This document shows, in pieces, positions 1 through 64,000 of a DNA stretch of 64,000 bases. How positions within the stretch are numbered: the first letter of the stretch is position 1; each line of letters opens with the position of its first letter. A model generated the notes under the pieces. It saw nothing but the letters and a program-made list of their open reading frames with translations. It was not told where the DNA came from and ran no database searches. The stretch covers positions 318,501-382,500 of the forward strand of contig NZ_KK211189.1 in assembly GCF_000620845.1 (NCBI RefSeq), given 5' to 3'. The position numbers and the translations under genes are program-made. The stretch comes from Exiguobacterium marinum DSM 16307 (GTDB lineage: Bacteria; Bacillota; Bacilli; Exiguobacteriales; Exiguobacteriaceae).

Positions 1-878
1 CGAATCGAGGCACTTCCGATATGCGGCAATGTTGTCACGTTCGGAAGCTTCAATAATGGATGATCAAGATCGATGGGCTCTTTAGTGAACACATCTAACC
101 CTGCTCCCCAAATCTTCTTCGCCTTTAACGCTTCATACAATGCTTGTTCATCGATGATCTCTCCACGAGCCACATTGATGAAAATCGATGTTTCTTTCAT
201 CTTGGCAAACTCTTTAGCTCCGAGCATACCTCGTGTCTCGTCCGTGAGCGGTGCGAGAACGATGACGAAGTCAGATTGCTCCAACAGATCATCGAGCTCT
301 GCATACGTGAAGCCGTACATCGACTCTGACTCATGACGACGTGTCCGGTTGTGATAGAGCACATCCATATCAAATCCTCTCGCCCGGCGTGCGACCGCTT
401 CACCAATCCGTCCCATGCCGATAATGCCGAGCTTCGCTTGATAGAGATCCATCCCGACATATCCCATCGGAAGCCAAGACTTCCACTCGCCAGCACGTAA
501 ATCACGTTCGGCCTCACCGAGACGTCGGGCCGTCATCATCATCAGTCCAAACGTCAGGTCCGCTGTCGTTTCCGTCAAGACGTCCGGAGTATTCGTCACG
601 ATGACCCCGTTCTCTTTCGCTGCGTTCAAGTCGATATTGTTATATCCTACAGCCAAGTTTGAGACGACTTCCAAATTGTTTGCTGTTTCAAACACTTCAC
701 GATCAATTGTGTCACTAAGCATCGTCCAAAGTGCATGTGCCGCGGCGGCTTCTTTTAGAAGAACTTCACGTGGGACACTTTGTCCCTCATGTTCCCACAT
801 GCGTACGTCATAGTGGTCACGAAGTGTTTCGACTGCCTCTTCAGGCAATCGGCGTGTAATATAGATTCGTTTTTTCAA
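1..878 (-). CDS. D-2-hydroxyacid dehydrogenase (glyoxylate/hydroxypyruvate reductase type), 3' end cut by window
   Basis: The protein would reduce glyoxylate or hydroxypyruvate (or oxidise D-glycerate) with NAD(P)H in the cytosol. About 292 codons are visible of a family length near 320; the C-terminus lies beyond the left edge. The Rossmann motif GMGRIG is present, followed by the catalytic set of the D-isomer-specific 2-hydroxyacid dehydrogenases: Arg in NVARGE, an acidic residue near DVFTKEP and His in LPHIGSAS. The start is a TTG at 878, preceded by a strong GAGGGGGAG ribosome site; no ATG lies in a better position. It is divergent from nothing visible and is followed upstream by the GTPase pair on the same strand. 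The exact substrate cannot be told from sequence; SerA is less likely because no ACT domain could fit. Confidence 0.9.
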   Translation of the reverse strand, partial: MKKRIYITRRLPEEAVETLRDHYDVRMWEHEGQSVPREVLLKEAAAAHALWTMLSDTIDREVFETANNLEVVSNLAVGYNNIDLNAAKENGVIVTNTPDVLTETTADLTFGLMMMTARRLGEAERDLRAGEWKSWLPMGYVGMDLYQAKLGIIGMGRIGEAVARRARGFDMDVLYHNRTRRHESESMYGFTYAELDDLLEQSDFVIVLAPLTDETRGMLGAKEFAKMKETSIFINVARGEIIDEQALYEALKAKKIWGAGLDVFTKEPIDLDHPLLKLPNVTTLPHIGSASI

Positions 879-926
879 CTTTCTCCCCCTCTCTACACTT
901 ACTTGTAGTCTAACAAATGAGAGTCG

Positions 927-2069
927 TTATGACGGTTTATCCGTCTTCGGATTTTGTTTCAAGAACTGTTCGAACAGTGAGCCGAACTCTTGATTCAACA
1001 ACTGCTCAATCGTTTTCGAAGAATCCATTGCGTTTCGATAAGCGATTTCATTGATGGCCAGACCAATTGCCCATGTGATGCCTGATGCGACGGTCGCGTT
1101 AATGACGCCGGCCGCCATATTCGCCCCAGGAAAAAATTTCATTACATTTAACAGAAGAGTCTTCGATAACGTTCGACCGATTTGTGGAATGATTGTGCTT
1201 CCGATGAGTGTCTTCAGTAAATCGTCACTTGCTTTCACACCCCAATAGCGGAATAAATGAACGCTCATTGTCACCTGGATAGGTGTCAACGCCACCGCAT
1301 CTGCAAATGGGAGTGGTACTGCAGCAGCTGTTCCCGCGCTCGCCACATAACCTGAAATGATGCGATTCGCCTTTTTACGCTTTAGCTTAAGCATCGCCTC
1401 ACTTTCTGCCTGAATTTCCATCAGGAGTCCTTCCTGCAAGGATGCATCTAACTGTTCGACCGACCAAACAATCAATCGCTCCCAATCTACATGTTGTCGC
1501 AACGCTTCGTTGTTTATGATTTCTCGGGCGATACTCACTTGGAAGATGGATTCCTCTACTACTATTCCATTCAGTTCATTTCGTAGTGCTGTCAGTTCAT
1601 CCAGGTCTACTTGATCAATTTGAGTAAATAAGACAGCCACAGCCGTTGATTCACTTAGGCGACGAATGAGCGTTTTATCGAGAGGTGTGACGCGCTTCGT
1701 TGCGGCGTTGATGGTATACCACACGAGATGAATTCGATCAGACGCTTCCTTTCGTCTATTATTCTCCACAAAACCGATGACTTCTTCCTCGTAATGTTGC
1801 TGTCGCGCACTTCCGATTTCATACCCTTCGCTGTCAAACAAGGTGACCGCAATGTCATCATTTTTATATTGATGAATCCCTCTTGTAACCGGTTCTCCGG
1901 CAGCCACTTTCGTCAAATCACGTCCAAACACATAGTTCACGACCGAACTCTTTCCCGCTCCCGTCGCTCCAGCAATGAGGATATTTGGTTTTTTCACATT
2001 CCCACGCAGTCGTTCAAGTTCTGCCTTTAAATCATAATCCTTAAAATCAAACCGCTTCGTCGATTCCAT
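927..2069 (-). CDS. GTPase with C-terminal DUF697-like membrane-associating region
   Basis: This is a P-loop GTPase of the Era/YcjX-like group of unknown cellular role. G1 (GATGAGKSS) lies near residues 34-42, G3 is DSEGYE and G4 appears as TQID, a variant of the usual N/TKxD. The last ~170 residues carry long hydrophobic stretches (VPLPFADAVALTPIQ, later an Ala/Gly-rich helix pair) that resemble the DUF697 region of YcjF-type proteins and probably touch the membrane. An alternative ATG at 2075 sits only two or three bases from the GGGGG ribosome site, so the ATG at 2069 is preferred. It starts about 14 bases after the stop of a second GTPase, so the two are almost certainly co-transcribed. 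Function is not inferable beyond GTP binding. Confidence 0.8.
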   Translation of the reverse strand: MESTKRFDFKDYDLKAELERLRGNVKKPNILIAGATGAGKSSVVNYVFGRDLTKVAAGEPVTRGIHQYKNDDIAVTLFDSEGYEIGSARQQHYEEEVIGFVENNRRKEASDRIHLVWYTINAATKRVTPLDKTLIRRLSESTAVAVLFTQIDQVDLDELTALRNELNGIVVEESIFQVSIAREIINNEALRQHVDWERLIVWSVEQLDASLQEGLLMEIQAESEAMLKLKRKKANRIISGYVASAGTAAAVPLPFADAVALTPIQVTMSVHLFRYWGVKASDDLLKTLIGSTIIPQIGRTLSKTLLLNVMKFFPGANMAAGVINATVASGITWAIGLAINEIAYRNAMDSSKTIEQLLNQEFGSLFEQFLKQNPKTDKPS

Positions 2070-2083
2070 TCTCATTTCCCCCT

Positions 2084-3202
2084 TTATGAGTTAAGCGTTT
2101 GTCCCAGCTGGCGCATCTCGCGCTCAAAACCACGTCGAATCTCTTCTTCAATCGTTTGTCTGACGGATGCGTATTGCTGCTCGATGGCTTTTTTAATGCC
2201 TCGTTCTGCCGTTCGACGCTTGAATGCCCAGTAAATGAAGTGCACTCCAGGAACCATACCGAGGACCATCTTTCGCACCGTCTTTCCGAACGAATAGTCA
2301 AATCCGAGTTCGACTCGCCTTGTCTTGAATAGTTGATTTGCCTGTTCACCGACTAACGGGTACCGTTGCATGAGTTGGATGTAATGACGTACCCCTTCTG
2401 CCATCGCATCTTCCGTTGTCAGGGCAGCCTGTTCGAGCGTTTTTTCTAAGTCTTTCTCGATGTTACGCGCTTTCCAGCTGATCATCGCTTGTGGCGTCAG
2501 CATGCGAATTTTTTCCGCCGAAGTGATGCTGCGTATTCGCCAATCCTCTAACTCTTCCACCAGATGATTCGTTAGATTGATTGGAAGCTTTCGTTCGATG
2601 TCTCTCCAAAGGTTCGTCCGATTACGCTTCCACACCTCTTCATATCCGTTCACCGGGATGCGCTTTCCCGTCAGTAACGTTTTCTCGACACTGTTTACCC
2701 GGATGATGTTCTCTTCTTCAATCGGAAGTTCACGCAACAACACTTGTTCCATCGCCGAGGCTTTCTGTACACTCATCGGATCTTCTTCATTGAAGTTGGT
2801 TAAAATGAGAGTGACGTTGCTACCTCGTGCATATAGCGGTTTTAAAATCGACTCGAGCTCGTATGCCTCGACTCGTCCCGACTGTACCGACAGCAAGTAG
2901 TAAATCGTATGAAACCACTCTGCGATATCGAGCGCCCCTTCGCGCTCATGGACGATAGATAATATTGCTTGGTGCCACTCCTCGGAACGGTCTGCCTCAA
3001 GCCCCCATGTATCAAAGAACCGAAACAAGATGCCCCGCTCTAAGTCGTAATACTCGTACTCATGAAGTCCTTCTGAGGTGACCGGACTTCCGGCCCTAGA
3101 TTCAGCGACGTCGTGTCCGTATATATAGTTAATGAACGCACTCTTTCCAACGCCGGTCTTTCCGGCAATCAAAATATTCGAGACGAGCCCTGTCCGATCC
3201 AT
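2084..3202 (-). CDS. GTPase, tandem paralogue of the downstream GTPase
   Basis: A second P-loop GTPase, 372 residues. G1 is GKTGVGKSAF near residues 14-23 and the G3 region reads DTWGLE. The expected G4 NKxD is replaced by TNFNEED, so nucleotide specificity may be relaxed. The C-terminal part is basic and helical with one hydrophobic stretch (MVLGMVPGVHFIYWAF) that could act as a membrane anchor. The start ATG at 3202 has GGGGAGGT six bases upstream. It is the promoter-proximal member of a two-gene unit with the GTPase at 927-2069. The two share the same N-terminal arrangement and the INYIYG/VNYVFG segment after G1, so they look like an old tandem duplication. The role is unknown; membrane remodelling and stress functions are guesses. 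Confidence 0.78.
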   Translation of the reverse strand: MDRTGLVSNILIAGKTGVGKSAFINYIYGHDVAESRAGSPVTSEGLHEYEYYDLERGILFRFFDTWGLEADRSEEWHQAILSIVHEREGALDIAEWFHTIYYLLSVQSGRVEAYELESILKPLYARGSNVTLILTNFNEEDPMSVQKASAMEQVLLRELPIEEENIIRVNSVEKTLLTGKRIPVNGYEEVWKRNRTNLWRDIERKLPINLTNHLVEELEDWRIRSITSAEKIRMLTPQAMISWKARNIEKDLEKTLEQAALTTEDAMAEGVRHYIQLMQRYPLVGEQANQLFKTRRVELGFDYSFGKTVRKMVLGMVPGVHFIYWAFKRRTAERGIKKAIEQQYASVRQTIEEEIRRGFEREMRQLGQTLNS

Positions 3203-3281
3203 ACGCTACCTCCCCATACGTTGTATAGTTCAATTATACCGAACGGACCGATTTCAAACGTCCATCGAAAGGATGATTCTC

Positions 3282-3671
3282 ATGCTTCACCATGTCGAAC
3301 TGTACGTATCCAACCTAAATGAAAGTGTACGTGCTTGGGAATGGCTTCTATGTGACCAACTCGGATACACGCTCTATCAATCATGGCCGGAAGGTCGAAG
3401 CTATCGTTTCGGCGATACATATCTCGTATTCGTACAGACGGAAGAAGACCATCTCACTCCGTCCTATCACCGAAAAAAGACCGGTCTCAATCATTTGGCG
3501 TTTCATGCCACCTCGCTCACACAACTAGAAGATATTCGTCAACAGCTGACGTCACACGGCTTCCAAGAGCTTTACGGAGACCGCTTTCCCCATGCGGGTG
3601 GCCCAGACTATACAGCACTGTTTTTCGAAGACCCAGATCGTATCAAAGTTGAACTCGTGGCAACGATGTGA
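3282..3671 (+). CDS. VOC family protein (glyoxalase/bleomycin resistance/dioxygenase superfamily)
   Basis: A 129-residue protein beginning MLHHVELYVSNLNES and ending with the typical FFEDPDRIKVELV strand. It has the two beta-alpha-beta-beta-beta modules of the vicinal oxygen chelate fold. Likely metal ligands are His4, His in LNHLAFHA and Glu near the C-terminus (VELV). The ATG at 3282 is chosen because AAAGGA lies eight bases upstream; the in-frame ATG at 3273 would overlap that site. It is divergent from the GTPase pair. Family members include lactoylglutathione lyases, fosfomycin or bleomycin resistance proteins and ring-cleaving dioxygenases; nothing here decides among them. Confidence 0.85.
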   Translation: MLHHVELYVSNLNESVRAWEWLLCDQLGYTLYQSWPEGRSYRFGDTYLVFVQTEEDHLTPSYHRKKTGLNHLAFHATSLTQLEDIRQQLTSHGFQELYGDRFPHAGGPDYTALFFEDPDRIKVELVATM

Positions 3672-3764
3672 ACGGTTTCGTGAGAACTTCTTGAAAGTTT
3701 GTGAAAACAATTGCAAACTATACGTCGACCTCCTAGACTGAAAGGGTCTAAAGGAGGTCTTCTT

Positions 3765-4565
3765 ATGGAAAAGCAAGTCATCGATTATATGGAAGAAGCC
3801 GCATTTAAAAAATCATCGTTGCTTCAGCATTCATTTTCTAAATATGTGTTACGGTCGATTATCGCCGGCTTTTTAATTGGCATTGGAGTTGTCTTCTCAT
3901 TCACAGTCGGAAACATGTTCATCGATGTCCCCGGAACGATGCTCATTGCCGGTGCTAGTTTCTCGGTGGCACTCGTCTTCATCGTTTGGATGGGTGGAGA
4001 ACTATTTACGAGTAATACGATGTATCTCTACACCGGGGCAAAACGGGGACGTGTCGCTTGGTTAGACTTAGCGAAAATATGGGGAATCAGTTGGATCGGC
4101 AACTTGATTGGCGCCGTCATTTTATCTCTTCTCGTCATCGGAGCTCACAGTATGGGCGAGGTAACGGGTGATCATTTGCTCGCTGTCGTTGCGGCGAAAA
4201 AAATCGGCGGAGATGCCCTTGCGATTTTCCTAAAAGGGATTTTGTGTAACATTCTCGTTTGTCTGGCTATCTTTATGCCACTAAAAACAAATAACGACGT
4301 CGCAAAAATCATGCTAACGATGATTCCAGTCGTCGTATTTTTTGCTGCCGGGTTCGAACACTCGATTGCGAACATGGGTGTCTTCGCACTTGCGCTTCAC
4401 TATGTGCCGTCAGAACTCATCAACTTCAGTGGCGCCCTTTACAATCTATTCTTCGCCACACTCGGTAACATTGTCGGGGGTGCGTTGTTCGTGGCCGGAA
4501 GTTACTTGTATTTAAATAAAACTGAAATGGAACAAGCCGTCAAGCCAATCCGTCAACGTGCATAA
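3765..4565 (+). CDS. Formate/nitrite transporter (FNT) family channel
   Basis: A 266-residue integral membrane protein with six predicted helices, the usual size for FocA/NirC-type pentameric channels that conduct formate, nitrite or other small monocarboxylates. Features typical of the family are the early GIGVVFSFTVGN segment, GGELFTSN after the second helix, KGILCNILVC in the middle and the repeated small-residue packing motifs. The ATG at 3765 has a perfect AAGGAGG eight bases upstream; longer in-frame starts lack a site. It stands alone and ends in a strong bidirectional terminator. The substrate (formate or nitrite) cannot be decided without neighbours such as pfl or nir, which are not in view. 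Confidence 0.9.
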   Translation: MEKQVIDYMEEAAFKKSSLLQHSFSKYVLRSIIAGFLIGIGVVFSFTVGNMFIDVPGTMLIAGASFSVALVFIVWMGGELFTSNTMYLYTGAKRGRVAWLDLAKIWGISWIGNLIGAVILSLLVIGAHSMGEVTGDHLLAVVAAKKIGGDALAIFLKGILCNILVCLAIFMPLKTNNDVAKIMLTMIPVVVFFAAGFEHSIANMGVFALALHYVPSELINFSGALYNLFFATLGNIVGGALFVAGSYLYLNKTEMEQAVKPIRQRA

Positions 4566-4602
4566 AAAGACAGGGACCCCAATTAGCAGGGTCCCTGTTT
4601 GT
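4566..4602. terminator. Bidirectional rho-independent terminator
   Basis: CAGGGACCC (4571-4579) pairs with GGGTCCCTG (4589-4597), with an A-run on the left and T-rich sequence on the right. It serves the FNT gene and the converging AGCS symporter gene. Confidence 0.88.
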
Positions 4603-4613
4603 TGCGTGATGCA

Positions 4614-6086
4614 TTATGATTTTGAAGCGTCAGCAGCGGCTGTTTGAACAGAACCTTGTGCCACCTCGTCTTCTTCGACGTCCCAGCACTCTGTGTTTTC
4701 GATACCGAGTTTACGAGCTGAGAAGCGTGGGTTGAGACCTTGAGCACGTTGCTCTTCGTAGTCTTTAAGAACTTTGAAGGCAACACCACCAAGCAATGTG
4801 ATGGCTGTGATGTTGATCAATGTCATTCCTGCCATGAAGAGATCAGCGAGGCTCCAAACGAATCCGAGGCTCGCAACCGCTCCGATGAAGACGAATGCCA
4901 TTGTCGCAAGACGGAATCCAAGGACTGCACCTTTACTCTTCTTGATGAATTCGATGTTCGTTTCACCGTAGTAGTAGCTTCCTGCAATCGAGCTGAATGC
5001 GAACAAGAAGACACTGATGGCGATAAATGCCGGGGCGAGTGCTCCGATTTGTTCAGTCAAAGCATTTTGAAGGAGGACAATCCCTTCACCATTCCCTGAA
5101 GCGTAGCTATCTGAGAGAAGAATGATGGCTGCAGTTGCTGTACAAACAATCAACGTATCCAAGAATACACCGAGTGATTGAAGGAAACCTTGCTTCGCAG
5201 GGTGTGATACTTCAGCTGCTGCTGCAGCGTTCGGTGCAGAACCCATACCAGCTTCGTTCGAGAAGAGTCCACGACGAACACCCATAGAAATCGCGGCACC
5301 GATTGAACCGCCGACTGCTTCGTCTAAACCGAATGCACTTTGGAAGATCATCGCGAAGACGGCTGGGAGTTCAGCAAAGTTGACAACAACAACGTAGAGC
5401 GCGATTACAAGGTACAACACGGCCATGACCGGTACGACGATTGCCGAGAAGTTAGCGACACGTTGTACTCCACCGAAGATGACGAGACCAGTAAGAACAA
5501 CCAAGATTGCTCCACCGATGACTGCATCGACACCGAATGCGTTATCGAATGCTGCAGCGATCGTGTTCGATTGAACAGAGTTGAAGATGAGGCCAAATGT
5601 GACGGCGATGAGAACCGCAAATACGATTCCTAGTGCACGGTTATTCAAACCTTTTTCGATGTAGTACGCTGGGCCACCGCGATAAGCGACATCGTCTTTC
5701 ACTTTGTATACTTGAGCCAATGTACTTTCAATCATGGCTGTGGTGCCACCGAGAAGGGCGACGATCCACATCCAGAAGACCGCTCCCGGTCCACCGAGTG
5801 TGACGGCTACCGTGACCCCTGCAAGGTTACCTGTACCGATTCGAGTCGCAGCACCGATAAAAAATGATTTCATTGGTGTGATACTCTTGCCATCTTTTGA
5901 TGGTGTCACGTCCGACTTATCCGTGACCGCACGGAACATTTCTTTTAAGTACCGGAACTGCATAAATCGTGTTTTGACTGTGAAATAAATCCCGGCTCCA
6001 ACGAGTACGGCGATCAATACGTACGACCATAAGATGTTGTTCAAAAAGTCGACGCTTCCTTGTAGCAAACCTTGAATCGCTTCCAT
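4614..6086 (-). CDS. Alanine/glycine:cation symporter (AGCS) family protein
   Basis: A 490-residue sodium-coupled amino-acid symporter of the AlsT/DagA type that imports alanine, glycine or a related small amino acid. Family signatures are clear: GAATRIGTGNLAGVTVA near the N-terminus, GGPGAVFWMW, then RRGLFSNEAGMGSAPNAAA in the middle. About 10-11 membrane helices can be drawn and the C-terminal tail is hydrophilic and acidic. The ATG at 6086 has GGGAGGAA nine bases upstream; the reading frame is open further upstream but without a ribosome site. A sigma-A-like promoter lies at 6150-6177 and a cre-like site farther upstream, so carbon source may influence expression. Substrate identity is not proven by sequence. 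Confidence 0.92.
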   Translation of the reverse strand: MEAIQGLLQGSVDFLNNILWSYVLIAVLVGAGIYFTVKTRFMQFRYLKEMFRAVTDKSDVTPSKDGKSITPMKSFFIGAATRIGTGNLAGVTVAVTLGGPGAVFWMWIVALLGGTTAMIESTLAQVYKVKDDVAYRGGPAYYIEKGLNNRALGIVFAVLIAVTFGLIFNSVQSNTIAAAFDNAFGVDAVIGGAILVVLTGLVIFGGVQRVANFSAIVVPVMAVLYLVIALYVVVVNFAELPAVFAMIFQSAFGLDEAVGGSIGAAISMGVRRGLFSNEAGMGSAPNAAAAAEVSHPAKQGFLQSLGVFLDTLIVCTATAAIILLSDSYASGNGEGIVLLQNALTEQIGALAPAFIAISVFLFAFSSIAGSYYYGETNIEFIKKSKGAVLGFRLATMAFVFIGAVASLGFVWSLADLFMAGMTLINITAITLLGGVAFKVLKDYEEQRAQGLNPRFSARKLGIENTECWDVEEDEVAQGSVQTAAADASKS

Positions 6087-6149
6087 GAATAAGTTCCTCC
6101 CTGTTGTGTGAATCTGAAGTTGAGATTTTTTATGATGTCTTAGTTCTGA

Positions 6150-6177
6150 ATTATACAAAGATTCTGAAAATTATCAA
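6150..6177 (-). promoter_or_regulatory. Sigma-A type promoter of the AGCS symporter gene
   Basis: On the minus strand TTGATA (6177-6172) is followed after 16 bases by TATAAT (6155-6150). Transcription would begin near 6143, giving a leader of about 57 bases. Confidence 0.7.
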
Positions 6178-6218
6178 CAATTTTTTTATAGGTTACTTCA
6201 CTGTTTTTTCACATCAAT

Positions 6219-6291
6219 GAATCATGATTCCTTATACAAACTCATTTAAAGCGCTTACAATAATAATGTTTAGAAATATTAAATCATGATT
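6219..6291. repeat. Pair of identical palindromes AATCATGATT
   Basis: AATCATGATT occurs at 6220-6229 (inside the longer palindrome GAATCATGATTC) and again at 6282-6291. Their starts are 62 bases apart, close to six helical turns, and they flank the cre-like site upstream of the AGCS promoter. They could be a cooperative operator pair; the regulator is unknown. Confidence 0.4.
6246..6259 (-). promoter_or_regulatory. cre-like site (catabolite responsive element)
   Basis: The minus strand reads TGTAAGCGCTTTAA, matching the CcpA consensus TGWAANCGNTNWCA at all but one position. It lies about 100 bases upstream of the predicted start of AGCS transcription, a location compatible with activation or with an unrelated role. 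Confidence 0.5.
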
Positions 6292-6318
6292 GTTTTTGAT
6301 GACCATGAAACGAATATT

Positions 6319-6350
6319 CAAAAAAAACAGCCACTCTTTTCGAGTAGCTG
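6319..6350 (-). terminator. Rho-independent terminator after the ywbE unit
   Basis: On the minus strand ACAGCTACTC and GAGTGGCTGT form a ten-base stem (one G-T pair) followed by eight T residues. It lies just after the stop of the small gene at 6356. Confidence 0.85.
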
Positions 6351-6355
6351 TCGTC

Positions 6356-6523
6356 TTAAATACCAGTACGTTTCTTCTGGTTATTTGGTTTTTTCGTCAA
6401 TTGACTCGTTAATGGTTTTTGTTTCGTACCATGTAAACCTGTCGGAACCTTTGTCTGGTTCTGTTTCTTTTCTGCTAGCTTTTGTTTCATCGCCTCTTGA
6501 AAAGATAATTTTTTCTCACTCAT
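6356..6523 (-). CDS. Small basic protein of unknown function, coupled to ywbE
   Basis: A 55-residue, lysine- and glutamine-rich protein beginning MSEKKLSFQEAMKQKLAEKK. It is hydrophilic with no membrane segment or cysteine; the first 20 residues can form an amphipathic helix and the rest looks disordered. The ribosome site GGAGGTGAG lies inside the end of ywbE and the ATG follows the ywbE stop after one base, so translation is probably coupled. A strong terminator closes the unit. The high positive charge suggests binding to RNA, DNA or the ribosome; this is inference. Reality of the gene rests on its ribosome site, tight spacing and terminator. Confidence 0.75.
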   Translation of the reverse strand: MSEKKLSFQEAMKQKLAEKKQNQTKVPTGLHGTKQKPLTSQLTKKPNNQKKRTGI

Positions 6524-6524
6524 C

Positions 6525-6728
6525 TTACTCACCTCCAGCTTCGATCACTTTCACACGACCGACCTGTCCATCGCTCAAACGCACTTTGATTCCGTGCGGA
6601 TGACGTGGCGAGTTCGTCAATATATCCTGAACGACGCCTTTCGTCAGCTTTCCGCTTCGTTGATCTTGTTTCAAAACGATTTGGACATGGAGCCCTGGGC
6701 GAATGTCAGCACGTTTCGTTCCATCCAT
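6525..6728 (-). CDS. ywbE: YwbE family protein (DUF2196)
   Basis: A 67-residue protein matching the YwbE family of Bacillota in length and pattern: MDGTKRADIRPGLHVQIV, QDQRSGKLTKGVVQDIL, then HPHGIKVRLSDGQVGRV. It is a compact beta-rich domain with many basic residues; the function is not established. The ATG at 6728 has AAAGGGG about eight bases upstream; an open frame upstream has no ribosome site. It is followed after one base by a small basic protein gene on the same transcript. Confidence 0.85.
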   Translation of the reverse strand: MDGTKRADIRPGLHVQIVLKQDQRSGKLTKGVVQDILTNSPRHPHGIKVRLSDGQVGRVKVIEAGGE

Positions 6729-6785
6729 ACCCGACACCCCTTTCCATTTAGTCAATCTCTATCATATGCTCTTTTCCCGTATTTG

Positions 6786-7124
6786 TCACAGTCTATCCCA
6801 TATACCGATTTGTCGCATCGCATCCGTCACGTAACTTTGATCGGTCTGTAGTGTCTTCTCGGGAAGCGGATGATGGAATTGCAAGCTGACTCCTCGATGC
6901 GAAAAGATGACGTTGATGATCGTATTTCCATCGATATCATGGAGCGTCGCCGTTCCTTGAAGGGAATGGAAGGCCGAGGCGAACGCCTCTCCAAAATCGA
7001 GATACGTTGTCACAGTGGTTACAACACGTTGCTCATCCATCATCAAGTTTACTAGTTCGCGGCTCGCGCTTATGATGACGACTCGTGCTACCTCGTTCCC
7101 ATTTGAAAATTCAATCGTATGCAT
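6786..7124 (-). CDS. Conserved-looking protein of unknown function
   Basis: A 112-residue soluble protein that I do not recognise. It begins MHTIEFSNGNEVARVVI and has alternating hydrophobic strands (ARVVIISA, VVTTVTTYL, TIINVIFS) suggesting a beta-rich fold, then a mixed C-terminal segment. No cysteines, signal peptide or membrane helix are seen. Two in-frame ATGs exist (7130 and 7124); the SD GAGGTGA lies one base from the first and seven from the second, so 7124 is preferred. It lies between ywbE and the GH13 glucosidase on the same strand, with a hairpin separating it from the latter. Confidence 0.7.
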   Translation of the reverse strand: MHTIEFSNGNEVARVVIISASRELVNLMMDEQRVVTTVTTYLDFGEAFASAFHSLQGTATLHDIDGNTIINVIFSHRGVSLQFHHPLPEKTLQTDQSYVTDAMRQIGIWDRL

Positions 7125-7147
7125 CCTCATCTCACCTCACATTCAAT

Positions 7148-7175
7148 AGAGGTACCCTCCTCAGAAGGTACCTCT
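7148..7175 (-). terminator. Hairpin after the GH13 gene, possible weak terminator
   Basis: AGAGGTACC (7148-7156) pairs perfectly with GGTACCTCT (7167-7175). The minus strand lacks a long T-run after the stem, so it may be an attenuating or stabilising hairpin rather than a strong terminator. Confidence 0.5.
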
Positions 7176-7178
7176 CTA

Positions 7179-8870
7179 TCATAAACGATATAGACGGGCT
7201 GCGAATGGTCGCAACATAAATGTCTCGGTCTCAATCGTCTCCGGATCAATTTCATTCGTCATGACGAGCGTAGCGCCCGCTATTTCTGGAATTGTCACTT
7301 CTGCCGGGTTGGCAGTCAAGTTGACGACCACGAAAAATCGATTGTTCTCAAATGAACGTTCATAGACGAAGGCTTGCTTGTGCTCTGGCAAGACGTCACG
7401 ATAACGACCATACGTAAACGTCTCTTCGGCTCGGCGAAGTCGAATCATCTCCTTGTAGAATGATAGGATTGAGTGTTGATCGTGTTGCTGCGCCTCGACG
7501 TTAAGCGTCTCATACTCTTCATGAATCGGCATCCATGGTGTTTTCGTCGAGAAACCAGCATGAGGCGACGCATCCCATTGAATCGGCGTTCGCACGTTGT
7601 CACGTGAGGTCCCCCATACTTGTTGCATCGAATCGATTTCACTCATCCCGTTCGCAATCCGTTCGAAATACTCATTTTTTGTCGCGACATCATCATAGTC
7701 ATGAATGGACGGGAGGGGCACGTTCTTCATCCCAATCTCTTGTCCTTGATAGATGAATGGTGTGCCGTGCATAAAGAAATACATCATCCCAAGAGCCGTG
7801 GCACTCTCACGCCAGTAATGTTGCTCATCCCCAACGAGCGAGACCGCTCGCACCATATCATGATTTTCAATGTATAGTGCGTTCCAACCGGTTTCGAGTA
7901 AACCTTGTTGCCATTTATCAAAGATTCGTTTCAACTCGACGACATCGAGCGGGGCAAGACGTGACCGTCGCATAATATCGACATGGTCAAAATGAAACGC
8001 CATATTCATCGCGCCATTTTCCGGTCCCATCCAAAGATCCGCTGCTTCCGGTTCAATCCCGTTCGTTTCACCAACGGTCATAATATCGTATTTCGAGAAA
8101 GTCTCCCGCTTCATCTCTTGAAGGTAGTCATGGATTCCATCGATATTCGAATACATCGAGAACGCCGTGACGACCGGTTTGCCGTCCGGAGATGGAAGCA
8201 TCGTCCCCGTCGGCATCTTTTTAATGTGACTGATTGCATCGACACGGAATCCGTCGACGCCTTTATCGAGCCACCAATTGATCATATCGTAAACAGCCGT
8301 TCGTACTTCACGATTCTCCCAGTTCAAATCAGGTTGCTTCTTCGAGAAGACGTGTAAGTAATATTGATCAGTCTCTGTATCGTATTCCCAGGCAGAGCCG
8401 CCAAAGATACTCGCCCAGTTGCTCGGTGGTGCACCTTCTTTACCATCTCGCCAAATGTACCAATCCCGTTTCGGATTGTCTTTCGAACTTTTCGACTCTA
8501 GGAACCATGGATGTTCGTCCGACGTATGGTTGACGACGAGATCGAGCAACAGCTTCATCCCACGCGCATGTACAGCCTTTAGCAAGGCGTCGAAATCTTC
8601 CATCGTCCCGAACTCTTCCATAATATCTTGGTAATCACTAATATCGTATCCGTTGTCATCGTTCGGCGATTTATACATCGGACAAATCCAGATGACATCA
8701 ATCCCAAGGTCTTCTAAGTAATCAAGCTTTTCAATGATTCCACGAAGGTCTCCAATCCCATCCCCGTTCGAATCTTTGAAACTTCGTGGATAGATTTGAT
8801 AGGCAATCGCCTCTTTCCACCATACACGACTTATTTTTGTTTGTTTCGTTTGGCTGAACAACGTCTCCAT
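7179..8870 (-). CDS. malL: GH13 alpha-glucosidase (oligo-1,6-glucosidase type)
   Basis: A 563-residue cytosolic enzyme that hydrolyses alpha-1,6 and related bonds in isomaltose-type or maltose-type oligosaccharides. The start VWWKEAIAYQIYPRSFKDS and the segment DLVVNHTSDEHPW are typical of GH13 subfamily 31. The catalytic set is visible: nucleophile Asp211 in FRVDAI, acid/base Glu268 in TVGETN and Asp338 in IENHDM. Length matches MalL-type enzymes. The ATG at 8870 follows GGAGG by 12 bases, slightly long, but no other in-frame start exists. A perfect LacI/CcpA-type palindrome lies at 8923-8936, so expression is probably sugar-controlled. No transporter gene is adjacent. Trehalose-6-phosphate hydrolase is a less likely alternative. 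Confidence 0.9.
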   Translation of the reverse strand: METLFSQTKQTKISRVWWKEAIAYQIYPRSFKDSNGDGIGDLRGIIEKLDYLEDLGIDVIWICPMYKSPNDDNGYDISDYQDIMEEFGTMEDFDALLKAVHARGMKLLLDLVVNHTSDEHPWFLESKSSKDNPKRDWYIWRDGKEGAPPSNWASIFGGSAWEYDTETDQYYLHVFSKKQPDLNWENREVRTAVYDMINWWLDKGVDGFRVDAISHIKKMPTGTMLPSPDGKPVVTAFSMYSNIDGIHDYLQEMKRETFSKYDIMTVGETNGIEPEAADLWMGPENGAMNMAFHFDHVDIMRRSRLAPLDVVELKRIFDKWQQGLLETGWNALYIENHDMVRAVSLVGDEQHYWRESATALGMMYFFMHGTPFIYQGQEIGMKNVPLPSIHDYDDVATKNEYFERIANGMSEIDSMQQVWGTSRDNVRTPIQWDASPHAGFSTKTPWMPIHEEYETLNVEAQQHDQHSILSFYKEMIRLRRAEETFTYGRYRDVLPEHKQAFVYERSFENNRFFVVVNLTANPAEVTIPEIAGATLVMTNEIDPETIETETFMLRPFAARLYRL

Positions 8871-8922
8871 ACGGCACCGTGCCTCCTACAATAAGGTATG
8901 ATTCACATCTACCATAGCAATA

Positions 8923-8936
8923 GTGCAAGCGTTTGC
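8923..8936 (-). promoter_or_regulatory. LacI/CcpA-family operator upstream of the GH13 gene
   Basis: TGCAAGCGTTTGCA is near-perfectly symmetric around a central CG and fits the cre consensus as well as MalR-type operators. It overlaps the region where the promoter would lie, about 53 bases before the ATG, which favours repression. Confidence 0.65.
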
Positions 8937-8950
8937 AAAGAATCAGTCCA

Positions 8951-8981
8951 TAAAAAAATGCAGTTTTTACACTGCATTTTG
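8951..8981 (-). terminator. Rho-independent terminator of the esterase gene
   Basis: On the minus strand AATGCAGT and ACTGCATT pair around a GTAAAA loop, followed by seven T residues. The TAA stop of the esterase falls inside the loop. Confidence 0.88.
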
Positions 8982-9728
8982 ATGATGCGCCCCCACCTGT
9001 TCACAGAAAGTCGTAATCAGCTTCGACAAATGCTTCCAATCATGGTCCATCGTCGCGACGTGATACGAGTTTGGAAGTACTGCATATTCCTTTTTACCTT
9101 GCAGCTGATCAAACAACCAGATGGAGTCAGCTGGCGGAACGACATTGTCGACAGCTGAATGAATGACATATGTCGGCACATCCACCGATCCGACGTGTGG
9201 TCTCACCTCATCGATCAATGAAAGTAATTCCCGGATTGCCCTTGTCGGAACGCGGTCATAGACGATCTCATACACATCTTCTGCCAAGATATCCGGAGCG
9301 TCCTCATCGATGAATCGACACTCGGTATCAGACGCATGACACGCATATCCAGGTACGGACAGTGCGGCATTGATTGTCACGATTGCGTCTGCTTTTCCTT
9401 CGAGAGCTGCTTTGAGTGCTAGTGTTCCACCCATTGACTGACCGACGACAACGACAGTCTGACACGACTCGCGTAACCTTTCAATTCCTTCGATCACACT
9501 CTGATACCAACATCGATATGTCGAACATCGAAAGTCTTCCGGGTCTGTCCCATGCCCTTTCAAACGTGGTGCGTAAACAGTAAACCCTTGCTTCATCAGT
9601 TCAATTCCGACATCTTGTACACTTTGAGGCGTCCCATTAAAGCCGTGACAAAGCAAAATTCCAATCTCGTTTCCTTCATAATAAAATGCGCCTGCTCCAG
9701 GAATGACTGAGTAGTTGATTACTTCCAT
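8967..9728 (-). CDS. Alpha/beta-hydrolase, carboxylesterase (Est30/monoacylglycerol lipase-like)
   Basis: A 253-residue serine esterase. The oxyanion segment LLCHGFNGTP, nucleophile elbow GQSMGG (Ser98), acid Asp194 in HSAVDNVVPP and His223 in SYHVATMDHD give the complete catalytic triad. Size and motif spacing match the Est30 carboxylesterases of thermophilic bacilli and the bacterial monoacylglycerol lipases. It has no signal peptide, so it acts in the cytosol on short or medium acyl esters. The ATG at 9728 has AAGGAGG seven bases upstream. The stop codon is embedded in the terminator loop. Confidence 0.88.
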   Translation of the reverse strand: MEVINYSVIPGAGAFYYEGNEIGILLCHGFNGTPQSVQDVGIELMKQGFTVYAPRLKGHGTDPEDFRCSTYRCWYQSVIEGIERLRESCQTVVVVGQSMGGTLALKAALEGKADAIVTINAALSVPGYACHASDTECRFIDEDAPDILAEDVYEIVYDRVPTRAIRELLSLIDEVRPHVGSVDVPTYVIHSAVDNVVPPADSIWLFDQLQGKKEYAVLPNSYHVATMDHDWKHLSKLITTFCEQVGAHHQNAV

Positions 9729-9876
9729 TACTTCCTCCTTATAATTCTCACTTAACCGATATAATTAATTTGTATTAGAGAATTGTAAAAGTTATCGATG
9801 TAATCGTCAAGTTCTTCAGGCTATACTCACTTTGTCGTCAGTCAAGCATAGTGGCTATCGGCAATTCCATTTTCAC

Positions 9877-9906
9877 TTGAATAAATTGAACGTAGAAATC
9901 TATAAA
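9877..9906 (+). promoter_or_regulatory. Sigma-A type promoter of the FAD oxidoreductase gene
   Basis: TTGAAT (9877-9882) and TATAAA (9901-9906) are separated by 18 bases. The leader to the ATG would be about 90 bases. The rest of the 9729-10003 gap shows no gene. Confidence 0.45.
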
Positions 9907-10003
9907 TGATTAGAGTAATGACACATTGTCTGCGGTTTTTTTAGGTTTTGCCTTTTCTGAAGCGGGGATAAAAAGGAAGATGCTGAATCGTGGAGGAGAA
10001 ATT

Positions 10004-11206
10004 ATGGAACTGTATAACGGAGAACTGTATTGGCCAACAACTGAGTCAGATAACGTCGTATTGCAACAACCTGAAAAAAAGGAACGCTACGACGTGCTCG
10101 TCATTGGAGCTGGCATGTCCGGGACATTGACGGCCTATACGCTACAACAGGACGGTGTCGATTTTGCGGTTATTGATGCGCGCAAAGTCGGGACAGGAAG
10201 CACATCAGCAAATACCGGGTTAATTCAATATTCAAATGACATCATGTTACATGAACTCGCAGAAAAAATTGGAGAGGCGGCAGCGGTACGCTTTTATCAA
10301 TTGTGTCTCGATGCGGTCGAATCGCTCGACCAGGTGGCAAAAGATGTCGATGCATCCGATATATATATTCGACGGGACAGTCTTTGTTTTGCGAGTGATG
10401 AGACCGATGTTGCCAAATTGAAACGTGAGTATGAGATGCTGTCAAAACACGGTTTTGACGTGGAATGGTTGGATCGTGAGGCACTACGCGAACGCTTCCC
10501 ATTCGAAAAACCGGCGGCCCTCATCACGAAAGGCGATGCCGAGGTCAATCCGCTCACGCTAAGCCGTCAAATCATCCGCCATTTATCAAAACAACAAGTC
10601 CCGATTTTTGAAGAAACGTCGGTGGATGAGGTCGTGTCCGACGGTGACGGATGGGTCGTTTTCACTTCAAACGGGACATTCAAAGCAAATAAAGTCATTT
10701 TTGCGACGGGTTATGGGCCTGCCCCCCTACTCGATTCCCATCGGATCGATTTGAATCGGTCATACGCCATCGCCACGAATCCGATCGCTGAGTTCAGTGA
10801 ATGGGAAGGACGTGCCCTCATTTGGGAGACGAAACGCCCGTATCTCTATTTACGTACGACTCCCGATGGTCGGATTATCGCAGGTGGACTCGACGAAGAC
10901 AAAGCAGAGACGCCTCACGACGAGACGCTCATGAATGATCGGGCAGAACGGGTGAAAGAAAAAATAGCCGATCTCTTCCCGATGTATGACCTTGAAATCG
11001 ATTATGCCTGGGTCGCCTTGTTCGGAGAATCAGTGGACCAACTCCCGTTCATCGGAGAGCACCCGAATCAACCGAACTTGTTTTACTTACTTGGATATGG
11101 GGGAAATGGGACGGTGTACAGCATGCTCGGCTCTCGTATTTTAAGTGCCCTCGTTCGCGGTCAGTCGCATCCCGATGCGGACCTCGTTCGTCTAGATCGA
11201 ACATAA
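10004..11206 (+). CDS. FAD-dependent oxidoreductase of the DAO (glycine/D-amino acid oxidase) family
   Basis: A 400-residue flavoprotein. The N-terminal dinucleotide motif VLVIGAGMSGTLTAY is followed by the acidic end of beta-2 (FAVIDARKVG) and GSTSANTGL, the DAO-family FAD contact. The C-terminal segment GYGGNGTVYSMLGS is the second FAD contact typical of DadA/SoxA-like enzymes. It probably oxidises an amine or amino acid; the substrate is unknown. The start ATG at 10004 has GGAGGAG seven bases upstream. A short hairpin separates it from the next gene. Confidence 0.85.
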   Translation: MELYNGELYWPTTESDNVVLQQPEKKERYDVLVIGAGMSGTLTAYTLQQDGVDFAVIDARKVGTGSTSANTGLIQYSNDIMLHELAEKIGEAAAVRFYQLCLDAVESLDQVAKDVDASDIYIRRDSLCFASDETDVAKLKREYEMLSKHGFDVEWLDREALRERFPFEKPAALITKGDAEVNPLTLSRQIIRHLSKQQVPIFEETSVDEVVSDGDGWVVFTSNGTFKANKVIFATGYGPAPLLDSHRIDLNRSYAIATNPIAEFSEWEGRALIWETKRPYLYLRTTPDGRIIAGGLDEDKAETPHDETLMNDRAERVKEKIADLFPMYDLEIDYAWVALFGESVDQLPFIGEHPNQPNLFYLLGYGGNGTVYSMLGSRILSALVRGQSHPDADLVRLDRT

Positions 11207-11226
11207 TCCCCGACATCTCGGGGATT
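11205..11226 (+). terminator. Hairpin after the FAD oxidoreductase gene
   Basis: AATCCCCGA pairs with TCGGGGATT around a CATC loop. Only a short T-rich tail follows, so termination may be partial and some read-through into the gene at 11254 is possible. Confidence 0.5.
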
Positions 11227-11253
11227 GTTACATATTGAAGGAGTGTTTTTTGG

Positions 11254-11907
11254 TTGAAGAAAAAAAGAAAAGCAAATTGGGTATATCAACTCCGGCGTCT
11301 CGCCGTGTTTCTCGTCCCGCTCGGCTTGGCCGTCTGGTTCTGGCCGCAGGAGTCGACACCCACCACAGAATTGAAGTCTGAACAAGCCTCTATTTCCGAG
11401 GAAATATACACGATTGAAGAACGTACACCCATTGAAGAAGACGGCGTCACTCGATATGAATATGATGTCGTGGTACATGGGGAACGGAGTACGGATGAGC
11501 TTCAATCAATCAGTCATGACGTCATCGATGACGTACAACAGTCTGATCAGTTTCAGGCCGCCTTGCTACGATTTTATGATGATGCCGCGTATATCGGGAC
11601 GGAACCCCCACTCGGTGAAGCCGTATTCGCTCCGGAAGGTGATTACGCGCTTGCCGATTGGGTGAAACCCGGTCAAATAGACGACATGATATTCGGCTGG
11701 CAACTTCGGGAAAAAGAATGGACGACCAAATTGACCGACAAAGAGATACAGATTTGGAGGTCATGGCAAGACCAGTATACGGAGCAGAATCCTGATGACC
11801 CCGATGCGAAAGCGAAAGTGACGCGTGTCATTGCCACGGAATACGAACTCGACCCTAAAGTGGTGCAACAAATCGTATTGAAACAACATGTATGGGCCGC
11901 ATTATGA
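11254..11907 (+). CDS. Membrane-anchored protein of unknown function
   Basis: A 217-residue protein I do not recognise. Residues 1-10 are strongly basic and are followed by one hydrophobic helix (LAVFLVPLGLAVWFW), then an acidic, mostly helical extracytoplasmic domain of about 185 residues. There is no lipobox cysteine or clear cleavage site, so it is likely a signal-anchored protein facing outward. The start is TTG at 11254, with GAAGGAG nine bases upstream; no ATG fits. It lies between an FAD oxidoreductase and catalase and has its own strong terminator. Confidence 0.7.
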   Translation: MKKKRKANWVYQLRRLAVFLVPLGLAVWFWPQESTPTTELKSEQASISEEIYTIEERTPIEEDGVTRYEYDVVVHGERSTDELQSISHDVIDDVQQSDQFQAALLRFYDDAAYIGTEPPLGEAVFAPEGDYALADWVKPGQIDDMIFGWQLREKEWTTKLTDKEIQIWRSWQDQYTEQNPDDPDAKAKVTRVIATEYELDPKVVQQIVLKQHVWAAL

Positions 11908-11926
11908 ATAACCTTAACTTTGTGTG

Positions 11927-11964
11927 AAATCTCTCTTTTTTGAAAAAGAGGGATTTTTTTATTT
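11927..11964 (+). terminator. Rho-independent terminator
   Basis: AAATCTCTCTTTTT and AAAAAGAGGGATTT form a long stem with a two-base loop, followed by T-rich sequence. It closes the gene at 11254. Confidence 0.85.
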
Positions 11965-12039
11965 TAGGTTAGGGAACACCGATATAGTAGGTCAAATCGT
12001 GACTTACGACGGTCAGTCATACTTAAGGGAGGCAATCAC

Positions 12040-14049
12040 ATGGGGAACAAGAAAGAAGAGCAGTTAAAACAACATACGATTGATAACGAACAACAAGCTG
12101 GCTTGACGACAAATCAAGGGTTGAAGATGGCGGAAGACGAATTCTCGCTGAAAGCAGGACGCCGTGGTCCGACATTGATCGAGGATTTCCATTTCCGCGA
12201 AAAGATGACTCACTTCGACCATGAGCGGATTCCGGAGCGCATCGTCCATGCGCGTGGTGTCGGGGCTCACGGGGAGTTCCAGGTGTATGAACCGCTCGCC
12301 GAGTTCACAAAAGCGAACTTTTTGAACGACCCTTCCAAGACGACGCCCGTATTCGTCCGTTTCTCGACCGTCCAAGGTTCACGTGGGTCTGCCGATACGG
12401 TACGTGACGTTCGAGGATTTGCGACGAAGTTCTACACAGACGAAGGGAACTATGATTTAGTCGGAAACAACATTCCGGTCTTCTTTATTCAAGATGCCAT
12501 CAAGTTCCCTGACCTCGTCCATGCCGTGAAACCTGAACCCCATACGGAAGTGCCGCAAGGGGGAAGCGCGCACGATACGTTCTGGGATTTCGTCGGACAA
12601 AACCATGAAACGGCTCATATGGTCATGTGGGCGATGAGTGACCGGGGCATTCCACGTAGTCTACGCATGATGGAAGGGTTCGGGGTCCATACGTTCCGTC
12701 TCGTAAATGCGGAAGGAAAGGCGCACTTCGTCAAGTTTCATTGGAAGCCAAAGCTCGGGGTGCATTCACAAGTATGGGACGAAGCCCAAAAGGCAGTCGG
12801 GAAAAACGCTGACTTCCACCGTGTCGACTTGTATGAAGCCATCAATAAAGGTGACTATCCGGAATGGGAGCTCGGTCTGCAACTCATCCCGGAAGAAGAC
12901 GAGTTCAACTACGACTTCGACATCTTAGACCCGACCAAACTGTGGCCGGAAGAAGAGATTCCAGTGAAACTTGTCGGGAAAATGACACTCAATCGAAACG
13001 TCGACAACTTCTTCGCGGAAACTGAGCAAGTCGCCTTCCACCCGGGTCATCTCGTCCCAGGAATCGACTTCTCGAACGATCCGCTCTTACAAGGTCGTCT
13101 GTTCTCGTATACGGACACGCAGCTTTCACGTCTTGGCGGACCAAACTTCCACCAGATCCCAATCAACAAGCCCGTTTGTCCGTTCCACAACAACCAGCGG
13201 GACGGGATGCATCAAATGGCCGTCCATAAAGGTCAGACGAGCTATCACAAAAATGCGCTCAACAACAACCAGCCGGAACCCGTACCGGCCGACCAAGGTG
13301 GTTTCGAGCATTATCAAGAGAAGGTGGACGGGCATAAGATTCGCGGCCGTAGCGACAGCTTCCTTGATTTCTATTCACAGGCGAAGCTCTTCTACAACAG
13401 CATGACCGATGTCGAGAAGCAACATATTCAAGACGCCTGTAGTTTTGAGCTCGGAAAATGTGAGTCCGACATGGTGAAAGAAAACGCCGTCGATTTATTG
13501 AATCGGATCGATCGTCACCTCGCCGAAGTCGTCGCGGACAATTTAGGGGTACAAGTGCCAGAAGAGAATAATGAGGTCCAGTCAGATAAGAGCTCCCCTG
13601 CCCTCTCGATGGCCAACACGATTAAAAAACCGGACACGAAGAGTGTCGCCCTCCTCCTCGCCGGTGACGTGGACGCGAATCAGGTGAAACAATGGGTGCA
13701 GACGCTCGCCGACCACAATGTCAACTATAGCCTCGTCGGAAAAAAAGCGCATATGCTCGGTGATTTGAAAGTAAAAGAGACGTATGACACAGTCGACGCG
13801 AGTCTCTTCGATGCCGCTTTCTTAGTGAGCGCCGCAACCTCGGTCGAAGATGATGTCCTCGAGTTTATCGAGAACACGTATAAGCACTATAAGCCGCTCG
13901 CCTTGCACGTGCATCACAAAGAGGCACTCGCCACATGTCGCGTGAAGACAGACCAGCCTGGCGTCTTCACGTTTGACGAGCACAACCTCGATGGATTCGA
14001 TGCGTTCATCGATGGGATTGCGACAGCCCGTTTCTGGGACCGTGCCTAA
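12040..14049 (+). CDS. katE: Large-subunit (clade 2) catalase
   Basis: A 669-residue haem catalase that dismutates hydrogen peroxide. The catalytic His70 lies in [13 protein letters not shown], the distal-side Asn in [14 protein letters not shown], and the proximal haem Tyr in [17 protein letters not shown]. After the ~500-residue catalase core comes a C-terminal flavodoxin/DJ-1-like domain (from about VALLLAGDV), which defines the large KatE/HPII clade. Length fits (B. subtilis KatE and E. coli HPII are of similar class). The ATG at 12040 has AAGGGAGGC nine bases upstream. It is monocistronic with a terminator on each side. No clear PerR or sigma-B element could be assigned in the short upstream region. 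Confidence 0.96.
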
Positions 14050-14061
14050 CGACTTTACTTT

Positions 14062-14091
14062 ACTCGACTCGATTCCCGGTCGAGTTTTTTT
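14062..14091 (+). terminator. Rho-independent terminator of katE
   Basis: ACTCGAC (14062-14068) pairs with GTCGAGT (14079-14085), followed by a seven-T run. Confidence 0.85.
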
Positions 14092-14211
14092 CATGTCTGT
14101 CATTCAGTGCATGTAGTGCATCATCTCAGACAATCCTAATTTGATTTGGTATACTCTTTTAGTTATGTTTATTAACTATTCGACTTTGAAGAAAAGGAGG
14201 CGTCGTGTTCG

Positions 14212-15396
14212 ATGCATCAACCTATTCAAAAACTGTGGACGCGAGACTTCTTGATTATCTCGCTCATCAACTTCTTCCTGACGCTTATCTTTTTCTTATT
14301 GATGGTCACAATCGGAGTGCATGCCGTCGAGTCGTACGGAGCGACGACGAGTCAAGCAGGACTCGTCACCGGTATCTTCATCATCGGGACGTTGACCGGA
14401 CGATTATTCATCGGTCGACTCATTGATTCGATCGGTCGGAAGAAGACGCTTTATATCGGGCTCGTCTTTTTCACCACCACGATTTTATTGTACTTCGTCC
14501 ATTGGGGCATCGGCTTCTTATTGCTCACCCGGTTCGTTCACGGTCTCGGGATGGGATTATCGAGTACGGCAACCGGGACCATCGTAGCGCAAATCATCCC
14601 TGCGACCCGGAAAGGTGAAGGCATCGGCTATTACAGCATGAGCTCCACTCTGGCGACAGCCATCGGGCCGTTCGTCGGATTGCTCCTTAGCCAATATACG
14701 AGCTTTACCCTCATATTCGCTCTTTGTTTCGTGATTGGAGTCATCAGTTTAGCGAGTACGTTCTTCGTCAACGTACCTGAAGTCGATGCTCCTGAAGTCG
14801 TTCGTGGCTTCTCATTGAAATCATTCGTCGAACCGAGGGCGTTACCGATTGCCCTCATCATCGGCATGGCCGCACTAAGCTACTCGAGTGTCTTGTCCTA
14901 TATCAACTTTTATGCAAGTGAACTCGACTTGATTGAGGCGGCAAGTATCTTCTTCCTTGTCTATTCGGTTGCAGTACTCTTATCACGTCCAATCACTGGG
15001 AAATTGATGGATGCGCGCGGAGCAAACGTCGTCATGTATCCGGCAATCGCCATCTTTGCCGTCGGGCTTCTTGTGCTCAGTCAAGCAAGCAGTGGCTGGA
15101 TTCTTCTACTCGCAGGTGCTTTGATTGGACTAGGTTTCGGAAATATCCAATCTGGTACACAAGCGATTGCCGTTAAGGCTTCACCACCCCACCGGATGGG
15201 GATGGCGACATCCACGTTCTTTATTGCGCTCGATGCAGGTCTCGGGTTTGGACCTTATTTCATCGGACTACTCATTCCGTTGACCGGTTTCTCGACGTTA
15301 TACCTGATTCTCTCTGGCGTCGTTCTCTTTACCATTTTCTTGTATTACGTTATGAATGGACGGAACGAACAAAAACAACTGAACGAAGCTGCCTGA
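14212..15396 (+). CDS. Major facilitator superfamily transporter
   Basis: A 394-residue membrane protein with twelve predicted helices. The MFS loop 2-3 motif is seen as GRLFIGRLIDSIGRKK, and a related GRLMDARG-type loop (ITGKLMDARG) appears in the second half. The pattern is that of drug:proton antiporters of the YwoG type, but no substrate can be assigned. The ATG at 14212 has AAGGAGG eleven bases upstream; a nearer GTG is in another frame. It is monocistronic and ends in a perfect terminator overlapping its stop codon. Confidence 0.9.
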   Translation: MHQPIQKLWTRDFLIISLINFFLTLIFFLLMVTIGVHAVESYGATTSQAGLVTGIFIIGTLTGRLFIGRLIDSIGRKKTLYIGLVFFTTTILLYFVHWGIGFLLLTRFVHGLGMGLSSTATGTIVAQIIPATRKGEGIGYYSMSSTLATAIGPFVGLLLSQYTSFTLIFALCFVIGVISLASTFFVNVPEVDAPEVVRGFSLKSFVEPRALPIALIIGMAALSYSSVLSYINFYASELDLIEAASIFFLVYSVAVLLSRPITGKLMDARGANVVMYPAIAIFAVGLLVLSQASSGWILLLAGALIGLGFGNIQSGTQAIAVKASPPHRMGMATSTFFIALDAGLGFGPYFIGLLIPLTGFSTLYLILSGVVLFTIFLYYVMNGRNEQKQLNEAA

Positions 15397-15425
15397 CAGG
15401 ATGTATATGCATCCTGTCTTTTTTT
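15395..15425 (+). terminator. Rho-independent terminator of the MFS gene
   Basis: GACAGGATG and CATCCTGTC form a nine-base stem around TATATG, followed by seven T residues. The stem starts within the TGA stop. Confidence 0.9.
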
Positions 15426-15508
15426 GAAAGTTCACACATTTCTGTGGTGGATACGTTAAAATAAAAATGACGTGTAAAAAATAGAATGAACGAAATGAGG
15501 GAGACGAG

Positions 15509-17569
15509 ATGAAAGCTGACCATACACTTCAATCCAACGCATCGATTTTACTACGGACGTTCGATAAAATTTCAGACTATGTATTCTTTATGGAAGTTGA
15601 TGGTTCAGCTTATCGATACGTCTTCGTGAACGAACCCGGAAAACGTGCAATCAACTGGTCGGATGAGGATATCGGGAAGAAGATTGATGAACTCGTTCCG
15701 ACTGAGACGGCCGCTCTCATCTCACAGTATTACGATGAAGCAATCCGAACAAAAAAGAGTGTCGTCTATGAAGACTATCTTCTTGCTGACTCATTTTATA
15801 CGGATACCGTAGAGGCGAATGATGTGTTGAGGCTTCCACTCCATTACTTCGAGTCAGAAGTAACTCCGATTTTTGATGATGAGGGGATCTGCACACATAT
15901 CGTCTCCGTCGTTCGTGAAGTGACAGAACGAAAACGTCGGGAGCTCGAACTCTCAATCCTGAAAGATCATCATGAGTCGCTGCGACGCTATTCTCCCCAT
16001 GGCATCTTTGTGCTCGATCATCATCTAAACATTAAATCAGTCAACCCGGCCGTCACGGCCATCACGGGTTATGCGGAACAGGACATGCTTCACCATCCGT
16101 TCCTGCATTGGCTTCCCGAGAGTGAACGGTCTCGGGTGCGGAAAGGATTACAATTCACGCTTTCTGGGATTCCACACAAATATTCCGTTTATGCTGAACA
16201 TCAATCCGGTGAACGACTCGACTTGTCCGTCCTCAACATTCCAATCGAGGTCGGTGGTAACATTACCGGCCTATTTGCAATCATCATCGACTTGACGCCC
16301 GAGAAGAACGCCGAACGTGCTACGGTCGAAAGTGAACGCCGCTATCGTCAACTGATCGAGACGATTCCAGAAGGCATCATCGTCCATCAAGACGGGAAAA
16401 TTATATACGCGAACGCGATGGCGCTCGCCACAATTGGTGAAACTTACCTCGAGAGTGAATCGATTTTTTCATTCATCGCAGAAGAGCATCATCTATCCAC
16501 CCGTAAACGACTCGCATCCCTTGAACTTGGAGGCCCTGTGAAGGATACGGAAATGGTCATCGTGACGCCGAGTGGAGACAAGCTCCAGATGGATATCAGT
16601 AGTCTCCTCATCGACTACGAGGGCGAAACGGCCGTCCTAACGATTTTACGTGATGTCACGGAAAAACGTGAAATGGAACAAGCCTTGAGACAAAGCGAGT
16701 TACAATATCGATTGATCACAGAAAACATGAGTGATCTCGTTTGTATGTTAGAACGGGACGGTACCGTTCGTTATGCATCCCCTTCCCACCGTACCGTGCT
16801 CGGCTTTGCGGCCGGGTATTACGAAGGGAAGAATACGCTCGACTATATCCATCCTGACGACATCCACATCGTCAGGGAGCAGTTGAAAGAAAGACAGCAA
16901 CAGGACATCTCGTTGACACTTGAATTCCGTCATTTTCACGCCGATCAGCGCTGGATATGGCTCGAAACGAAAATACAGGCCATCTATGATGAATCTGGAC
17001 GTCTCCTTCACTACTTGACGGTCAGCCGTGAAATCATGCAGCGAAAAGCACTCGAGAAACAATTGAAGCATTTGGCGTATCACGACACGTTGACGGATTT
17101 GCCGAACCGCCGCTTCTTCCTCGCCTATCTCGAAGAAGAGATTGATCGAACCGAGTTCGAACAGGGCGAATTGGCCGTCCTCGCACTTGACGTTGACCGC
17201 TTCAAACAAATAAACGATACGTTCGGTCATGATGTGGGTGATGAGCTCTTGCGCCAACTCGCACGTCGATTGACATCCGTGCTTCGAAAACAAGATATGA
17301 TCGCTAGACTCGGAGGTGATGAATTCGCCGTGCTCATTCGCTTCAACGACCTCTGTTCTCTACATCGTGTCGCAGAGAAAGTCATCCAGGCATTGCAACG
17401 TCCATGGGAAATTGACCATCATACATTCATCACGACTTCAAGTGTCGGGGGCGCTCGTTATGTGAAAGGCTTGTCGACCAAACAGTTATTAAAACGCGCC
17501 GACCTTGCTCTCTACGAAGCGAAAGCTGGCGGACGAAACCAATATGTACTCGCAAAGGACCACGAATGA
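15509..17569 (+). CDS. Sensory diguanylate cyclase with four PAS-type domains and GGDEF
   Basis: A 686-residue cytosolic protein predicted to make cyclic di-GMP from two GTP. An N-terminal PAS-like sensor (VFFMEVDGSAYRYVFVNEPG) is followed by three PAS domains with S-box ends such as REVTERK, DLTPEKN and DVTEKRE. The C-terminal GGDEF domain is intact: YHDTLTDLPNRRFF, DRFKQINDTFGHDVGD and RLGGDEFAVLI. No membrane segment or EAL domain is present. The ATG at 15509 has GAGGGAGACGAG just upstream. Its first PAS domain resembles that of the EAL-containing protein at 20084-23254, suggesting that both sense related cues. It is monocistronic. Confidence 0.93.
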   Translation: MKADHTLQSNASILLRTFDKISDYVFFMEVDGSAYRYVFVNEPGKRAINWSDEDIGKKIDELVPTETAALISQYYDEAIRTKKSVVYEDYLLADSFYTDTVEANDVLRLPLHYFESEVTPIFDDEGICTHIVSVVREVTERKRRELELSILKDHHESLRRYSPHGIFVLDHHLNIKSVNPAVTAITGYAEQDMLHHPFLHWLPESERSRVRKGLQFTLSGIPHKYSVYAEHQSGERLDLSVLNIPIEVGGNITGLFAIIIDLTPEKNAERATVESERRYRQLIETIPEGIIVHQDGKIIYANAMALATIGETYLESESIFSFIAEEHHLSTRKRLASLELGGPVKDTEMVIVTPSGDKLQMDISSLLIDYEGETAVLTILRDVTEKREMEQALRQSELQYRLITENMSDLVCMLERDGTVRYASPSHRTVLGFAAGYYEGKNTLDYIHPDDIHIVREQLKERQQQDISLTLEFRHFHADQRWIWLETKIQAIYDESGRLLHYLTVSREIMQRKALEKQLKHLAYHDTLTDLPNRRFFLAYLEEEIDRTEFEQGELAVLALDVDRFKQINDTFGHDVGDELLRQLARRLTSVLRKQDMIARLGGDEFAVLIRFNDLCSLHRVAEKVIQALQRPWEIDHHTFITTSSVGGARYVKGLSTKQLLKRADLALYEAKAGGRNQYVLAKDHE

Positions 17570-17583
17570 GTGGTCCTTTTTTC
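17554..17583 (+). terminator. Rho-independent terminator of the diguanylate cyclase gene
   Basis: AAAGGACCAC and GTGGTCCTTT form a ten-base stem whose loop contains the TGA stop, followed by T residues. Confidence 0.9.
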
Positions 17584-17596
17584 ACGTGAAACATCA

Positions 17597-17609
17597 AAAA
17601 CCGAACGAT
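17597..17609 (+). promoter_or_regulatory. PurBox-like site upstream of guaC
   Basis: AAAACCGAACGAT fits the PurR PurBox core (A/T-rich, then CCGAAC, then A/T). A weaker copy, ACCGAATG, overlaps the -10 region near 17694. It lies about 68 bases upstream of the -35 element. PurR control of guaC is inferred only. Confidence 0.4.
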
Positions 17610-17664
17610 TAAATGTATTTTATCGAATTATATTCATATTTAAGTTAATTTATTTAGATACCCT

Positions 17665-17693
17665 TTGACTTTGTGTTCTATTCACGTTATATT
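17665..17693 (+). promoter_or_regulatory. Sigma-A promoter of guaC
   Basis: TTGACT (17665-17670) and TATATT (17688-17693) are separated by exactly 17 bases. Transcription would start near 17700. Confidence 0.75.
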
Positions 17694-17756
17694 ACCGAAT
17701 GGGCGAAGTTTTTTTGTTATTTAAGACGTTAATGTTCGTGAATAGGGGTGTGACAT

Positions 17757-18740
17757 ATGGATAAAGTATTTGATTACGAAGATATTCAATTGATTCCTGC
17801 AAAATGTATTGTCGACAGTCGTTCAGAATGTAACTCGACCGTCGAGCTTGGTGGCTTTACTTTCCGTTTACCGGTCGTTCCGGCTAACATGCAGACGATT
17901 ATCGATGAAAAAGTAGCACTGATGCTGGCCAAGAACGGTTACTTTTACATTATGCATCGCTTCAATCCAGAGACGCGTCTTGCGTTTATCCAAGATATGC
18001 ATGAGCGTGGATTGTATGCATCCATCAGTGTCGGGGTGAAGAAAGAAGAGTATGCCTTTATCGAGATGCTTAACTCGACCGGTCATACGCCAGAATTCAT
18101 TACGATCGATATCGCACACGGACACTCAAATGCGGTCATTCGAATGATTCAACACATCAAACACCATCTTCCCGGCTCATTCGTCATCGCCGGGAACGTC
18201 GGGACGCCAGAGGCTGTTCGCGAATTAGAACACGCCGGAGCGGATGCGACGAAGGTCGGAATCGGACCCGGTAAAGTATGTATCACGAAAATCAAGACTG
18301 GGTTTGGTACAGGGGGTTGGCAATTGGCTGCACTGCGATGGTGTGCCAAGGCGGCGACAAAACCGATTATCGCGGATGGAGGGATCCGGACACATGGTGA
18401 CATCGCCAAATCGATTCGCTTCGGGGCTTCGATGGTCATGATTGGCTCGTTATTTGCCGGACACGATGAATCTCCAGGGGAAACGTTCGAACAAGACGGG
18501 AAACAATTGAAAGAGTATTTCGGTTCGGCTTCCGAGTTCCAAAAGGGTGAGCGAAAGAACGTCGAGGGGAAAAAGATGTTTGTCGAACATAAAGGGGCAT
18601 TGCAAGATACATTGACCGAAATGGAACAAGACCTCCAATCGGCGATTTCTTACGCGGGTGGTGACAGTCTCGAGGCATTGCGCACAGTAGACTATGTCAT
18701 GGTGAAAAACTCAATCTTCAATGGGGATAAAGTATATTAA
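17757..18740 (+). CDS. guaC: GMP reductase
   Basis: A 327-residue cytosolic enzyme that converts GMP to IMP and ammonia with NADPH, linking guanine to adenine nucleotide pools. The catalytic Cys175 lies in [11 protein letters not shown], followed by the phosphate site [16 protein letters not shown] and [17 protein letters not shown]. The absence of a CBS pair and the FNGDK C-terminus fit the short GuaC form rather than IMP dehydrogenase. The ATG at 17757 has an AGGGGTG-type site upstream. A good promoter and a PurBox-like element precede it, and a terminator follows. It is monocistronic. Confidence 0.95.
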
Positions 18741-18741
18741 T

Positions 18742-18765
18742 AAAGGCGACCTCGTGTCGCCTTTT
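18742..18765. terminator. Bidirectional terminator between guaC and the GNAT gene
   Basis: AAAGGCGAC pairs with GTCGCCTTT around CTCGT, with A-rich and T-rich flanks suited to both converging transcripts. Confidence 0.82.
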
Positions 18766-19198
18766 ATAGTTCTTTCATCATCATGTAGTAGTCCGATCCA
18801 GGTGGATAGTCCGGTAGCACACCCGCGACCGTATAACCGAATCGTTCATAAAACGTTTTTGCTTGAAACGAGAACGTCGTCAACTTCACACGCGTCGCAC
18901 CGAGCGACTTCGCTAACGCCTCCCCTTCTACAAGTATTTGACTACCGATGCCTTGACCATGAAAGTCTGCATCAACCCACAGGCGATCCAAATCGAACCT
19001 TCCCCAATACACACTCCCATACAATCCGGCGATCACCTGTCCTTCTTGTTCGATTTTTAACTGAATGAGCGGCACGTTCGCTTCACGTATATCACGATGA
19101 TGAATCGAATGAACGTTGTTATAGTCACGCAATTGAGTGGTCAAAAACTGTTGGAACGTCTCGTCCTCCTCGTGAATTCTTGTGATGATATGTGTCAT
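18764..19198 (-). CDS. GNAT family N-acetyltransferase
   Basis: A 144-residue acyltransferase. Motif A, which binds the acetyl-CoA pyrophosphate, reads LWVDADFHGQGIGSQIL, and the later FSFQAKTFYERFGYTVAG is the family motif B. The acceptor is unknown. Its ATG overlaps the stop of the upstream metallo-hydrolase in an ATGA arrangement, so the two are translationally coupled. It is the last gene of an operon that begins with the large EAL protein at 23254. Confidence 0.87.
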   Translation of the reverse strand: MTHIITRIHEEDETFQQFLTTQLRDYNNVHSIHHRDIREANVPLIQLKIEQEGQVIAGLYGSVYWGRFDLDRLWVDADFHGQGIGSQILVEGEALAKSLGATRVKLTTFSFQAKTFYERFGYTVAGVLPDYPPGSDYYMMMKEL

Positions 19199-20052
19199 CT
19201 TCCCATCGTCCCGTTCACAAAAAACGTAATCAATTCTTTCTCTTCTTCGTTGATTTCACGATTGACGAGTGAAGCGTATGACCGAGTGATTCCATCGCTA
19301 TTTCCTGGGAAATCATTTGATATGGTGGCGATTCGTCTTAATGCGAGGCAATCTTCTGCGAACGCTTCACGACTCACCATCTCACCATGTGACCAAACGA
19401 TTTGTTGGGCATCGAATGTCTCCAACACATCCAACAATCGAAGTGTCTCTTCCGGTGTCATCCGCCATGTCGGAGCGTATAGATTTGCGTATAACGCGTC
19501 TCCCAAAAATAAGATTTTTTCTTCTACAAAATATAAAATGACAGCGTCTTTTGCATGGTCTCCCCCGACATGTTTCAACACAACGTGAACCCCACCGAGG
19601 TCGAGCGTCAGTGATTCTTGAAACGTCAGCGTCGGCAACACGATTTCGATGTCGCGGGCGTCCCCATATTCTTCTCGGATCGCCTCCGCACAAAATGCGA
19701 TTTCAATCCCTTGCGCCATCCGTTCATCAAGAGACGCATCGTCCCAATCGTACGGGACGAGCTTCTCCATCCCTTGTTTTGTCGCCTCACTTGCAATCGA
19801 TACCACCCCTTCTAGGACCGGTAAACCAAAGATGTGGTCCCAATGCCAATGTGTCAATGCGACCATCGAAGGCGCACGGAGGTCTTGTTTTTCTAGCTGT
19901 TCTAAAAAGAATGAAGCGTGCGACACAGAATTACCAGCGTCGATGAGCAGCGTATGCGTATCGCCGACAACGGCACCGAGAATCGGTCGGTCTGTACGGT
20001 CGACAGGTGTCATGTACCAAAAACGTTCCGAGTGCTTGATCAAAGTTTGCAT
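19195..20052 (-). CDS. MBL-fold metallo-hydrolase
   Basis: A 285-residue metallo-beta-lactamase-fold hydrolase, probably with two zinc ions. The metal motif is ALTHWHWDHIFG, with later ligands His in HVGGDHAKD and Asp in LFLGDALY, and His in WSHGEM. No signal peptide, so cytosolic. The substrate is unknown. An ATG at 20052 lies eleven bases from GAGGAG, while an in-frame TTG at 20058 lies five bases from it; either may be used. It is co-transcribed with the EAL protein upstream (about 31 bases away) and coupled to the GNAT gene downstream. Confidence 0.85.
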   Translation of the reverse strand: MQTLIKHSERFWYMTPVDRTDRPILGAVVGDTHTLLIDAGNSVSHASFFLEQLEKQDLRAPSMVALTHWHWDHIFGLPVLEGVVSIASEATKQGMEKLVPYDWDDASLDERMAQGIEIAFCAEAIREEYGDARDIEIVLPTLTFQESLTLDLGGVHVVLKHVGGDHAKDAVILYFVEEKILFLGDALYANLYAPTWRMTPEETLRLLDVLETFDAQQIVWSHGEMVSREAFAEDCLALRRIATISNDFPGNSDGITRSYASLVNREINEEEKELITFFVNGTMGR

Positions 20053-20083
20053 GAACAAATAAACTCCTCTTCTACTAAATCAG

Positions 20084-23000
20084 TTAAAGTTCCTCGCCAT
20101 CTGAATATACATCGTACCGGAACCATTGATTGCCCCCATTGTTTTTTGCAATGTGCATGGCCAAATCGACTTGATGAAGAATCGCGTCGATCGTGTCACT
20201 ACTTTGCACCATGGTGACCCCGACACTCGCCGTAAGATGAATCACTTCTCCATTCGACGCAGTTATTCCCCGGGAAATGACTTTATTTATATCTTTTAAC
20301 CTGCGGGGAGAGCCATCCTGAATCACAATGAATGCATTATCAGAAAATCGATACACCTGACCACCAACACGCTGTACAAACTCATGTAATCGTTGAGCCA
20401 TCTCAATTAACATTTCATCCCCGATCAAATGACCGAATTGATCATTGATTCGTTTAAAATCGTCTAAATCAATTAATAGTAATGTAATCGGTTGCGAGCG
20501 CTGCAGTTGCTTGTATAAATCAGTCGTGAGGGTGTGACGGTTACATAGTTTCGTCAATTGATCCTGTTTCGCGATATGAACCATCTCGCGTTGTTTCCGT
20601 TCTTTTCGAATCCCACTCTCCATCCATCTCGCGAGCAATCGTATCGTGTCGGTCAATTCCTGAAGGGTATTCTCGTCAAGTTGATCATTTAAATTCCCTT
20701 GCTCCGCCAATAAAACAATCCAGCCAAACACTTGATGATTATGTGTCAGAGGAAAACTGATGAGCGTGGTGAATTCAATGCCGTCTACAATAAGTTCGCC
20801 TTCTTGTAGCGTTTGTGAACCGACTGTCGTCAGTTGATGGAGGGATTGAAGTTCTTCTTCTCCCCACGTCAAACGGGATACCCCATTCTCTACCAAGAGT
20901 CGGTTGAAAGTCTCAATCGAGAAGATAACCGCGTGTGAATAACCGACCCATTCCAATAGAATTTCTTGAACCCGCTCCAATTGGTCTTGAAATGGAAGGC
21001 GTAATGCCGTCGCTTCATACAATGCTTCTACAACTTGCTGACGATTGATTTGTCGCCTTAAAACTTCTGTATGCTCAATTTCTGTCATGACCCAATGCGC
21101 AAACGATTCAAGTGTTTGTAGATTTGCTTCCGTGAACGTTCTCGCCTGCTCGTCGACCACACAAAGCGTACCGATGACATGACCTTGTTTTGTACGAAGT
21201 GGTACACCTGCATAAAACCCAATACGCTCGAGCCAAGGACTATCGCTCTCAATCGCTTCTGACACGACATCTTCAATGACGACCGGACGCTCAGATGTGA
21301 TAACCCGATTGCATAACGTCCATTCCCGTTTAAGATGCGCAGATTCGAGTTCAATCCCTACACATGATTTGAGCCACTGTTGATCCGTCGTCATGATGGA
21401 GATGAAGGCGACCGGCATCTGTAAAGTTTGTGCGGCCAAACGTGAGATTCGGTCATAACGTTCCTCTTGAGGTGTATTTAAAATCTCCAATCTCAGAATC
21501 GCTTTTAAGCGTTTTATTTCACGGTCGTCTAGAGAAGGTTGAAGTAACTGTGACGGCTGTTCGATTTTCGACAACATCGCTTGATGGGAATATAAGATAT
21601 CGAGCGCTTCATCCAAGTCTCCGAGCGGCATCGGGCGACTAAAGAAATAACCTTGAATCTCATCACAGCCGAGTTGACGTAAAATACGATATTGTTCTTC
21701 CGTCTCGACCCCTTCTGCCGTCACCTCTAGGTCTAATTTTTTTGCCAGCGACACAATCAGTTTGACGATTTCATATTCTTTTAGTCCACTCTCTTGATCG
21801 AGTTGAGCAACGAACGATCGATCAATCTTGATTCCATCAATTTCGAATAGCTTCAAATAATTTAAAGAGGAGTAACTGACTCCGAAATCATCAATCATCA
21901 GTCGAAAGCCTTGCTGTTTTAACGATTCGACTATTTTGATCGTAGCGACTGGTTCATGCATTAACGTGTGCTCTGTCACTTCAAACTCAAACTGTTCAGG
22001 TTGAAGACCGTACGATGCAATGATGGAAACGAGTTCATTCATATGGTTCTCATGAAACAAGTTCGGCGACACGTTCACGGCCACACGGCGCCCTTCAAAT
22101 TGCTCGGGATGTGTTGACACCTCTTGGCACACCCGATTCAGGACAAACTGTGTCACGTCCTCAATCAGTAGCGACTGCTCCGCAACCCGTATGAACATTT
22201 CAGGAGAAACAATACCGAGCACCGGACTTTCCCAACGAATGAGCGCCTCAAAATGAATTGCTCCATCCATCGATACTTTCGGCTGATACACCATGTACAG
22301 TTCGTCTTGTTTGAGTGCTTTCACGAGTTCCGTCTCAATCATGATTTCATCGATATAGCGTTGTACGTACTCATCGTGCTCATATAAACGAATCGTCTGA
22401 CTCCCGGTCTGCCGCGCCTCGAGTAAAGCAGTCGAAGCGTTCATAATGATACGGTCGGCGTCTGTCGTCCCCGCTCCGATTCCGATACAACTCGATAATG
22501 GGAATTCTGCCTCCGCAACTTGGTAGGAATGACTCGCAATCACATCAAGCAAATGTTCAGCATACATATAAGCGATTTTAATCGGCACATATGGCAGAAC
22601 CGCGATGAAGTCCTCGCTGTCCACCCGACCGATGATGGACCCTTTTGGAAGTGTGTTCGCCAATTGACGTGTGATATCTTTAATCAACTGATTCGATCGT
22701 TCTACCCCTTGAAGTGACATCATCATCTTGAAACGATTGATGTGCAGACGTATGACGCTCGTTTCTTCTGAACTCTGTTGCTCGAACAATTGATCGAGCT
22801 CCAATTTCACTTTCATCAAATTCGGCATTCCCGTCAAATAGTCCATGTGCTCGATACTTCGAAGTAGTTTAATTTCCGCCTCTTCCGATAAATCGGTCGT
22901 CAAGCTAAGTATATAACGAACCGTCTCCGCCTCATCCTCGATTGGTACAAGCATAGACGACGCAAATCGGGCCGTATTGGATTCGATATTCATCTTCGAC

Positions 23001-23254
23001 ATGAAATAGACCGGGTCGCCTGTCTCAACGACCGAATCATAATGCTCAATCAGCTCATTGGCCACCTCTGATTGATACATTTCATGTAAATAATGCCCTT
23101 CCACATCATCCGGGAGTGAAGAAGCAAGTTTTGCCTGATTGCTCACGTGAACGTAACGATAGCCCTCATCTGACACTTCCATTAGAAATACCATTCGATA
23201 CAAACGTGTGAACAACTCGAACAGATAATGTGGGTCCCCTTTCATCCGTTGCAT
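20084..23254 (-). CDS. c-di-GMP phosphodiesterase-type protein: PAS, degenerate GGDEF, EAL, two GAF, degenerate GGDEF
   Basis: A 1056-residue multidomain signalling protein without membrane helices. Residues 1-130 form a PAS-like sensor similar to that of the cyclase at 15509. A GGDEF domain follows, but its active site reads VDSED at 211-215, so it should not make c-di-GMP. The EAL domain (about 305-550) looks active: EALIRW near 336, DDFGVSYSSL, IDRSFV and TAEGVET are all present. Two GAF regions (about 570-890) follow, the first of the FISIMTTDQQWLKS type. A second GGDEF domain at the C-terminus has FSDNAF in place of the signature. The ATG at 23254 has GGAGGG five bases upstream. It heads an operon with MBL and GNAT enzymes. 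Confidence 0.9.
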   Translation of the reverse strand: MQRMKGDPHYLFELFTRLYRMVFLMEVSDEGYRYVHVSNQAKLASSLPDDVEGHYLHEMYQSEVANELIEHYDSVVETGDPVYFMSKMNIESNTARFASSMLVPIEDEAETVRYILSLTTDLSEEAEIKLLRSIEHMDYLTGMPNLMKVKLELDQLFEQQSSEETSVIRLHINRFKMMMSLQGVERSNQLIKDITRQLANTLPKGSIIGRVDSEDFIAVLPYVPIKIAYMYAEHLLDVIASHSYQVAEAEFPLSSCIGIGAGTTDADRIIMNASTALLEARQTGSQTIRLYEHDEYVQRYIDEIMIETELVKALKQDELYMVYQPKVSMDGAIHFEALIRWESPVLGIVSPEMFIRVAEQSLLIEDVTQFVLNRVCQEVSTHPEQFEGRRVAVNVSPNLFHENHMNELVSIIASYGLQPEQFEFEVTEHTLMHEPVATIKIVESLKQQGFRLMIDDFGVSYSSLNYLKLFEIDGIKIDRSFVAQLDQESGLKEYEIVKLIVSLAKKLDLEVTAEGVETEEQYRILRQLGCDEIQGYFFSRPMPLGDLDEALDILYSHQAMLSKIEQPSQLLQPSLDDREIKRLKAILRLEILNTPQEERYDRISRLAAQTLQMPVAFISIMTTDQQWLKSCVGIELESAHLKREWTLCNRVITSERPVVIEDVVSEAIESDSPWLERIGFYAGVPLRTKQGHVIGTLCVVDEQARTFTEANLQTLESFAHWVMTEIEHTEVLRRQINRQQVVEALYEATALRLPFQDQLERVQEILLEWVGYSHAVIFSIETFNRLLVENGVSRLTWGEEELQSLHQLTTVGSQTLQEGELIVDGIEFTTLISFPLTHNHQVFGWIVLLAEQGNLNDQLDENTLQELTDTIRLLARWMESGIRKERKQREMVHIAKQDQLTKLCNRHTLTTDLYKQLQRSQPITLLLIDLDDFKRINDQFGHLIGDEMLIEMAQRLHEFVQRVGGQVYRFSDNAFIVIQDGSPRRLKDINKVISRGITASNGEVIHLTASVGVTMVQSSDTIDAILHQVDLAMHIAKNNGGNQWFRYDVYSDGEEL

Positions 23255-23354
23255 CGTATCCCTCCACCCGTTCCTTTTTCTTATAGTGTAGTTGGTTTCG
23301 TGCTAAGTATGGAGAAAACCTTTGAAAAAATGGGAAAACGTTTTTCGTCCGTAC

Positions 23355-23386
23355 AAAAAAACACCTTCCCTGTCTTGAGAAGGTGT
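23355..23386 (-). terminator. Rho-independent terminator of the monooxygenase gene
   Basis: On the minus strand ACACCTTC and GAAGGTGT pair around a ten-base loop, followed by seven T residues. Confidence 0.87.
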
Positions 23387-23394
23387 CTGTCGGA

Positions 23395-24390
23395 TTAAAG
23401 CAATTCGTTTGCCAATAGGCGATAGACGTTTAATCGGTCCTCTTGCTTATGCTGAATACTACAGATCATCGCTTCATCGAAGCCGTAACGTTCCGACTCA
23501 TCACGCAACTGTTCCGCGATTTGTTTCGGCGTCCCCACGAGGTGAATCGCCCGGTTGTTGGCGATATGAATTTTATCGACTTCCGTGAGCGGATAATCAT
23601 GGGCCGCTTCCGGACTCAATAGCTGTCGCAACTGCCCTCGCATCAAGAAGAGACGAGACAAATCAGAAGGTCGAGCCAAATACTCAGCCTCTTCTTCCGT
23701 TTCCGCCGTCGTCACCAAATACGTGACACTGATATCCGGTTTCTCCATAAAGTCAGACGGTGTGAAATGATGACGATACGTATCGAGCGTCTCGGCGCTC
23801 AATTGGCCATTGAAAAATTGAGCGAACGAATAGCCAAGCCCCATCCGTCCAGCTTGAACGGCACTGTTCCCACTCGAACCGAGTAACCATGCCTCTGGAA
23901 GGGTGATGCCAGTCGGCGCAGCCGGTGTGTTCTTATACCAACGTTCTTCAGGTGCCTCGTCTTTAATCAATTGAAGCGTCGTATCTAATTTTTCATAAAG
24001 CCCATCCATCATCGGCTTTTGTCCCTGTGACATCGCATAGATCGCGTTCGAGTCACCTCCAGGTGCACGTCCGACACCAAAGTCGATTCGCTCAGGCGCA
24101 AGTGCACTGAGCGTCTTGAACACCTCCGCCATCTTGAGTGGCGAATAGTGCATCATCATGATGCCACCTGAACCGAGACGAATCTTGTTTGTTTTGGCTG
24201 CCAGATAGGCTGTGATGACCTCAGGAGCCGAACTAGCGAACGACATGCCTCCATGGTGCTCCGCCATCCACATGCGGTAATATCCTAACTCTTCTGCGAC
24301 TTGTGCAAGCTCGACCGCACTTTTCAGCGCATGTTCTCCCGTATGACCCGACGTGACCGGCGCCTGATCTAACACACTCAATCTCATCAT
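23395..24390 (-). CDS. Luciferase-like (LLM class) flavin-dependent monooxygenase
   Basis: A 331-residue TIM-barrel flavoprotein related to bacterial luciferase alpha chains. Family marks are LSVLDQAPV at the start, MWMAEHHGGMSFASSAPEV, IRLGSGGIMMMHYSPLKMAE and IDFGVGRAPGG. Such enzymes use FMNH2 and oxygen on unknown small molecules; this subgroup (YhbW/YwcH-like) lacks an assigned substrate. The ATG at 24390 follows AGGAGA by five bases; a second ATG directly follows. It is monocistronic and divergent from the YjiH-type gene. Confidence 0.88.
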   Translation of the reverse strand: MMRLSVLDQAPVTSGHTGEHALKSAVELAQVAEELGYYRMWMAEHHGGMSFASSAPEVITAYLAAKTNKIRLGSGGIMMMHYSPLKMAEVFKTLSALAPERIDFGVGRAPGGDSNAIYAMSQGQKPMMDGLYEKLDTTLQLIKDEAPEERWYKNTPAAPTGITLPEAWLLGSSGNSAVQAGRMGLGYSFAQFFNGQLSAETLDTYRHHFTPSDFMEKPDISVTYLVTTAETEEEAEYLARPSDLSRLFLMRGQLRQLLSPEAAHDYPLTEVDKIHIANNRAIHLVGTPKQIAEQLRDESERYGFDEAMICSIQHKQEDRLNVYRLLANELL

Positions 24391-24529
24391 GCATTCTCCT
24401 ATCTCTATAATGAAGTTTCTAAATATCTTGAATTTGTTGGACTCGCCGTCATCATACTAAATGGCTCTATAGAATACGAATGTTTTGCCTAGTCAACATC
24501 CAATATTTTTAGAAAATTCACGCATTTGG

Positions 24530-24559
24530 TTGATAGTACCTAGTCATATTTTTTATACT
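24530..24559 (+). promoter_or_regulatory. Sigma-A type promoter of the YjiH-type gene
   Basis: TTGATA (24530-24535) and TATACT (24554-24559) are separated by 18 bases. The leader to the ATG is about 80 bases. Confidence 0.55.
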
Positions 24560-24646
24560 GATAAAGAAAGAGGTTTTAATCGTGGCTGGATGTGTAATGG
24601 GGATAGATAGACAGCAAAAACATTTCGGGGAAATGAGGAATGCATC

Positions 24647-26014
24647 ATGAATGGTTCATCAACACCAGACGGAAAGAAATTTTCGAGTCGAGACTTTTTT
24701 AAGTTTTTGATTCCATCGCTCATCGGCATTATGTTTTTTATCGTACCAATCTCATCTGAGGAAGGTTTCACGATTCCAATCGCCTTCTTATCCAATCTAT
24801 TGATTGATTGGATTGGCGGCATCGTACCGACACTCGCCGTCATCATGATGGGAATTTCAATCCTTGGCTCGTTGTTATTATTTACGGCACGTCCTGCCTT
24901 TATAGTGGAACGACCATCAATCAACGCACTGTTTAGCGTGACACCGTTTTGGTTCGTCATGCGCATCATCGGTTTCATCGCCGGTGTCATGACGCTACTC
25001 GCGGTCGGACCAGAGATGATTACGTCGGAATTTACGGGTGGCTTGCTACTCTTTGATTTGATTCCAATCTTGTTTGCGACATTCTTTTTTGCGGGTATGT
25101 TGTTACCGCTCCTATTGAACTTCGGACTTCTCGAGTTCGTCGGCACATTCCTGATGAAAATCATGCGTCCGTTGTTCCGTCTGCCAGGACGCGCTTCCCT
25201 CGACTCGCTCGCGTCATGGGTCGGAGATGCAACGATTGGAATTCTACTTACGACAAAACAGTATGAAGAAGGTTATTATACGAAACGAGAGGCATCCATT
25301 ATTGCAACGACATTCTCTGTCGTCTCCATCACTTTCACAATCGTCGTCCTGCAGTATATGAGACTCGATCAATACTTCCTGCCGTACTACGGTGCCATCA
25401 TTTTATCAGGTCTAGTCGCAGCCCTCATCATGCCGCGAATTTATCCGTTATCTAAAAAAGCGGATACTGCTTATGAGGAAACCGAGCTTCAACCGGAAGA
25501 AGATGTTCCGGCGAACATGTCGCTCGGTAAGTGGGCGTTAATTCAGGCGTTACAAAAGTCACGTTCGAGTAAAAGTTTCCTAGAGACGCTCAAAGACGGC
25601 TTCAAGAACGTACTCGATATGTGGATTGGTGTCCTTCCAGTCGTCATGGCTGTCGGGACAATCGCTGTCGTCATCGCCGAATATACACCGTTTTTCACAA
25701 TTATCGGAAAGCCGTTCGAGCCGATTTTAATGTTCCTACAAGTGCCGGAAGCGGCAGCGGCCGCACAGACGATGGTCGTCGGTTTTGCGGACATGTTCTT
25801 GCCGGCCGTACTCGGAAGTGAAATCGAGAGTGAAATGACGCGTTTCGTCATCGCCACGTTGTCCGTCACCCAGCTCATCTATATGTCTGAAGTCGGGGGC
25901 TTGTTGCTTGGTTCGAAACTCCCAATCTCGTTCTTCGATCTCGTGTTGATTTTCTTGTTACGTACATTCATCACACTTCCAATCATCGTCGGAATTGCAC
26001 ATCTTGTGTTTTAA
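24647..26014 (+). CDS. YjiH family membrane protein (nucleoside-recognition/Gate domain)
   Basis: A 455-residue protein with about ten membrane helices. The middle holds the Gate-domain pattern SLASWVGDATIGILLTTKQY, found in nucleoside-recognition-domain and spore-maturation-type proteins. Length and order fit the YjiH family, whose transport substrate is unknown. The ATG at 24647 follows GAGGA by seven bases. It is alone between a divergent monooxygenase gene and a terminator. Confidence 0.85.
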   Translation: MNGSSTPDGKKFSSRDFFKFLIPSLIGIMFFIVPISSEEGFTIPIAFLSNLLIDWIGGIVPTLAVIMMGISILGSLLLFTARPAFIVERPSINALFSVTPFWFVMRIIGFIAGVMTLLAVGPEMITSEFTGGLLLFDLIPILFATFFFAGMLLPLLLNFGLLEFVGTFLMKIMRPLFRLPGRASLDSLASWVGDATIGILLTTKQYEEGYYTKREASIIATTFSVVSITFTIVVLQYMRLDQYFLPYYGAIILSGLVAALIMPRIYPLSKKADTAYEETELQPEEDVPANMSLGKWALIQALQKSRSSKSFLETLKDGFKNVLDMWIGVLPVVMAVGTIAVVIAEYTPFFTIIGKPFEPILMFLQVPEAAAAAQTMVVGFADMFLPAVLGSEIESEMTRFVIATLSVTQLIYMSEVGGLLLGSKLPISFFDLVLIFLLRTFITLPIIVGIAHLVF

Positions 26015-26020
26015 CGAAAA

Positions 26021-26057
26021 CGACGCCCTTTCTCTTTTATGAGATGGGGCGTCCTTT
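26021..26057 (+). terminator. Hairpin terminator of the YjiH-type gene
   Basis: GACGCCC (26022-26028) pairs with GGGCGTC (26047-26053); an inner TCTC/GAGA pair extends the stem. The T-run is short, so strength is uncertain. Confidence 0.55.
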
Positions 26058-26087
26058 GTATACTAAAAGAAAAGGAGGGAGATCTAG

Positions 26088-26738
26088 ATGGAGCACCCAT
26101 TCGCAGGACAACTCGAGGTCGCAAACAACGGTTATGCCGGTATCATCGACCCGAAAGCTTATGTGAACGATCGTTACCATGGACGCTGGACATTAAAGCG
26201 CTCTGTACAGATTGAAGGCGTGCCCGTCTTGCTCCAACGACAATTCGAGAACGGAAAGAACAACTGTACGTTGACATCGATCACCGCCATCTTCCGCTTT
26301 TATCGAAATCACGGATTCACTAATATCCCAGATGATGTAACGCAGATTCAGGAGGATATGCGCGAGATCGCCTTCAGGCACCATTTCAAAGATGAGAAAG
26401 GGACGCCACCGACCCAAATCGCCACCATCATCACGAAACTATGGAAGCGATACGGGTATGACGGTCGAGGCAGTTCCCGCTATCTATGGAAGTGGTCGAC
26501 GTTCGAGCGGGAACTGAAAGCGGGTCGACCGTTCGTATTAAATATGGCGAACGGCTTCTATAAGAATCATTCCGTCACGGGGGTCGGCTATTTACAGTTT
26601 GAAAAACGGGGATTTCCCGACGTCGTCTTGTTGGCCGTGCTCGACAACCGGTCGAAAGACGTGCGCTATATCGACTTCAACGAATTCAACTTTTGGGGAA
26701 GCATCACGCGCGTCCATCCACCAACCACTCGTCCGTAA
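26088..26738 (+). CDS. C39-like papain-fold cysteine peptidase family protein
   Basis: A 216-residue protein with the layout of C39-like/papain-fold peptidases. A candidate nucleophile Cys60 sits in KNNCTLTSITAIF, His161 in KNHSVTGVGYL, and an acidic partner in AVLDNRSKDVRYIDF. There is no signal peptide or membrane helix, which is unusual because many C39-like proteins act outside or on exported peptides. The ATG at 26088 has AAAGGAGGGAG upstream. Its end overlaps the converging gene by 35 bases. Substrate unknown; it may be an inactive or transglutaminase-like relative. Confidence 0.72.
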   Translation: MEHPFAGQLEVANNGYAGIIDPKAYVNDRYHGRWTLKRSVQIEGVPVLLQRQFENGKNNCTLTSITAIFRFYRNHGFTNIPDDVTQIQEDMREIAFRHHFKDEKGTPPTQIATIITKLWKRYGYDGRGSSRYLWKWSTFERELKAGRPFVLNMANGFYKNHSVTGVGYLQFEKRGFPDVVLLAVLDNRSKDVRYIDFNEFNFWGSITRVHPPTTRP

Positions 26739-27528
26739 TCGTTTCAATCGCTTGACCGATTTTTAAAAGATGCTCGCGCTTGGCGTATGACCCGTAATGT
26801 AGCCCGTTTGAGTCATACCCATTCCCGATCCCGACGAACACTTCTGACGGCTTCATATGGAGGCCAATCATCGGGATACCTGATTCATGACGTCCGATTT
26901 CATAAGTGACGGCAGGATACGCAGACAGACTTCCTATTGTTGAAAACTCGTTCAAGGCACGACAGTTGTCTCGCCCGAGCACGATGATACGGCTCGGTTT
27001 AATATACGCAATCGTCCGCTCCAACAATTCGATTGAGGTCGGATGCTCCATCCAGTCGCGCCCCGTCCTCATCTTCCCCATCTGTTCATACGTCGCAAAT
27101 TTAAAAAAATCGACGTGGATGACAGCGTTAGGGTCGTCATAAAACGACCGCCCCATCCCGTTGAGGAGCGCCTCGAGTTTGGCGCCACCTGGTTTCCCGA
27201 ACCAGCTCGTCGTCGCGCGACCCGACTCGAAATAGACCGATGCCCGTTCGAGCGTTTGTTGCAGCGCCTCTTCATTTCCGAGGTAATCTTCAAACGAGAG
27301 TGTGTCCCGCCAATAGAACTTTTGGGCTTGCCCCATTCTCGGCGTCCCGTCACGATGTAAAAACTCGCCGCGGGACGGATTCGTCCCGATGGTCAGCCAT
27401 TGATTCAGACCAGGTCGACCGTACCAAAGGACAGGCGACGCCTCCGGAATTAATTCTTTTCCGAATGATGTGTCACATAGCGTTGCTTGAAATCGAATCA
27501 CGTCTTGTAACAGTCGTACTGCCTCCAT
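26704..27528 (-). CDS. Uncharacterised protein, uracil-DNA-glycosylase-like fold suggested
   Basis: A 274-residue soluble protein not recognised with certainty. The strand-loop [13 protein letters not shown] resembles UDG motif 1 (G-x-N-P-G), and [11 protein letters not shown] near the C-terminus resembles motif 2 (H-x-x-P-S). Between them lies [15 protein letters not shown], a strand seen in the family. This fold assignment is tentative. The ATG at 27528 has GGAGGGATGAC upstream; longer in-frame starts lack a site. It converges on and overlaps the C39-like gene. Confidence 0.62.
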
Positions 27529-27620
27529 GTCATCCCTCCTCTTCCGTTCGTTTCCCGCTTTCGAGAGTTTATAAAATGCGTTATAGTGAGAGGACGAAGC
27601 CAAATAAAGGACGTGTATAC

Positions 27621-28331
27621 ATGCGCATCAATAAATTCATCAGTGAATCAGGCAAGGCGTCCCGTCGCCAAGCCGACCGTCTCGTCGAAGAGGGACGCGT
27701 CACCATCAACGGGAAGAAAGCAAAAATCGGCGACCAGGTCAAACCAGGGGATGAAGTCCTCGTCAACGGTTCGGCCGCACGGGTCGCACGAAACAACGTC
27801 TACATCGCCGTCCATAAGCCGGTCGGGATCACGAGTACGACGGAGAAGAAAGTAAAAGGGAACTTGGTCGACATGGTCAACCACCCACTCCGCATCTTCA
27901 ACATCGGTCGTCTCGATAAAGACTCGGAAGGTCTCATCCTCATGACGAACGATGGCGATATCGTCAACGAGATTCTCCGTGCAGAAGGCGAGCATGAGAA
28001 AGAATACATCGTCTCGGTCGATAAGCCGATCACACCGGAGTTCGTCGAGCAGATGGAAGCTGGCGTCAAAATCCTCGGACAGAAGACGCTACCGTGTAAA
28101 GTCCGTCCGCTTTCAAAGTTCGACTTCAACATCACGCTCACGCAAGGACTCAACCGCCAAATCCGTCGGATGTGTGAGGCGCTCGGCTACGAAGTGTTCC
28201 GCCTCCAACGTGTGCGTGTCATGAACATCACGCTCGGGAAGCTCCCACCTGGACAATGGCGCGACCTTTCAAAAAAAGAACGGGAACAATTGTTCCGCGA
28301 ATTGAATTACGAACCGAAAGAATGGTACTAA
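27621..28331 (+). CDS. rluF: 23S rRNA pseudouridine synthase, RluF type
   Basis: A 236-residue enzyme of the RsuA family. An N-terminal S4 RNA-binding domain ([19 protein letters not shown]) precedes the catalytic domain with the family motif [18 protein letters not shown], whose Asp is the nucleophile. The C-terminal [19 protein letters not shown] is typical of RluF and RluE/RluB relatives; the best fit is RluF, which modifies the 2604 region of 23S rRNA. The ATG at 27621 follows AAAGGA by nine bases; the open frame extends far upstream but with no start signal. A perfect terminator follows. Confidence 0.88.
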
Positions 28332-28368
28332 AATAAGCCTAGACGCGCGTCTAGGCTTATTTTTTATT
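28332..28368. terminator. Bidirectional terminator between rluF and the SDR gene
   Basis: AATAAGCCTAGACGC and GCGTCTAGGCTTATT form a perfect 15-base inverted repeat, with T-rich sequence after it on the plus strand and A-rich sequence before it. Confidence 0.9.
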
Positions 28369-29113
28369 TCGCTGTCACGCCACCGTCTACCGGAAGTTCA
28401 ATCCCGCTAATATGATTCGCCTCGTCTGACGCGAGGAAGAGAACGGCTGCCGCCACTTCATCCGCTTGTCCGAGATTCGGCAAAGCGATTTGATTCAAGA
28501 AATGCTGCTTATAGTCCGGATGTTCCATATGCGGCGCACTCATCGGAGTCACAATGTACCCTGGGTGTACCGAGTTGACGCGAATGTTTTGTTTCCCGTA
28601 ATCGACGGCCGCTGCTTTCGTAAGAGAACGGACCGCACCTTTTGAGGCCGTGTATGCCCCTGCACCCGCCATACCGGTCAATGCAGAGATGGAAGAGATG
28701 TTGACGATTGATCCTCCCTCATTCTCGGTCATGAGCGGAATCGCATATTGTGTCCCTAACATGACGCCATCGATATTGATTCGATACGTCCGTGCCCAGT
28801 CCTCTTCTGTCTGTTCCAAGAACGGTTTCGCAAGTGCGATTCCGGCATTATTGACGAGGATATCTAATTTGCCACACGTCGCTTCCACTTCTGCGAATAC
28901 GTCTTCCCAGCTCGAACGCGATGTCACGTCATGCTTCACCGCGATGGCTTCACCGCCTTGTGCACGAATCGATTCGACCACGCTGTTTACACCTTGTTCA
29001 TTGATATCTGTCGCGACGACCGTCGCTCCTTCTTTGGCGAATAGACGTGCCGTCGACTCTCCCATACCGCTTCCTGCCCCTGTGATGACCGCTACTTTCC
29101 CCTGTAAACGCAT
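28364..29113 (-). CDS. Short-chain dehydrogenase/reductase (SDR)
   Basis: A 249-residue classical SDR. The cofactor motif TGAGSGMGE, Asp in VVATDINEQ (favouring NAD), the NNAG segment and the catalytic Ser-Tyr-Lys set (NISSISALTG, then AYTASKGA) are all present. The C-terminal SGIELPVDGGVTAK is typical. The substrate is unknown; relatives include 3-oxoacyl-ACP reductase-like and secondary alcohol dehydrogenases. The ATG at 29113 has GGAGCTGGG upstream. It is divergent from a TetR gene and shares a perfect palindrome with it, so it is very likely the TetR target. Confidence 0.9.
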   Translation of the reverse strand: MRLQGKVAVITGAGSGMGESTARLFAKEGATVVATDINEQGVNSVVESIRAQGGEAIAVKHDVTSRSSWEDVFAEVEATCGKLDILVNNAGIALAKPFLEQTEEDWARTYRINIDGVMLGTQYAIPLMTENEGGSIVNISSISALTGMAGAGAYTASKGAVRSLTKAAAVDYGKQNIRVNSVHPGYIVTPMSAPHMEHPDYKQHFLNQIALPNLGQADEVAAAVLFLASDEANHISGIELPVDGGVTAK

Positions 29114-29134
29114 TGTCCCAGCTCCATTCTTTAA

Positions 29135-29159
29135 ATTATGATAGTCTAACTATCATAAT
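29135..29159. promoter_or_regulatory. Perfect palindromic operator between the SDR and TetR genes
   Basis: ATTATGATAGT (29135-29145) and ACTATCATAAT (29149-29159) are perfect 11-base inverted repeats around CTA. Position in the divergent spacer and size fit an operator for the adjacent TetR protein controlling both genes. Confidence 0.75.
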
Positions 29160-29236
29160 CATAATTGGATGTGACATTAATCTCAACGAAACTGCTCGAA
29201 GACGATATACTAAGGAAAGACAATGAGGTGATGGAA

Positions 29237-29863
29237 TTGAGTAAACGACAACAAAACAAAGAAGAACGAATTCAACTGATTATCCAAGAGGCAGAGCGCT
29301 TATTTTTAGAGAACGGCTTTGAGAAAGTTCAAATGCAGGATATCGCGGATGCGGCAGGAATTGGGGTGGCGACGCTATTTCGCTACTTCCCGAAGAAAGA
29401 CCAATTGATCGTCGCAGCGGCAGTCAAGAATCTACAACCGACACTCGAGCGATTTGAACAATTTATGCATGAGGAAGGAAACGCCTATAAAAGGCTCGAA
29501 GCCATCTTGAACCACTTTTTTGAGATGCAGTTGGAACGGACGAACCACGCCCGTTTCCGAGAGGCGTTTGAAAGCTATGCATCGTTCGTCGCCACGCCCC
29601 TTCCTGGGATCGAGACTTATATTGACGTGCAGCGACAAATCATGCAGACGCTCGAACCCTTGATTGAAGACGGGAAACGAGACGGATCATTCCGCTCGGA
29701 TATCGATGTGAAGGTGACCGTCGTCACAATCATCAATACGTTCGGGACGTTCGGAAACAACATCATGTTGAAGTCACATATCAGTTATTTAGAAGACGAT
29801 ATCGAGACGGCCGTACAATTGCGTGCGTTGAAAGAGATGTTACTCGCATCCATTCGGGCATGA
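29237..29863 (+). CDS. TetR/AcrR family transcriptional regulator
   Basis: A 208-residue repressor. The N-terminal helix-turn-helix is clear: ERIQLIIQEAERLFLENGFEKVQMQDIADAAGIG (given here only as its ends, positions about 12-45), followed by VATLFRYFPKKDQL. The C-terminal ligand domain is helical and unassigned. The TTG at 29237 is preferred because the extended ribosome site GAGGTGAT overlaps the in-frame ATG at 29231. It is divergent from the SDR gene, with a perfect operator-like palindrome between them, so it probably represses that gene and itself and responds to the SDR substrate or a related compound. Confidence 0.88.
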   Translation: MSKRQQNKEERIQLIIQEAERLFLENGFEKVQMQDIADAAGIGVATLFRYFPKKDQLIVAAAVKNLQPTLERFEQFMHEEGNAYKRLEAILNHFFEMQLERTNHARFREAFESYASFVATPLPGIETYIDVQRQIMQTLEPLIEDGKRDGSFRSDIDVKVTVVTIINTFGTFGNNIMLKSHISYLEDDIETAVQLRALKEMLLASIRA

Positions 29864-29867
29864 GAAA

Positions 29868-29893
29868 AGCCTCCCTTCGCTTGAAGGGAGGCT
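29868..29893. terminator. Hairpin after the TetR gene
   Basis: AGCCTCCCTTC pairs perfectly with GAAGGGAGGCT around GCTT. The plus strand lacks a T-run, whereas the minus strand has TTTTCT, so it may also back up termination of the small RNA transcribed toward it. Confidence 0.6.
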
Positions 29894-29904
29894 AATTGTA
29901 TACA

Positions 29905-30023
29905 TAAAAAATGAGCACCTCTCACTAGAGGTGCTCTCGAAAGTCTACCGCGACGGACCACGCTCCACAACGTGCTCCTCAAGGGAATGTCCGCCGTCTT
30001 ACATAGACCAGCTCATCGCATGT
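29905..30023 (-). ncRNA. Predicted small RNA of about 119 nt, divergent from htpG
   Basis: No protein fits this strand, but a complete transcription unit is visible: a promoter at 30029-30057 and a strong terminator (GAGCACCTCT with AGAGGTGCTC, then T residues, 29906-29936). The predicted RNA can fold: GUCUA (30008-30004) pairs with UAGAC (29947-29943), enclosing GGCGGAC (29995-29989) with GUCCGUC (29958-29952) and a small CACG/CGUG stem. I could not match it to 6S, SRP, RNase P or tmRNA. No gene lies downstream before the TetR hairpin, so it is not a leader. Function is unknown; a trans-acting regulator or an antisense of the htpG upstream region are possibilities. Confidence 0.6.
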
Positions 30024-30028
30024 ACTCA

Positions 30029-30057
30029 ACTATATGCGAAACCTACGTCCTCGTCAA
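30029..30057 (-). promoter_or_regulatory. Sigma-A type promoter of the small RNA
   Basis: On the minus strand TTGACG (30057-30052) and TATAGT (30034-30029) are separated by 17 bases. It is back-to-back with the htpG promoter, about 19 bases away. Confidence 0.65.
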
Positions 30058-30075
30058 TCTTTTCTTCAATCTCGG

Positions 30076-30103
30076 TTGACATCTTCCTAAAAATTAGGAT
30101 AAT
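30076..30103 (+). promoter_or_regulatory. Sigma-A promoter of htpG
   Basis: A consensus TTGACA (30076-30081) is followed after 16 bases by GATAAT (30098-30103). The start of transcription would fall at about 30110, next to the CIRCE element. Confidence 0.75.
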
Positions 30104-30111
30104 TAAGAGTG

Positions 30112-30138
30112 TTAGCACTCTTAATTATAGAGTGCCAA
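30112..30138 (+). promoter_or_regulatory. CIRCE element (HrcA operator) upstream of htpG
   Basis: TTAGCACTC, a nine-base spacer and GAGTGCCAA match the CIRCE consensus TTAGCACTC-N9-GAGTGCTAA at 17 of 18 positions. It directly follows the promoter, as in groE and dnaK operons. Confidence 0.88.
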
Positions 30139-30165
30139 AATACAGACATCAAAAGGAGAACGATC

Positions 30166-32034
30166 ATGACAAAGAAACAGTTTCAAACCGAATCGAAACG
30201 AATTTTAGAGTTGATGGTCCACTCAATTTATACACATAAGGACATTTTCTTGCGCGAGCTCATCTCGAATGCGAGTGACGCCATCGACAAGATGTATTAT
30301 CGTGCCCTCTCCGACGAAAGTATCGAGTTCAACAAAGACGATTACTTCGTCAAAATCGAACTCGACAAAGAGGCGCGGACGATCACGATTCGCGATACAG
30401 GGATTGGGATGACAGAAGAAGAGCTCGAATCGAATCTTGGAATTATCGCCAAGAGTGGCTCACTCGCCATGAAGCAAGCGACGAAGATGGAAGAAGACCA
30501 TAGCCTCATCGGCCAGTTCGGAGTCGGATTCTATTCTGCGTTCATGGTCGCTGACCGCGTAACCGTGCGGACTCGCTCGATTGACAGTGATCAAGGCTAC
30601 GTATGGGAGTCAGAAGGCACAGACGGCTATTCAATCGAGCCGACAGACAAGGCGGACATCGGTACGGAAATCACGCTCCACTTGAAAGCAGACACAGAAG
30701 ATGACGCGTACTCTTCATTCCTTGAAGAGTATGAGATTCGTTCGCTCATCAAGAAACATTCGGACTTCATCCGTTACCCGATCAAACTCGATGTGACCAA
30801 ACATCGTCAAAAAGAGGACTCAGAAGAGTATGAGGATTACAAGGAAGAAGAGACCGTCAACAGCATGGTGCCGATTTGGAGGAAGCGTAAGAGTGAGTTG
30901 ACAGACGAGGATTATAAAGCGTTCTATCATGAGAAGCGCTACGGCTTTGATGAGCCGCTCAAGCACCTCCATTTGAACGTCGACGGCACGATCCGGTATC
31001 AGTCGATCCTCTATATCCCATCGACGGTCCCGTTCGACTATTACACGAAAGAATTCGAGAAAGGGCTCGAGCTCTACTCGAATGGCGTGTTGATCATGGA
31101 GAAGTCACCGGATCTCTTGCCGGACTATTTCGGCTTCGTCAAAGGGATGGTCGACTCAGAAGACCTCTCCCTCAACATTTCCCGTGAAATGTTGCAGCAG
31201 GACCGCCAGCTTCGTGTGATTGCGAAGAACGTGAAGTCAAAAATAAAAGGCATGCTTGAGAAGATGCTTCAAAACGAGCGTGAGGACTATGAGAAGTTCT
31301 ATGAATCGTTCGGTCGCCAATTGAAGTTCGGCGTGTATGACCAGTTTGGCGCAGCGAAAGACGAATTGAAGGACTTGATTCTTTTCCATTCTTCTCATGA
31401 GAAGAAACCCGTCTCACTCAAAGAGTACGTCGAGCGAATGAAAGAAGATCAGAAGTATATTTACTATGCGACAGGCGAATCGATCCATCGCATCGATCTC
31501 TTGCCACAAGCGGAGCGCTTGAAAGAAGAAGGATATGAAATCCTCTACTTCACAGAAGAGATTGACGAGTTCGCGATCAAGATGCTTCAGTCATATGACG
31601 ACAAAGAGTTCAAATCGATTGCGAGCGGTGACCTCGGTCTCGATGACGCGGAAGCGCAGTCGCTCAACGAAGACAACCAAGACTTGTTCACCTTCATGAA
31701 AGAAGAGCTCGGGGACCGCGTCAAAGAAGTGCGTGCCTCGACACGCCTCAAGTCACATCCGGTCTGTCTGACGGTCGCCGGCGACGTCTCAATCGAGATG
31801 GAGAAGATTTTGAACACGATGCCAAACGGTGGCGGTATGAAAGCGGAGAAAGTGCTCGAAGTGAACGCTGACCATGCCATCTTCCAGGCTCTCCAACGTG
31901 TGTATAAGGATGATGAAGCGAAAGCGAAACAGTATACAGACCTGTTGTATCAACAAGCCCTCCTCATTGAAGGATTACCGATTGAAGATCCGGTAGCGTA
32001 TTCGAATGCGGTGTGTGCGTTGATGGCGGAGTAA
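30166..32034 (+). CDS. htpG: Molecular chaperone HtpG (Hsp90)
   Basis: A 622-residue bacterial Hsp90, an ATP-driven dimeric chaperone of the cytosol. The GHKL ATPase site is complete: [40 protein letters not shown] and a later GTEITLHL. The middle and C-terminal dimerisation domains have normal length. The ATG at 30166 has AAAAGGAGAA upstream. It is preceded by a strong promoter and a CIRCE element, implying HrcA repression and heat induction. A terminator follows; the gene is monocistronic. Confidence 0.97.
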
Positions 32035-32041
32035 CGGTGAA

Positions 32042-32065
32042 GGCAGAGGGGGACCTCTGTCTTTT
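32042..32065 (+). terminator. Terminator of htpG
   Basis: GGCAGAGG and CCTCTGTC pair (one G-T) around GGGGA, followed by TTTTCATTT. Confidence 0.7.
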
Positions 32066-32068
32066 CAT

Positions 32069-32758
32069 TTATCTGTCGTTCATCAGCCGCCGTAGCTCAT
32101 CTGGTGATAGTATTTGTTCAGTTTTCCGGTGAATCATCCGATGACAATTAGAACAGACGGGAATTAAGTCAGTTTTAGGATTCACCATCACAGCCTCATC
32201 TAAAGTGCTTAATGGTTTTAAATGGTGCACTTCAATGAAATCTCTACCACGTTCGCCATACACTTCTTCAAAATTGAAATCACATACGATACAATTCACA
32301 CCATGAATTTCAATAGCTCTTTTCCGATTCGAAGCTTCCCGCTCATATCGCTTTCCATAGTAATAATGTTCCTGCCCTTCTAAAACCATGCCTCCATCTT
32401 CTACTTCCTCGGCGTTTATATCTTCTTCTGTTACATATTCTAATTTTTTACTTACAGAACTAAGAATACGTACTATTTCCTCATATCCGATATGAGCAGT
32501 AAGCTCTTCAATCATTCCATCTACTAAATAATTTATAAAAATACCTTTGAATTCATTACTCAGGCCTAGATACCTTAAAATATTCATCGATTCAAAACCA
32601 TTTGATTTTTTAGAAGTGGGCTTTAGAATTCTATTTTCGATTTCCCTATGACTAAGACCATCGATAAGATAAGCAATTAATACTCGATACTTTTTTAAAT
32701 CGTCAACTGAATTAAACTCTCTTCCTCTTCCACTTGGTTGTAAAATCGGTAAATTCAA
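32069..32758 (-). CDS. HNH endonuclease, restriction type
   Basis: A 229-residue nuclease. The C-terminal HNH domain is intact: NCIVCDFNFEEVYG, FIEVHHLKPLS and DLIPVCSNCHRMIHR, with four Cys for a structural zinc. The N-terminal ~130 residues are helical and unassigned and may give DNA recognition, as in McrA-like or ScoMcrA-like enzymes. Base composition is AT-richer than its flanks, a sign of transfer. The start is TTG at 32758 with AGGAGG eight bases upstream. It lies 147 bases after the m5C methyltransferase on the same strand, so it belongs to the restriction island. Whether it cuts modified or unmodified DNA is unknown. Confidence 0.83.
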   Translation of the reverse strand: MNLPILQPSGRGREFNSVDDLKKYRVLIAYLIDGLSHREIENRILKPTSKKSNGFESMNILRYLGLSNEFKGIFINYLVDGMIEELTAHIGYEEIVRILSSVSKKLEYVTEEDINAEEVEDGGMVLEGQEHYYYGKRYEREASNRKRAIEIHGVNCIVCDFNFEEVYGERGRDFIEVHHLKPLSTLDEAVMVNPKTDLIPVCSNCHRMIHRKTEQILSPDELRRLMNDR

Positions 32759-32822
32759 ATGTCGAGCCTCCTATAAATTATTTGTTTCTTTCTAACGCAA
32801 GTATTTGCCTAAGGACAACAAA

Positions 32823-32901
32823 AATCCTCTCACTATCGCTACGAAAATTTATTGAATTCAGTAATTGAATTCTAAATCAATCGAAACGAAGAAAGAGGAT
32901 T
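32823..32901 (-). terminator. Long-loop inverted repeat between methyltransferase and HNH genes
   Basis: AATCCTCT (32823-32830) and AGAGGATT (32894-32901) can pair, leaving a 63-base AT-rich loop that holds two GAATTC sites. On the minus strand the 3' arm is followed by TTTTG. It could act as a weak terminator of the methyltransferase mRNA. Confidence 0.35.
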
Positions 32902-32905
32902 ATTT

Positions 32906-34240
32906 TTATTTGAAATTATTGTACGTCCCCAACAGCTGCATCTGCTTCACTTCATGCAACAGACTTTTCTCGTCCTCTTGCTCATGAATCTCCGCAATTC
33001 GATGGCCCATCCGCTCAATCAATCCGACGACGAGAGCATTCCCCATCGTGAAGTATCGCTTGCGGTCTGTCATAGTCGCGGTCCATCCGTATGGGAAGCC
33101 ATTCAATCCTTCACATTCTTCTGGACGCAAATAGCGCAATTTTTTCGTATGCGGATCTTCGATGACATGGCTTGAACGGTTGCACGTCCCTTCGCTTGTC
33201 AACATCGTTCTACCTGGGAGGTCTAGCGAATCCGGATAGGACATGCCTCCTTCAGCATATACATAGACGTGACCGCTCGCAGAAGTACGTTCGATTTTTT
33301 TCGGCCCTTTCATGTAAGCCAATTCCTCTTTTTCCGTACGTCCAGATTTTTTAACCTTCTCTGTATCCAGATAATAGTGTTCCGGGGCAGGACCAAACTG
33401 CTCATAAACCTCTTGAACGACTTCGCCGAGCGTCTTAGCTGTCTCGCGAACCGGGAGCGTCTCAAGCGTCGTCACTTGATCCCCCGTCATGACACCCGCA
33501 TTTCGATAAGTCGCAGAGAATGTGTCCGAGATTTCGACGATGTCTTTCGGCAACTCGAACGTCGAACCTGGATGCTTCTCGCTCGGCATCTCCATGACCG
33601 GGAAAGTCGGTGCAAAGAATCCGTCTTTCAACAACCACTGCTCAGGATTTGCTTTCCCCGCTCGGGTTGAATGCTTTAAATCCGCTCGCGTCGCAAAGAT
33701 AAAGATACGACGGCGGCGTTGGGCAAAACCGTAATCGGCAGCATTGATGACTCTCCACTCGACCGTATATCCTTGATCGGCAAACGCACGAAGCATGACA
33801 CTGAAGTCACGCCCTCTTTGTTTCGCAGGTGACTTCATTAGGCGATCGACATTCTCGAGAAGAACGTAAGGCGGCTTTTCCTGTTCGATGATATTCATGA
33901 TTTCCCAGAACAAGACACCCTTCTTCCCTTGAATCCCTTGCTCATTCTTTAAGCTACGCGACACACTGTAGTCTTGGCATGGGAATCCCCCCACGAGTAA
34001 ATGGTGTGGTCCTGCTTCCATCCATGACAGCGCGATATCCTCATTTACGTGTTGGCCACGTCCTTTAAAACGTTCAGCATAGCAATCAAAGGCCGGTTGT
34101 ACCTTCGTCGCCGGCTCCCACTGATTGCCCCAAACCACATCGAATTTGTCAGATGTAGGCTCGGCATTCACATCTTTGATTCCTTCAAGCGCGATGCGGA
34201 AACCTCCTACACCGGCAAATAATTCAACTACTTTAATCAA
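32906..34240 (-). CDS. DNA (cytosine-5-)-methyltransferase, likely GATC-specific
   Basis: A 444-residue m5C methyltransferase using S-adenosylmethionine. Motif I is VELFAGVGGFR (residues 5-15), motif IV is GGFPCQDYSV with catalytic Cys88, motif VI is LLENVDRL, motif VIII is QRRRRIF and motif X is GNALVVGLIERMG. The target-recognition region between VIII and IX is about 150 residues. It is divergent from a Sau3AI-like endonuclease gene, so it most likely protects GATC by C5 methylation as M.Sau3AI does; that specificity is inferred. TTG at 34240 follows AAAGG by nine bases and is preferred over GTG at 34249, which touches the ribosome site. A promoter lies at 34271-34299. Confidence 0.92.
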   Translation of the reverse strand: MIKVVELFAGVGGFRIALEGIKDVNAEPTSDKFDVVWGNQWEPATKVQPAFDCYAERFKGRGQHVNEDIALSWMEAGPHHLLVGGFPCQDYSVSRSLKNEQGIQGKKGVLFWEIMNIIEQEKPPYVLLENVDRLMKSPAKQRGRDFSVMLRAFADQGYTVEWRVINAADYGFAQRRRRIFIFATRADLKHSTRAGKANPEQWLLKDGFFAPTFPVMEMPSEKHPGSTFELPKDIVEISDTFSATYRNAGVMTGDQVTTLETLPVRETAKTLGEVVQEVYEQFGPAPEHYYLDTEKVKKSGRTEKEELAYMKGPKKIERTSASGHVYVYAEGGMSYPDSLDLPGRTMLTSEGTCNRSSHVIEDPHTKKLRYLRPEECEGLNGFPYGWTATMTDRKRYFTMGNALVVGLIERMGHRIAEIHEQEDEKSLLHEVKQMQLLGTYNNFK

Positions 34241-34270
34241 TGGGAACACCCTTTCGTATTTTCTATCTTA

Positions 34271-34299
34271 AATTTACGCTATTTTAGGTCCTATCACAA
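34271..34299 (-). promoter_or_regulatory. Promoter of the methyltransferase gene
   Basis: On the minus strand TTGTGA (34299-34294) and TAAATT (34276-34271) are separated by 17 bases, giving a leader of about 25 bases. Confidence 0.5.
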
Positions 34300-34399
34300 C
34301 CGAACTAGCTCGATGAAATTAGTTTAACAGAAAAGGTGAATGGGATCAACAACTACGTTATACTTAACTCATATATGTAAATTTATAGGAGGTATTCAA

Positions 34400-35770
34400 T
34401 TGCGTTACGAAACGATTCAAGAACTAATGGATAAGGCGAGAGAGGCTGAGGGAAAGACATTCGGCGAGATTGATACGACCGGACGGATTAAGAATGTTCG
34501 TTCCAAGGGATCACTCGGTCACATTATTGAAGAGAGCCATTTCGGATACCCAATCAATTCAGATGCCCGACCAGACTTTGAGGAGCTCGGTATCGAGTTA
34601 AAGGTCACCCCTTTCAAGAAAAACAAGAATGGTACATATTCTTCGAAAGAACGACTCGTCTTGAATATGATTGATTACCACGGCGAGCATAGATACTCGT
34701 TCGAAACTTCAAGCTTTTTATCGAAAGCCACAAGTATGATTATCATGCTCTATCAGTATGAACCTGAGATTCCGATGGATGACTATCGCATCTATAAGGC
34801 ATTCTTAAACGAGTTCTCGGAGGAAGATTTGGCCGTGATGCGACAAGACTGGGAAACAATCGTCACCAAAATCAAGAATGGAGAGGCTCATCTCATTTCG
34901 GAGGCAGATACGATGTATCTGTCCGCCTGTACAAAAGGGGCGAACGGCTCGATTGTGCGTACTCAACCCTTCTCGAATGAATCTGCCAAACCGCGTGCTT
35001 TCTCTTTGAAAGCATCCTACATGACCGGGTTAGTTCGTAAATATTTAACACCGGAATTAATGGAGTCCATCGCGAACCAAGGTGAGTTAAATGAAATGTC
35101 TATCGAGGAACTTCTCGAAACCCGACTCTCACCACATTATGGCAAGACCTTGATTGATTTATGCGAAGAAACGAAAGTTCCATATAACCCTAGAAACAAG
35201 GCGATGATTCCTCACGTCATGGCCAAACTGTTAGGAGTGCAAAAGACAGACCTTTCCGGCATCGAAGAATTTGCGAAGGCAAACATCAAGTTCAAAACGG
35301 TTGCACGAGAACCTGACGGAACGATTCGCGAACATATGTCGTTCGGCAAGGTCGATTTTGAAAACCTTTGCCAAAGCGACTGGGAAGATTCGGACCTATA
35401 TGACACATTCGCAGAACAGAAATATCTTTTCTTAGAATTTCAATATGACGAAGAATACGTCCCGAAGAAAAAGCGAATCCCTCGCTTTGTAGGCATTCGA
35501 CTCTGGAACATGCCACTCGAGACAATCGATGGCGAACTATATGAGATGTGGTCCGAGGCTCGAAAGATTGTCAGAGAAGGGGTTGAGCTGACACCTATGA
35601 AAAATAGAGTAAAGAATAACCTGCCCGGGCCGAGATTCAACCGAGTCGCACATGTACGTTCAAAAGGTACGGATGGAGATGACAAAGTCCGCCTCCCCGA
35701 TGGACAATGGATCACAAAGCAGGCATTTTGGTTAGATCGAAACTACATTCAGCAGATTCTAGACGCTTAA
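34400..35770 (+). CDS. Sau3AI/MutH-family type II restriction endonuclease
   Basis: A 456-residue endonuclease. The N-terminal half has the MutH/Sau3AI core: KGSLGHIIEESHFGYP and then the active-site pattern Asp59-x6-Glu66-x-Lys68 in PDFEELGIELKVTPF. As in Sau3AI, a second domain of similar size follows (from about residue 240) that probably acts in DNA binding. Known Sau3AI is 489 residues and cuts GATC; the same target is likely here. TTG at 34400 is chosen because AGGAGG lies seven bases upstream. It is divergent from the m5C methyltransferase and is followed by a vsr-like gene. Confidence 0.88.
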   Translation: MRYETIQELMDKAREAEGKTFGEIDTTGRIKNVRSKGSLGHIIEESHFGYPINSDARPDFEELGIELKVTPFKKNKNGTYSSKERLVLNMIDYHGEHRYSFETSSFLSKATSMIIMLYQYEPEIPMDDYRIYKAFLNEFSEEDLAVMRQDWETIVTKIKNGEAHLISEADTMYLSACTKGANGSIVRTQPFSNESAKPRAFSLKASYMTGLVRKYLTPELMESIANQGELNEMSIEELLETRLSPHYGKTLIDLCEETKVPYNPRNKAMIPHVMAKLLGVQKTDLSGIEEFAKANIKFKTVAREPDGTIREHMSFGKVDFENLCQSDWEDSDLYDTFAEQKYLFLEFQYDEEYVPKKKRIPRFVGIRLWNMPLETIDGELYEMWSEARKIVREGVELTPMKNRVKNNLPGPRFNRVAHVRSKGTDGDDKVRLPDGQWITKQAFWLDRNYIQQILDA

Positions 35771-35780
35771 GATGAGTACT

Positions 35781-35817
35781 CCTCCCTCTACAGTGGAATC
35801 TTCCTAGTAGAGGGAGG
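35781..35817 (+). promoter_or_regulatory. Hairpin that covers the vsr ribosome site
   Basis: CCTCCCTCTAC (35781-35791) pairs perfectly with GTAGAGGGAGG (35807-35817) around a 15-base loop. The 3' arm contains the GGGAGG ribosome site of the vsr-like gene. No T-run follows, so it is a translational control hairpin rather than a terminator. Confidence 0.6.
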
Positions 35818-35825
35818 TGAGGGGT

Positions 35826-36272
35826 ATGGCCAGAAACGTACCAAAAGCATCGAGTCCAGCCGTGTTCAAGACGATGAGCGGCAACCGCGGGAAAGATACG
35901 AAGATGGAAGTCAAAGTTAGAAAAGCGCTGTGGGCGGCCGGATATCGGTACCGCAAGAACAACCGCAAACTTTACGGGACGCCCGACATCTCGTTTCCTG
36001 GATTACGCGTCGTCGTATTTCTGGACTCTTGCTATTGGCACGGCTGTCCCCTCCACTTCAAATTGCCGAAGACGAATGCCGATTTTTGGCGTCAAAAGAT
36101 TGGACGTAACATCGAACGAGATGCCGATGTCACACAACATTATGTAGAGGAAGGTTGGATCATCCTTCGATTTTGGGAACACCAGGTCAATGATGATTTT
36201 AATCATGTGATTTATACCATCACTCATTTTGTTGATATGGCCAAGCAAAACCGACACATACGAAGTGGCTGA
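35826..36272 (+). CDS. Very short patch repair (Vsr-like) endonuclease
   Basis: A 148-residue nuclease of the Vsr family, which nicks T:G mismatches created by deamination of 5-methylcytosine. Family marks are MSGNRGKDTKMEVKVRKALW, YGTPDISF, VVVFLDSCYWHGC and GWIILRFWEHQV. Association with an m5C methyltransferase is exactly what the function predicts. The ATG at 35826 follows GGAGGTGA by five bases; an in-frame GTG lies at 35817. The ribosome site is inside a perfect hairpin, so expression may be throttled. Confidence 0.9.
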   Translation: MARNVPKASSPAVFKTMSGNRGKDTKMEVKVRKALWAAGYRYRKNNRKLYGTPDISFPGLRVVVFLDSCYWHGCPLHFKLPKTNADFWRQKIGRNIERDADVTQHYVEEGWIILRFWEHQVNDDFNHVIYTITHFVDMAKQNRHIRSG

Positions 36273-36285
36273 ATTTAAAAGTACA

Positions 36286-36972
36286 TCAGTCTAAATCTTC
36301 ATCGAACATCGGTTCATCATAGGTCTCGGTCGTTTCATCGACAAGCAGGTTCGCGTAAAATTCCTCTACGCGGCCTCTTTTTTCGCCTTTTTCATTTAAG
36401 TATTCAACGATTTTGAACGTATCAGGTGCTTCAAGTCCGATAATGACGATTGGTACGGTTAGTTGCGTGTTTAACGGTTTCAAATGGTGCACATATTTCT
36501 CATACGTCCCAATGGCGCTATCAAAATTACCAGCTCGCTGTAATCGTTGAGTCGCACAGATGATGACTCCAATTCGTGTTTGAATCGCCTTTTCGACATG
36601 GTTCAGTTCGCTTGCGATGACCGGTTTCAATAAGTTCCAAGCGATTGTACCTGCATGGTTAAATCCGACCTCGAGTGAGATGTTGTCCTTGGCAAAATCA
36701 AGACGCCACACATTCTCTGAATAATCACGATCCTGAAAAATCGGACTCTCACTCATCCATCCTCTTCTCAAAAATTCCAGCCTGAACAGTTCATTCAAAG
36801 CTTTTGATAGACTCTTGTTCTTTTCAGCATATTTTTCATTAAATACCTTTATGATGTCATTGTCGCTGATTGACTGAATGATGTCATGAATCTCTGACCA
36901 AATCTCCTTGAACTCTTCATCGTTCTTCAATATAGTCTCACCGAATCGATGAGAATGAACTCGATAATTCAT
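36286..36972 (-). CDS. BglII/BstYI-like type II restriction endonuclease (tentative)
   Basis: A 228-residue protein with the look of the BglII/BstYI restriction family. The segment WRLDFAKDNISLEVGFNHAG holds Asp92 and Glu101 with the same nine-residue spacing as the BglII active-site Asp84 and Glu93. The BglII Gln95 position is Gly103 here, so activity is uncertain. The following IAWNLLKPVIASELNHVEKAIQ region is helical and conserved in that group as far as I recall. It converges on the vsr gene with 13 bases between stops. If the assignment is right, its AGATCT or RGATCY site contains GATC and may be protected by the same methyltransferase. Confidence 0.55.
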   Translation of the reverse strand: MNYRVHSHRFGETILKNDEEFKEIWSEIHDIIQSISDNDIIKVFNEKYAEKNKSLSKALNELFRLEFLRRGWMSESPIFQDRDYSENVWRLDFAKDNISLEVGFNHAGTIAWNLLKPVIASELNHVEKAIQTRIGVIICATQRLQRAGNFDSAIGTYEKYVHHLKPLNTQLTVPIVIIGLEAPDTFKIVEYLNEKGEKRGRVEEFYANLLVDETTETYDEPMFDEDLD

Positions 36973-37230
36973 AACAAATCCCCTGTCTGTAAATGATAAT
37001 CACGAACAGAAAGACGAGAATAACGATATAATCTCTATCTTCCAAACGAATTTGTGACTCATTTAATATTTTGTAAAGATACTACTTATCCAAAGAAAAT
37101 ACATTATTATTGTAATCGTTTTCTTTACTGATATTAAGCTATTCTCTTATAATCATAAGTTATTTCAACACATTTCAAAGCATGCAAACGCCTTGACAAT
37201 TCTAGCTCGTTATATGAAGTTAGTATTACA
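36973..37230. other. Long AT-rich intergenic region upstream of ahpC
   Basis: This 250-base stretch has no open frame with a ribosome site. It holds TTATAATCATAAGTT (37147-37161), a weak second PerR-like match, and a TTGACA at 37192 without a well-spaced -10. It likely carries the promoters of the BglII-like gene and ahpC. Confidence 0.5.
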
Positions 37231-37245
37231 TTATAATTATTCTAG
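37231..37245 (+). promoter_or_regulatory. PerR box upstream of ahpC
   Basis: TTATAATTATTCTAG matches the PerR consensus TTATAATNATTATAA at 13 of 15 positions. It lies 46 bases before the ahpC ATG, overlapping a TATAAT-like -10. Confidence 0.7.
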
Positions 37246-37290
37246 TCGAGATAGAAACGCTAGAGTAAAAAAACAAGGAGGACATAACCC

Positions 37291-37854
37291 ATGTCATTAA
37301 TCGGCAAAGAAGTACTACCATTCAAAGCACAAGCATTCCAAACAGGTGAATTCCTCGAAGTTTCAGAGAACGACCTCAAAGGCAAATGGAGCGTTGTTTG
37401 CTTCTACCCAGCTGACTTCACATTCGTCTGCCCAACTGAACTCGAAGATCTTCAAAACGAGTACGCTGCACTTCAAAACCTCGGTGTAGAAGTGTACTCT
37501 GTCTCAACGGACACACACTTCACACATAAAGCTTGGCACGAAACATCTGAGAAAATCGGAAAGATCGAGTACATCATGATCGGTGACCCATCACACGTCA
37601 TCTCACGCAACTTCGACGTCTTGAACGAAGAAGACGGCCTCGCAGACCGCGGTACGTTCATCATCGACCCAGACGGTGTCATCCAAACTGTCGAGATCAA
37701 CGCTGGCGGCATCGGCCGTGACGCGAGCACGCTCGTCAACAAAGTCAAAGCAGCACAATACGTACGCAACAACCCAGGCGAAGTCTGCCCGGCGAAATGG
37801 GAAGAGGGTTCTGAAACACTCCGCCCAAGCCTTGACCTCGTCGGTAAATTGTAA
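37291..37854 (+). CDS. ahpC: Alkyl hydroperoxide reductase, peroxiredoxin subunit C
   Basis: A 187-residue typical 2-Cys peroxiredoxin that reduces hydrogen peroxide and organic peroxides. The peroxidatic Cys47 lies in [10 protein letters not shown] and the resolving Cys166 in [10 protein letters not shown]. The length and C-terminus are those of AhpC. The ATG at 37291 has AAGGAGG nine bases upstream. ahpF follows after 11 bases, so the two form an operon, with a PerR box in front. Codon use is strongly biased, as expected for an abundant protein. Confidence 0.97.
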
Positions 37855-37865
37855 GGAGCGATTGC

Positions 37866-39389
37866 ATGTTAGAAGCAGCGATTAAACAACAGCTCGACCA
37901 ATATCTCCAGCTCATGGAGGGCGATGTCGTCCTCCGTGTGAGCGCTGGGGAAGACAACGTCTCAAACGAGATGCTCGAGCTCGTCAACGAACTCGCCAGC
38001 ATGTCATCACGCATCTCGGTCGAACGCGCGACACTCGAGCGTACACCGAGCTTCAGCGTGAATCGTCCGTCTGAAGAGACAGGAATCGTCTTTGCGGGGA
38101 TTCCACTCGGACATGAGTTCACATCACTCGTCCTCGCCCTCCTCCAAGTGAGCGGGCGCGCACCGAAAGTCGATGCGGACACGATCAAACAGATCCAAAA
38201 TATCGAAGGCTCGTATCACTTCGAGTCATACATCAGCCTCAGTTGCCACAACTGTCCTGACGTCGTGCAAGCGCTAAACGTCATGAGCGTCCTCAACCCG
38301 AACATCACTCACACGATGATCGATGGAGCCGCGTTCAAGGATGAAGTGGAAGCAAAAGAGATCATGGCTGTCCCGACGGTCTTCTTGGACGGCGAATCGT
38401 TCGGTAACGGTCGGATGTCACTCGAAGAGATCTTAGCGAAACTCGGTACAGGTCCTGACGCCTCTGCATTCTCGGATAAAGACCCGTACGACGTCCTCGT
38501 CGTCGGTGGCGGTCCAGCTGGTGCAAGTGCCGCCGTATATGCGGCTCGTAAAGGAATCCGTACCGGAATCATCGCGGAGCGCTTCGGCGGCCAAGTGATG
38601 GACACGATGGGGATCGAGAACTTCATCGGTACCGCTTATACCGAAGGTCCAAAACTCGTCGCAAGTCTAGAAGAGCACGTCAAAGAGTACGGCATTGACG
38701 TCATGAACCTCCAACGCGCGAAGCGCCTTGAGAAAAATGACCTCGTCGAAATCGAACTCGAGAACGGTGCCGTCCTGAAAAGTAAGAGTGTCATCCTCTC
38801 AACCGGTGCACGCTGGCGTAACGTCAACGTCCCAGGTGAGGCGGAGTTCAAAAACAAAGGGGTCGCTTACTGCCCACACTGTGACGGTCCTCTATTCGAA
38901 GGGAAACGAGTCGCGGTCATCGGTGGCGGTAACTCCGGCATCGAAGCGGCCATCGACCTCGCCGGGATCGTCAAGCACGTGACGGTCCTCGAGTTCGCTC
39001 CTGAACTCAAAGCGGACCAAGTGCTTCAAGACCGTCTCCACAGCCTCCCGAACGTGACTGTCATCACGAACGCTCAGACGACAGAAATTACGGGCACGGA
39101 CAAAGTGAACGGCATCTCGTATGTGTCTCGTGAAACGAACGAGTCACATCACGTCGAACTTGAAGGCGTCTTCGTCCAAATCGGTCTCGTCCCGAACACG
39201 GACTGGCTCGACTCGGTCGAACGCAACAACTTCGGGGAAATCGTCGTCGACCGTCATGGCGCGACGAACATCCCAGGTGTGTTCGCGGCAGGAGACTGCA
39301 CGAACAGCGCCTACAAACAAATCATCATCTCGATGGGTTCTGGTGCGACAGCCGCACTCGGCGCCTTCGACTATATGATTCGCAACTAA
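37866..39389 (+). CDS. ahpF: Alkyl hydroperoxide reductase subunit F
   Basis: A 507-residue flavoprotein disulfide reductase that passes electrons from NADH to AhpC. The N-terminal double-thioredoxin domain carries Cys127-His-Asn-Cys130. The thioredoxin-reductase-like part has [12 protein letters not shown] near 212, the redox pair Cys336-Pro-His-Cys339, the NAD motif [12 protein letters not shown] and the FAD tail [13 protein letters not shown]. The ATG at 37866 has AAGGAG seven bases upstream. It is the second gene of the ahpCF operon and ends in a terminator. Confidence 0.97.
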
Positions 39390-39392
39390 CAC

Positions 39393-39429
39393 AAAGACTC
39401 ACTCTCATCTTAGAGGGCGAGTCTTTTTT
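39393..39429 (+). terminator. Terminator of the ahpCF operon
   Basis: AAAGACTC and GAGTCTTT pair with inner CTCT/AGAG pairing, followed by seven T residues. It may also serve the converging membrane-protein gene. Confidence 0.82.
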
Positions 39430-39830
39430 TACAGTTCAAACGTTTTCCCCGAGTCCGGGATGAATAAAATCGATTCTCCGCTTCCTGCTTTAAACCGATA
39501 TCCTACTCGAGGTTTAAATGGATTCCATTCTCCCCCGGTCGTCGGAACGTTTTCCATGTACGTCACGTCATTGTACGTTTTGCCCAACGTTTCTTCTGCT
39601 TCCGCTACCGAATAACTCGGTACGGATAACACGATTCCTATACTTACGCTGATCACTCCAAACGACACAGCCCATCGAATCGATGTCGGCTTTCGAAATT
39701 GGGTCATGACTAATAGCGTGATCATCCAGCCAATCGGTACCCCGAATGTTGCTGCTCCCCCATATACTCGAACGTTCACTTCCATCAACACGACAATTAT
39801 TATACCGCCAATCATCCACCACCACTTCAT
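39429..39830 (-). CDS. Small membrane protein of unknown function
   Basis: A 133-residue protein with three predicted membrane helices in the first 80 residues (IIIVVLMEVNV, WMITLLVMT, VISVSIGIVLSV) and a hydrophilic tail with strands that probably faces outward. I do not recognise it. The ATG at 39830 lies eight bases after GGGAGG; two earlier in-frame starts overlap that site. It is divergent from the padR gene, sharing a short AT-rich spacer. Confidence 0.68.
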   Translation of the reverse strand: MKWWWMIGGIIIVVLMEVNVRVYGGAATFGVPIGWMITLLVMTQFRKPTSIRWAVSFGVISVSIGIVLSVPSYSVAEAEETLGKTYNDVTYMENVPTTGGEWNPFKPRVGYRFKAGSGESILFIPDSGKTFEL

Positions 39831-39891
39831 CCACATCACCTCCCTTTCATTATCCCAAAATAAGGAAATAACTCAACATCTTTTATTCACA

Positions 39892-39925
39892 TTGATGTAT
39901 GATAACTTATAGTGTATGATATACA
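39892..39925 (+). promoter_or_regulatory. Promoter and palindromic operator of the padR unit
   Basis: TTGATG (39892-39897) and TATGAT (39915-39920) are 17 bases apart. The palindrome TGTAT-GAT-ATACA (39913-39925) covers the -10 element, as expected for autorepression by the PadR protein. Confidence 0.6.
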
Positions 39926-39958
39926 GTATAAAGATAAACGAATGAAGGAGGCGAAAAA

Positions 39959-40306
39959 ATGTCCGATGTAAAAGCCTCATTAGTGACAGAGTTGCGACGC
40001 GGCACGTTGACGATTGCGGTGCTCAGCCAGTTGAAGACACCTCAATACGGCTATTCTCTCGTTCAAGCGCTACTTGATGCCGACATCAACATTGACCAGA
40101 GTACGCTCTACCCCCTCTTGCGTCGACTTGAAAAACAAGGACTCGTCACGAGCTCCTGGGACACGACGGAGAGTCGACCACGAAAGTACTATGTGCTCAG
40201 CCCGGACGGATTGGATATTTTGAATGAGTTGTACGTGGAATGGATGAACATGTCGAAAACATTGACCCGTTTGATTGAAGGAGGAAATGATCATGAATCT
40301 TCGTGA
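39959..40306 (+). CDS. PadR family transcriptional regulator
   Basis: A 115-residue winged-helix repressor. The family pattern is complete: LRRGTLTIAVLSQLKTPQYGY, then INIDQSTLYPLLRRLEKQGLV, the wing SRPRKYYVLSPDG and a C-terminal dimer helix. The ATG at 39959 has AAGGAGG seven bases upstream. It overlaps by 14 bases with a HAAS-domain membrane protein gene, a pairing common in Bacillota in which the regulator and membrane protein are co-expressed. A palindrome covers the promoter. Confidence 0.92.
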   Translation: MSDVKASLVTELRRGTLTIAVLSQLKTPQYGYSLVQALLDADINIDQSTLYPLLRRLEKQGLVTSSWDTTESRPRKYYVLSPDGLDILNELYVEWMNMSKTLTRLIEGGNDHESS

Positions 40307-41255
40307 TGTGTATATTGATGAAGTCACCTCTCGAATTCCTGAGTCGATGCGGCAAGATGTCGCACTCGAATTAGAGTCGACCATTGATGACATGATTGGA
40401 AATGACCCGTCTGAAGCGGCTTTATTTGAAGCGTTGCGCCAACTCGGTGACCCTCATATTCTCGCCGCTCGCTATGCGAACCGACCGCTCCACCTGATTG
40501 GCCCGGCCCTTTTCACACAATACGTGAACGTCATCAAAATCGTCTTACCGATTGCCGTCACGGTCATCACAATCCTCTCAGTCATCGGTTATCTGAACAA
40601 CTCGACCGACGACACGTCTTGGCTTCCATTCTTGATTCAAGGATTCCTTCAAGTCGGGGCGGCCATCTTCAACGTCGTCGTCCAGACGCTATTTTGGATT
40701 ACGCTTACGTTCTTCATCATCGAACGCACTGTGCCTGAAGGTGAAGTCCCCTTCTCTAGTTGGAAACCTGAACAACTCAAGAAAGTGAAACCACGTTCGA
40801 CCTCGATTTCTTTTGGTTCAATCTTGTTTGACTTTATCGCCACCGTTTTGATGGTCGTATTGTATGTCAACGCCGAGCAGATGATTCGAGTCGTCATGAA
40901 TGGTAAATCCTATCCGTTGTTGAATCCGTCTGTCTTGGATCGATTCCTCCCGTTTGTCATCGCCTTGGCCGTCTTTGGGATCGCCATCGCTATTTATAAA
41001 TGGATCGTTCGACACTGGACGAAGCCGATCGCCTTGTGGAACGCCCTCTTCAATGTCGTCTGGATTGTCGTCACGGCGCTCATTTTACTGCAACCTGATT
41101 TGATTTCATCCGATGCCATTTCGTTGATTGCCGATCAAATCAATATCGACATCGAAACGATTAGTCGCTGGGGCGTCTGGAGTGTATTGCTCACCATCAT
41201 CATCGTGTGTATCATTGATTTAGGTGAAGGTTTCTACAAAGCATTTCGGCGTTGA
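40293..41255 (+). CDS. HAAS-domain membrane protein
   Basis: A 320-residue protein. The first ~75 residues (MNLRDVYIDEVTSRIPESMR onward, with LELESTIDDMI and ALRQLGDPHILAARY) form a HAAS signalling domain typically paired with PadR regulators. Then come about six membrane helices with a basic cytoplasmic loop after the second or third. The ATG at 40293 lies eight bases after AGGAGG; other in-frame starts overlap the site. It overlaps padR, so translation is coupled. It may sense envelope or lipid state; function is not established. Confidence 0.8.
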   Translation: MNLRDVYIDEVTSRIPESMRQDVALELESTIDDMIGNDPSEAALFEALRQLGDPHILAARYANRPLHLIGPALFTQYVNVIKIVLPIAVTVITILSVIGYLNNSTDDTSWLPFLIQGFLQVGAAIFNVVVQTLFWITLTFFIIERTVPEGEVPFSSWKPEQLKKVKPRSTSISFGSILFDFIATVLMVVLYVNAEQMIRVVMNGKSYPLLNPSVLDRFLPFVIALAVFGIAIAIYKWIVRHWTKPIALWNALFNVVWIVVTALILLQPDLISSDAISLIADQINIDIETISRWGVWSVLLTIIIVCIIDLGEGFYKAFRR

Positions 41256-41333
41256 TCTCACATTCAAACGTTTCATTTCCGAGGAAAGTGGAATACGGGA
41301 CTAGAGAACGGATTTTGAATGGGGAGGCATTTG

Positions 41334-42170
41334 ATGGGTATTCCAACAATCAAGTTACATGACGGCCATGAGATTCCAGCCATTGGACTCGGGACGGTTT
41401 ATTTGAAAGGTGAGGCAGGCGTCGACGCCATTACGTGTGCCATCCGAAACGGATATCGACTCATCGATTCGGCAATTCGTTATGACAATGAAGGCACGGT
41501 CGGTGAAGCGGTTCGTCAATCCGGCATTCCGCGCGAACAGCTTTTCTTAACATCAAAATTGCGCGCGCAATATTATGACTACGACCAAGCACTCGAGATG
41601 ATTCGGGAGTCCCTGTATCGGGCGAACCTCGACTATTGGGATTTGTTCCTCTTGCATTGGCCAAATCCGAAGCAGGATAAATACGTCGAGGCATGGCGTG
41701 CCTTGATTCAAGCAAAGAAAAACGGATGGATTCGCTCCATTGGGGTCTCGAACTTTATGCCGGAACATCTCGATCGTTTGATTGAAGAGACGGGAGAAAC
41801 ACCGGTCATCAATCAAATCGAGCTACACCCGTACTTCTCTCAAGTCGAACAGCGTCAAGCCGACAAGAAGCGAGGCATCATCACAGAAGCGTGGAGCCCA
41901 CTCAGTCGCGCCCGTACGGTCATCCATGATGAAAAGATCACCGAGCTCGCCAAACAAAAAGGAAAGAGTGTGTCTCAAGTCATCTTGCGTTGGCATGTGC
42001 AACTTGGGGTCATCCCGCTCGCCCGCTCGTCTAGCGAGTTGCACCAAAAAGAGAATCTCGATATCTTCAACTTCGAATTGACAGATGAAGAGATGGAGAC
42101 GCTTAATGCGTTGACGAAACCAGATGGTCGCATCGATGACCAGGATCCGCGTGAATACGAAGAGTACTAA
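41334..42170 (+). CDS. Aldo/keto reductase
   Basis: A 278-residue NADPH-dependent TIM-barrel oxidoreductase. The catalytic tetrad is visible: Asp and Tyr in YRLIDSAIRYDNE, Lys in LTSKLRAQ and His in DLFLLHWPNP. Family segments SIGVSNFMPEHL and QIELHPYFSQ follow. It resembles 2,5-diketo-gluconate reductase and YvgN-type enzymes that detoxify aldehydes such as methylglyoxal. The ATG at 41334 has GGGGAGG six bases upstream. It is monocistronic with a strong terminator. Confidence 0.93.
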   Translation: MGIPTIKLHDGHEIPAIGLGTVYLKGEAGVDAITCAIRNGYRLIDSAIRYDNEGTVGEAVRQSGIPREQLFLTSKLRAQYYDYDQALEMIRESLYRANLDYWDLFLLHWPNPKQDKYVEAWRALIQAKKNGWIRSIGVSNFMPEHLDRLIEETGETPVINQIELHPYFSQVEQRQADKKRGIITEAWSPLSRARTVIHDEKITELAKQKGKSVSQVILRWHVQLGVIPLARSSSELHQKENLDIFNFELTDEEMETLNALTKPDGRIDDQDPREYEEY

Positions 42171-42174
42171 AGAA

Positions 42175-42207
42175 GATTGAGCCAACGGAGGCTCAATCTT
42201 TTTTTCG
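42175..42207 (+). terminator. Terminator of the aldo/keto reductase gene
   Basis: AAGATTGAGCC and GGCTCAATCTT form a perfect 11-base stem, followed by T residues. It may also serve the converging gene at 42217. Confidence 0.9.
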
Positions 42208-42216
42208 TTATCCGGT

Positions 42217-42966
42217 TCAGAGTGGATGTCGTTTGAAATGTTCAGCAATGTGTCGTTTCATGGCGTCTCGATTTTCGGCGAAGATGCGGTGACGATGACC
42301 GTTCCCGCCGGATGGGTGCGGAAACCCGCTCACGACCCGCTCCTGGTTCAAGAGACCGCGCTCCACTAACAGCTCCACGGCTCGTCTCACGTTCACGCCC
42401 ATCGGTAGAATGAGGGCATTTTTCAGCTGTGCCATCTCTTCAGCGAATACACCTTCCACGTAAGGTCGAAACAGTTCAGTCCGAATCATATCCGGGCTCG
42501 ACCCGTTATAGTTCTTACCTTTATAGAAAACGGGATAAGGGAGAACCGCCGTGTTTTGTACGAGATGGTTCGCCGACCCAAATAAATCAAGGGATGATTC
42601 GATTCCCAAATGATGATGTAAATCCAAATCGTCCAGCATCGTCACCAAGTTCTTACGAATCGGACCAGAGAAACTTCCTCGTTGTTTGACGGCTCGCAGT
42701 GCTTCTTCATCAGAAGCACCTTTCAAATCGCGAATCGCCTCGAACGACTGACGCATCTGATACAAGCCTGGCGTGATTCCGGCGATAACGACTTTAGCAT
42801 CCGGATTGATATATTCAAACGGTGCGTAATAGATATCGAGTTGTTTCTTTTCATCACGGTCTAACAAAAAATCTTCACTTTTTAACTTCTCTTCCTCTAA
42901 ATCAGATAGCTGCAAGATTTTTGATTTATATGTGTGAAATAATTTTGTTCTTGTCACCTGAACCAT
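42217..42966 (-). CDS. Uracil-DNA-glycosylase superfamily-like protein
   Basis: A 249-residue soluble protein. VVIAGITPGLYQM resembles UDG motif 1 and SGFPHPSGGNGHRHR resembles motif 2 (H-P-S), which together suggest a UDG-fold enzyme. The presumed base-excision residues differ from known families, so activity is uncertain. The ATG at 42966 lies close to AAGGGG; GTG at 42957 is an alternative. It is divergent from adhP and converges on the aldo/keto reductase terminator. Confidence 0.65.
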   Translation of the reverse strand: MVQVTRTKLFHTYKSKILQLSDLEEEKLKSEDFLLDRDEKKQLDIYYAPFEYINPDAKVVIAGITPGLYQMRQSFEAIRDLKGASDEEALRAVKQRGSFSGPIRKNLVTMLDDLDLHHHLGIESSLDLFGSANHLVQNTAVLPYPVFYKGKNYNGSSPDMIRTELFRPYVEGVFAEEMAQLKNALILPMGVNVRRAVELLVERGLLNQERVVSGFPHPSGGNGHRHRIFAENRDAMKRHIAEHFKRHPL

Positions 42967-43051
42967 ACCCCTTCCATTTGCTACTTCTATCTCTATTCCC
43001 CAAAATCTTCATGTGAAAAAAGTTCATGTTTCGGACAAATGCTATATAAAA

Positions 43052-43065
43052 ATAAAGCGCTTCCA
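43052..43065 (-). promoter_or_regulatory. Weak cre-like site upstream of adhP
   Basis: TGGAAGCGCTTTAT (minus strand) keeps the AAGCGCTT core of cre sites but has three mismatches to the CcpA consensus. It lies about 85 bases before the adhP ATG. Confidence 0.3.
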
Positions 43066-43150
43066 TTCCATTTTTTGTGATATCCTGACGTTGTGATTGA
43101 AGAAAGATTTCCTTAGGTTTTATAACATTTCACAAGGAGTGTGTTGAGAC

Positions 43151-44179
43151 ATGAAAGCAGTCGTTGTCAATTCAGCAAGCAAAGCCAATATCGAAATCGT
43201 TGAAAAGGAAATACGTCCATTACAAGCAGGAGAAGCACTCGTCGATGTCGAGTACTGTGGGGTATGTCACACGGACCTTCACGTCGCCGGTGGTGATTTT
43301 GGAGATGTTCAAGGTCGCGTGCTCGGTCATGAAGGAATTGGAGTCGTGTCTCAAATTGCGGATGATGTCACGAGTTTAAAAGTCGGAGACCGCGTCAGTA
43401 TCGCTTGGATGTATCATGCGTGTGGTCGCTGTGAATATTGTACGACGGGACGGGAAACGTTCTGCCGAAACGTTCAAAACGCCGGATATAGCGTAGATGG
43501 CGGAATGGCCGAACAAAGTATCGTCGTCGCCGATTATGCCGTCAAAGTACCTAAAGGATTAGACCCTGCACAGGCATCAAGTATTACTTGTGCCGGTGTC
43601 ACGACGTATAAGGCCATCAAAGTGGCAGACGTCAAACCTGGTGAGACGGTCATCATCTATGGTTGTGGGGGACTGGGCAACCTGGCAATTCAATATGCGA
43701 AGCATGTATTCAATGCGCATGTGATTGCCGTCGACTTGAACGATGATAAGCTTGAACTTGCCAAAGAGAGTGGCGCTGATTTGACAATCAATCCATCGAC
43801 CGAAGGAGATGCGGCAGACATCGTCCAAGAGAAGTTCGGTGGTGCACACGCTGCAGTCGTCACGGCTGTCTCTAAAGTCGCATTTAACTCAGCTGTCAAT
43901 GCGGTTCGCGCTTGTGGGAAAGTCGTAGCAGTCGGTCTTCCTTCTGAAACGATGGATTTGAATATTCCTCGTCTCGTTCTCGATGGAATCGAAGTCGTCG
44001 GATCTCTCGTCGGAACACGTAAAGACTTAGAGGAAGCTTTCCAATTCGGAGCAGAAGGACTCGTTGTGCCTGTTGTTCACAAACGTTGTCTTCACGAAGT
44101 GCAAGATATCTTTGAAGAGATGGAACAAGGGAAAATTCAAGGACGCATGGTCATCGACTTCAAAAATAAAGACTGTTAA
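43151..44179 (+). CDS. adhP: Zinc-dependent alcohol dehydrogenase
   Basis: A 342-residue medium-chain dehydrogenase that interconverts ethanol-type alcohols and aldehydes with NAD. The catalytic zinc site begins with [11 protein letters not shown] and LGHEGIGVV, and the structural zinc has four Cys in [17 protein letters not shown]. The NAD motif is [15 protein letters not shown]. Length and motifs are those of AdhP/AdhA. The ATG at 43151 has AAGGAG eleven bases upstream, a rather long spacing. It is monocistronic with a terminator. Confidence 0.95.
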
Positions 44180-44181
44180 TT

Positions 44182-44208
44182 AAAACGAGGCCATGTGCCT
44201 CGTTTTGT
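44182..44208 (+). terminator. Terminator of adhP
   Basis: AAAACGAGGC and GCCTCGTTTT form a perfect ten-base stem around CATGT. Confidence 0.85.
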
Positions 44209-44293
44209 TCTAGTTTGACGTTGACGGGGTATAGTTGCTTTTGTATAGTTAGGAACGTCCAAAAAGCCGAAAATGAAAGAGGAGTGACTTGAT

Positions 44294-44719
44294 TTGACTC
44301 CATCAACGTCAACCCGTCTGCTTGATTTGCTGACAGAACGAAACAATCAAGTTCGACGGATGAGTGAACAATCTTGGAATGAACAGAGTGACATCCTCAT
44401 CTCAAACTCTGAATGGTATATTCTCGCAACACTTTACCAATCGAACACGACTATTGCCGAAGTCACAAGAAATGTCCATATCTCTCGACAAGCCATCCAT
44501 AAACTAATTAAGAACCTTGAAGGAAAAGCACTCGTTCTCGTAACGGACCATCCACAGAGTCGAAAAGACAAATGCATCGAACTGACTGCGCTCGGCCATA
44601 CTTGTTATGAACAAAACGAGGCGCTCAAAGCGCAACTCGAGCAACGTATCCGAGAAGGAATTGGACAAGATGCTTTCGAGCAACTGAAAATCATTCTGCG
44701 CATGGACTGGAAGCTGTAA
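44294..44719 (+). CDS. MarR family transcriptional regulator
   Basis: A 141-residue winged-helix regulator. The recognition region NVHISRQAIHKLIKNLEGKALV and the wing DHPQSRKDKCIELTALG are clear. The TTG at 44294 follows AGAGGAG by nine bases; no ATG is available. Its target is unknown: adhP lies upstream and a CarD-like gene downstream, each with its own terminator. Confidence 0.87.
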   Translation: MTPSTSTRLLDLLTERNNQVRRMSEQSWNEQSDILISNSEWYILATLYQSNTTIAEVTRNVHISRQAIHKLIKNLEGKALVLVTDHPQSRKDKCIELTALGHTCYEQNEALKAQLEQRIREGIGQDAFEQLKIILRMDWKL

Positions 44720-44720
44720 T

Positions 44721-44748
44721 CGTGTCGGATAGAATCGGCACGGTTTTT
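44721..44748 (+). terminator. Terminator of the marR gene
   Basis: CGTGTCG and CGGCACG pair (one G-T) around GATAGAAT, followed by GTTTTTAT. Confidence 0.75.
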
Positions 44749-44835
44749 ATATGCATACATGAACCCAAACGTCAACCGAGTTGACATTTCACCTTCTGAA
44801 CGACTATGCTTATGGATAAGGAAGAGGTGATCGAC

Positions 44836-45354
44836 TTGTTTAAAGCTGGAGACTTAATCATCTACTCGACCCATGGCGTATGTCGCATCGACGACATTTC
44901 GGACAAAACGGTCGCAGGAGAAACGAAATCATACTACACGCTTCACCCGATCAACAATGCACAGAAGTTACAGATCAGCATCCCGGTCGATAACGATAAT
45001 GTGATGATGTTGACATTGCTCGAAGCAGACGAGGCATTAGAGATTTTAGAGTCGTTCCGCTCGCCTGGCGTTGAATGGAACCCGCATTCCAACAATCGCA
45101 ATCGCGAATTTTTGAATGTCGTCCATTCAGGGAACCGTCACGATATCGCTCAAGTCGTCAATACATTGAGTCGTCGACATATTGAGGCGCTCCATGCGAA
45201 TAAAAAGCTATACGAACAAGATCGTAAGATTCTAGAGAACGCCAAAACCATTTTGGTAAAAGAAATCTCGCTTGCTCTCAATCGTTCAGAAAGCGACATT
45301 GATCGTAGCATATCTGAGTATTTACATGAAAGTATGACGACACTCACACCTTGA
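44836..45354 (+). CDS. CarD family transcriptional regulator
   Basis: A 172-residue protein of the CarD/CdnL family, which binds RNA polymerase beta and affects open-complex stability. The N-terminal Tudor-like domain begins FKAGDLIIYSTHGVCRIDD and contains SYYTLHPINN and IPVDNDNVMM. The C-terminal half is helical. TTG at 44836 is chosen because GAGGTGATC lies just upstream and because family members start at FKxGDxVVY; an ATG at 44806 would add ten unrelated residues and overlap the ribosome site. A terminator follows. Confidence 0.83.
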   Translation: MFKAGDLIIYSTHGVCRIDDISDKTVAGETKSYYTLHPINNAQKLQISIPVDNDNVMMLTLLEADEALEILESFRSPGVEWNPHSNNRNREFLNVVHSGNRHDIAQVVNTLSRRHIEALHANKKLYEQDRKILENAKTILVKEISLALNRSESDIDRSISEYLHESMTTLTP

Positions 45355-45382
45355 CCCCTTCCTGTGGAAGCGGTCTTTTTTT
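45353..45382 (+). terminator. Terminator of the carD-like gene
   Basis: GACCCCTTCC and GGAAGCGGTC pair with one mismatch around TGT, followed by seven T residues. The stem begins in the stop codon. Confidence 0.8.
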
Positions 45383-45589
45383 GTGATGTCATCAATACGG
45401 ACGAGCCATCATCGGCACAGGTTCAATATCGTCGCAACAAGGGTACGCAACCTGTCGAAAAAAGTCTCTCTCCATCACAGAAATAAACGACAACAGTTAA
45501 GGGATCGTCAAACGCATCGATGACATACTAGATAGGTCCGAAAGTCCAAAAAATGGTGAAAGAGTAATCACTTGTTCTATACAAAGAGG
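45383..45589. other. Intergenic region without a recognised gene
   Basis: About 207 bases with no supported open frame or promoter. A distant inverted repeat, ACAGGTT near 45418 with AACCTGT near 45450, is present but has no clear role. Confidence 0.4.
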
Positions 45590-45613
45590 GCGAGCATACG
45601 ATTGTATACTCGC
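45590..45613 (-). terminator. Hairpin after mqo
   Basis: GCGAGCATAC and GTATACTCGC pair with one mismatch around GATT. The minus-strand tail is only weakly T-rich, so strength is uncertain. Confidence 0.45.
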
Positions 45614-45623
45614 TCCAAGTAAA

Positions 45624-47123
45624 TTAATTGTGTACCACATCTTTTTCTTTTAGACCGAGCGCGAGCGCTGTCGATTCGTGAATCGTTCTAAACAGGTCCG
45701 GATGTTCCGACAACTTCAAGCCATACGATGGAACCATCTCTTTGATTTTTGCTTCCCATTCCGGCAACTGTTGCGGGAAGCATTGCTCGAGCACTTTCAA
45801 CATGACGTGCACAGCGGTCGATGCACCTGGAGAAGCACCAAGCAGTGCCGCGACGGAACCATCTTCGGCACTCACGACTTCTGTTCCGAACTGGAGTGTC
45901 CCTTTTCCTTGCGGTGTATCTTTGATGACCTGAACCCGTTGTCCGGCCACAACGATTTCCCAATCTTCGTTCTTGGCGTTCGGGATGAATTCACGCAGTT
46001 CATCCATACGCTTGTCGTGTGACAAGAGTACCTGCTCGACCAAGTATTTCGTGAGCGGCATCTCTTTCGCCCCTGCCGCAAGCATCGTGATGACGTTGTT
46101 TGGTTTGACCGAACGAATCAAATCCAAATTCGAACCTGTTTTCAAGAACTTCGGCGTGAAGCCAGCGAACGGTCCAAACAACAACTCTTTTCGTCCATCG
46201 ATAAAGCGTGTGTCGAGGTGCGGTACCGACATCGGTGGTGCCCCGACTTTCGCCTTTCCGTAAACTTTAGCGTGATGTTGCTCGATAACCTCGCGATTTT
46301 TACAGACGAGGAAGAGCCCACTGACCGGAAATCCTCCGATTTGTTTCGACTCGGGAATCCCTGTCTTTTGTAAGAGTGGCAAACTACCACCCCCGCCTCC
46401 GATAAAGAGAAACGGTGCCGTATGCGTCTCAATCGTGTCTCGAGACACGTCTTTCACTTTCACTTCCCAATGACCGTTGTCGAGACGCTTCACGTCCTCG
46501 ACGCTATGACCATAGTTGACCTCGACCCCGTTTGATGTGAGATGCTCAAACAACATACGTGTCAATGCACCAAAGTTCACGTCCGTCCCTGAATCGATTT
46601 TCGTTGCGGCAATCGGTTCATCCGATGTCCGACCTCCCATGATGAGCGGGAACCATTCCTGTAATTGATTCGGGTCGTCCGATAAGACCATCCCTTCAAA
46701 CAACGGATTCGTTGTTAGCGCTTCCAAACGACGCTTCAAGAAGTCGACGTTCTTCTCCCCTTGGACCATGCTCATATGTGGGATCGAACGAATAAAGGCC
46801 TCTGGGTTTTCAATTAATCCTTGCTTGACGAGATGCGCCCAAAACTGGCGCGAGATTTGGAACTGCTCGTTGACGTTGACTGCTTTGGAGATGTCGATCG
46901 TCCCATCTGCGTTCTCAGTTGTATAGTTTAATTCGCATAGTGCGGCATGTCCCGTACCTGCGTTATTCCATTCGTTTGAACTTTCTTCCCCTGCTGCATC
47001 GAGCTTTTCGAACACTTTGATGTTCCACCCCGGTACAAGCTCTTTAAAGAGTGAACCGAGCGTTGCGCTCATAATGCCTGCCCCAATTAAAATGACGTCT
47101 GTTCTCGTTTGCGTACTGCTCAT
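45624..47123 (-). CDS. mqo: Malate:quinone oxidoreductase
   Basis: A 499-residue FAD-dependent peripheral membrane enzyme that oxidises malate to oxaloacetate and reduces menaquinone. The FAD motif [19 protein letters not shown] is followed by [19 protein letters not shown], a stretch almost invariant in Mqo, and later by [18 protein letters not shown]. The C-terminal [19 protein letters not shown] is the second FAD contact. The ATG at 47123 has GGATGGGG upstream; the frame is open further back without a better site. It is monocistronic, with a perfect palindrome in the upstream region. Confidence 0.96.
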
Positions 47124-47194
47124 GAAAACCCCATCCTTATCCCCTGAATTTTTTGTCATACAATCGAAGAATCCCCATTCCTCAATCGTATATT

Positions 47195-47218
47195 TTATAA
47201 TCGTTATACCGATTATAA
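47195..47218. promoter_or_regulatory. Perfect palindrome between mqo and the Nudix gene
   Basis: TTATAATCG (47195-47203) and CGATTATAA (47210-47218) are perfect nine-base inverted repeats with a six-base spacer. It lies about 72 bases before the mqo ATG and contains TATAAT on both strands, so it could be an operator over the mqo promoter. Confidence 0.5.
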
Positions 47219-47341
47219 CTCTTTTGTGATGAATGATAAGGGGTTTAGGGCGAAAAAATTCTTTAAGTGAAGATTGAATTCATAAAGAAAAGACGAATGT
47301 TATGATAGAGGTAATCAAATCTCAAAAATGAGGGAGTACCA

Positions 47342-47755
47342 ATGAAAAAAACAGTAAAAGTCGTAGCAGCAGTTATTGAAAACGAAAAACATGAAATTCT
47401 TTGTGCACTTCGTTCAACAACTATGCTCATTCCAAACATGTGGGAATTTCCCGGAGGAAAAGTTGAGGATGGAGAGAACTTACAAGAAGCACTCGAACGT
47501 GAAATTTTTGAAGAGTTGCAATGTGAAATTACTGCTCATGAAATTATTAATGAACATGTACATGAATATGAAACTTTCATTATTCATTTAGTTTCATTAC
47601 GTGCAGAATTAAAATCGGGAACTCCTATAGCTACGGAGCATGATGCATTAATCTGGTTAAAGCGTGAAAATCTACGTTCCTTGGTCTGGGCACCAGCAGA
47701 TTTACCTGCAGTAAATGATGTGATCAATCAAATAACTGAAGCCGAGAACGTATAA
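47342..47755 (+). CDS. Nudix hydrolase, MutT/nucleoside triphosphate pyrophosphohydrolase type
   Basis: A 137-residue Nudix enzyme. The box runs from Gly39 to about residue 62: Gly39-x5-Glu45-x7-Arg53-Glu54-x2-Glu57-Glu58, preceded by NMWEFPGGK, which is typical of MutT-like (deoxy)nucleoside triphosphate pyrophosphohydrolases. The usual Gly near the end of the box is Gln60. It is AT-rich compared with most of the window. The ATG at 47342 follows GAGGGAG by five bases. It converges on the large PLD-helicase gene and shares a terminator with it; the two look acquired together. Confidence 0.88.
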   Translation: MKKTVKVVAAVIENEKHEILCALRSTTMLIPNMWEFPGGKVEDGENLQEALEREIFEELQCEITAHEIINEHVHEYETFIIHLVSLRAELKSGTPIATEHDALIWLKRENLRSLVWAPADLPAVNDVINQITEAENV

Positions 47756-47776
47756 ATTACGCCTCGGCTTTTTTTT
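47741..47776. terminator. Bidirectional terminator between the Nudix and helicase genes
   Basis: GCCGAG (47741-47746) pairs with CTCGGC (47763-47768), with inner CGTA/TACG pairing, followed by eight T residues. It overlaps the end of the Nudix gene. Confidence 0.8.
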
Positions 47777-50654
47777 AATGCGTTATCTCGTGCAAGTAAT
47801 CGTATATCTGTTGATCGACACTCTCTCTCAACATTAAATTCATCGTGACTACAGGAAGTTCTTGACCATTTTTATTTAGCATCGTGGTATTTTTTATAGA
47901 TTGTTGATCTGGTTTCACTTCACCTAAATAATAAAAATCTCCGCCTTCATCATCATCTTTTTTTACAAATAGGTGAATATCAATGTTGTCTTTCTCTGAA
48001 TCAATAATTTTGCGCACTTCTTCAGATTTTGTGGTTCTTCGACTCCGAGTATACCAATGAAATACCTCTGGACTAATAAAGGAATCACCGTAATTAACAC
48101 TTGCTTCAACGTCTTCACTTTTATGATACGTTACAAATATAGGACATGTATGATGCTTAACTTTATAGCCATACATCGTAGATTGCTCTTCTTTTTTCCA
48201 ATTTAATAATCGACATACATCTTTTCTCGTGTATTTTTCCAACCTCGTTAAAGGTTGTGTTTGATTATATCGTTTACTTCTTAGGATTGATGCTTCTAGT
48301 GAGTCGTTAAATAACTTAGCAAACCATTCGTTTTGTAACATAGATTGTATGTGTGAAGGTAACCGATACATGTCACGATCTAATTCAACATACGGCTTAT
48401 TACCATATTTCTTTCGATCTGCATCATTAAAAAAGTCTAATAATAATACATTCTCTACTGATTTAAGCGTTGCTTCATCTACTCGAACATGATGATCATG
48501 TAGGTAGTTAATAAAATTGAGTTTACTTATAGAGCGATCAGAGGCCAAAAGTTTTAACAAATAAATCTCATGTATTCTTTTACCTGATAAAAGTTCTTGC
48601 GTTACCATAAGTAAAATTTGCTCTTCCTCTTTCGAAAGAGAAGGCAATTCACTTTCAACCACTCTTAAAAAAGCACCATAATGTCCATTTTTAGTTGCTA
48701 TAACAATTGGATCCATTGAGTGGTTCTCTATAAAGTCAGTCAACATAGGTTGTCTACCTAATCGATTTTTTAAGTTCTGATATGCTTCTTTTAAAGTTTT
48801 TAAATCTGTTAACCTTGCTTGGTTAATTGATTCATAAATGCGTTCTTTAGCAACCGCTTCAAAATTAATAGTTGATGTACCAGAGATATAGCTCCGATCG
48901 ATTACTTTACGACGAATAGAATCTTTATTTTGAGAACGATCATCCGAGAGAGCAATTGGAATTAAATAATTGTTTTTATAGTTTGCTATAAAATCAATAA
49001 CGGTTACGTAACGTTTAGATTTATGCTTTCGTAAGCCCCTTCCTAATTGTTGAATAAAAATAATACTCGATTCAGTTTGTCGAAGCATTACAACTTGATT
49101 AATGCTTGGTATATCGATCCCTTCGTTAAATATATCCACAGTGAGAATATAGTCTAGTAATCCTTGTTCTAAATTATTTACTTCTTGCTTTCGCTTCGCT
49201 TGAGTATCATCCCCGGTTAAAGCACATGTTCTAAAACCTCGAGCATTTAATTGCTCAGATAAATACATTGCTTCTTTTTTAGAGCTGCAGAACATTAGGC
49301 CTCGCAACTTTTCCCCCGAATAACCGTAGTATTTAATCTTTTCAATAATCCTATCAATTCTTTCAGTTGATACAAGTTTTTGAAACACTTCAATTTCTTT
49401 TTGTTCCCCATCAATTTCAAGATCAGTTACCCCAAAATAATGGAATGGACATAGCATATTTTCTTCAAGTGCTTCTTGTAAACGAATTTCATATGCAATA
49501 TTGTAATCAAAAAGTCTGAACAAATCATATCCATCTGAACGTTCAGGAGTAGCAGTCATTCCAAGTAAGAACTTCGGCGCGAAATATTCTAATAGTTTTT
49601 GATATGTATTTGCTCCGGCCCGATGACTTTCATCAATCAAGATGTAATCAAAAGTCTCTCGTGCAAATTGATATAAAGTTTCATCTTTTGAGATGGTTTG
49701 AATAGTTGCAAATATATATTTAGAATCAATTGCTCGACTAGTTCCCGACAAAATCCCGAAATCTTCAATGTTTCCACCAATCACTTTATGAAAATCACTT
49801 ATAGCTTTTTTCAAAATTTGTTCACGATGGACTACAAATAACATTCGCTTCGGTTCATACCTACGAACATCAAATGCAGCTAAGTATGTTTTCCCAGTCC
49901 CCGTAGCTGATACAACTAGTGCGCGTTGATGACATTGCTGTCGGACTGTTTCAATACCGTCTAAAGCAGAACGCTGCATAGCATTCGGTTTAATTTCAAG
50001 GTCCCGCTTAATTTGATTAAAATCGTGAATACTTGGAAACTCAGCAACTCGATCTCTAACCATTGGACGATATACATTTTCATAAGCCTTAATCCATTCT
50101 AAGGTTAACGGAATCGATTCATTCCACATCGTTTCAAATCGATTGAAAAAGTGTTGAACAATTTCACCGTTTTCATGAGAAGTAAGTTTAATATTCCATT
50201 CGTAGTTTGTTTTTAATGCTCCTGCAGTTAAGTTTGAACTACCAACAATCAATGAATAGTACTCTTCATGTTGAAAAATATACCCTTTTGAATGAAACGC
50301 ATTCACATCTGCAATTCTTACGTCAACGTTCGAAATTTTTAAAAGTTCTTTAAACATTTTTGGCTGATTAAACAGTTGATATGTAGAAGTAATGATCTCG
50401 CCTCGGATACCTTTTTGACTCAAGTCGTATAATGTTGATTTGAGTGTTGCCAAACCTGATTCTGTAATGAACGCAACAGCGAATTGAAACTTCTTACAAA
50501 CTTTCAATTCATCGAGTAACACGGTCAATACATCCTGTCTTTTAACTCGTTCGTTTACTAAAAGTTCTGGTTTAAATGGACTAGAATGATGGTGATCTTT
50601 ATCTATAAACCCAGTATAAAGAGAGCTTTCTAATTGTCTTTTAAAATGACTCAT
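47775..50654 (-). CDS. PLD-nuclease-like/DEAD-box helicase fusion with DUF3427-type C-terminus
   Basis: A 959-residue protein. The N-terminal ~200 residues form a phospholipase-D-type domain with His121-x-Lys123 in FHSKGYIF and SSNLTAGALKTN near 139-150. A superfamily 2 helicase follows: Walker A ATGTGKT (about 250-256), DESH box at 341-344, GMTATPERSDGYD, and the C-terminal helicase motifs LTVDIFNEGIDIP and QQLGRGLRKH. The last ~350 residues resemble the DUF3427 region of such proteins. The layout suggests a nuclease-helicase for defence or DNA processing. The gene is markedly AT-rich. The ATG at 50654 has AGGAGG five bases upstream. It converges on a Nudix hydrolase gene. Confidence 0.87.
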   Translation of the reverse strand: MSHFKRQLESSLYTGFIDKDHHHSSPFKPELLVNERVKRQDVLTVLLDELKVCKKFQFAVAFITESGLATLKSTLYDLSQKGIRGEIITSTYQLFNQPKMFKELLKISNVDVRIADVNAFHSKGYIFQHEEYYSLIVGSSNLTAGALKTNYEWNIKLTSHENGEIVQHFFNRFETMWNESIPLTLEWIKAYENVYRPMVRDRVAEFPSIHDFNQIKRDLEIKPNAMQRSALDGIETVRQQCHQRALVVSATGTGKTYLAAFDVRRYEPKRMLFVVHREQILKKAISDFHKVIGGNIEDFGILSGTSRAIDSKYIFATIQTISKDETLYQFARETFDYILIDESHRAGANTYQKLLEYFAPKFLLGMTATPERSDGYDLFRLFDYNIAYEIRLQEALEENMLCPFHYFGVTDLEIDGEQKEIEVFQKLVSTERIDRIIEKIKYYGYSGEKLRGLMFCSSKKEAMYLSEQLNARGFRTCALTGDDTQAKRKQEVNNLEQGLLDYILTVDIFNEGIDIPSINQVVMLRQTESSIIFIQQLGRGLRKHKSKRYVTVIDFIANYKNNYLIPIALSDDRSQNKDSIRRKVIDRSYISGTSTINFEAVAKERIYESINQARLTDLKTLKEAYQNLKNRLGRQPMLTDFIENHSMDPIVIATKNGHYGAFLRVVESELPSLSKEEEQILLMVTQELLSGKRIHEIYLLKLLASDRSISKLNFINYLHDHHVRVDEATLKSVENVLLLDFFNDADRKKYGNKPYVELDRDMYRLPSHIQSMLQNEWFAKLFNDSLEASILRSKRYNQTQPLTRLEKYTRKDVCRLLNWKKEEQSTMYGYKVKHHTCPIFVTYHKSEDVEASVNYGDSFISPEVFHWYTRSRRTTKSEEVRKIIDSEKDNIDIHLFVKKDDDEGGDFYYLGEVKPDQQSIKNTTMLNKNGQELPVVTMNLMLRESVDQQIYDYLHEITH

Positions 50655-50766
50655 TGGTTCCTCCTACTTATCACTAAGTAAATTGAAATATATTCTATGA
50701 TGTGAAATAGTTTTACATATATTTCATTATTGGCTTTTCACTAAAAATGATCAAGGAGAATCCATC

Positions 50767-51309
50767 ATGTCCACGCTCTATTTGATACGCCACTGCTCGG
50801 CCTCCGGTCAAGAACCTGATGCACCGCTCACGGAAGCAGGTCACGCACAAGCTCTCCTGCTTCACGACTTTTTTCGTGATATCTCGATTGATCGGATCAT
50901 CTCAAGCGATTACATCCGTGCGGTCGCTTCGGTCACGTCACTCGCCGATGCCCACCAACTTCAAATCGAGCGTGAACCGTTACTGAGAGAACGCATCCTG
51001 TCTCACGAACCGCTTGAAGACTGGCTGACCCCATTACGTCAATCGTTCATCGACCCGACTTTCAAACTACTTGATGCTGAATCTAGCCAAGAAGCGATGA
51101 ATCGCATCCTACAAGTCGTGGAGCGTGCTCAATCTCAACATGCCGCGACACTATTGGTGACGCACGGCAATCTGCTCGCACTCCTCTTACAACATCTCGA
51201 TCCACGATATGACTTTGAAACGTGGCGTACGATGCGTAATCCAGACGTCTATCGCCTCGATTTCGATGGTCATAATTCAGTTATTGAGCACATTTGGCCA
51301 TACAAATAA
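50767..51309 (+). CDS. Histidine phosphatase family protein
   Basis: A 180-residue phosphatase of the phosphoglycerate mutase fold. The phospho-accepting His9 lies in LYLIRHCSASG (Cys replaces the usual Gly after RH), and the second catalytic His is in LLVTHGNLLA. The substrate is unknown. The ATG at 50767 has AAGGAG eight bases upstream. It is separated from the AT-rich helicase gene by a 112-base AT-rich spacer and ends in a terminator shared with degV. Confidence 0.87.
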   Translation: MSTLYLIRHCSASGQEPDAPLTEAGHAQALLLHDFFRDISIDRIISSDYIRAVASVTSLADAHQLQIEREPLLRERILSHEPLEDWLTPLRQSFIDPTFKLLDAESSQEAMNRILQVVERAQSQHAATLLVTHGNLLALLLQHLDPRYDFETWRTMRNPDVYRLDFDGHNSVIEHIWPYK

Positions 51310-51335
51310 GCCGCCTCGACATGAGACGGCTTTTA
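51308..51335. terminator. Terminator between the phosphatase and degV genes
   Basis: AAGCCGCCTC and GAGACGGCTT pair with one mismatch around GACAT, followed by TTATT. It can serve both converging genes. Confidence 0.75.
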
Positions 51336-52199
51336 TTACTTCTCTACGAAAAACATTGAAATCGCACCTAAACCAACGTGTGTCCCGACCGAGACACCCA
51401 TCTGCATGAGGTAAATCTCGCCTGTAAAATCTGTTTCTGCTTCAATCTTCGCTTTTAAATTTTCGGCAACTCGCTGATCGGATGTATACCCGATGATCAC
51501 AAAATTCGTGATATCCGGATTCACGCGTTTCACGAACTCGTCCGTATAATGCTTCAGCACTTTACGGGTACCTCGTTCCTTGGCAACAATCGCACCTTTG
51601 CCGTCCTTCATGCTCATAATCGGCTTGACCATAAGTAGCTTTCCGATGATGGCACTCGTGTTCGAGATTCGTCCGCTCTTGATCAAATGGTCCAAGTCGT
51701 CCACGGATAAGAAATGCTTCACTTTCGTCTTGTACGTCTCATTGAAGTCAACGAGCTGTTCGAACGTCGCACCGGCTTCACGCATCTGCGCACTCTTTAG
51801 CAACAGCCAGCCGCTCCCGTGACTCATCGAACGGGAGTCGACAACGTGAATTTTAACAGTCGAGTCAGGATGCGCCTCTTCGAAGTACTCTTTTCCGATG
51901 ATCGCCGACTGATACGAGCCGCTCGTGCCACTCGACATACAAATGCATAAAATCTCCTCATGACCGGCAGCGACCGCATCTTCCATCAATCGTAAGAACG
52001 TCGCCGGGCTCGGCATTGCCGTCGTCGGAAATTCCGGGAGCGCTTCCAACATTCCATAAAAATCATCCGGCTGGATATCCACCCGGTCCTGGTAAGACAT
52101 ATTGTTCATGGTAATGATCAACGGCGCGACCCCGATGTTGTACCGTTCAAGCACTTCATCCGATAAGTCACACGTTGAATCTGCTAATAATTTAATCAT
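51336..52199 (-). CDS. DegV family fatty-acid-binding protein
   Basis: A 287-residue DegV-fold protein. The family start MIKLLADSTCDLSDEVL, TTAMPSPATFL, the fatty-acid headgroup-contacting SSGTSGSYQSA and the later VVDSRSMSHGSG are present. Such proteins bind fatty acids, and FakB members present them to the kinase FakA; which DegV subtype this is cannot be told. The ATG at 52199 has GGAGGAATGC upstream; an upstream in-frame start lacks a site. It is monocistronic. Confidence 0.92.
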   Translation of the reverse strand: MIKLLADSTCDLSDEVLERYNIGVAPLIITMNNMSYQDRVDIQPDDFYGMLEALPEFPTTAMPSPATFLRLMEDAVAAGHEEILCICMSSGTSGSYQSAIIGKEYFEEAHPDSTVKIHVVDSRSMSHGSGWLLLKSAQMREAGATFEQLVDFNETYKTKVKHFLSVDDLDHLIKSGRISNTSAIIGKLLMVKPIMSMKDGKGAIVAKERGTRKVLKHYTDEFVKRVNPDITNFVIIGYTSDQRVAENLKAKIEAETDFTGEIYLMQMGVSVGTHVGLGAISMFFVEK

Positions 52200-52314
52200 G
52201 CATTCCTCCAAAACTTTCTCCATAAGTGACGGGAATCATCCTATAACTTCGTCGATTCCGACGTCACGATAGGACCTCTTCTAGTGTAGCAGATTTGGAG
52301 GGGGAAATGTTTTT

Positions 52315-52797
52315 TTACTGGGTTTGATGTGCGACTTGTTTCTCGTGGTGTAAGAGCCATTCTTTTCGCCATAATCCGCCGGCATAGCCAGTCAATTTCC
52401 CGTTTAATCCGATGACACGGTGACATGGCACAACGATGCTCAGCTTGTTGCGTCCGTTCGTTGCTCCGACCGCGCGGACAGCCGCGGGTCGTTTCACTCG
52501 TTCGGCGAGTTCTCGGTAAGAAGCCGTCTCCGCATAAGGAATTTTCTGTAACGTACTCCACACATCCCGCTGAAACGGCGTGCCCACTTGTTCAATCGGA
52601 AAGGTGAACGTCATCCTCTCCCCTCGAAAATAATCATCGAGTTCATCCTTACACTGTCGCAACACATCAGGTACATTCGGTTCAGGTAAGTGCGCCGCTT
52701 CGCGTTCGACGAATAAGATTGATTGAATGACTTTCTCTGTCCCAACGACTTCGATCAAGCCAATTGGTGTCTCCACGTCTAGTCTATACGTTCCCAT
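52315..52797 (-). CDS. ogt: Methylated-DNA--[protein]-cysteine S-methyltransferase
   Basis: A 160-residue suicide repair protein that removes O6-alkyl groups from guanine. The acceptor Cys125 is in IVVPCHRVIG, and the winged-helix part has TPFQRDVWSTLQKIPY and VGATNGRN. The ATG at 52797 has GGAGG seven bases upstream and overlaps the end of alkA by 14 bases. It is the last gene of the adaA-alkA-ogt operon. Confidence 0.95.
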   Translation of the reverse strand: MGTYRLDVETPIGLIEVVGTEKVIQSILFVEREAAHLPEPNVPDVLRQCKDELDDYFRGERMTFTFPIEQVGTPFQRDVWSTLQKIPYAETASYRELAERVKRPAAVRAVGATNGRNKLSIVVPCHRVIGLNGKLTGYAGGLWRKEWLLHHEKQVAHQTQ

Positions 52798-53677
52798 ATA
52801 ATGACCTCCACAGATAAAATGTCGCGTATCCTTCCCAACCCTTCCAGGACTCACCGTAACGTCTCACTTCTTCAATCGTCGGCTTTTCAGTCGTCCCTAA
52901 ACGATGCTGAATCGCTTGATGCAATCCGACATCTGCCACCGGGAAGGCTGAGGCGTCTTGAAAACACTTCATCAACACATAGTCCGCCGTCCAGGCCCCG
53001 ACACCTCGAATGGACAGCAATCGTTGACGGATATCAGTTGAAGACTGCGACTGTAGAGCCGATTTTGATAACGTCCCACCTGTTATTTCCCGTGCAATAT
53101 CAATGATATACTCCGCTTTCCTTCGACTGAACTGAAGCTCACGTAACGCTTCCGGTTCGAGCGAGGCGATTCGTTCTGCCCGTGGGAACGTCCAATACGT
53201 TCTTCCCTCGACGACTCGCTGTTCTCCATATCGTTCGACGAACCGACGTTTGATTGTATAGGCGAAGGATAACGTGATTTGTTGCCCGATGATGGCCCAC
53301 GTGAGTGCCTCGAACAAATCTGGAAAGCCGATCATCCGTAACCCGCGATGCGCTTCAATCAAAGGAGCCAGTAATTCATCCTCTGCCCCCATCGCCTCAA
53401 ACGGTGTTAGGTCACGATCGAGGTCTAACCAGTCACGCACCTCACATTCAATGCTTTCCATCTCCATCTCTGAAACGTCATCGACTGGGAACACCACACG
53501 AATGTGACCCTGCTCTCCTTGAAGTTCGACGAGGATAAGGCGTTCCCCGATTCGCATCAACTTTTGAATCGCCTCGTCCGTCGTGACATGGAGCACCTCT
53601 TGATTTGACCGACTTAAAAAGACGAGATACTCTTGAAAATCAAACGGCTGCTGTACAGCGATTAGCATCTCTGTCAT
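52784..53677 (-). CDS. alkA: DNA-3-methyladenine glycosylase II (AlkA-like)
   Basis: A 297-residue base-excision enzyme that removes alkylated purines. The helix-hairpin-helix-GPD part reads LLSIRGVGAWTADYVLMK, with catalytic Asp249 in AFPVADVGLH. GQQITLSFAYTIKRR is the typical preceding helix. The ATG at 53677 has AAGGAGAGGACG upstream and overlaps the adaA stop (ATGA), showing coupling. Middle gene of the alkylation repair operon. Confidence 0.93.
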   Translation of the reverse strand: MTEMLIAVQQPFDFQEYLVFLSRSNQEVLHVTTDEAIQKLMRIGERLILVELQGEQGHIRVVFPVDDVSEMEMESIECEVRDWLDLDRDLTPFEAMGAEDELLAPLIEAHRGLRMIGFPDLFEALTWAIIGQQITLSFAYTIKRRFVERYGEQRVVEGRTYWTFPRAERIASLEPEALRELQFSRRKAEYIIDIAREITGGTLSKSALQSQSSTDIRQRLLSIRGVGAWTADYVLMKCFQDASAFPVADVGLHQAIQHRLGTTEKPTIEEVRRYGESWKGWEGYATFYLWRSLYGNV

Positions 53678-54222
53678 ACGTCCTCTCCTTTTCGATACGT
53701 ATTTGGTGTACAACCTTTCACTTGACGGAACACGCGGTAAAAGTTCGACGGTGTTTGAAACCCGACCTCATAGCAGACTGTCAGATTGCTCATCGCGGTC
53801 GTTCGTAATAAATAAGCTGCCTTGTCGATACGAAGTCGCTCCAATAGTTGCCTTGGCGTCTCTCCTGTCGTTTGGGTGAACGTTCGCTCCAAATGGAACG
53901 GACTCAGCTGGACATGCTCGGCAATTTGTTCGAGGCGAATCGGCTGTTTATAATGTTCCATCAGATACACTGTCACCTGTTGTACGAGCGCTCGGTGTGG
54001 GGCATGCTCGACTTCCGGCTGGCATCGCTTGCACGGTCGGAATCCGTTCGCTTCCACCTCTTGTCTCGTCATATAAAAATCGACATTCTCTTTTTTCGGT
54101 TTGCGGGAACGGCATGATGGTCGGCAATAGATTCCTGTCGTCTTGACGGCCGTATAGAATAACCCGTCATACGTCGCATCACAAGCGAGCACTTTCGCCC
54201 ATTTTTCTTCAAATGTCAGCAT
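53674..54222 (-). CDS. adaA: Methylphosphotriester-DNA methyltransferase and AraC-type activator (AdaA)
   Basis: A 182-residue sensor-activator. Four zinc Cys lie at 33, 37, 64 and 67 (IYCRPSCRSR, RPCKRCQPE), matching Ada Cys38/42/69/72 of E. coli; the first accepts methyl groups from phosphotriesters. An AraC-type double helix-turn-helix follows (LEQIAEHVQLSPFHLERTF, VCYEVGFQTPSNFYRVF). There is no fused O6-methylguanine domain; that activity is supplied by ogt downstream. ATG at 54222 follows AAAGGGG by seven bases; GTG at 54228 is too close. It heads the operon and likely activates it through an upstream box. Confidence 0.95.
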   Translation of the reverse strand: MLTFEEKWAKVLACDATYDGLFYTAVKTTGIYCRPSCRSRKPKKENVDFYMTRQEVEANGFRPCKRCQPEVEHAPHRALVQQVTVYLMEHYKQPIRLEQIAEHVQLSPFHLERTFTQTTGETPRQLLERLRIDKAAYLLRTTAMSNLTVCYEVGFQTPSNFYRVFRQVKGCTPNTYRKGEDV

Positions 54223-54281
54223 CTCCACACCCCTTTCTCCTTACACTGTAGCAAATCTAAAATCAACATTTCGTCCTCTTT

Positions 54282-54292
54282 CTTGCGCTTAC
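54282..54292 (-). promoter_or_regulatory. Ada-box-like site upstream of adaA
   Basis: On the minus strand TAAGCGCAAG differs at one base from the AAAGCGCA core bound by methylated Ada. It lies about 60 bases before the adaA ATG, a suitable position for activation. Confidence 0.45.
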
Positions 54293-54394
54293 AATCCCCT
54301 GTTTTTGAAACGTTTTACAGATTTCAATCGTATCCTATAGTACGATTTAGTTAGAAGACACTGTCAGTCATATGACAGATAAGGAGAAAACCTC

Positions 54395-56887
54395 ATGCGC
54401 ACTCGTTTTTCATGGAAACAATTAAAATGGCTCATCCCTATAGCATTAATCGGTTTGATCTTGATTCAGAGCGGACAAGAGTTGAAAGACCTCTCGCTCG
54501 CGACCGCCTTCACGACACTGAAACAACTGACCGGTTGGGAACAGTTCACACTCATCCTACTCGGTGGATTCGCTGTCTTGACCATGACGGGCTATGACTA
54601 TTTCTTGCTACGCTCTTTACATATCGAGCTACCGAAACGAAAAATCGTTCAAACGGCATGGATCACGAACTCGATGAACGGGATGCTCGGCTTCGGCGGC
54701 GTGATCGGGATCGCGCTTCGTACCTCGCTCTATCGTCCCTATACGGACACGAAACGCTTGCTCCGTGCCATCGGGTGGATGACTCCGACACTTATCAGCG
54801 GTCTGTCCATTCTTTCCATCGGTGTGCTCCTCGGTATCTTCCCGGCCGGTGGGCTAGTCGGTACGAAACCGTGGATTTGGCCAGTGTTACTCGCCGTGAG
54901 TGCGATGCTCCCGTTTTATTTGTTCGTCACATCACGCCGATCAAACGTCGGGTGGTCCACTCTGCTCGGGTATACGATGACCTCGCTCGCAGAATGGGTC
55001 ACCGCTGGATTCGTCGCCATCTATGCTTTGACATTACTAGACGGTTCGGCCTCGTTCGTGCAATTTTTCGGAGTATTCATCGTCGCGACGGTCGTCGGTG
55101 TCGTCTCTCTCGTACCTGGGGGTGCCGGAACGTTTGACTTACTGTATCTCGTTGGGATGACTCAACTTGGGATTCATCAAGACATCGTTTTGTCTTCACT
55201 AATCATCTACCGATTCGTTTATTTTGTCGTCCCATTTTTAATTGGCCTCTTTCTCGCGGCTATCGCGTTTGGGGACCAGGTCGTCAAACAAATCGAGTAT
55301 CGGCCAATCATCGGGTCCTCGTATGAGATTGGGACCGTCGTCTGGCGCGTCGTTTCGCGGACGCTTGCGAAGATTGGACGATTGACCGGAAGTCTCATCG
55401 CACTCATGAGCAGTCTGTTGATTTGGTTCCAGACGCTTCTCCCGAGCGTGACGCCGCTCTATGAAGTGAATCGCTGGTTTGAATGGGTCGGTACCCTTTT
55501 CTTATTGAGTGCCGGACTTCTCATGTTTTTGTCCGTCTATGGCATGTATGTGCGGACAAAACGAACACTCTGGTTACTCAACACTGCCTTCATCTTGGCG
55601 ACCATCGGGGTCATCGCTCGTGGTTTAAACCTGTTTGAGACCTTCGTCGTCATCGGGTTTGCGACGTTCGTCTGGTTGACACGTAAACGACACGTCCGAT
55701 ACCGCTCGATTTTAACGACAGGACGTCTCATTCGAAGCTTGATCTACGTCCTGCTCTATGTCGGCACCCACGCCCTCTTGTTACAGTCATTCGCGGGTAC
55801 GGATGACTTATTCTTCACATCGCATCAAGCCGGTTGGTTGACGACGTTCGTCTTGTTATTGACTTCGATCGTAGCAAGTGCGCTTCTGCTCTTATTCGAC
55901 CGTTGGAAACGCCCGGCGCTTGGAGAGGCATACGATGAACATCGAATCAGACAGTTTCAAGCAACACAGCACACATCGAGTGGCTTCGACTTGGCCCATA
56001 TGGCAGATAAGCGCTTTTACATGAACGAGGCAGGAAATGCGTGTCTCTTATTTGCGACAGCACGGAATCATGCCATCGTTCTTGGTGACATTCAAGGCGA
56101 GAAGCAGGCTACAACTTCTCTTTTGACACGATTCATTGAAGATGCAGATCGAATCGGGTATATTCCTTTATTTTATCAAATTACACCGAATTGGATGCCT
56201 CGCCTTCATGATGCCGGCTTCACGTTCTTCAAATTAGGGGAAGAGGCGACGATTGACGTCTCGGCCTTCTCCTTATCCGGGAAGAAGCGTGCAAATATGC
56301 GCTCTCTCTACAATCAGTTTGAGAAGAAGGGCATCACGTTCGACATCGTCTGTGAACCGAGCCTCCTTCTGTTACAAGAGTTAAAAGACATCTCAGATGA
56401 GTGGATTGGCAATCGAAATGAGAAAGGCTTCTCCCTCGGTTTCTTCGACTATGAAACGTTGACCCGTTATCCGATTGCCTTATTACGAGATGCGGACGGT
56501 GTCGTCGTAGCTTTCATTTCGTTACTCCGAGGAGACGGAGCCATCTCAATCGATTTGATGCGTTCGAAAAATGAGGCGCCATCTGGAGCAATCGAAGTAT
56601 TGATTCTTCACATCATCGAATGGGCTCGCGAAGAAGGATATAATCATGTCGGACTCGGCGTGGCACCACTTGCGGCCGTCGGGGGGCAGACGTTCTCCCA
56701 TTGGCCAGAGCGCGTCGCCGCCGATATTTTTGAAAATATCAGCTACATCTATCCGTTCAGTGGCTTGCGACAGTTCAAACAGAAGTTCAAACCGTCGTGG
56801 GAAGGTCGCTATCTCGCGTTTCGTCAACGCCGGAAGTTGTTACCCTCGATTTTACGGACAGCGCGATTGATTAGTCGCAAACGTTAA
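54395..56887 (+). CDS. mprF: Bifunctional lysylphosphatidylglycerol flippase/synthetase
   Basis: An 830-residue membrane protein that transfers an amino acid (usually lysine) from tRNA to phosphatidylglycerol and flips the product outward, reducing attack by cationic peptides. The N-terminal ~520 residues hold about 14 membrane helices, including VSLVPGGAGTFDLLYLVGM of the flippase. The C-terminal DUF2156 synthase domain has KKRANMRSLYNQFEKKG, SDEWIGNRNEKGFSLGFFD and VGLGVAPLAAVGG. The ATG at 54395 has AAGGAG upstream. It is monocistronic. Lysine rather than alanine as the added residue is inferred from the general family. Confidence 0.94.
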   Translation: MRTRFSWKQLKWLIPIALIGLILIQSGQELKDLSLATAFTTLKQLTGWEQFTLILLGGFAVLTMTGYDYFLLRSLHIELPKRKIVQTAWITNSMNGMLGFGGVIGIALRTSLYRPYTDTKRLLRAIGWMTPTLISGLSILSIGVLLGIFPAGGLVGTKPWIWPVLLAVSAMLPFYLFVTSRRSNVGWSTLLGYTMTSLAEWVTAGFVAIYALTLLDGSASFVQFFGVFIVATVVGVVSLVPGGAGTFDLLYLVGMTQLGIHQDIVLSSLIIYRFVYFVVPFLIGLFLAAIAFGDQVVKQIEYRPIIGSSYEIGTVVWRVVSRTLAKIGRLTGSLIALMSSLLIWFQTLLPSVTPLYEVNRWFEWVGTLFLLSAGLLMFLSVYGMYVRTKRTLWLLNTAFILATIGVIARGLNLFETFVVIGFATFVWLTRKRHVRYRSILTTGRLIRSLIYVLLYVGTHALLLQSFAGTDDLFFTSHQAGWLTTFVLLLTSIVASALLLLFDRWKRPALGEAYDEHRIRQFQATQHTSSGFDLAHMADKRFYMNEAGNACLLFATARNHAIVLGDIQGEKQATTSLLTRFIEDADRIGYIPLFYQITPNWMPRLHDAGFTFFKLGEEATIDVSAFSLSGKKRANMRSLYNQFEKKGITFDIVCEPSLLLLQELKDISDEWIGNRNEKGFSLGFFDYETLTRYPIALLRDADGVVVAFISLLRGDGAISIDLMRSKNEAPSGAIEVLILHIIEWAREEGYNHVGLGVAPLAAVGGQTFSHWPERVAADIFENISYIYPFSGLRQFKQKFKPSWEGRYLAFRQRRKLLPSILRTARLISRKR

Positions 56888-56889
56888 AA

Positions 56890-56924
56890 AAACAGGAATT
56901 TCTCATCGTGAGAAATTCCTGTTT
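56890..56924. terminator. Bidirectional terminator between mprF and the GH16 gene
   Basis: AAACAGGAATTTCTCA and TGAGAAATTCCTGTTT form a perfect 16-base stem around TCG, with A and T runs outside. Confidence 0.92.
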
Positions 56925-56935
56925 TGCGTATCATC

Positions 56936-59326
56936 TTATTTCAATGTCACACTCACGTTATCAATTGTGATGTCATGGGCACCAAGTGGTGATCCTTCTG
57001 TGCGTCCCATCAAGAACTTCAATCCTGTCATATCCGTTACTGGCATCGTCACTTCAAACGTATACGTGTTCGTTTCTGGCGTGACCAAAACGACTTCGCT
57101 CAAATAGCGATAGTAGCTGGCATTTTCCAATGTCACTTCGAATGAACGAGCGACTGTAGAAGATGCATCGAATTGGACGACGTACGTTTGATCTTGTTGT
57201 AACTCGAGACCGCCTTGTTCCATGAGGACACTCCACGCTTCGTTCCCTTCTTGCGTAATCGAGATACGTGCCGCCTCATTCACCGCTTCGACAGCAGCCT
57301 GTGCGTCAAAGTGGACATAGGAGCCCCAGCTGGTGAATCCTTCTGTGAATGCACCGTTTTTAAGTGGAGACGGGTCGATATAAACCGGTGTGACATCGCG
57401 CAATTCGACATCATCGATTTCAATCACACCTTTTTCAGAACCAAGAATGAACTGAAGCTGACTCATGAGGTCCGTTCCGGCTTCCATCGTGAACGGAATT
57501 TCATACGTATCGAACGCTTCAGATAGCGCAATACGCTCTAGCGGAAGGTAGGCATCCCCATCCTCTCCGCTCAATCCGACTTGAAGACCGCCTACACGCT
57601 CTGCACGTGCTTTGAAGCGGAGAACGTATTCATGTCCCTCTTGCAATTGAATACCCTGCTGCACCAATGTTGCCGGTGCCCCTTTTTTCTTGTTCGTTTC
57701 AAAGCGGAAGAGACGCTCTACTGGATCGACCGTTCCTGTCCCTTTCGTGACACCTGGGTCGAACGTCCAATACGTCATGCGATTCATCGCGCCTTGGTCG
57801 AACATACCGTTATATACGTGATTTCCATCGCCAAGCATCGGTTTCGTCGCATTCGGGTTGAATGCCTCACGAGGCGTCTGCTCGACACGGACGTTCCCGA
57901 TTTGGACGCCCGACGCACTGAGCCCGACGTTGAACTCGAGACGTGCCGCAAGATCCGTTTCTTCTGTCATATCGAACGTCATCGAGTACGTTTGAACGTC
58001 TGTCGTCAAATCGAATGACCCTTCATCAGAATATTTCGCGTAGCCTCGGTCTGGACCCCCACCGACTTTAACGGCAATCGAACGCGCCGCGTCCGCCTTA
58101 GCGTCAAACGTCACTTTATAATGTCCACCTTGTCCGAGCGACACGTTTTGAATCAATTGATGCGAGTACGGTTGGCTTCCTGCTTGATCAATCGAAATGT
58201 CGGCGAATCGTGCCCCCGCCAAGTCGATCACATCGATGGAACCGACGCCACCAAAGTCAGGAAGCGCCACATAGTTCCAGTACGTCGGGTTGAGCGGCTG
58301 TGCACCGTTCGTCACCGTCGTGATCAGTTCTGTATAGTCTTCGTCATAGACAAGATTTCCGTCTTCTAAAGGTTGTTTCGCACCTTCTGGTAACACGACT
58401 TCCTCATCTGAATACGTCGGTTCGACAGCATCACGATACTTCCCGTTCTTCAAGTCAAACACGCGGACGTAATCGACTTCCATCTCTGCCGGGAACGGTG
58501 TCGTCTCGTCAACGTCCCCATCGAACCATCCACCGACCGCCAAGTTCATAATCAAGTAAAAATCTTGGTCGAATGGTGCAGGATAGCTATATTTCGATGC
58601 TTTGTTCGCTTCTTTCGCATACCAGTCGTTTTGTGTTTGATAGAGCTGACCGTCTACATACCAACGAATCTCACCTGGTTCCCACTCGACCGCATATGTA
58701 TGCCACTTGTCGATGCCGTCACCCTCTGCGAAGTGATAGTCTTTCCCCGTATATTTGTTGTTCGGCCACGTTTCCCCGTAGTGAATCGTACCAGCGACTT
58801 TATCTGGCTGACTGCCCCACGATTCCATGATGTCGATTTCACCAGATGCGGCCCAACCACCGTAGCGGTCTTCTTCTGGGAGCATCCAAAATGCAGGCCA
58901 GAGCCCTTTCCCTGTCGGAAGTTTCGCTCGCATCTCATAACGACCGTACGTTTTACTGAACGTACCCTTCGTCGTCAACTTCGCCGATGTGTAATCATAT
59001 GTGCCGAATTGATCCGATGCTTGTTCCTTTTTCGCACGGATGACGAGCTTCCCATCTTTCACGAAAGCGTTTTCGTTTTTGTCCGTATAAAATTGCTTCT
59101 CATTGTTTCCCCAACCAGCAGCGACTGGATTTCCGTCTTTGTCGACAATCCAGTTCCCCGTTTCAAAATTCCATTTCGAGTGATCGATTTCAGACTTACT
59201 AAACTCATCTGACCAGACAAGTTTCCACTTAGCGTCGTAGGCTTTTGAACTCTTTTCAGCCGGCACCTCTTGTGGCAATGACAGGACAAGACCTGTCCCG
59301 AGTGCGAGTGCAACCCATTTCTTCAT
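56936..59326 (-). CDS. Secreted GH16 beta-glucanase (laminarinase type) with three carbohydrate-binding modules
   Basis: A 796-residue exported enzyme. A signal peptide (KKWVALALGTGLVLSLP) is followed by a GH16 catalytic domain of about 270 residues with the signature GEIDIMES (nucleophile Glu163, acid/base Glu168), pointing to beta-1,3 or mixed beta-glucan. Three tandem modules of about 150 residues follow, each with repeated patterns such as NLVYDEDY/NHVYNGMFD/NGAFTEGF at the start and VTF/EIPFTMEAGTDL near the end, typical of CBM4/9-like folds. ATG at 59326 is preferred over 59329 for spacing from AAGGAGG. Two LacI/CcpA-type operators precede it. Confidence 0.93.
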   Translation of the reverse strand: MKKWVALALGTGLVLSLPQEVPAEKSSKAYDAKWKLVWSDEFSKSEIDHSKWNFETGNWIVDKDGNPVAAGWGNNEKQFYTDKNENAFVKDGKLVIRAKKEQASDQFGTYDYTSAKLTTKGTFSKTYGRYEMRAKLPTGKGLWPAFWMLPEEDRYGGWAASGEIDIMESWGSQPDKVAGTIHYGETWPNNKYTGKDYHFAEGDGIDKWHTYAVEWEPGEIRWYVDGQLYQTQNDWYAKEANKASKYSYPAPFDQDFYLIMNLAVGGWFDGDVDETTPFPAEMEVDYVRVFDLKNGKYRDAVEPTYSDEEVVLPEGAKQPLEDGNLVYDEDYTELITTVTNGAQPLNPTYWNYVALPDFGGVGSIDVIDLAGARFADISIDQAGSQPYSHQLIQNVSLGQGGHYKVTFDAKADAARSIAVKVGGGPDRGYAKYSDEGSFDLTTDVQTYSMTFDMTEETDLAARLEFNVGLSASGVQIGNVRVEQTPREAFNPNATKPMLGDGNHVYNGMFDQGAMNRMTYWTFDPGVTKGTGTVDPVERLFRFETNKKKGAPATLVQQGIQLQEGHEYVLRFKARAERVGGLQVGLSGEDGDAYLPLERIALSEAFDTYEIPFTMEAGTDLMSQLQFILGSEKGVIEIDDVELRDVTPVYIDPSPLKNGAFTEGFTSWGSYVHFDAQAAVEAVNEAARISITQEGNEAWSVLMEQGGLELQQDQTYVVQFDASSTVARSFEVTLENASYYRYLSEVVLVTPETNTYTFEVTMPVTDMTGLKFLMGRTEGSPLGAHDITIDNVSVTLK

Positions 59327-59376
59327 CATGTGTCCTCCTTCAGGATAAGTGATGGCAATATGTCATTCCGTTCTTT

Positions 59377-59403
59377 TGAAAGCGATTTCCGAAAGCGCTT
59401 TCG
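59377..59403 (-). promoter_or_regulatory. Tandem LacI/CcpA-type operators upstream of the GH16 gene
   Basis: TGAAAGCGATTTCC (59377-59390) and the perfect palindrome CGAAAGCGCTTTCG (59390-59403) lie back to back. Both carry the AAAGCG core; at least one is likely a cre and the other possibly the site of a dedicated LacI-family regulator. Confidence 0.6.
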
Positions 59404-59473
59404 TTAATTTCATTATAGATTTTTCTTTGCTAAAACTTCAACCACTTTTCGGAAGTGAAATCAAACTGACACA

Positions 59474-59501
59474 TAAAAAAGCACCGACTCACGTCGATGC
59501 T
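59474..59501 (-). terminator. Terminator of the Nudix-DUF1349 unit
   Basis: On the minus strand AGCATCGAC and GTCGGTGCT pair (one G-T) around GTGA, which contains the stop, followed by six T residues. Confidence 0.85.
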
Positions 59502-60058
59502 TCCCTCAGTTCCCACTTGGAGAAAGTTACGTCAAACCCTGTCGCATTCACATCCGGACTACAGGCATATGGACCGATGCGTAACGTCGACACATCGTGA
59601 AGGTGAGCGATGCGAAGCTGTTCACGCATACCGTCACCATATTCAAAGAAAATCTCCACATCCCCGTCGGTATAAACCATTTCAAACGTCAATGGATTGC
59701 GAATCATCTCATTTGAAAAATCACGTGTCGACCAATCCGAATAGCCATGTGAGGTGACGACCGCGCCAAGGTGGGACGGTCCTTCCGGAATGTACTCGAC
59801 AGACGTCTTGATCCAATGGTCATCGTTCACATATAAGACGATCCCAGCCTGATCATATGTATGGATCGGCTCCATTTGGATTGTCGCCCGACATGTAAAT
59901 CGTTTGGCTTTGACATCTGTCAATAACGCATGTGCCGTCATACGATTGAATCCGTAATGTGTGTTTCGCCAAAAGTCCGTATCTGGCAGCGTATGAAAAG
60001 TCAACGGGTCAAGCCCGTTAATCGTTTTTGGTTCATTGATCCATTTGTATGAATGCAT
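59489..60058 (-). CDS. DUF1349 family protein (concanavalin-like fold)
   Basis: A 189-residue protein of the DUF1349 family (YesU-like), a predicted beta-sandwich of the lectin/glucanase type. Marks are TDFWRNTHYGF, the strand YDQAGIVLYVNDDHWIKTSVEY and the end RIGPYACSPD with GFDVTFSKWEL. It has no signal peptide. It may bind or modify carbohydrate intracellularly; role unproven. ATG at 60058 lies about eleven bases from GGAGG and within the end of the Nudix gene (26-base overlap), so the two are co-translated. Confidence 0.83.
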   Translation of the reverse strand: MHSYKWINEPKTINGLDPLTFHTLPDTDFWRNTHYGFNRMTAHALLTDVKAKRFTCRATIQMEPIHTYDQAGIVLYVNDDHWIKTSVEYIPEGPSHLGAVVTSHGYSDWSTRDFSNEMIRNPLTFEMVYTDGDVEIFFEYGDGMREQLRIAHLHDVSTLRIGPYACSPDVNATGFDVTFSKWELREAST

Positions 60059-60575
60059 GTTGATTGATTCCTCCCCATTGTCCTCGCATGGCAAAAAGTA
60101 ACGGTATCATCGGTGTATGATACGGTATGAATTCATGCTGTTGAATCATCTGCAGAATCGTCGCTTCATCCGCCCATTTTACGGCTTGCACCTCAGATTC
60201 TTGAAGCGTCAGCTCATTCAAATCCACTTCCATTTCGACCAGATAAATGTCGTCAAACCCTTCATCAAAATTGACTGTCAGATGCGGTCGTGTCTGAGAT
60301 AGATCAAGCTTGAGCCCAATCTCCTCTTCGAGCTCCCGCATGGCGGCTTGTTGGCTCGTATCCCCTACCGTGGCACTTCCTCCGACCGTGATATCCCACA
60401 TGTTGGCCCAACCTTCCTTGAACGGTTGGCGCTGTTGAATCAACATCTCGCCCTTCTGGTTAAAGATACACACGTGAATGACAAGGTGATACTCGCCTTT
60501 TGGCAATCGACTTCCCCGTTGCCACGTGCGACCGGTTTTTTCTCGGTCCACCGTATAGACGTCCCAAAATTCCAT
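60033..60575 (-). CDS. Nudix hydrolase, IPP-isomerase-like subgroup
   Basis: A 180-residue Nudix protein. The box reads GGSATVGDTSQQAAMREL and continues EEEIGL, with Asp in place of the first conserved Glu. The N-terminal FWDVYTVDREKTG and HLVIHVCIFNQKGEMLIQQR are typical of the Yfcd/IPP-isomerase-like Nudix group. The substrate is unknown. ATG at 60575 has GGGGAGGATC upstream. It overlaps the DUF1349 gene and follows the LURP-like gene by 13 bases, so all three may form one operon. Confidence 0.87.
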   Translation of the reverse strand: MEFWDVYTVDREKTGRTWQRGSRLPKGEYHLVIHVCIFNQKGEMLIQQRQPFKEGWANMWDITVGGSATVGDTSQQAAMRELEEEIGLKLDLSQTRPHLTVNFDEGFDDIYLVEMEVDLNELTLQESEVQAVKWADEATILQMIQQHEFIPYHTPMIPLLFAMRGQWGGINQHAFIQMDQ

Positions 60576-60588
60576 TAGATCCTCCCCT

Positions 60589-61083
60589 TTATGTTGCAGC
60601 GCTAGATGCTGCTGCTTGATCGGCTTTCGCACAATCGATTGCTACGACGATGGAGATGAGAAGGTGCTCCATCTCTGGTTCTTCGACACGAATCTCGTAA
60701 CTATCTCCCCACGTGAACCATTTCTTTTGCACACTTCCGATAGAATGTCCGTTCTTCGTCACATCAAAATCCATGTCCCACCAATCGCCTTGGACATCGA
60801 TCCCGGCTGCATCGATGGAATATTTCGGTTTGAAGAATGAAAACTCTTTCGAGATGGTCATCATATCTGTGCCGTCCACTTCTACGAAAAACTTCGGCAA
60901 AAAGCTGAACGTCTTTTTTGTGATCGTCGTGACCGTCTGACCGTTCGTATCTTTGATTTCAAATGTTTTTGGAAACTTCATAAAGCTACCCTCGATGAAA
61001 TATTGGTCATGTCCGTCTGCATCCTTGATGGTGAAGCGCCCGCGTAAACTGAACACTTTTTGTTTCATGTAAAGCGTGTGCAT
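60589..61083 (-). CDS. LURP-one-related/YxjI family protein
   Basis: A 164-residue protein with the LURP-one (Tubby/scramblase-like) beta-barrel pattern: MKQKVFSLRGRFTIKDADG, YFIEGSFMKFPKTFEIKD, IDVQGDWWDMDF and GSVQKKWFTWGDSYEI. These proteins are of uncertain function and may contact membranes or lipids. ATG at 61083 has GGAGGG six bases upstream. It is the first gene of a unit with the Nudix and DUF1349 genes. The C-terminal tail is Ala/Ser-rich. Confidence 0.85.
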   Translation of the reverse strand: MHTLYMKQKVFSLRGRFTIKDADGHDQYFIEGSFMKFPKTFEIKDTNGQTVTTITKKTFSFLPKFFVEVDGTDMMTISKEFSFFKPKYSIDAAGIDVQGDWWDMDFDVTKNGHSIGSVQKKWFTWGDSYEIRVEEPEMEHLLISIVVAIDCAKADQAAASSAAT

Positions 61084-61147
61084 GATGATCCCTCCGATTT
61101 TATGTAGTCCTTTACGTACGAGTCCAATCTTGAAATCGATTCACTTA

Positions 61148-61344
61148 TCACGAAACAGTTTCTTTTGATACAGTTTCGAGAACTTCCGATAATCGGTCAC
61201 CTACCACGAAGCCATCCGGCAGTTCATACTTCTTCACGATTTCTGACACTAAATCGCCTTTATCCAACGTTTCGATTTGTTGAATGCTATATGTTTCTGT
61301 AATCCAACGATCCATTCCATATCAAAAATGACTACGTGTTTCAT
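61148..61344 (-). pseudogene. Remnant of a HAD-superfamily hydrolase gene
   Basis: An ATG at 61344 with AAGGG upstream begins MKHVVIFDMEW, a good HAD motif I region (VIFDxD). The frame then breaks; the neighbouring frame from 61315 to 61148 reads DRWITETYSIQQIETLDKG, then YELPDGFVVGDRLSEVLE, which matches the HAD motif IV region (VGDxxxD). The central ~130 residues of a normal HAD phosphatase, including motifs II and III, are missing. So an intact gene suffered a large internal deletion with a frame change. The rest of the 61084-61446 gap shows nothing else. Confidence 0.6.
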
Positions 61345-61420
61345 TCATTCCCTTCTTTCTAGATTGAAACTTCTTGGATTCTATCTAAAGGGATATCGGA
61401 AAGGTTGTACAGTATTTTAT

Positions 61421-61452
61421 GAAAAATAAAAAGCCTGACTCCCTCGTCAGGC
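61421..61452 (-). terminator. Terminator of the FusB-like gene
   Basis: GCCTGAC and GTCAGGC pair around six bases; on the minus strand TTTTTATTTTT follows. The stop codon is inside the stem. Confidence 0.85.
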
Positions 61453-62097
61453 CTGTAACGCTTTATGAACAAAAGTATGCAAAGCCTCTTGGCTCGTGAT
61501 ATGTTCGTTGCACGTCTTACTGTCTACACATATGTATGTGCCGATGGCTTTGTAATAGTCCGGATTTTTCGCTTGTTTCGCTTTCGTGATCGTAACGCAG
61601 TACGTCACGTCCGTGAACTGATTACAGAAGGCACATATGTTTTTCTTCGTATTCGTGCTCGGTTTACATACGATGCCAATCAATCGACCTTCATGTTGAC
61701 AAATCATCAACTTTTGCTTGGAACGTCCATCGTTCCAACTCAAATAAGTGAGTCGTCCAAAATCAACATCGGCTAGCTCCGGTAAGCGAAGCTTCTTCTG
61801 TTTCGGGAACAAATCCTTCAGCTGCTCGGCAGATACGACGGGAAATGGTTGAACCCATTCTTGTAATTGTTGCATGTACTCTTCGAACGCTTCGTTCGTC
61901 TGTAACGTCGAGAACTGTAAAAGCTTCAATTGTTCAGTCGTTGCCTCAGGGAATGCATAAATCACTTTCGACTGTGCCAAGTCGATGACTGCCCGCAAAA
62001 CAGAAGGCGGCAAGCTTTGCATTCGACTCTCTTTGACGAGCCTCACTTGTTCTTTGATGAGATTATATTGTTCGTTTTGAATAAATGGATCTGACAT
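61447..62097 (-). CDS. FusB/FusC family EF-G-binding protein
   Basis: A 216-residue protein with the FusB layout: an N-terminal helical part (FIQNEQYNLIKEQVRLVKESR) and a C-terminal treble-clef zinc domain with ICAFCNQFTDVTYC and YICVDSKTCNEHI. FusB-type proteins bind elongation factor G on the ribosome and can rescue it from fusidic acid; many chromosomal members probably have a housekeeping role. ATG at 62097 follows AAGGGGG by eight bases. It is separated from the upstream CD3324-type gene by a strong terminator, so it has its own promoter. Confidence 0.9.
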   Translation of the reverse strand: MSDPFIQNEQYNLIKEQVRLVKESRMQSLPPSVLRAVIDLAQSKVIYAFPEATTEQLKLLQFSTLQTNEAFEEYMQQLQEWVQPFPVVSAEQLKDLFPKQKKLRLPELADVDFGRLTYLSWNDGRSKQKLMICQHEGRLIGIVCKPSTNTKKNICAFCNQFTDVTYCVTITKAKQAKNPDYYKAIGTYICVDSKTCNEHITSQEALHTFVHKALQA

Positions 62098-62183
62098 CTT
62101 GTCGCCCCCTTCCTCAATCCTCAGTTTACAGGAGACGACGCTTCCTTACTGTGTACACTTTGATTAAGAAACATAGTCGACCT

Positions 62184-62214
62184 AAAAAGGTACGACTAGC
62201 GAACTAGTCGTACC
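62184..62214 (-). terminator. Terminator of the CD3324-type gene
   Basis: GGTACGACTAG and CTAGTCGTACC form a perfect 11-base stem around CGAA; on the minus strand TTTTTAGG follows. Confidence 0.88.
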
Positions 62215-62218
62215 TCCT

Positions 62219-62488
62219 TCATGTCGAGCAGTATACAATCTTTCGAATCGTGTGCGTCGCCAAATGATAGGATATGGCCAGACTTTCGATTCGCTCTCCG
62301 TTCCGAAACGCTGCGCGTATGGCTTCGTTTCGTTTCTCAAGTAATTGTTTCCCTCCGTTGACCGTTCCCCACTTCCGTTTCGTGTCGGTCGGGGTCGGCA
62401 CATATAACGTTTCACCTTGTACGTATTGTTGCACCTCTTGCAACAATCGTTCTGGCAGAATGTGTTGCGCATTGACGTACTTCATCAT
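62219..62488 (-). CDS. CD3324 family small helix-turn-helix protein
   Basis: An 89-residue protein. The start MKYVNAQHILPERLLQEVQQYVQGE and the end LAISYHLATHTIRKIV match the CD3324 family, which appears to carry a helix-turn-helix at the C-terminus; its function is not established. Two ATGs (62488 and 62485) follow AAGGAG with spacings of six and nine bases. The ribosome site can be covered by a leader hairpin, and a 36-codon leader ORF lies upstream, so translation may be controlled. Confidence 0.82.
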   Translation of the reverse strand: MMKYVNAQHILPERLLQEVQQYVQGETLYVPTPTDTKRKWGTVNGGKQLLEKRNEAIRAAFRNGERIESLAISYHLATHTIRKIVYCST

Positions 62489-62690
62489 ACCTCGCTCCTT
62501 ATTGAATGAATCCAATTCGATAAGGGAGCAAAGCCAAGTGGGTTACGTTAAATCAAGCGATCAAGGTATTCGTTTCGCCCCATGCAAGTGATCGCCTTTC
62601 GTCCAAATGGCTTTGCATGAGTGCGTGAAGACCTAGAAAATCGAAGCCGATTTTCCACGGGTATGCGCCTCCTTTGCGATGTGTCGTTCC
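62489..62690 (-). other. Structured leader RNA with competing helices upstream of the CD3324-type gene
   Basis: The leader has several long complementary pairs on the minus strand. CAUGCAA (62619-62613) pairs with UUGCAUG (62587-62581). GCGAUCA (62595-62589) pairs with UGAUCGC (62563-62557), so these two are interleaved as in a pseudoknot. GCAAAGCCA (62616-62608 complement) can instead pair downstream with UGGCUUUGC (62536-62528), competing with the first helix. GCUCCCUUAU (62529-62520) can pair with AUAAGGAGC (62502-62494), which covers the CD3324 ribosome site. A further perfect hairpin GAAAAUCG/CGAUUUUC lies at 62636-62655. This is the layout of a translational attenuator or riboswitch; no known class was recognised. 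Confidence 0.5.
62548..62658 (-). CDS. 36-codon leader ORF upstream of the CD3324-type gene
   Basis: A GTG at 62658 has AAAGGAGG nine bases upstream and opens a frame of 36 residues, beginning MENRLRFSRSSRTHAKPFGR and ending NEYLDRLI. The peptide is strongly basic in its first half. It begins about 30 bases after a good promoter and spans the competing helices of the leader, so translation of it would change the folding of the RNA. It may be a regulatory leader peptide or a small functional protein; no homologue is recognised. Confidence 0.5.
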   Translation of the reverse strand: MENRLRFSRSSRTHAKPFGRKAITCMGRNEYLDRLI

Positions 62691-62694
62691 TTCA

Positions 62695-62721
62695 ATTATA
62701 CCGAATTCAATGAATCGGCAA
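62695..62721 (-). promoter_or_regulatory. Promoter of the leader ORF/CD3324-type transcript
   Basis: On the minus strand a perfect TATAAT (62700-62695) follows TTGCCG (62721-62716) after 15 bases, or TTTGCC after 17. It lies just beyond the end of the GH3 gene. Confidence 0.6.
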
Positions 62722-62730
62722 AAGGGCGGC

Positions 62731-64000
62731 TCAGCCGTTCTTCATACTGAATTCATCTGCGAGCGTGAAGGACACGTCCTTCACTTCTAATCCGTTCAAC
62801 GCGAAATAAAGCTGGAGATAATTATGCTGATTCAAGAAGAAGATCTGCTTCGTCTGCGTCACCCATTCTCCGTCCGTCCCGTTAAACGTGAACGTTGCAC
62901 CCGGGATATTGTTCGCAAACAACGTCACCGGCATCTGTGCCAATTCTCCCGCATTCGAACGGGCAGTCAACGTGATGTCATACGTTCCGGTCTGGTCGAC
63001 CGAGATAGCGAAGACGTGTGTGTTTCCGGTCGAGGTATCGATTCCTGACAAATCAACGTGTTCCCCGTTTTCGAGATGTTGATAGTCCAACTCAAATGCA
63101 TCCTGTTGATTCGTTTCGTCTTCAAAGCCGAGCACCTCGACCGAACCATCATGAATCCCAAGCAGACGCTCCATCGCCGGTGATTTCAAGATGAATGAAC
63201 AAATGTTGTGCGCACTCCGCAACAACTCGCCTCGTGTCACCACACCTTCTTCGAGCGATACCATCGTATTGTCCTCGAATGAGTTGAGGTCTGGACGGTC
63301 AACGACCATGTACAAGTCGTTTTGCGAGCGAACCATCGCTGCCGTGTTTTTACGGTTGGCCGACTCATCCTCACGGAAGTTCACTTTTGCCCACCAGTCC
63401 GTCATGACAATCCCTTCAAAGCCCCACTCGTCACGTAAGATACGCGTGTTTTGGTCATACAGTCCAGCCGTCCAGATTCCGTTGACCGCACCATAAGTCG
63501 TCATGATTGACGTTGCACGTCCTTCTTTCACCGCCATCTCGAATCCTTTCAAATAAATCTCACGTAACGCCCGCTCCGAGACGACCGAATCGATATCGTG
63601 ACGATGTGCCTCTTGGTTGTTGGCGCTGAAGTGCTTGAGTGTGCCCGTCACGCCGACTCGATGCATGCCGTTTAATTGAGCGACCGCCATCTTTCCAGTC
63701 ACATGCGGATCTTCTGAGAAATACTCGAAGTTCCGTCCATTCAACGGATTGCGGTGAATGTTCATCCCTGGTCCGAGCAGCGTATCGACGCGATTTTTCC
63801 GCATCTCGAGTCCTGTCATCTCAAACAAGTCTTCGACGAGGTCGACGTTGAACGTGGACGCCAACAATGTCCCGTTCGGAAGCGCGAACGCCTTCGTCCC
63901 GATATCCATGCGAATCCCTGATGGACCATCGGCACAACAGGCCGCTGGAATCCCGAGCTCGTTCAATCGGTCGGACACCCCACCAAACGCAGCTGCCGTT
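62731..64000 (-). CDS. GH3 family glycosidase (beta-glucosidase type), 5' part beyond window
   Basis: At least 422 residues of a glycoside hydrolase family 3 enzyme; the frame stays open to the right edge. The catalytic barrel shows LGIPAACCADGPSGIR, LGPGMNIHRNPLNGRNFEYFSEDP, GTLKHFSANNQEAHRH (Lys-His substrate contact) and the nucleophile Asp in GIVMTDWWAKVNF. After the barrel comes a beta-rich domain (about residues 320-420) like a carbohydrate-binding module, but no alpha/beta-sandwich domain before the stop. That domain would have to precede the barrel, outside the window, as in GH3 enzymes with reversed domain order. It probably splits beta-glucan oligomers together with the GH16 enzyme. 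Confidence 0.9.
   Translation of the reverse strand, partial: TAAAFGGVSDRLNELGIPAACCADGPSGIRMDIGTKAFALPNGTLLASTFNVDLVEDLFEMTGLEMRKNRVDTLLGPGMNIHRNPLNGRNFEYFSEDPHVTGKMAVAQLNGMHRVGVTGTLKHFSANNQEAHRHDIDSVVSERALREIYLKGFEMAVKEGRATSIMTTYGAVNGIWTAGLYDQNTRILRDEWGFEGIVMTDWWAKVNFREDESANRKNTAAMVRSQNDLYMVVDRPDLNSFEDNTMVSLEEGVVTRGELLRSAHNICSFILKSPAMERLLGIHDGSVEVLGFEDETNQQDAFELDYQHLENGEHVDLSGIDTSTGNTHVFAISVDQTGTYDITLTARSNAGELAQMPVTLFANNIPGATFTFNGTDGEWVTQTKQIFFLNQHNYLQLYFALNGLEVKDVSFTLADEFSMKNG

Follow-up and report, generated by a model that had tools for sequence, protein, structure and literature searches.

A probable ribosome-sensing translational attenuator upstream of CD3324-family and FusB-type genes in Bacilli

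The window analysed here is a stretch of 64,000 nt from Exiguobacterium marinum DSM 16307 (contig NZ_KK211189.1, positions 318,501 to 382,500). On its minus strand, a leader of ~200 nt (about 62690–62489) lies between a GH3-type gene (end at 62731) and a CD3324-family gene (start at 62488). In our best reading, this leader is probably a ribosome-sensing translational attenuator of an EF-G translation-rescue module. It shows three features of attenuators controlled by an upstream ORF (uORF): a uORF with a Shine–Dalgarno sequence (SD), mutually exclusive helices touching the uORF and a hidden downstream SD. Functionally, the best evidence comes from its link to the FusB module. The leader is a widespread covarying RNA without a match in Rfam 15, and its family is wider than can be seen from the window alone. 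It is new as a variant among uORF-controlled attenuators.

Layout and covariation of the leader

All leader features are on the minus strand. A perfect −10 box (TATAAT) was read from the sequence at 62695–62700. The first-pass annotation had called the promoter good; this holds for the −10 box, but a consensus scan of 62050–62800 found no good −35 box and no 9-of-12 consensus match. The SD of the uORF (AAAGGAGG, from the sequence) is located at 62668–62675. The uORF, identified by the ORF list and leader comparison, occupies 62548–62658 (36 codons, GTG start, peptide MENRLRFSRSSRTHAKPFGRKAITCMGRNEYLDRLI), and its GTG lies exactly 41 nt 5' of a TGCAAAG core.

The segment S1 (CUCAUGCAAAGCC, 62609–62621) provides the 5' strand for helix A as well as for helix B. 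In helix A, 62621–62613 pairs with 62587–62579, the paired part of S2 (UUGCAUGGGG, 62578–62587), and 9/9 pairs are formed. In helix B, 62616–62608 pairs with S3 (UGGCUUUGC, 62528–62536; 9/9 pairs). Helix C connects its 5' strand at 62595–62589 with its 3' strand at 62563–62557 (7/7 pairs). Helix D connects an anti-SD strand at 62525–62520 with 62502–62497 (6/6 pairs). Most of the CD3324 SD (AAGGAG, 62495–62500) lies within this helix, and helix strand and SD together span 62495–62502. The strands of A, B and C are based on covariation and a base-by-base pair check, the 5' strand of D additionally on folding, and its 3' strand with the SD on sequence, folding and covariation. All 31 pairs over the four helices are standard pairs. 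As S1 is common to A and B, these two helices are mutually exclusive. With respect to A, helix C is interleaved; with respect to B, it is nested.

The leader with a small ORF, interleaved helices and a hidden ribosome site that the first-pass annotation had described was found at its place on the minus strand. This includes the four complementary pairs, the segment with a choice of two partners (S1 with S2 or S3) and the last helix over the downstream ribosome site. The minus-strand fold, which had been suggested as a check, was more stable than 200 of 200 shuffles (z-score of −3.48).

Homologous leaders were compared in two alignments, A5 with 97 distinct rows and A6 with 91 rows (Exiguobacterium left out; one row is known to be false). 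In A5, 98.2% of the cells were paired for the structure A+C+D and 98.3% for B+C+D. Eight pairs were changed on both sides in each structure, which was reached by 0/500 shuffles; the pair-type count was reached by 6/500 (A+C+D) and 1/500 (B+C+D) shuffles, and all these shuffle controls ignore the relatedness of the rows. In A6, 13/24 pairs (A+C+D) and 14/21 pairs (B+C+D) had both-side changes, with 0/500 shuffles on all five measures under the same kind of control. Helix D was paired in 96.2% of the cells. The alignment was fitted to helices B, C and D, and these consequently lean to the model; helix A was absent from that model. Covarying pairs, which the first-pass annotation had advised looking for, were present in both alternative structures, and each helix had both-side changes in homologues.

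Column 17 shows the three-way constraint on S1, S2 and S3. In the 10 rows with G as the S1 base, the S3 partner is C in 8 and U in 2, and a G–U pair with S2 is retained in all 10. Divergent copies (L130, L148, L153, L144 and L156) have other letters in S1, S2 and S3 with the complementarity kept. With the model R2, which was built from A6 and contains no Exiguobacterium row, the window copy scored 79.7 bits (E 1.1e-18). By eye, S2 could also pair with the 5' strand of D (AUGGGG with CCUUAU); we discarded this pairing since it is missing from some copies, for example L029 and L018.

No match to the 4227 families of Rfam 15 was found in 62180–62780 at E up to 10. Thirteen homologous loci, searched with an E limit of 1, gave one match, which was far below the gathering score and outside the leader. 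The only Rfam match of the window at the gathering score was the BsrF sRNA at 29913–30019 (−; 60.3 bits).

The uORF and the alternative pairing of S1

We gathered 130 distinct leaders by pattern. An SD-preceded ORF ran into S1 in 129 of them, and in 98 the distance from an ATG, GTG or TTG to the TGCAAAG core was exactly 41 nt. Both counts speak against a ligand-binding riboswitch, which the first-pass annotation had named as its second option and in which the A+C pseudoknot would be the aptamer and the uORF incidental. The long, strongly conserved segments and the interleaved helices are indeed aptamer-like. However, one segment with two required partners accounts for much of the conservation, divergent copies swap all three segments for other complementary letters, and there is no Rfam match. 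The ligand sense of the claim was unsupported, and we consider a riboswitch unlikely.

The frame tally at S1 was 105, 15 and 9 (first start taken; a few overlapping alternatives included). HAKP was read at S1 in most frames, some copies read MQS, and many uORFs ended shortly past S2. The set included 13 copies that lie directly before a FusB-type gene. Ten of these stopped at the end of S1 (CKA, CRA, RKA or RRA, then stop), and the remaining ones stopped 3–4 nt further. As to the peptide, whose conservation was another suggested check, sequences and S1 frames differed among copies, and no single stall motif in one frame was found by eye. The varied frames and stops over S1 suggest that S1 is kept as RNA. 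The uORF, in turn, seems to be kept for translation across S1 and not for one peptide. Synonymous changes in the uORF were 0.374 versus 0.268 expected, and the wrong-frame control was also raised (0.344 versus 0.256). In view of an open frame at a few loci, coupling to the downstream gene by frameshift or read-through was also considered as a possibility.

The recurrence of HAKP after small residues in many copies would fit a uORF that senses an amino acid or codon, as with a specific stall peptide. The HAKP letters are, however, the letters of S1 itself. Moreover, the frame across S1 varies among copies, with CKA or RKA before the stop in most FusB-direct copies and MQS in others, and a run of a single codon was not seen. 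Codon sensing is highly improbable.

Helix states were scored by the best pair probability per helix, with pseudoknots left out of the calculation. Helix A exceeded 0.5 in 128/130 transcripts ending 12 nt past S2. In full leaders, helix B exceeded 0.5 in 110/130 and helix A in 20/130, and masking of S2 raised helix B to 125/130. The median energies were −15.8 kcal/mol for A (80 leaders), −26.4 kcal/mol for B (80 leaders) and −6.6 kcal/mol for D (81 leaders). As A forms early and B is usually final, a ribosome running over S1 could convert A to B.

The downstream SD was ~80% paired with or without a footprint on S1 (mean unpaired fraction over 130 leaders: 0.179 without and 0.185 with masking). 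That simple masking of S1 frees the SD was not borne out in the nearest-neighbour secondary-structure calculation, in which helix D stays closed, and no helix competing directly with the SD hairpin was found. Release of the SD must hence come from something that this calculation leaves out. Folding alone leaves the SD closed, and it is on this account that we infer the polarity of the switch, i.e. on when ribosomes are stalled.

Helix B could also be read as part of an intrinsic terminator, with the U-rich stretch as its tail, which would make the leader a transcription attenuator. In many copies, ACCUUAUUUUU follows B. Yet at least seven T in the 10 nt after S3 were found in 0/130 leaders (mean 5.1, most 6), and the U-rich stretch instead pairs with the SD in 96.2% of the cells. 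The consensus scan of 62050–62800 found no terminator. For want of a T-rich tail in all 130 leaders, helix B was rejected as a terminator, and we give transcription attenuation very little credence.

For the translational attenuator, we propose the following course of events. By calculation, helix A forms once S2 is transcribed; together with C it gives an H-type pseudoknot arrangement. Once S3 is out, helix B is usually the calculated ground state, with C nested. Freely moving ribosomes on the uORF would strip S1 from S2, and S1 would then settle on S3. B would stack on D (the stacking is assumed), the SD would be shut and the gene off. When elongation or recycling is blocked, a ribosome short of S1 would leave the A+C pseudoknot as a trap; alternatively, the ribosome would sit on S1. 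With B missing, S3 would be free and D alone, and the downstream gene would be translated. The SD may be released by the lost stacking of B on D or by an exposed landing site around S3. The protein made would be either the FusB-type EF-G rescue factor itself or, in the case of the window, CD3324. The latter would probably then activate the neighbouring fusB-like gene from a box before it.

In its most specific form, this proposal is tentative. The leader would be a kinetic switch reading ribosome movement, with an A+C trap that is sprung only by a ribosome crossing S1. Moving ribosomes would mean off and halted or missing ribosomes on, with any drug or peptide. The switch would drive an EF-G rescue factor or a dedicated transcription activator passing the signal on to genes for rescue or detoxification.

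Distribution of the leader and the genes downstream

In a set of 61 genomes that included the window's own, the CD3324 protein had matches in 8. The same leader was seen in five other members of the genus and at loci of two other families (L007, L009). A named relative is Exiguobacterium profundum (L040), with a 96% identical CD3324 protein. CD3324 genes without such a leader, as judged by eye or by model, were found at L008, L024, L025, L028, L030 and L032. A search by protein alone gave 579 confirmed places, and the best 80 of these were used as named loci (Bacillus-like bacteria, Paenibacillus and related genera). S2, S3 and D were present in 80/80 of them and S1 in 79/80. Rather than lacking the ORF and compensatory changes, 79 of these best 80 had all parts, and their helices covary. 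At L087 (Neobacillus pocheonensis), S1 and the uORF are lost, C, S2, S3 and D are kept, and there is promoter-like sequence instead.

The covariance model R1 matched 99/100 sources, with the divergent L026 as the single miss, and 76/76 of the sources drawn from the 80 named loci. In 299 genomes of the class Bacilli, R1 gave 83 matches in 71 genomes. One of them (G234) was false, so the true count was 70 genomes; the CD3324 family was above the cut-off in 63 of the 299. R2 matched 13 of 398 genomes of the phylum, one of them falsely (G675). Both G234 (L223) and G675 (L222) were rejected as terminator-like false positives. Two genomes outside the class had true copies (L214, L221), both before CD3324. 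G556 gave a partial match (27.5 bits).

Three Paenibacillus plasmids carry the leader, and CD3324 is next in both plasmids that were opened. On one plasmid (L217, Paenibacillus polymyxa pPpO211), the leader, CD3324 and an annotated alpha/beta hydrolase occur together. One query leader found no match in phage records. On contig 4 of G247, the leader and CD3324 gene are duplicated in tandem, 765 nt apart (L149/L150). Among 14 members of the genus in the 299-genome sample, the leader, CD3324 and FusB were all present in 4, and none of the three in 10. The pattern looks like gain and loss of the module as a whole. The reading as a probable translational attenuator before a small regulator is supported by the conserved uORF position, the alternative pairing and the SD-hiding helix, which recur in homologues from many families.

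The CD3324-family gene of the window (62219–62488, −; we take yraL to be the Bacillus subtilis name) was assigned by profile match and encodes a Mor-like predicted DNA-binding protein. It reached 106.1 bits against NF040785 (cut-off 65), and the match to the Mor family PF08765 was below the gathering score (22.2 versus 24.9 bits). The structure model had a mean pLDDT of 81 and a pTM of 0.48, with three helices at the end. Its best fold match, a weak one, was the phage Mu activator C (E 0.12).

The presumed target of CD3324 is a FusB-type EF-G-binding protein gene at 61447–62097 (−), assigned by Pfam match. The domains EF-G-binding_N and FBP_C scored 48.6 (cut-off 27.1) and 50.9 bits (cut-off 27.2). 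The cut-offs of the named FusB/C/D/F resistance proteins in NCBIfam were not reached (best: fusD, 83.7 versus 450 bits). By eye, two short overlapping ORFs at 61148–61344 (−) resemble the remains of a single disrupted gene. FusB-type proteins act on EF-G. The SD release and the on-when-stalled direction proposed above would fit this action as well as the attenuation proposed for staphylococcal FusB.

The FusB family was found in 115/299 Bacilli genomes. Of the 83 matches of R1, 30 lay directly before FusB and 34 at a distance of 120–900 nt before FusB. Apart from the 30 FusB-direct matches and G234, there were 52 matches, and a CD3324 match started within 60 nt in 51 of these, 34 with FusB next and 17 without FusB; G094 had only a CD3324-like start downstream. 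Of 20 inspected matches without an adjoining CD3324 match, 19 lay directly before a FusB-type gene, and one (G094) had the CD3324-like start. Conversely, 64/115 FusB genes had the leader and 51/115 had no match. Twenty of these 51 loci were read; several, namely L201, L202, L205 and L207, had other leaders with a uORF and hairpins, and at others none was visible. L201 has the uORF and hairpins without the S1/S2/S3/C architecture. By eye, small ORFs and hairpins were often upstream of leaderless FusB-type genes (L201, L202, L203, L205, L207, L208), and L207 seemingly has a classic chain of alternative pairings reaching the SD.

In 66 of the 80 named loci (best 80 of 579), FusB was just 3' of CD3324. 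By reading, the other 14 had alpha/beta hydrolases (12), a DinB-like gene (L105) and a peptidase-like gene (L049). Every NCBIfam match of two neighbour hydrolases was below the cut-off. The L053 hydrolase matched esterase families including chloramphenicol hydrolase, far below the cut-off.

A terminator-like hairpin with T5 follows the CD3324 gene at 62184–62214 (−; read from the sequence, unreported by the consensus scan), and a hairpin with T4 was found between CD3324 and fusB in 49/66 intergenic regions. Between CD3324 and the next gene, at 62142–62184 (−), the window has a degenerate copy of a candidate DNA box. For the weight matrix of this box, one half of the FusB loci served as the training set (31 of its 33 loci entered), and the 99th percentile of shuffles was the threshold. 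The box was found in 33/33 held-out FusB loci (scores 1.8 to 60.4) and in 13/14 CD3324 loci with other neighbours (weak in L055, absent in L105), and training and test loci are related. The window copy scored 18.7, a value reached by none of 500 shuffles; this score is not independent, as the training half contained two Exiguobacterium loci, one of them nearly identical here. Of the regions 5' of the CD3324 leader, 1/80 had the box. It was found in 0/19 loci with the leader directly before FusB. As the box occurs after CD3324 and is absent at FusB-direct leaders, CD3324 is probably an activator of the neighbouring fusB-like gene, acting via the candidate box before that gene. A repressor of its neighbour is a possible alternative.

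Two unrelated proteins of one neighbourhood share the same leader, which would suit an autoregulatory leader whose pseudoknot is bound by a repressor of translation (CD3324, FusB, EF-G or a ribosomal protein). Such a leader would leave the uORF unexplained, however, and 30 leaders stand before FusB without CD3324 in between. Furthermore, CD3324 looks DNA-binding in its weak matches, and its conserved box is a DNA element ahead of the next gene. We regard protein binding as quite unlikely.

Significance and relation to known systems

Among the literature matches listed (titles and abstract beginnings), none described this leader. Searches of the accessible full texts found no paper naming the CD3324 family protein, none on yraL/yraK of Bacillus subtilis, and none on a Bacillus EF-G-binding protein or on attenuation in a Bacillus fusB leader. 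If our reading is true, the leader is a common induction switch for many chromosomal FusB-type genes (64/115 in the sampled genomes), and the suggested function of the CD3324 family is that of an activator of a translation-rescue gene. Since the reading frame over S1 is not the same in all copies, the switch may respond to translation stress in general rather than to a single drug, which would bear on target-protection resistance. The leader is a structured RNA, and its three competing segments are directly testable.

The translational attenuators of ermC and cat have a uORF, mutually exclusive helices and a hidden SD, and the present leader has these in common with them. Unlike in ermC and cat, the late segments S2 and S3 compete here for the early S1 inside the uORF. 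The present leader also differs in its pseudoknot arrangement, in having no common arrest peptide and in that no helix was found competing directly with the SD hairpin.

The part of PMC6310831 that was accessible mentions ermC and describes the Listeria hflXr leader rli80, in which a small ORF and alternative structures control a ribosome-recycling resistance protein. The small-ORF leader with alternative structures is like the present one. Unlike here, rli80 acts by transcription termination with an RLR peptide (PMC6310831, same part); no terminator was found in the present leader, and RLR occurs in some uORF peptides of the 130 leaders, by chance or otherwise, and is not common to them. An RNA survey of 26 genomes, in its accessible part, reports uORF motifs with conserved structure, including uORFC-6-1 with an RLR motif (PMC8632094). 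By description, these resemble the present leader in combining conserved structure with a uORF. They are set apart by description as well, the survey's main text containing neither 'elongation factor G' nor Paenibacillus nor Exiguobacterium (PMC8632094).

The staphylococcal fusB leader is described in PMC12190993, of which a part was accessible. Its fold hides the SD, and induction by fusidic-acid-stalled ribosomes, i.e. translational attenuation, was proposed. Unlike here, that part of the description contains no CD3324 relay. By the same description, the two have in common a FusB-type gene downstream, a leader fold that hides the SD and a proposed induction by stalled ribosomes (PMC12190993).
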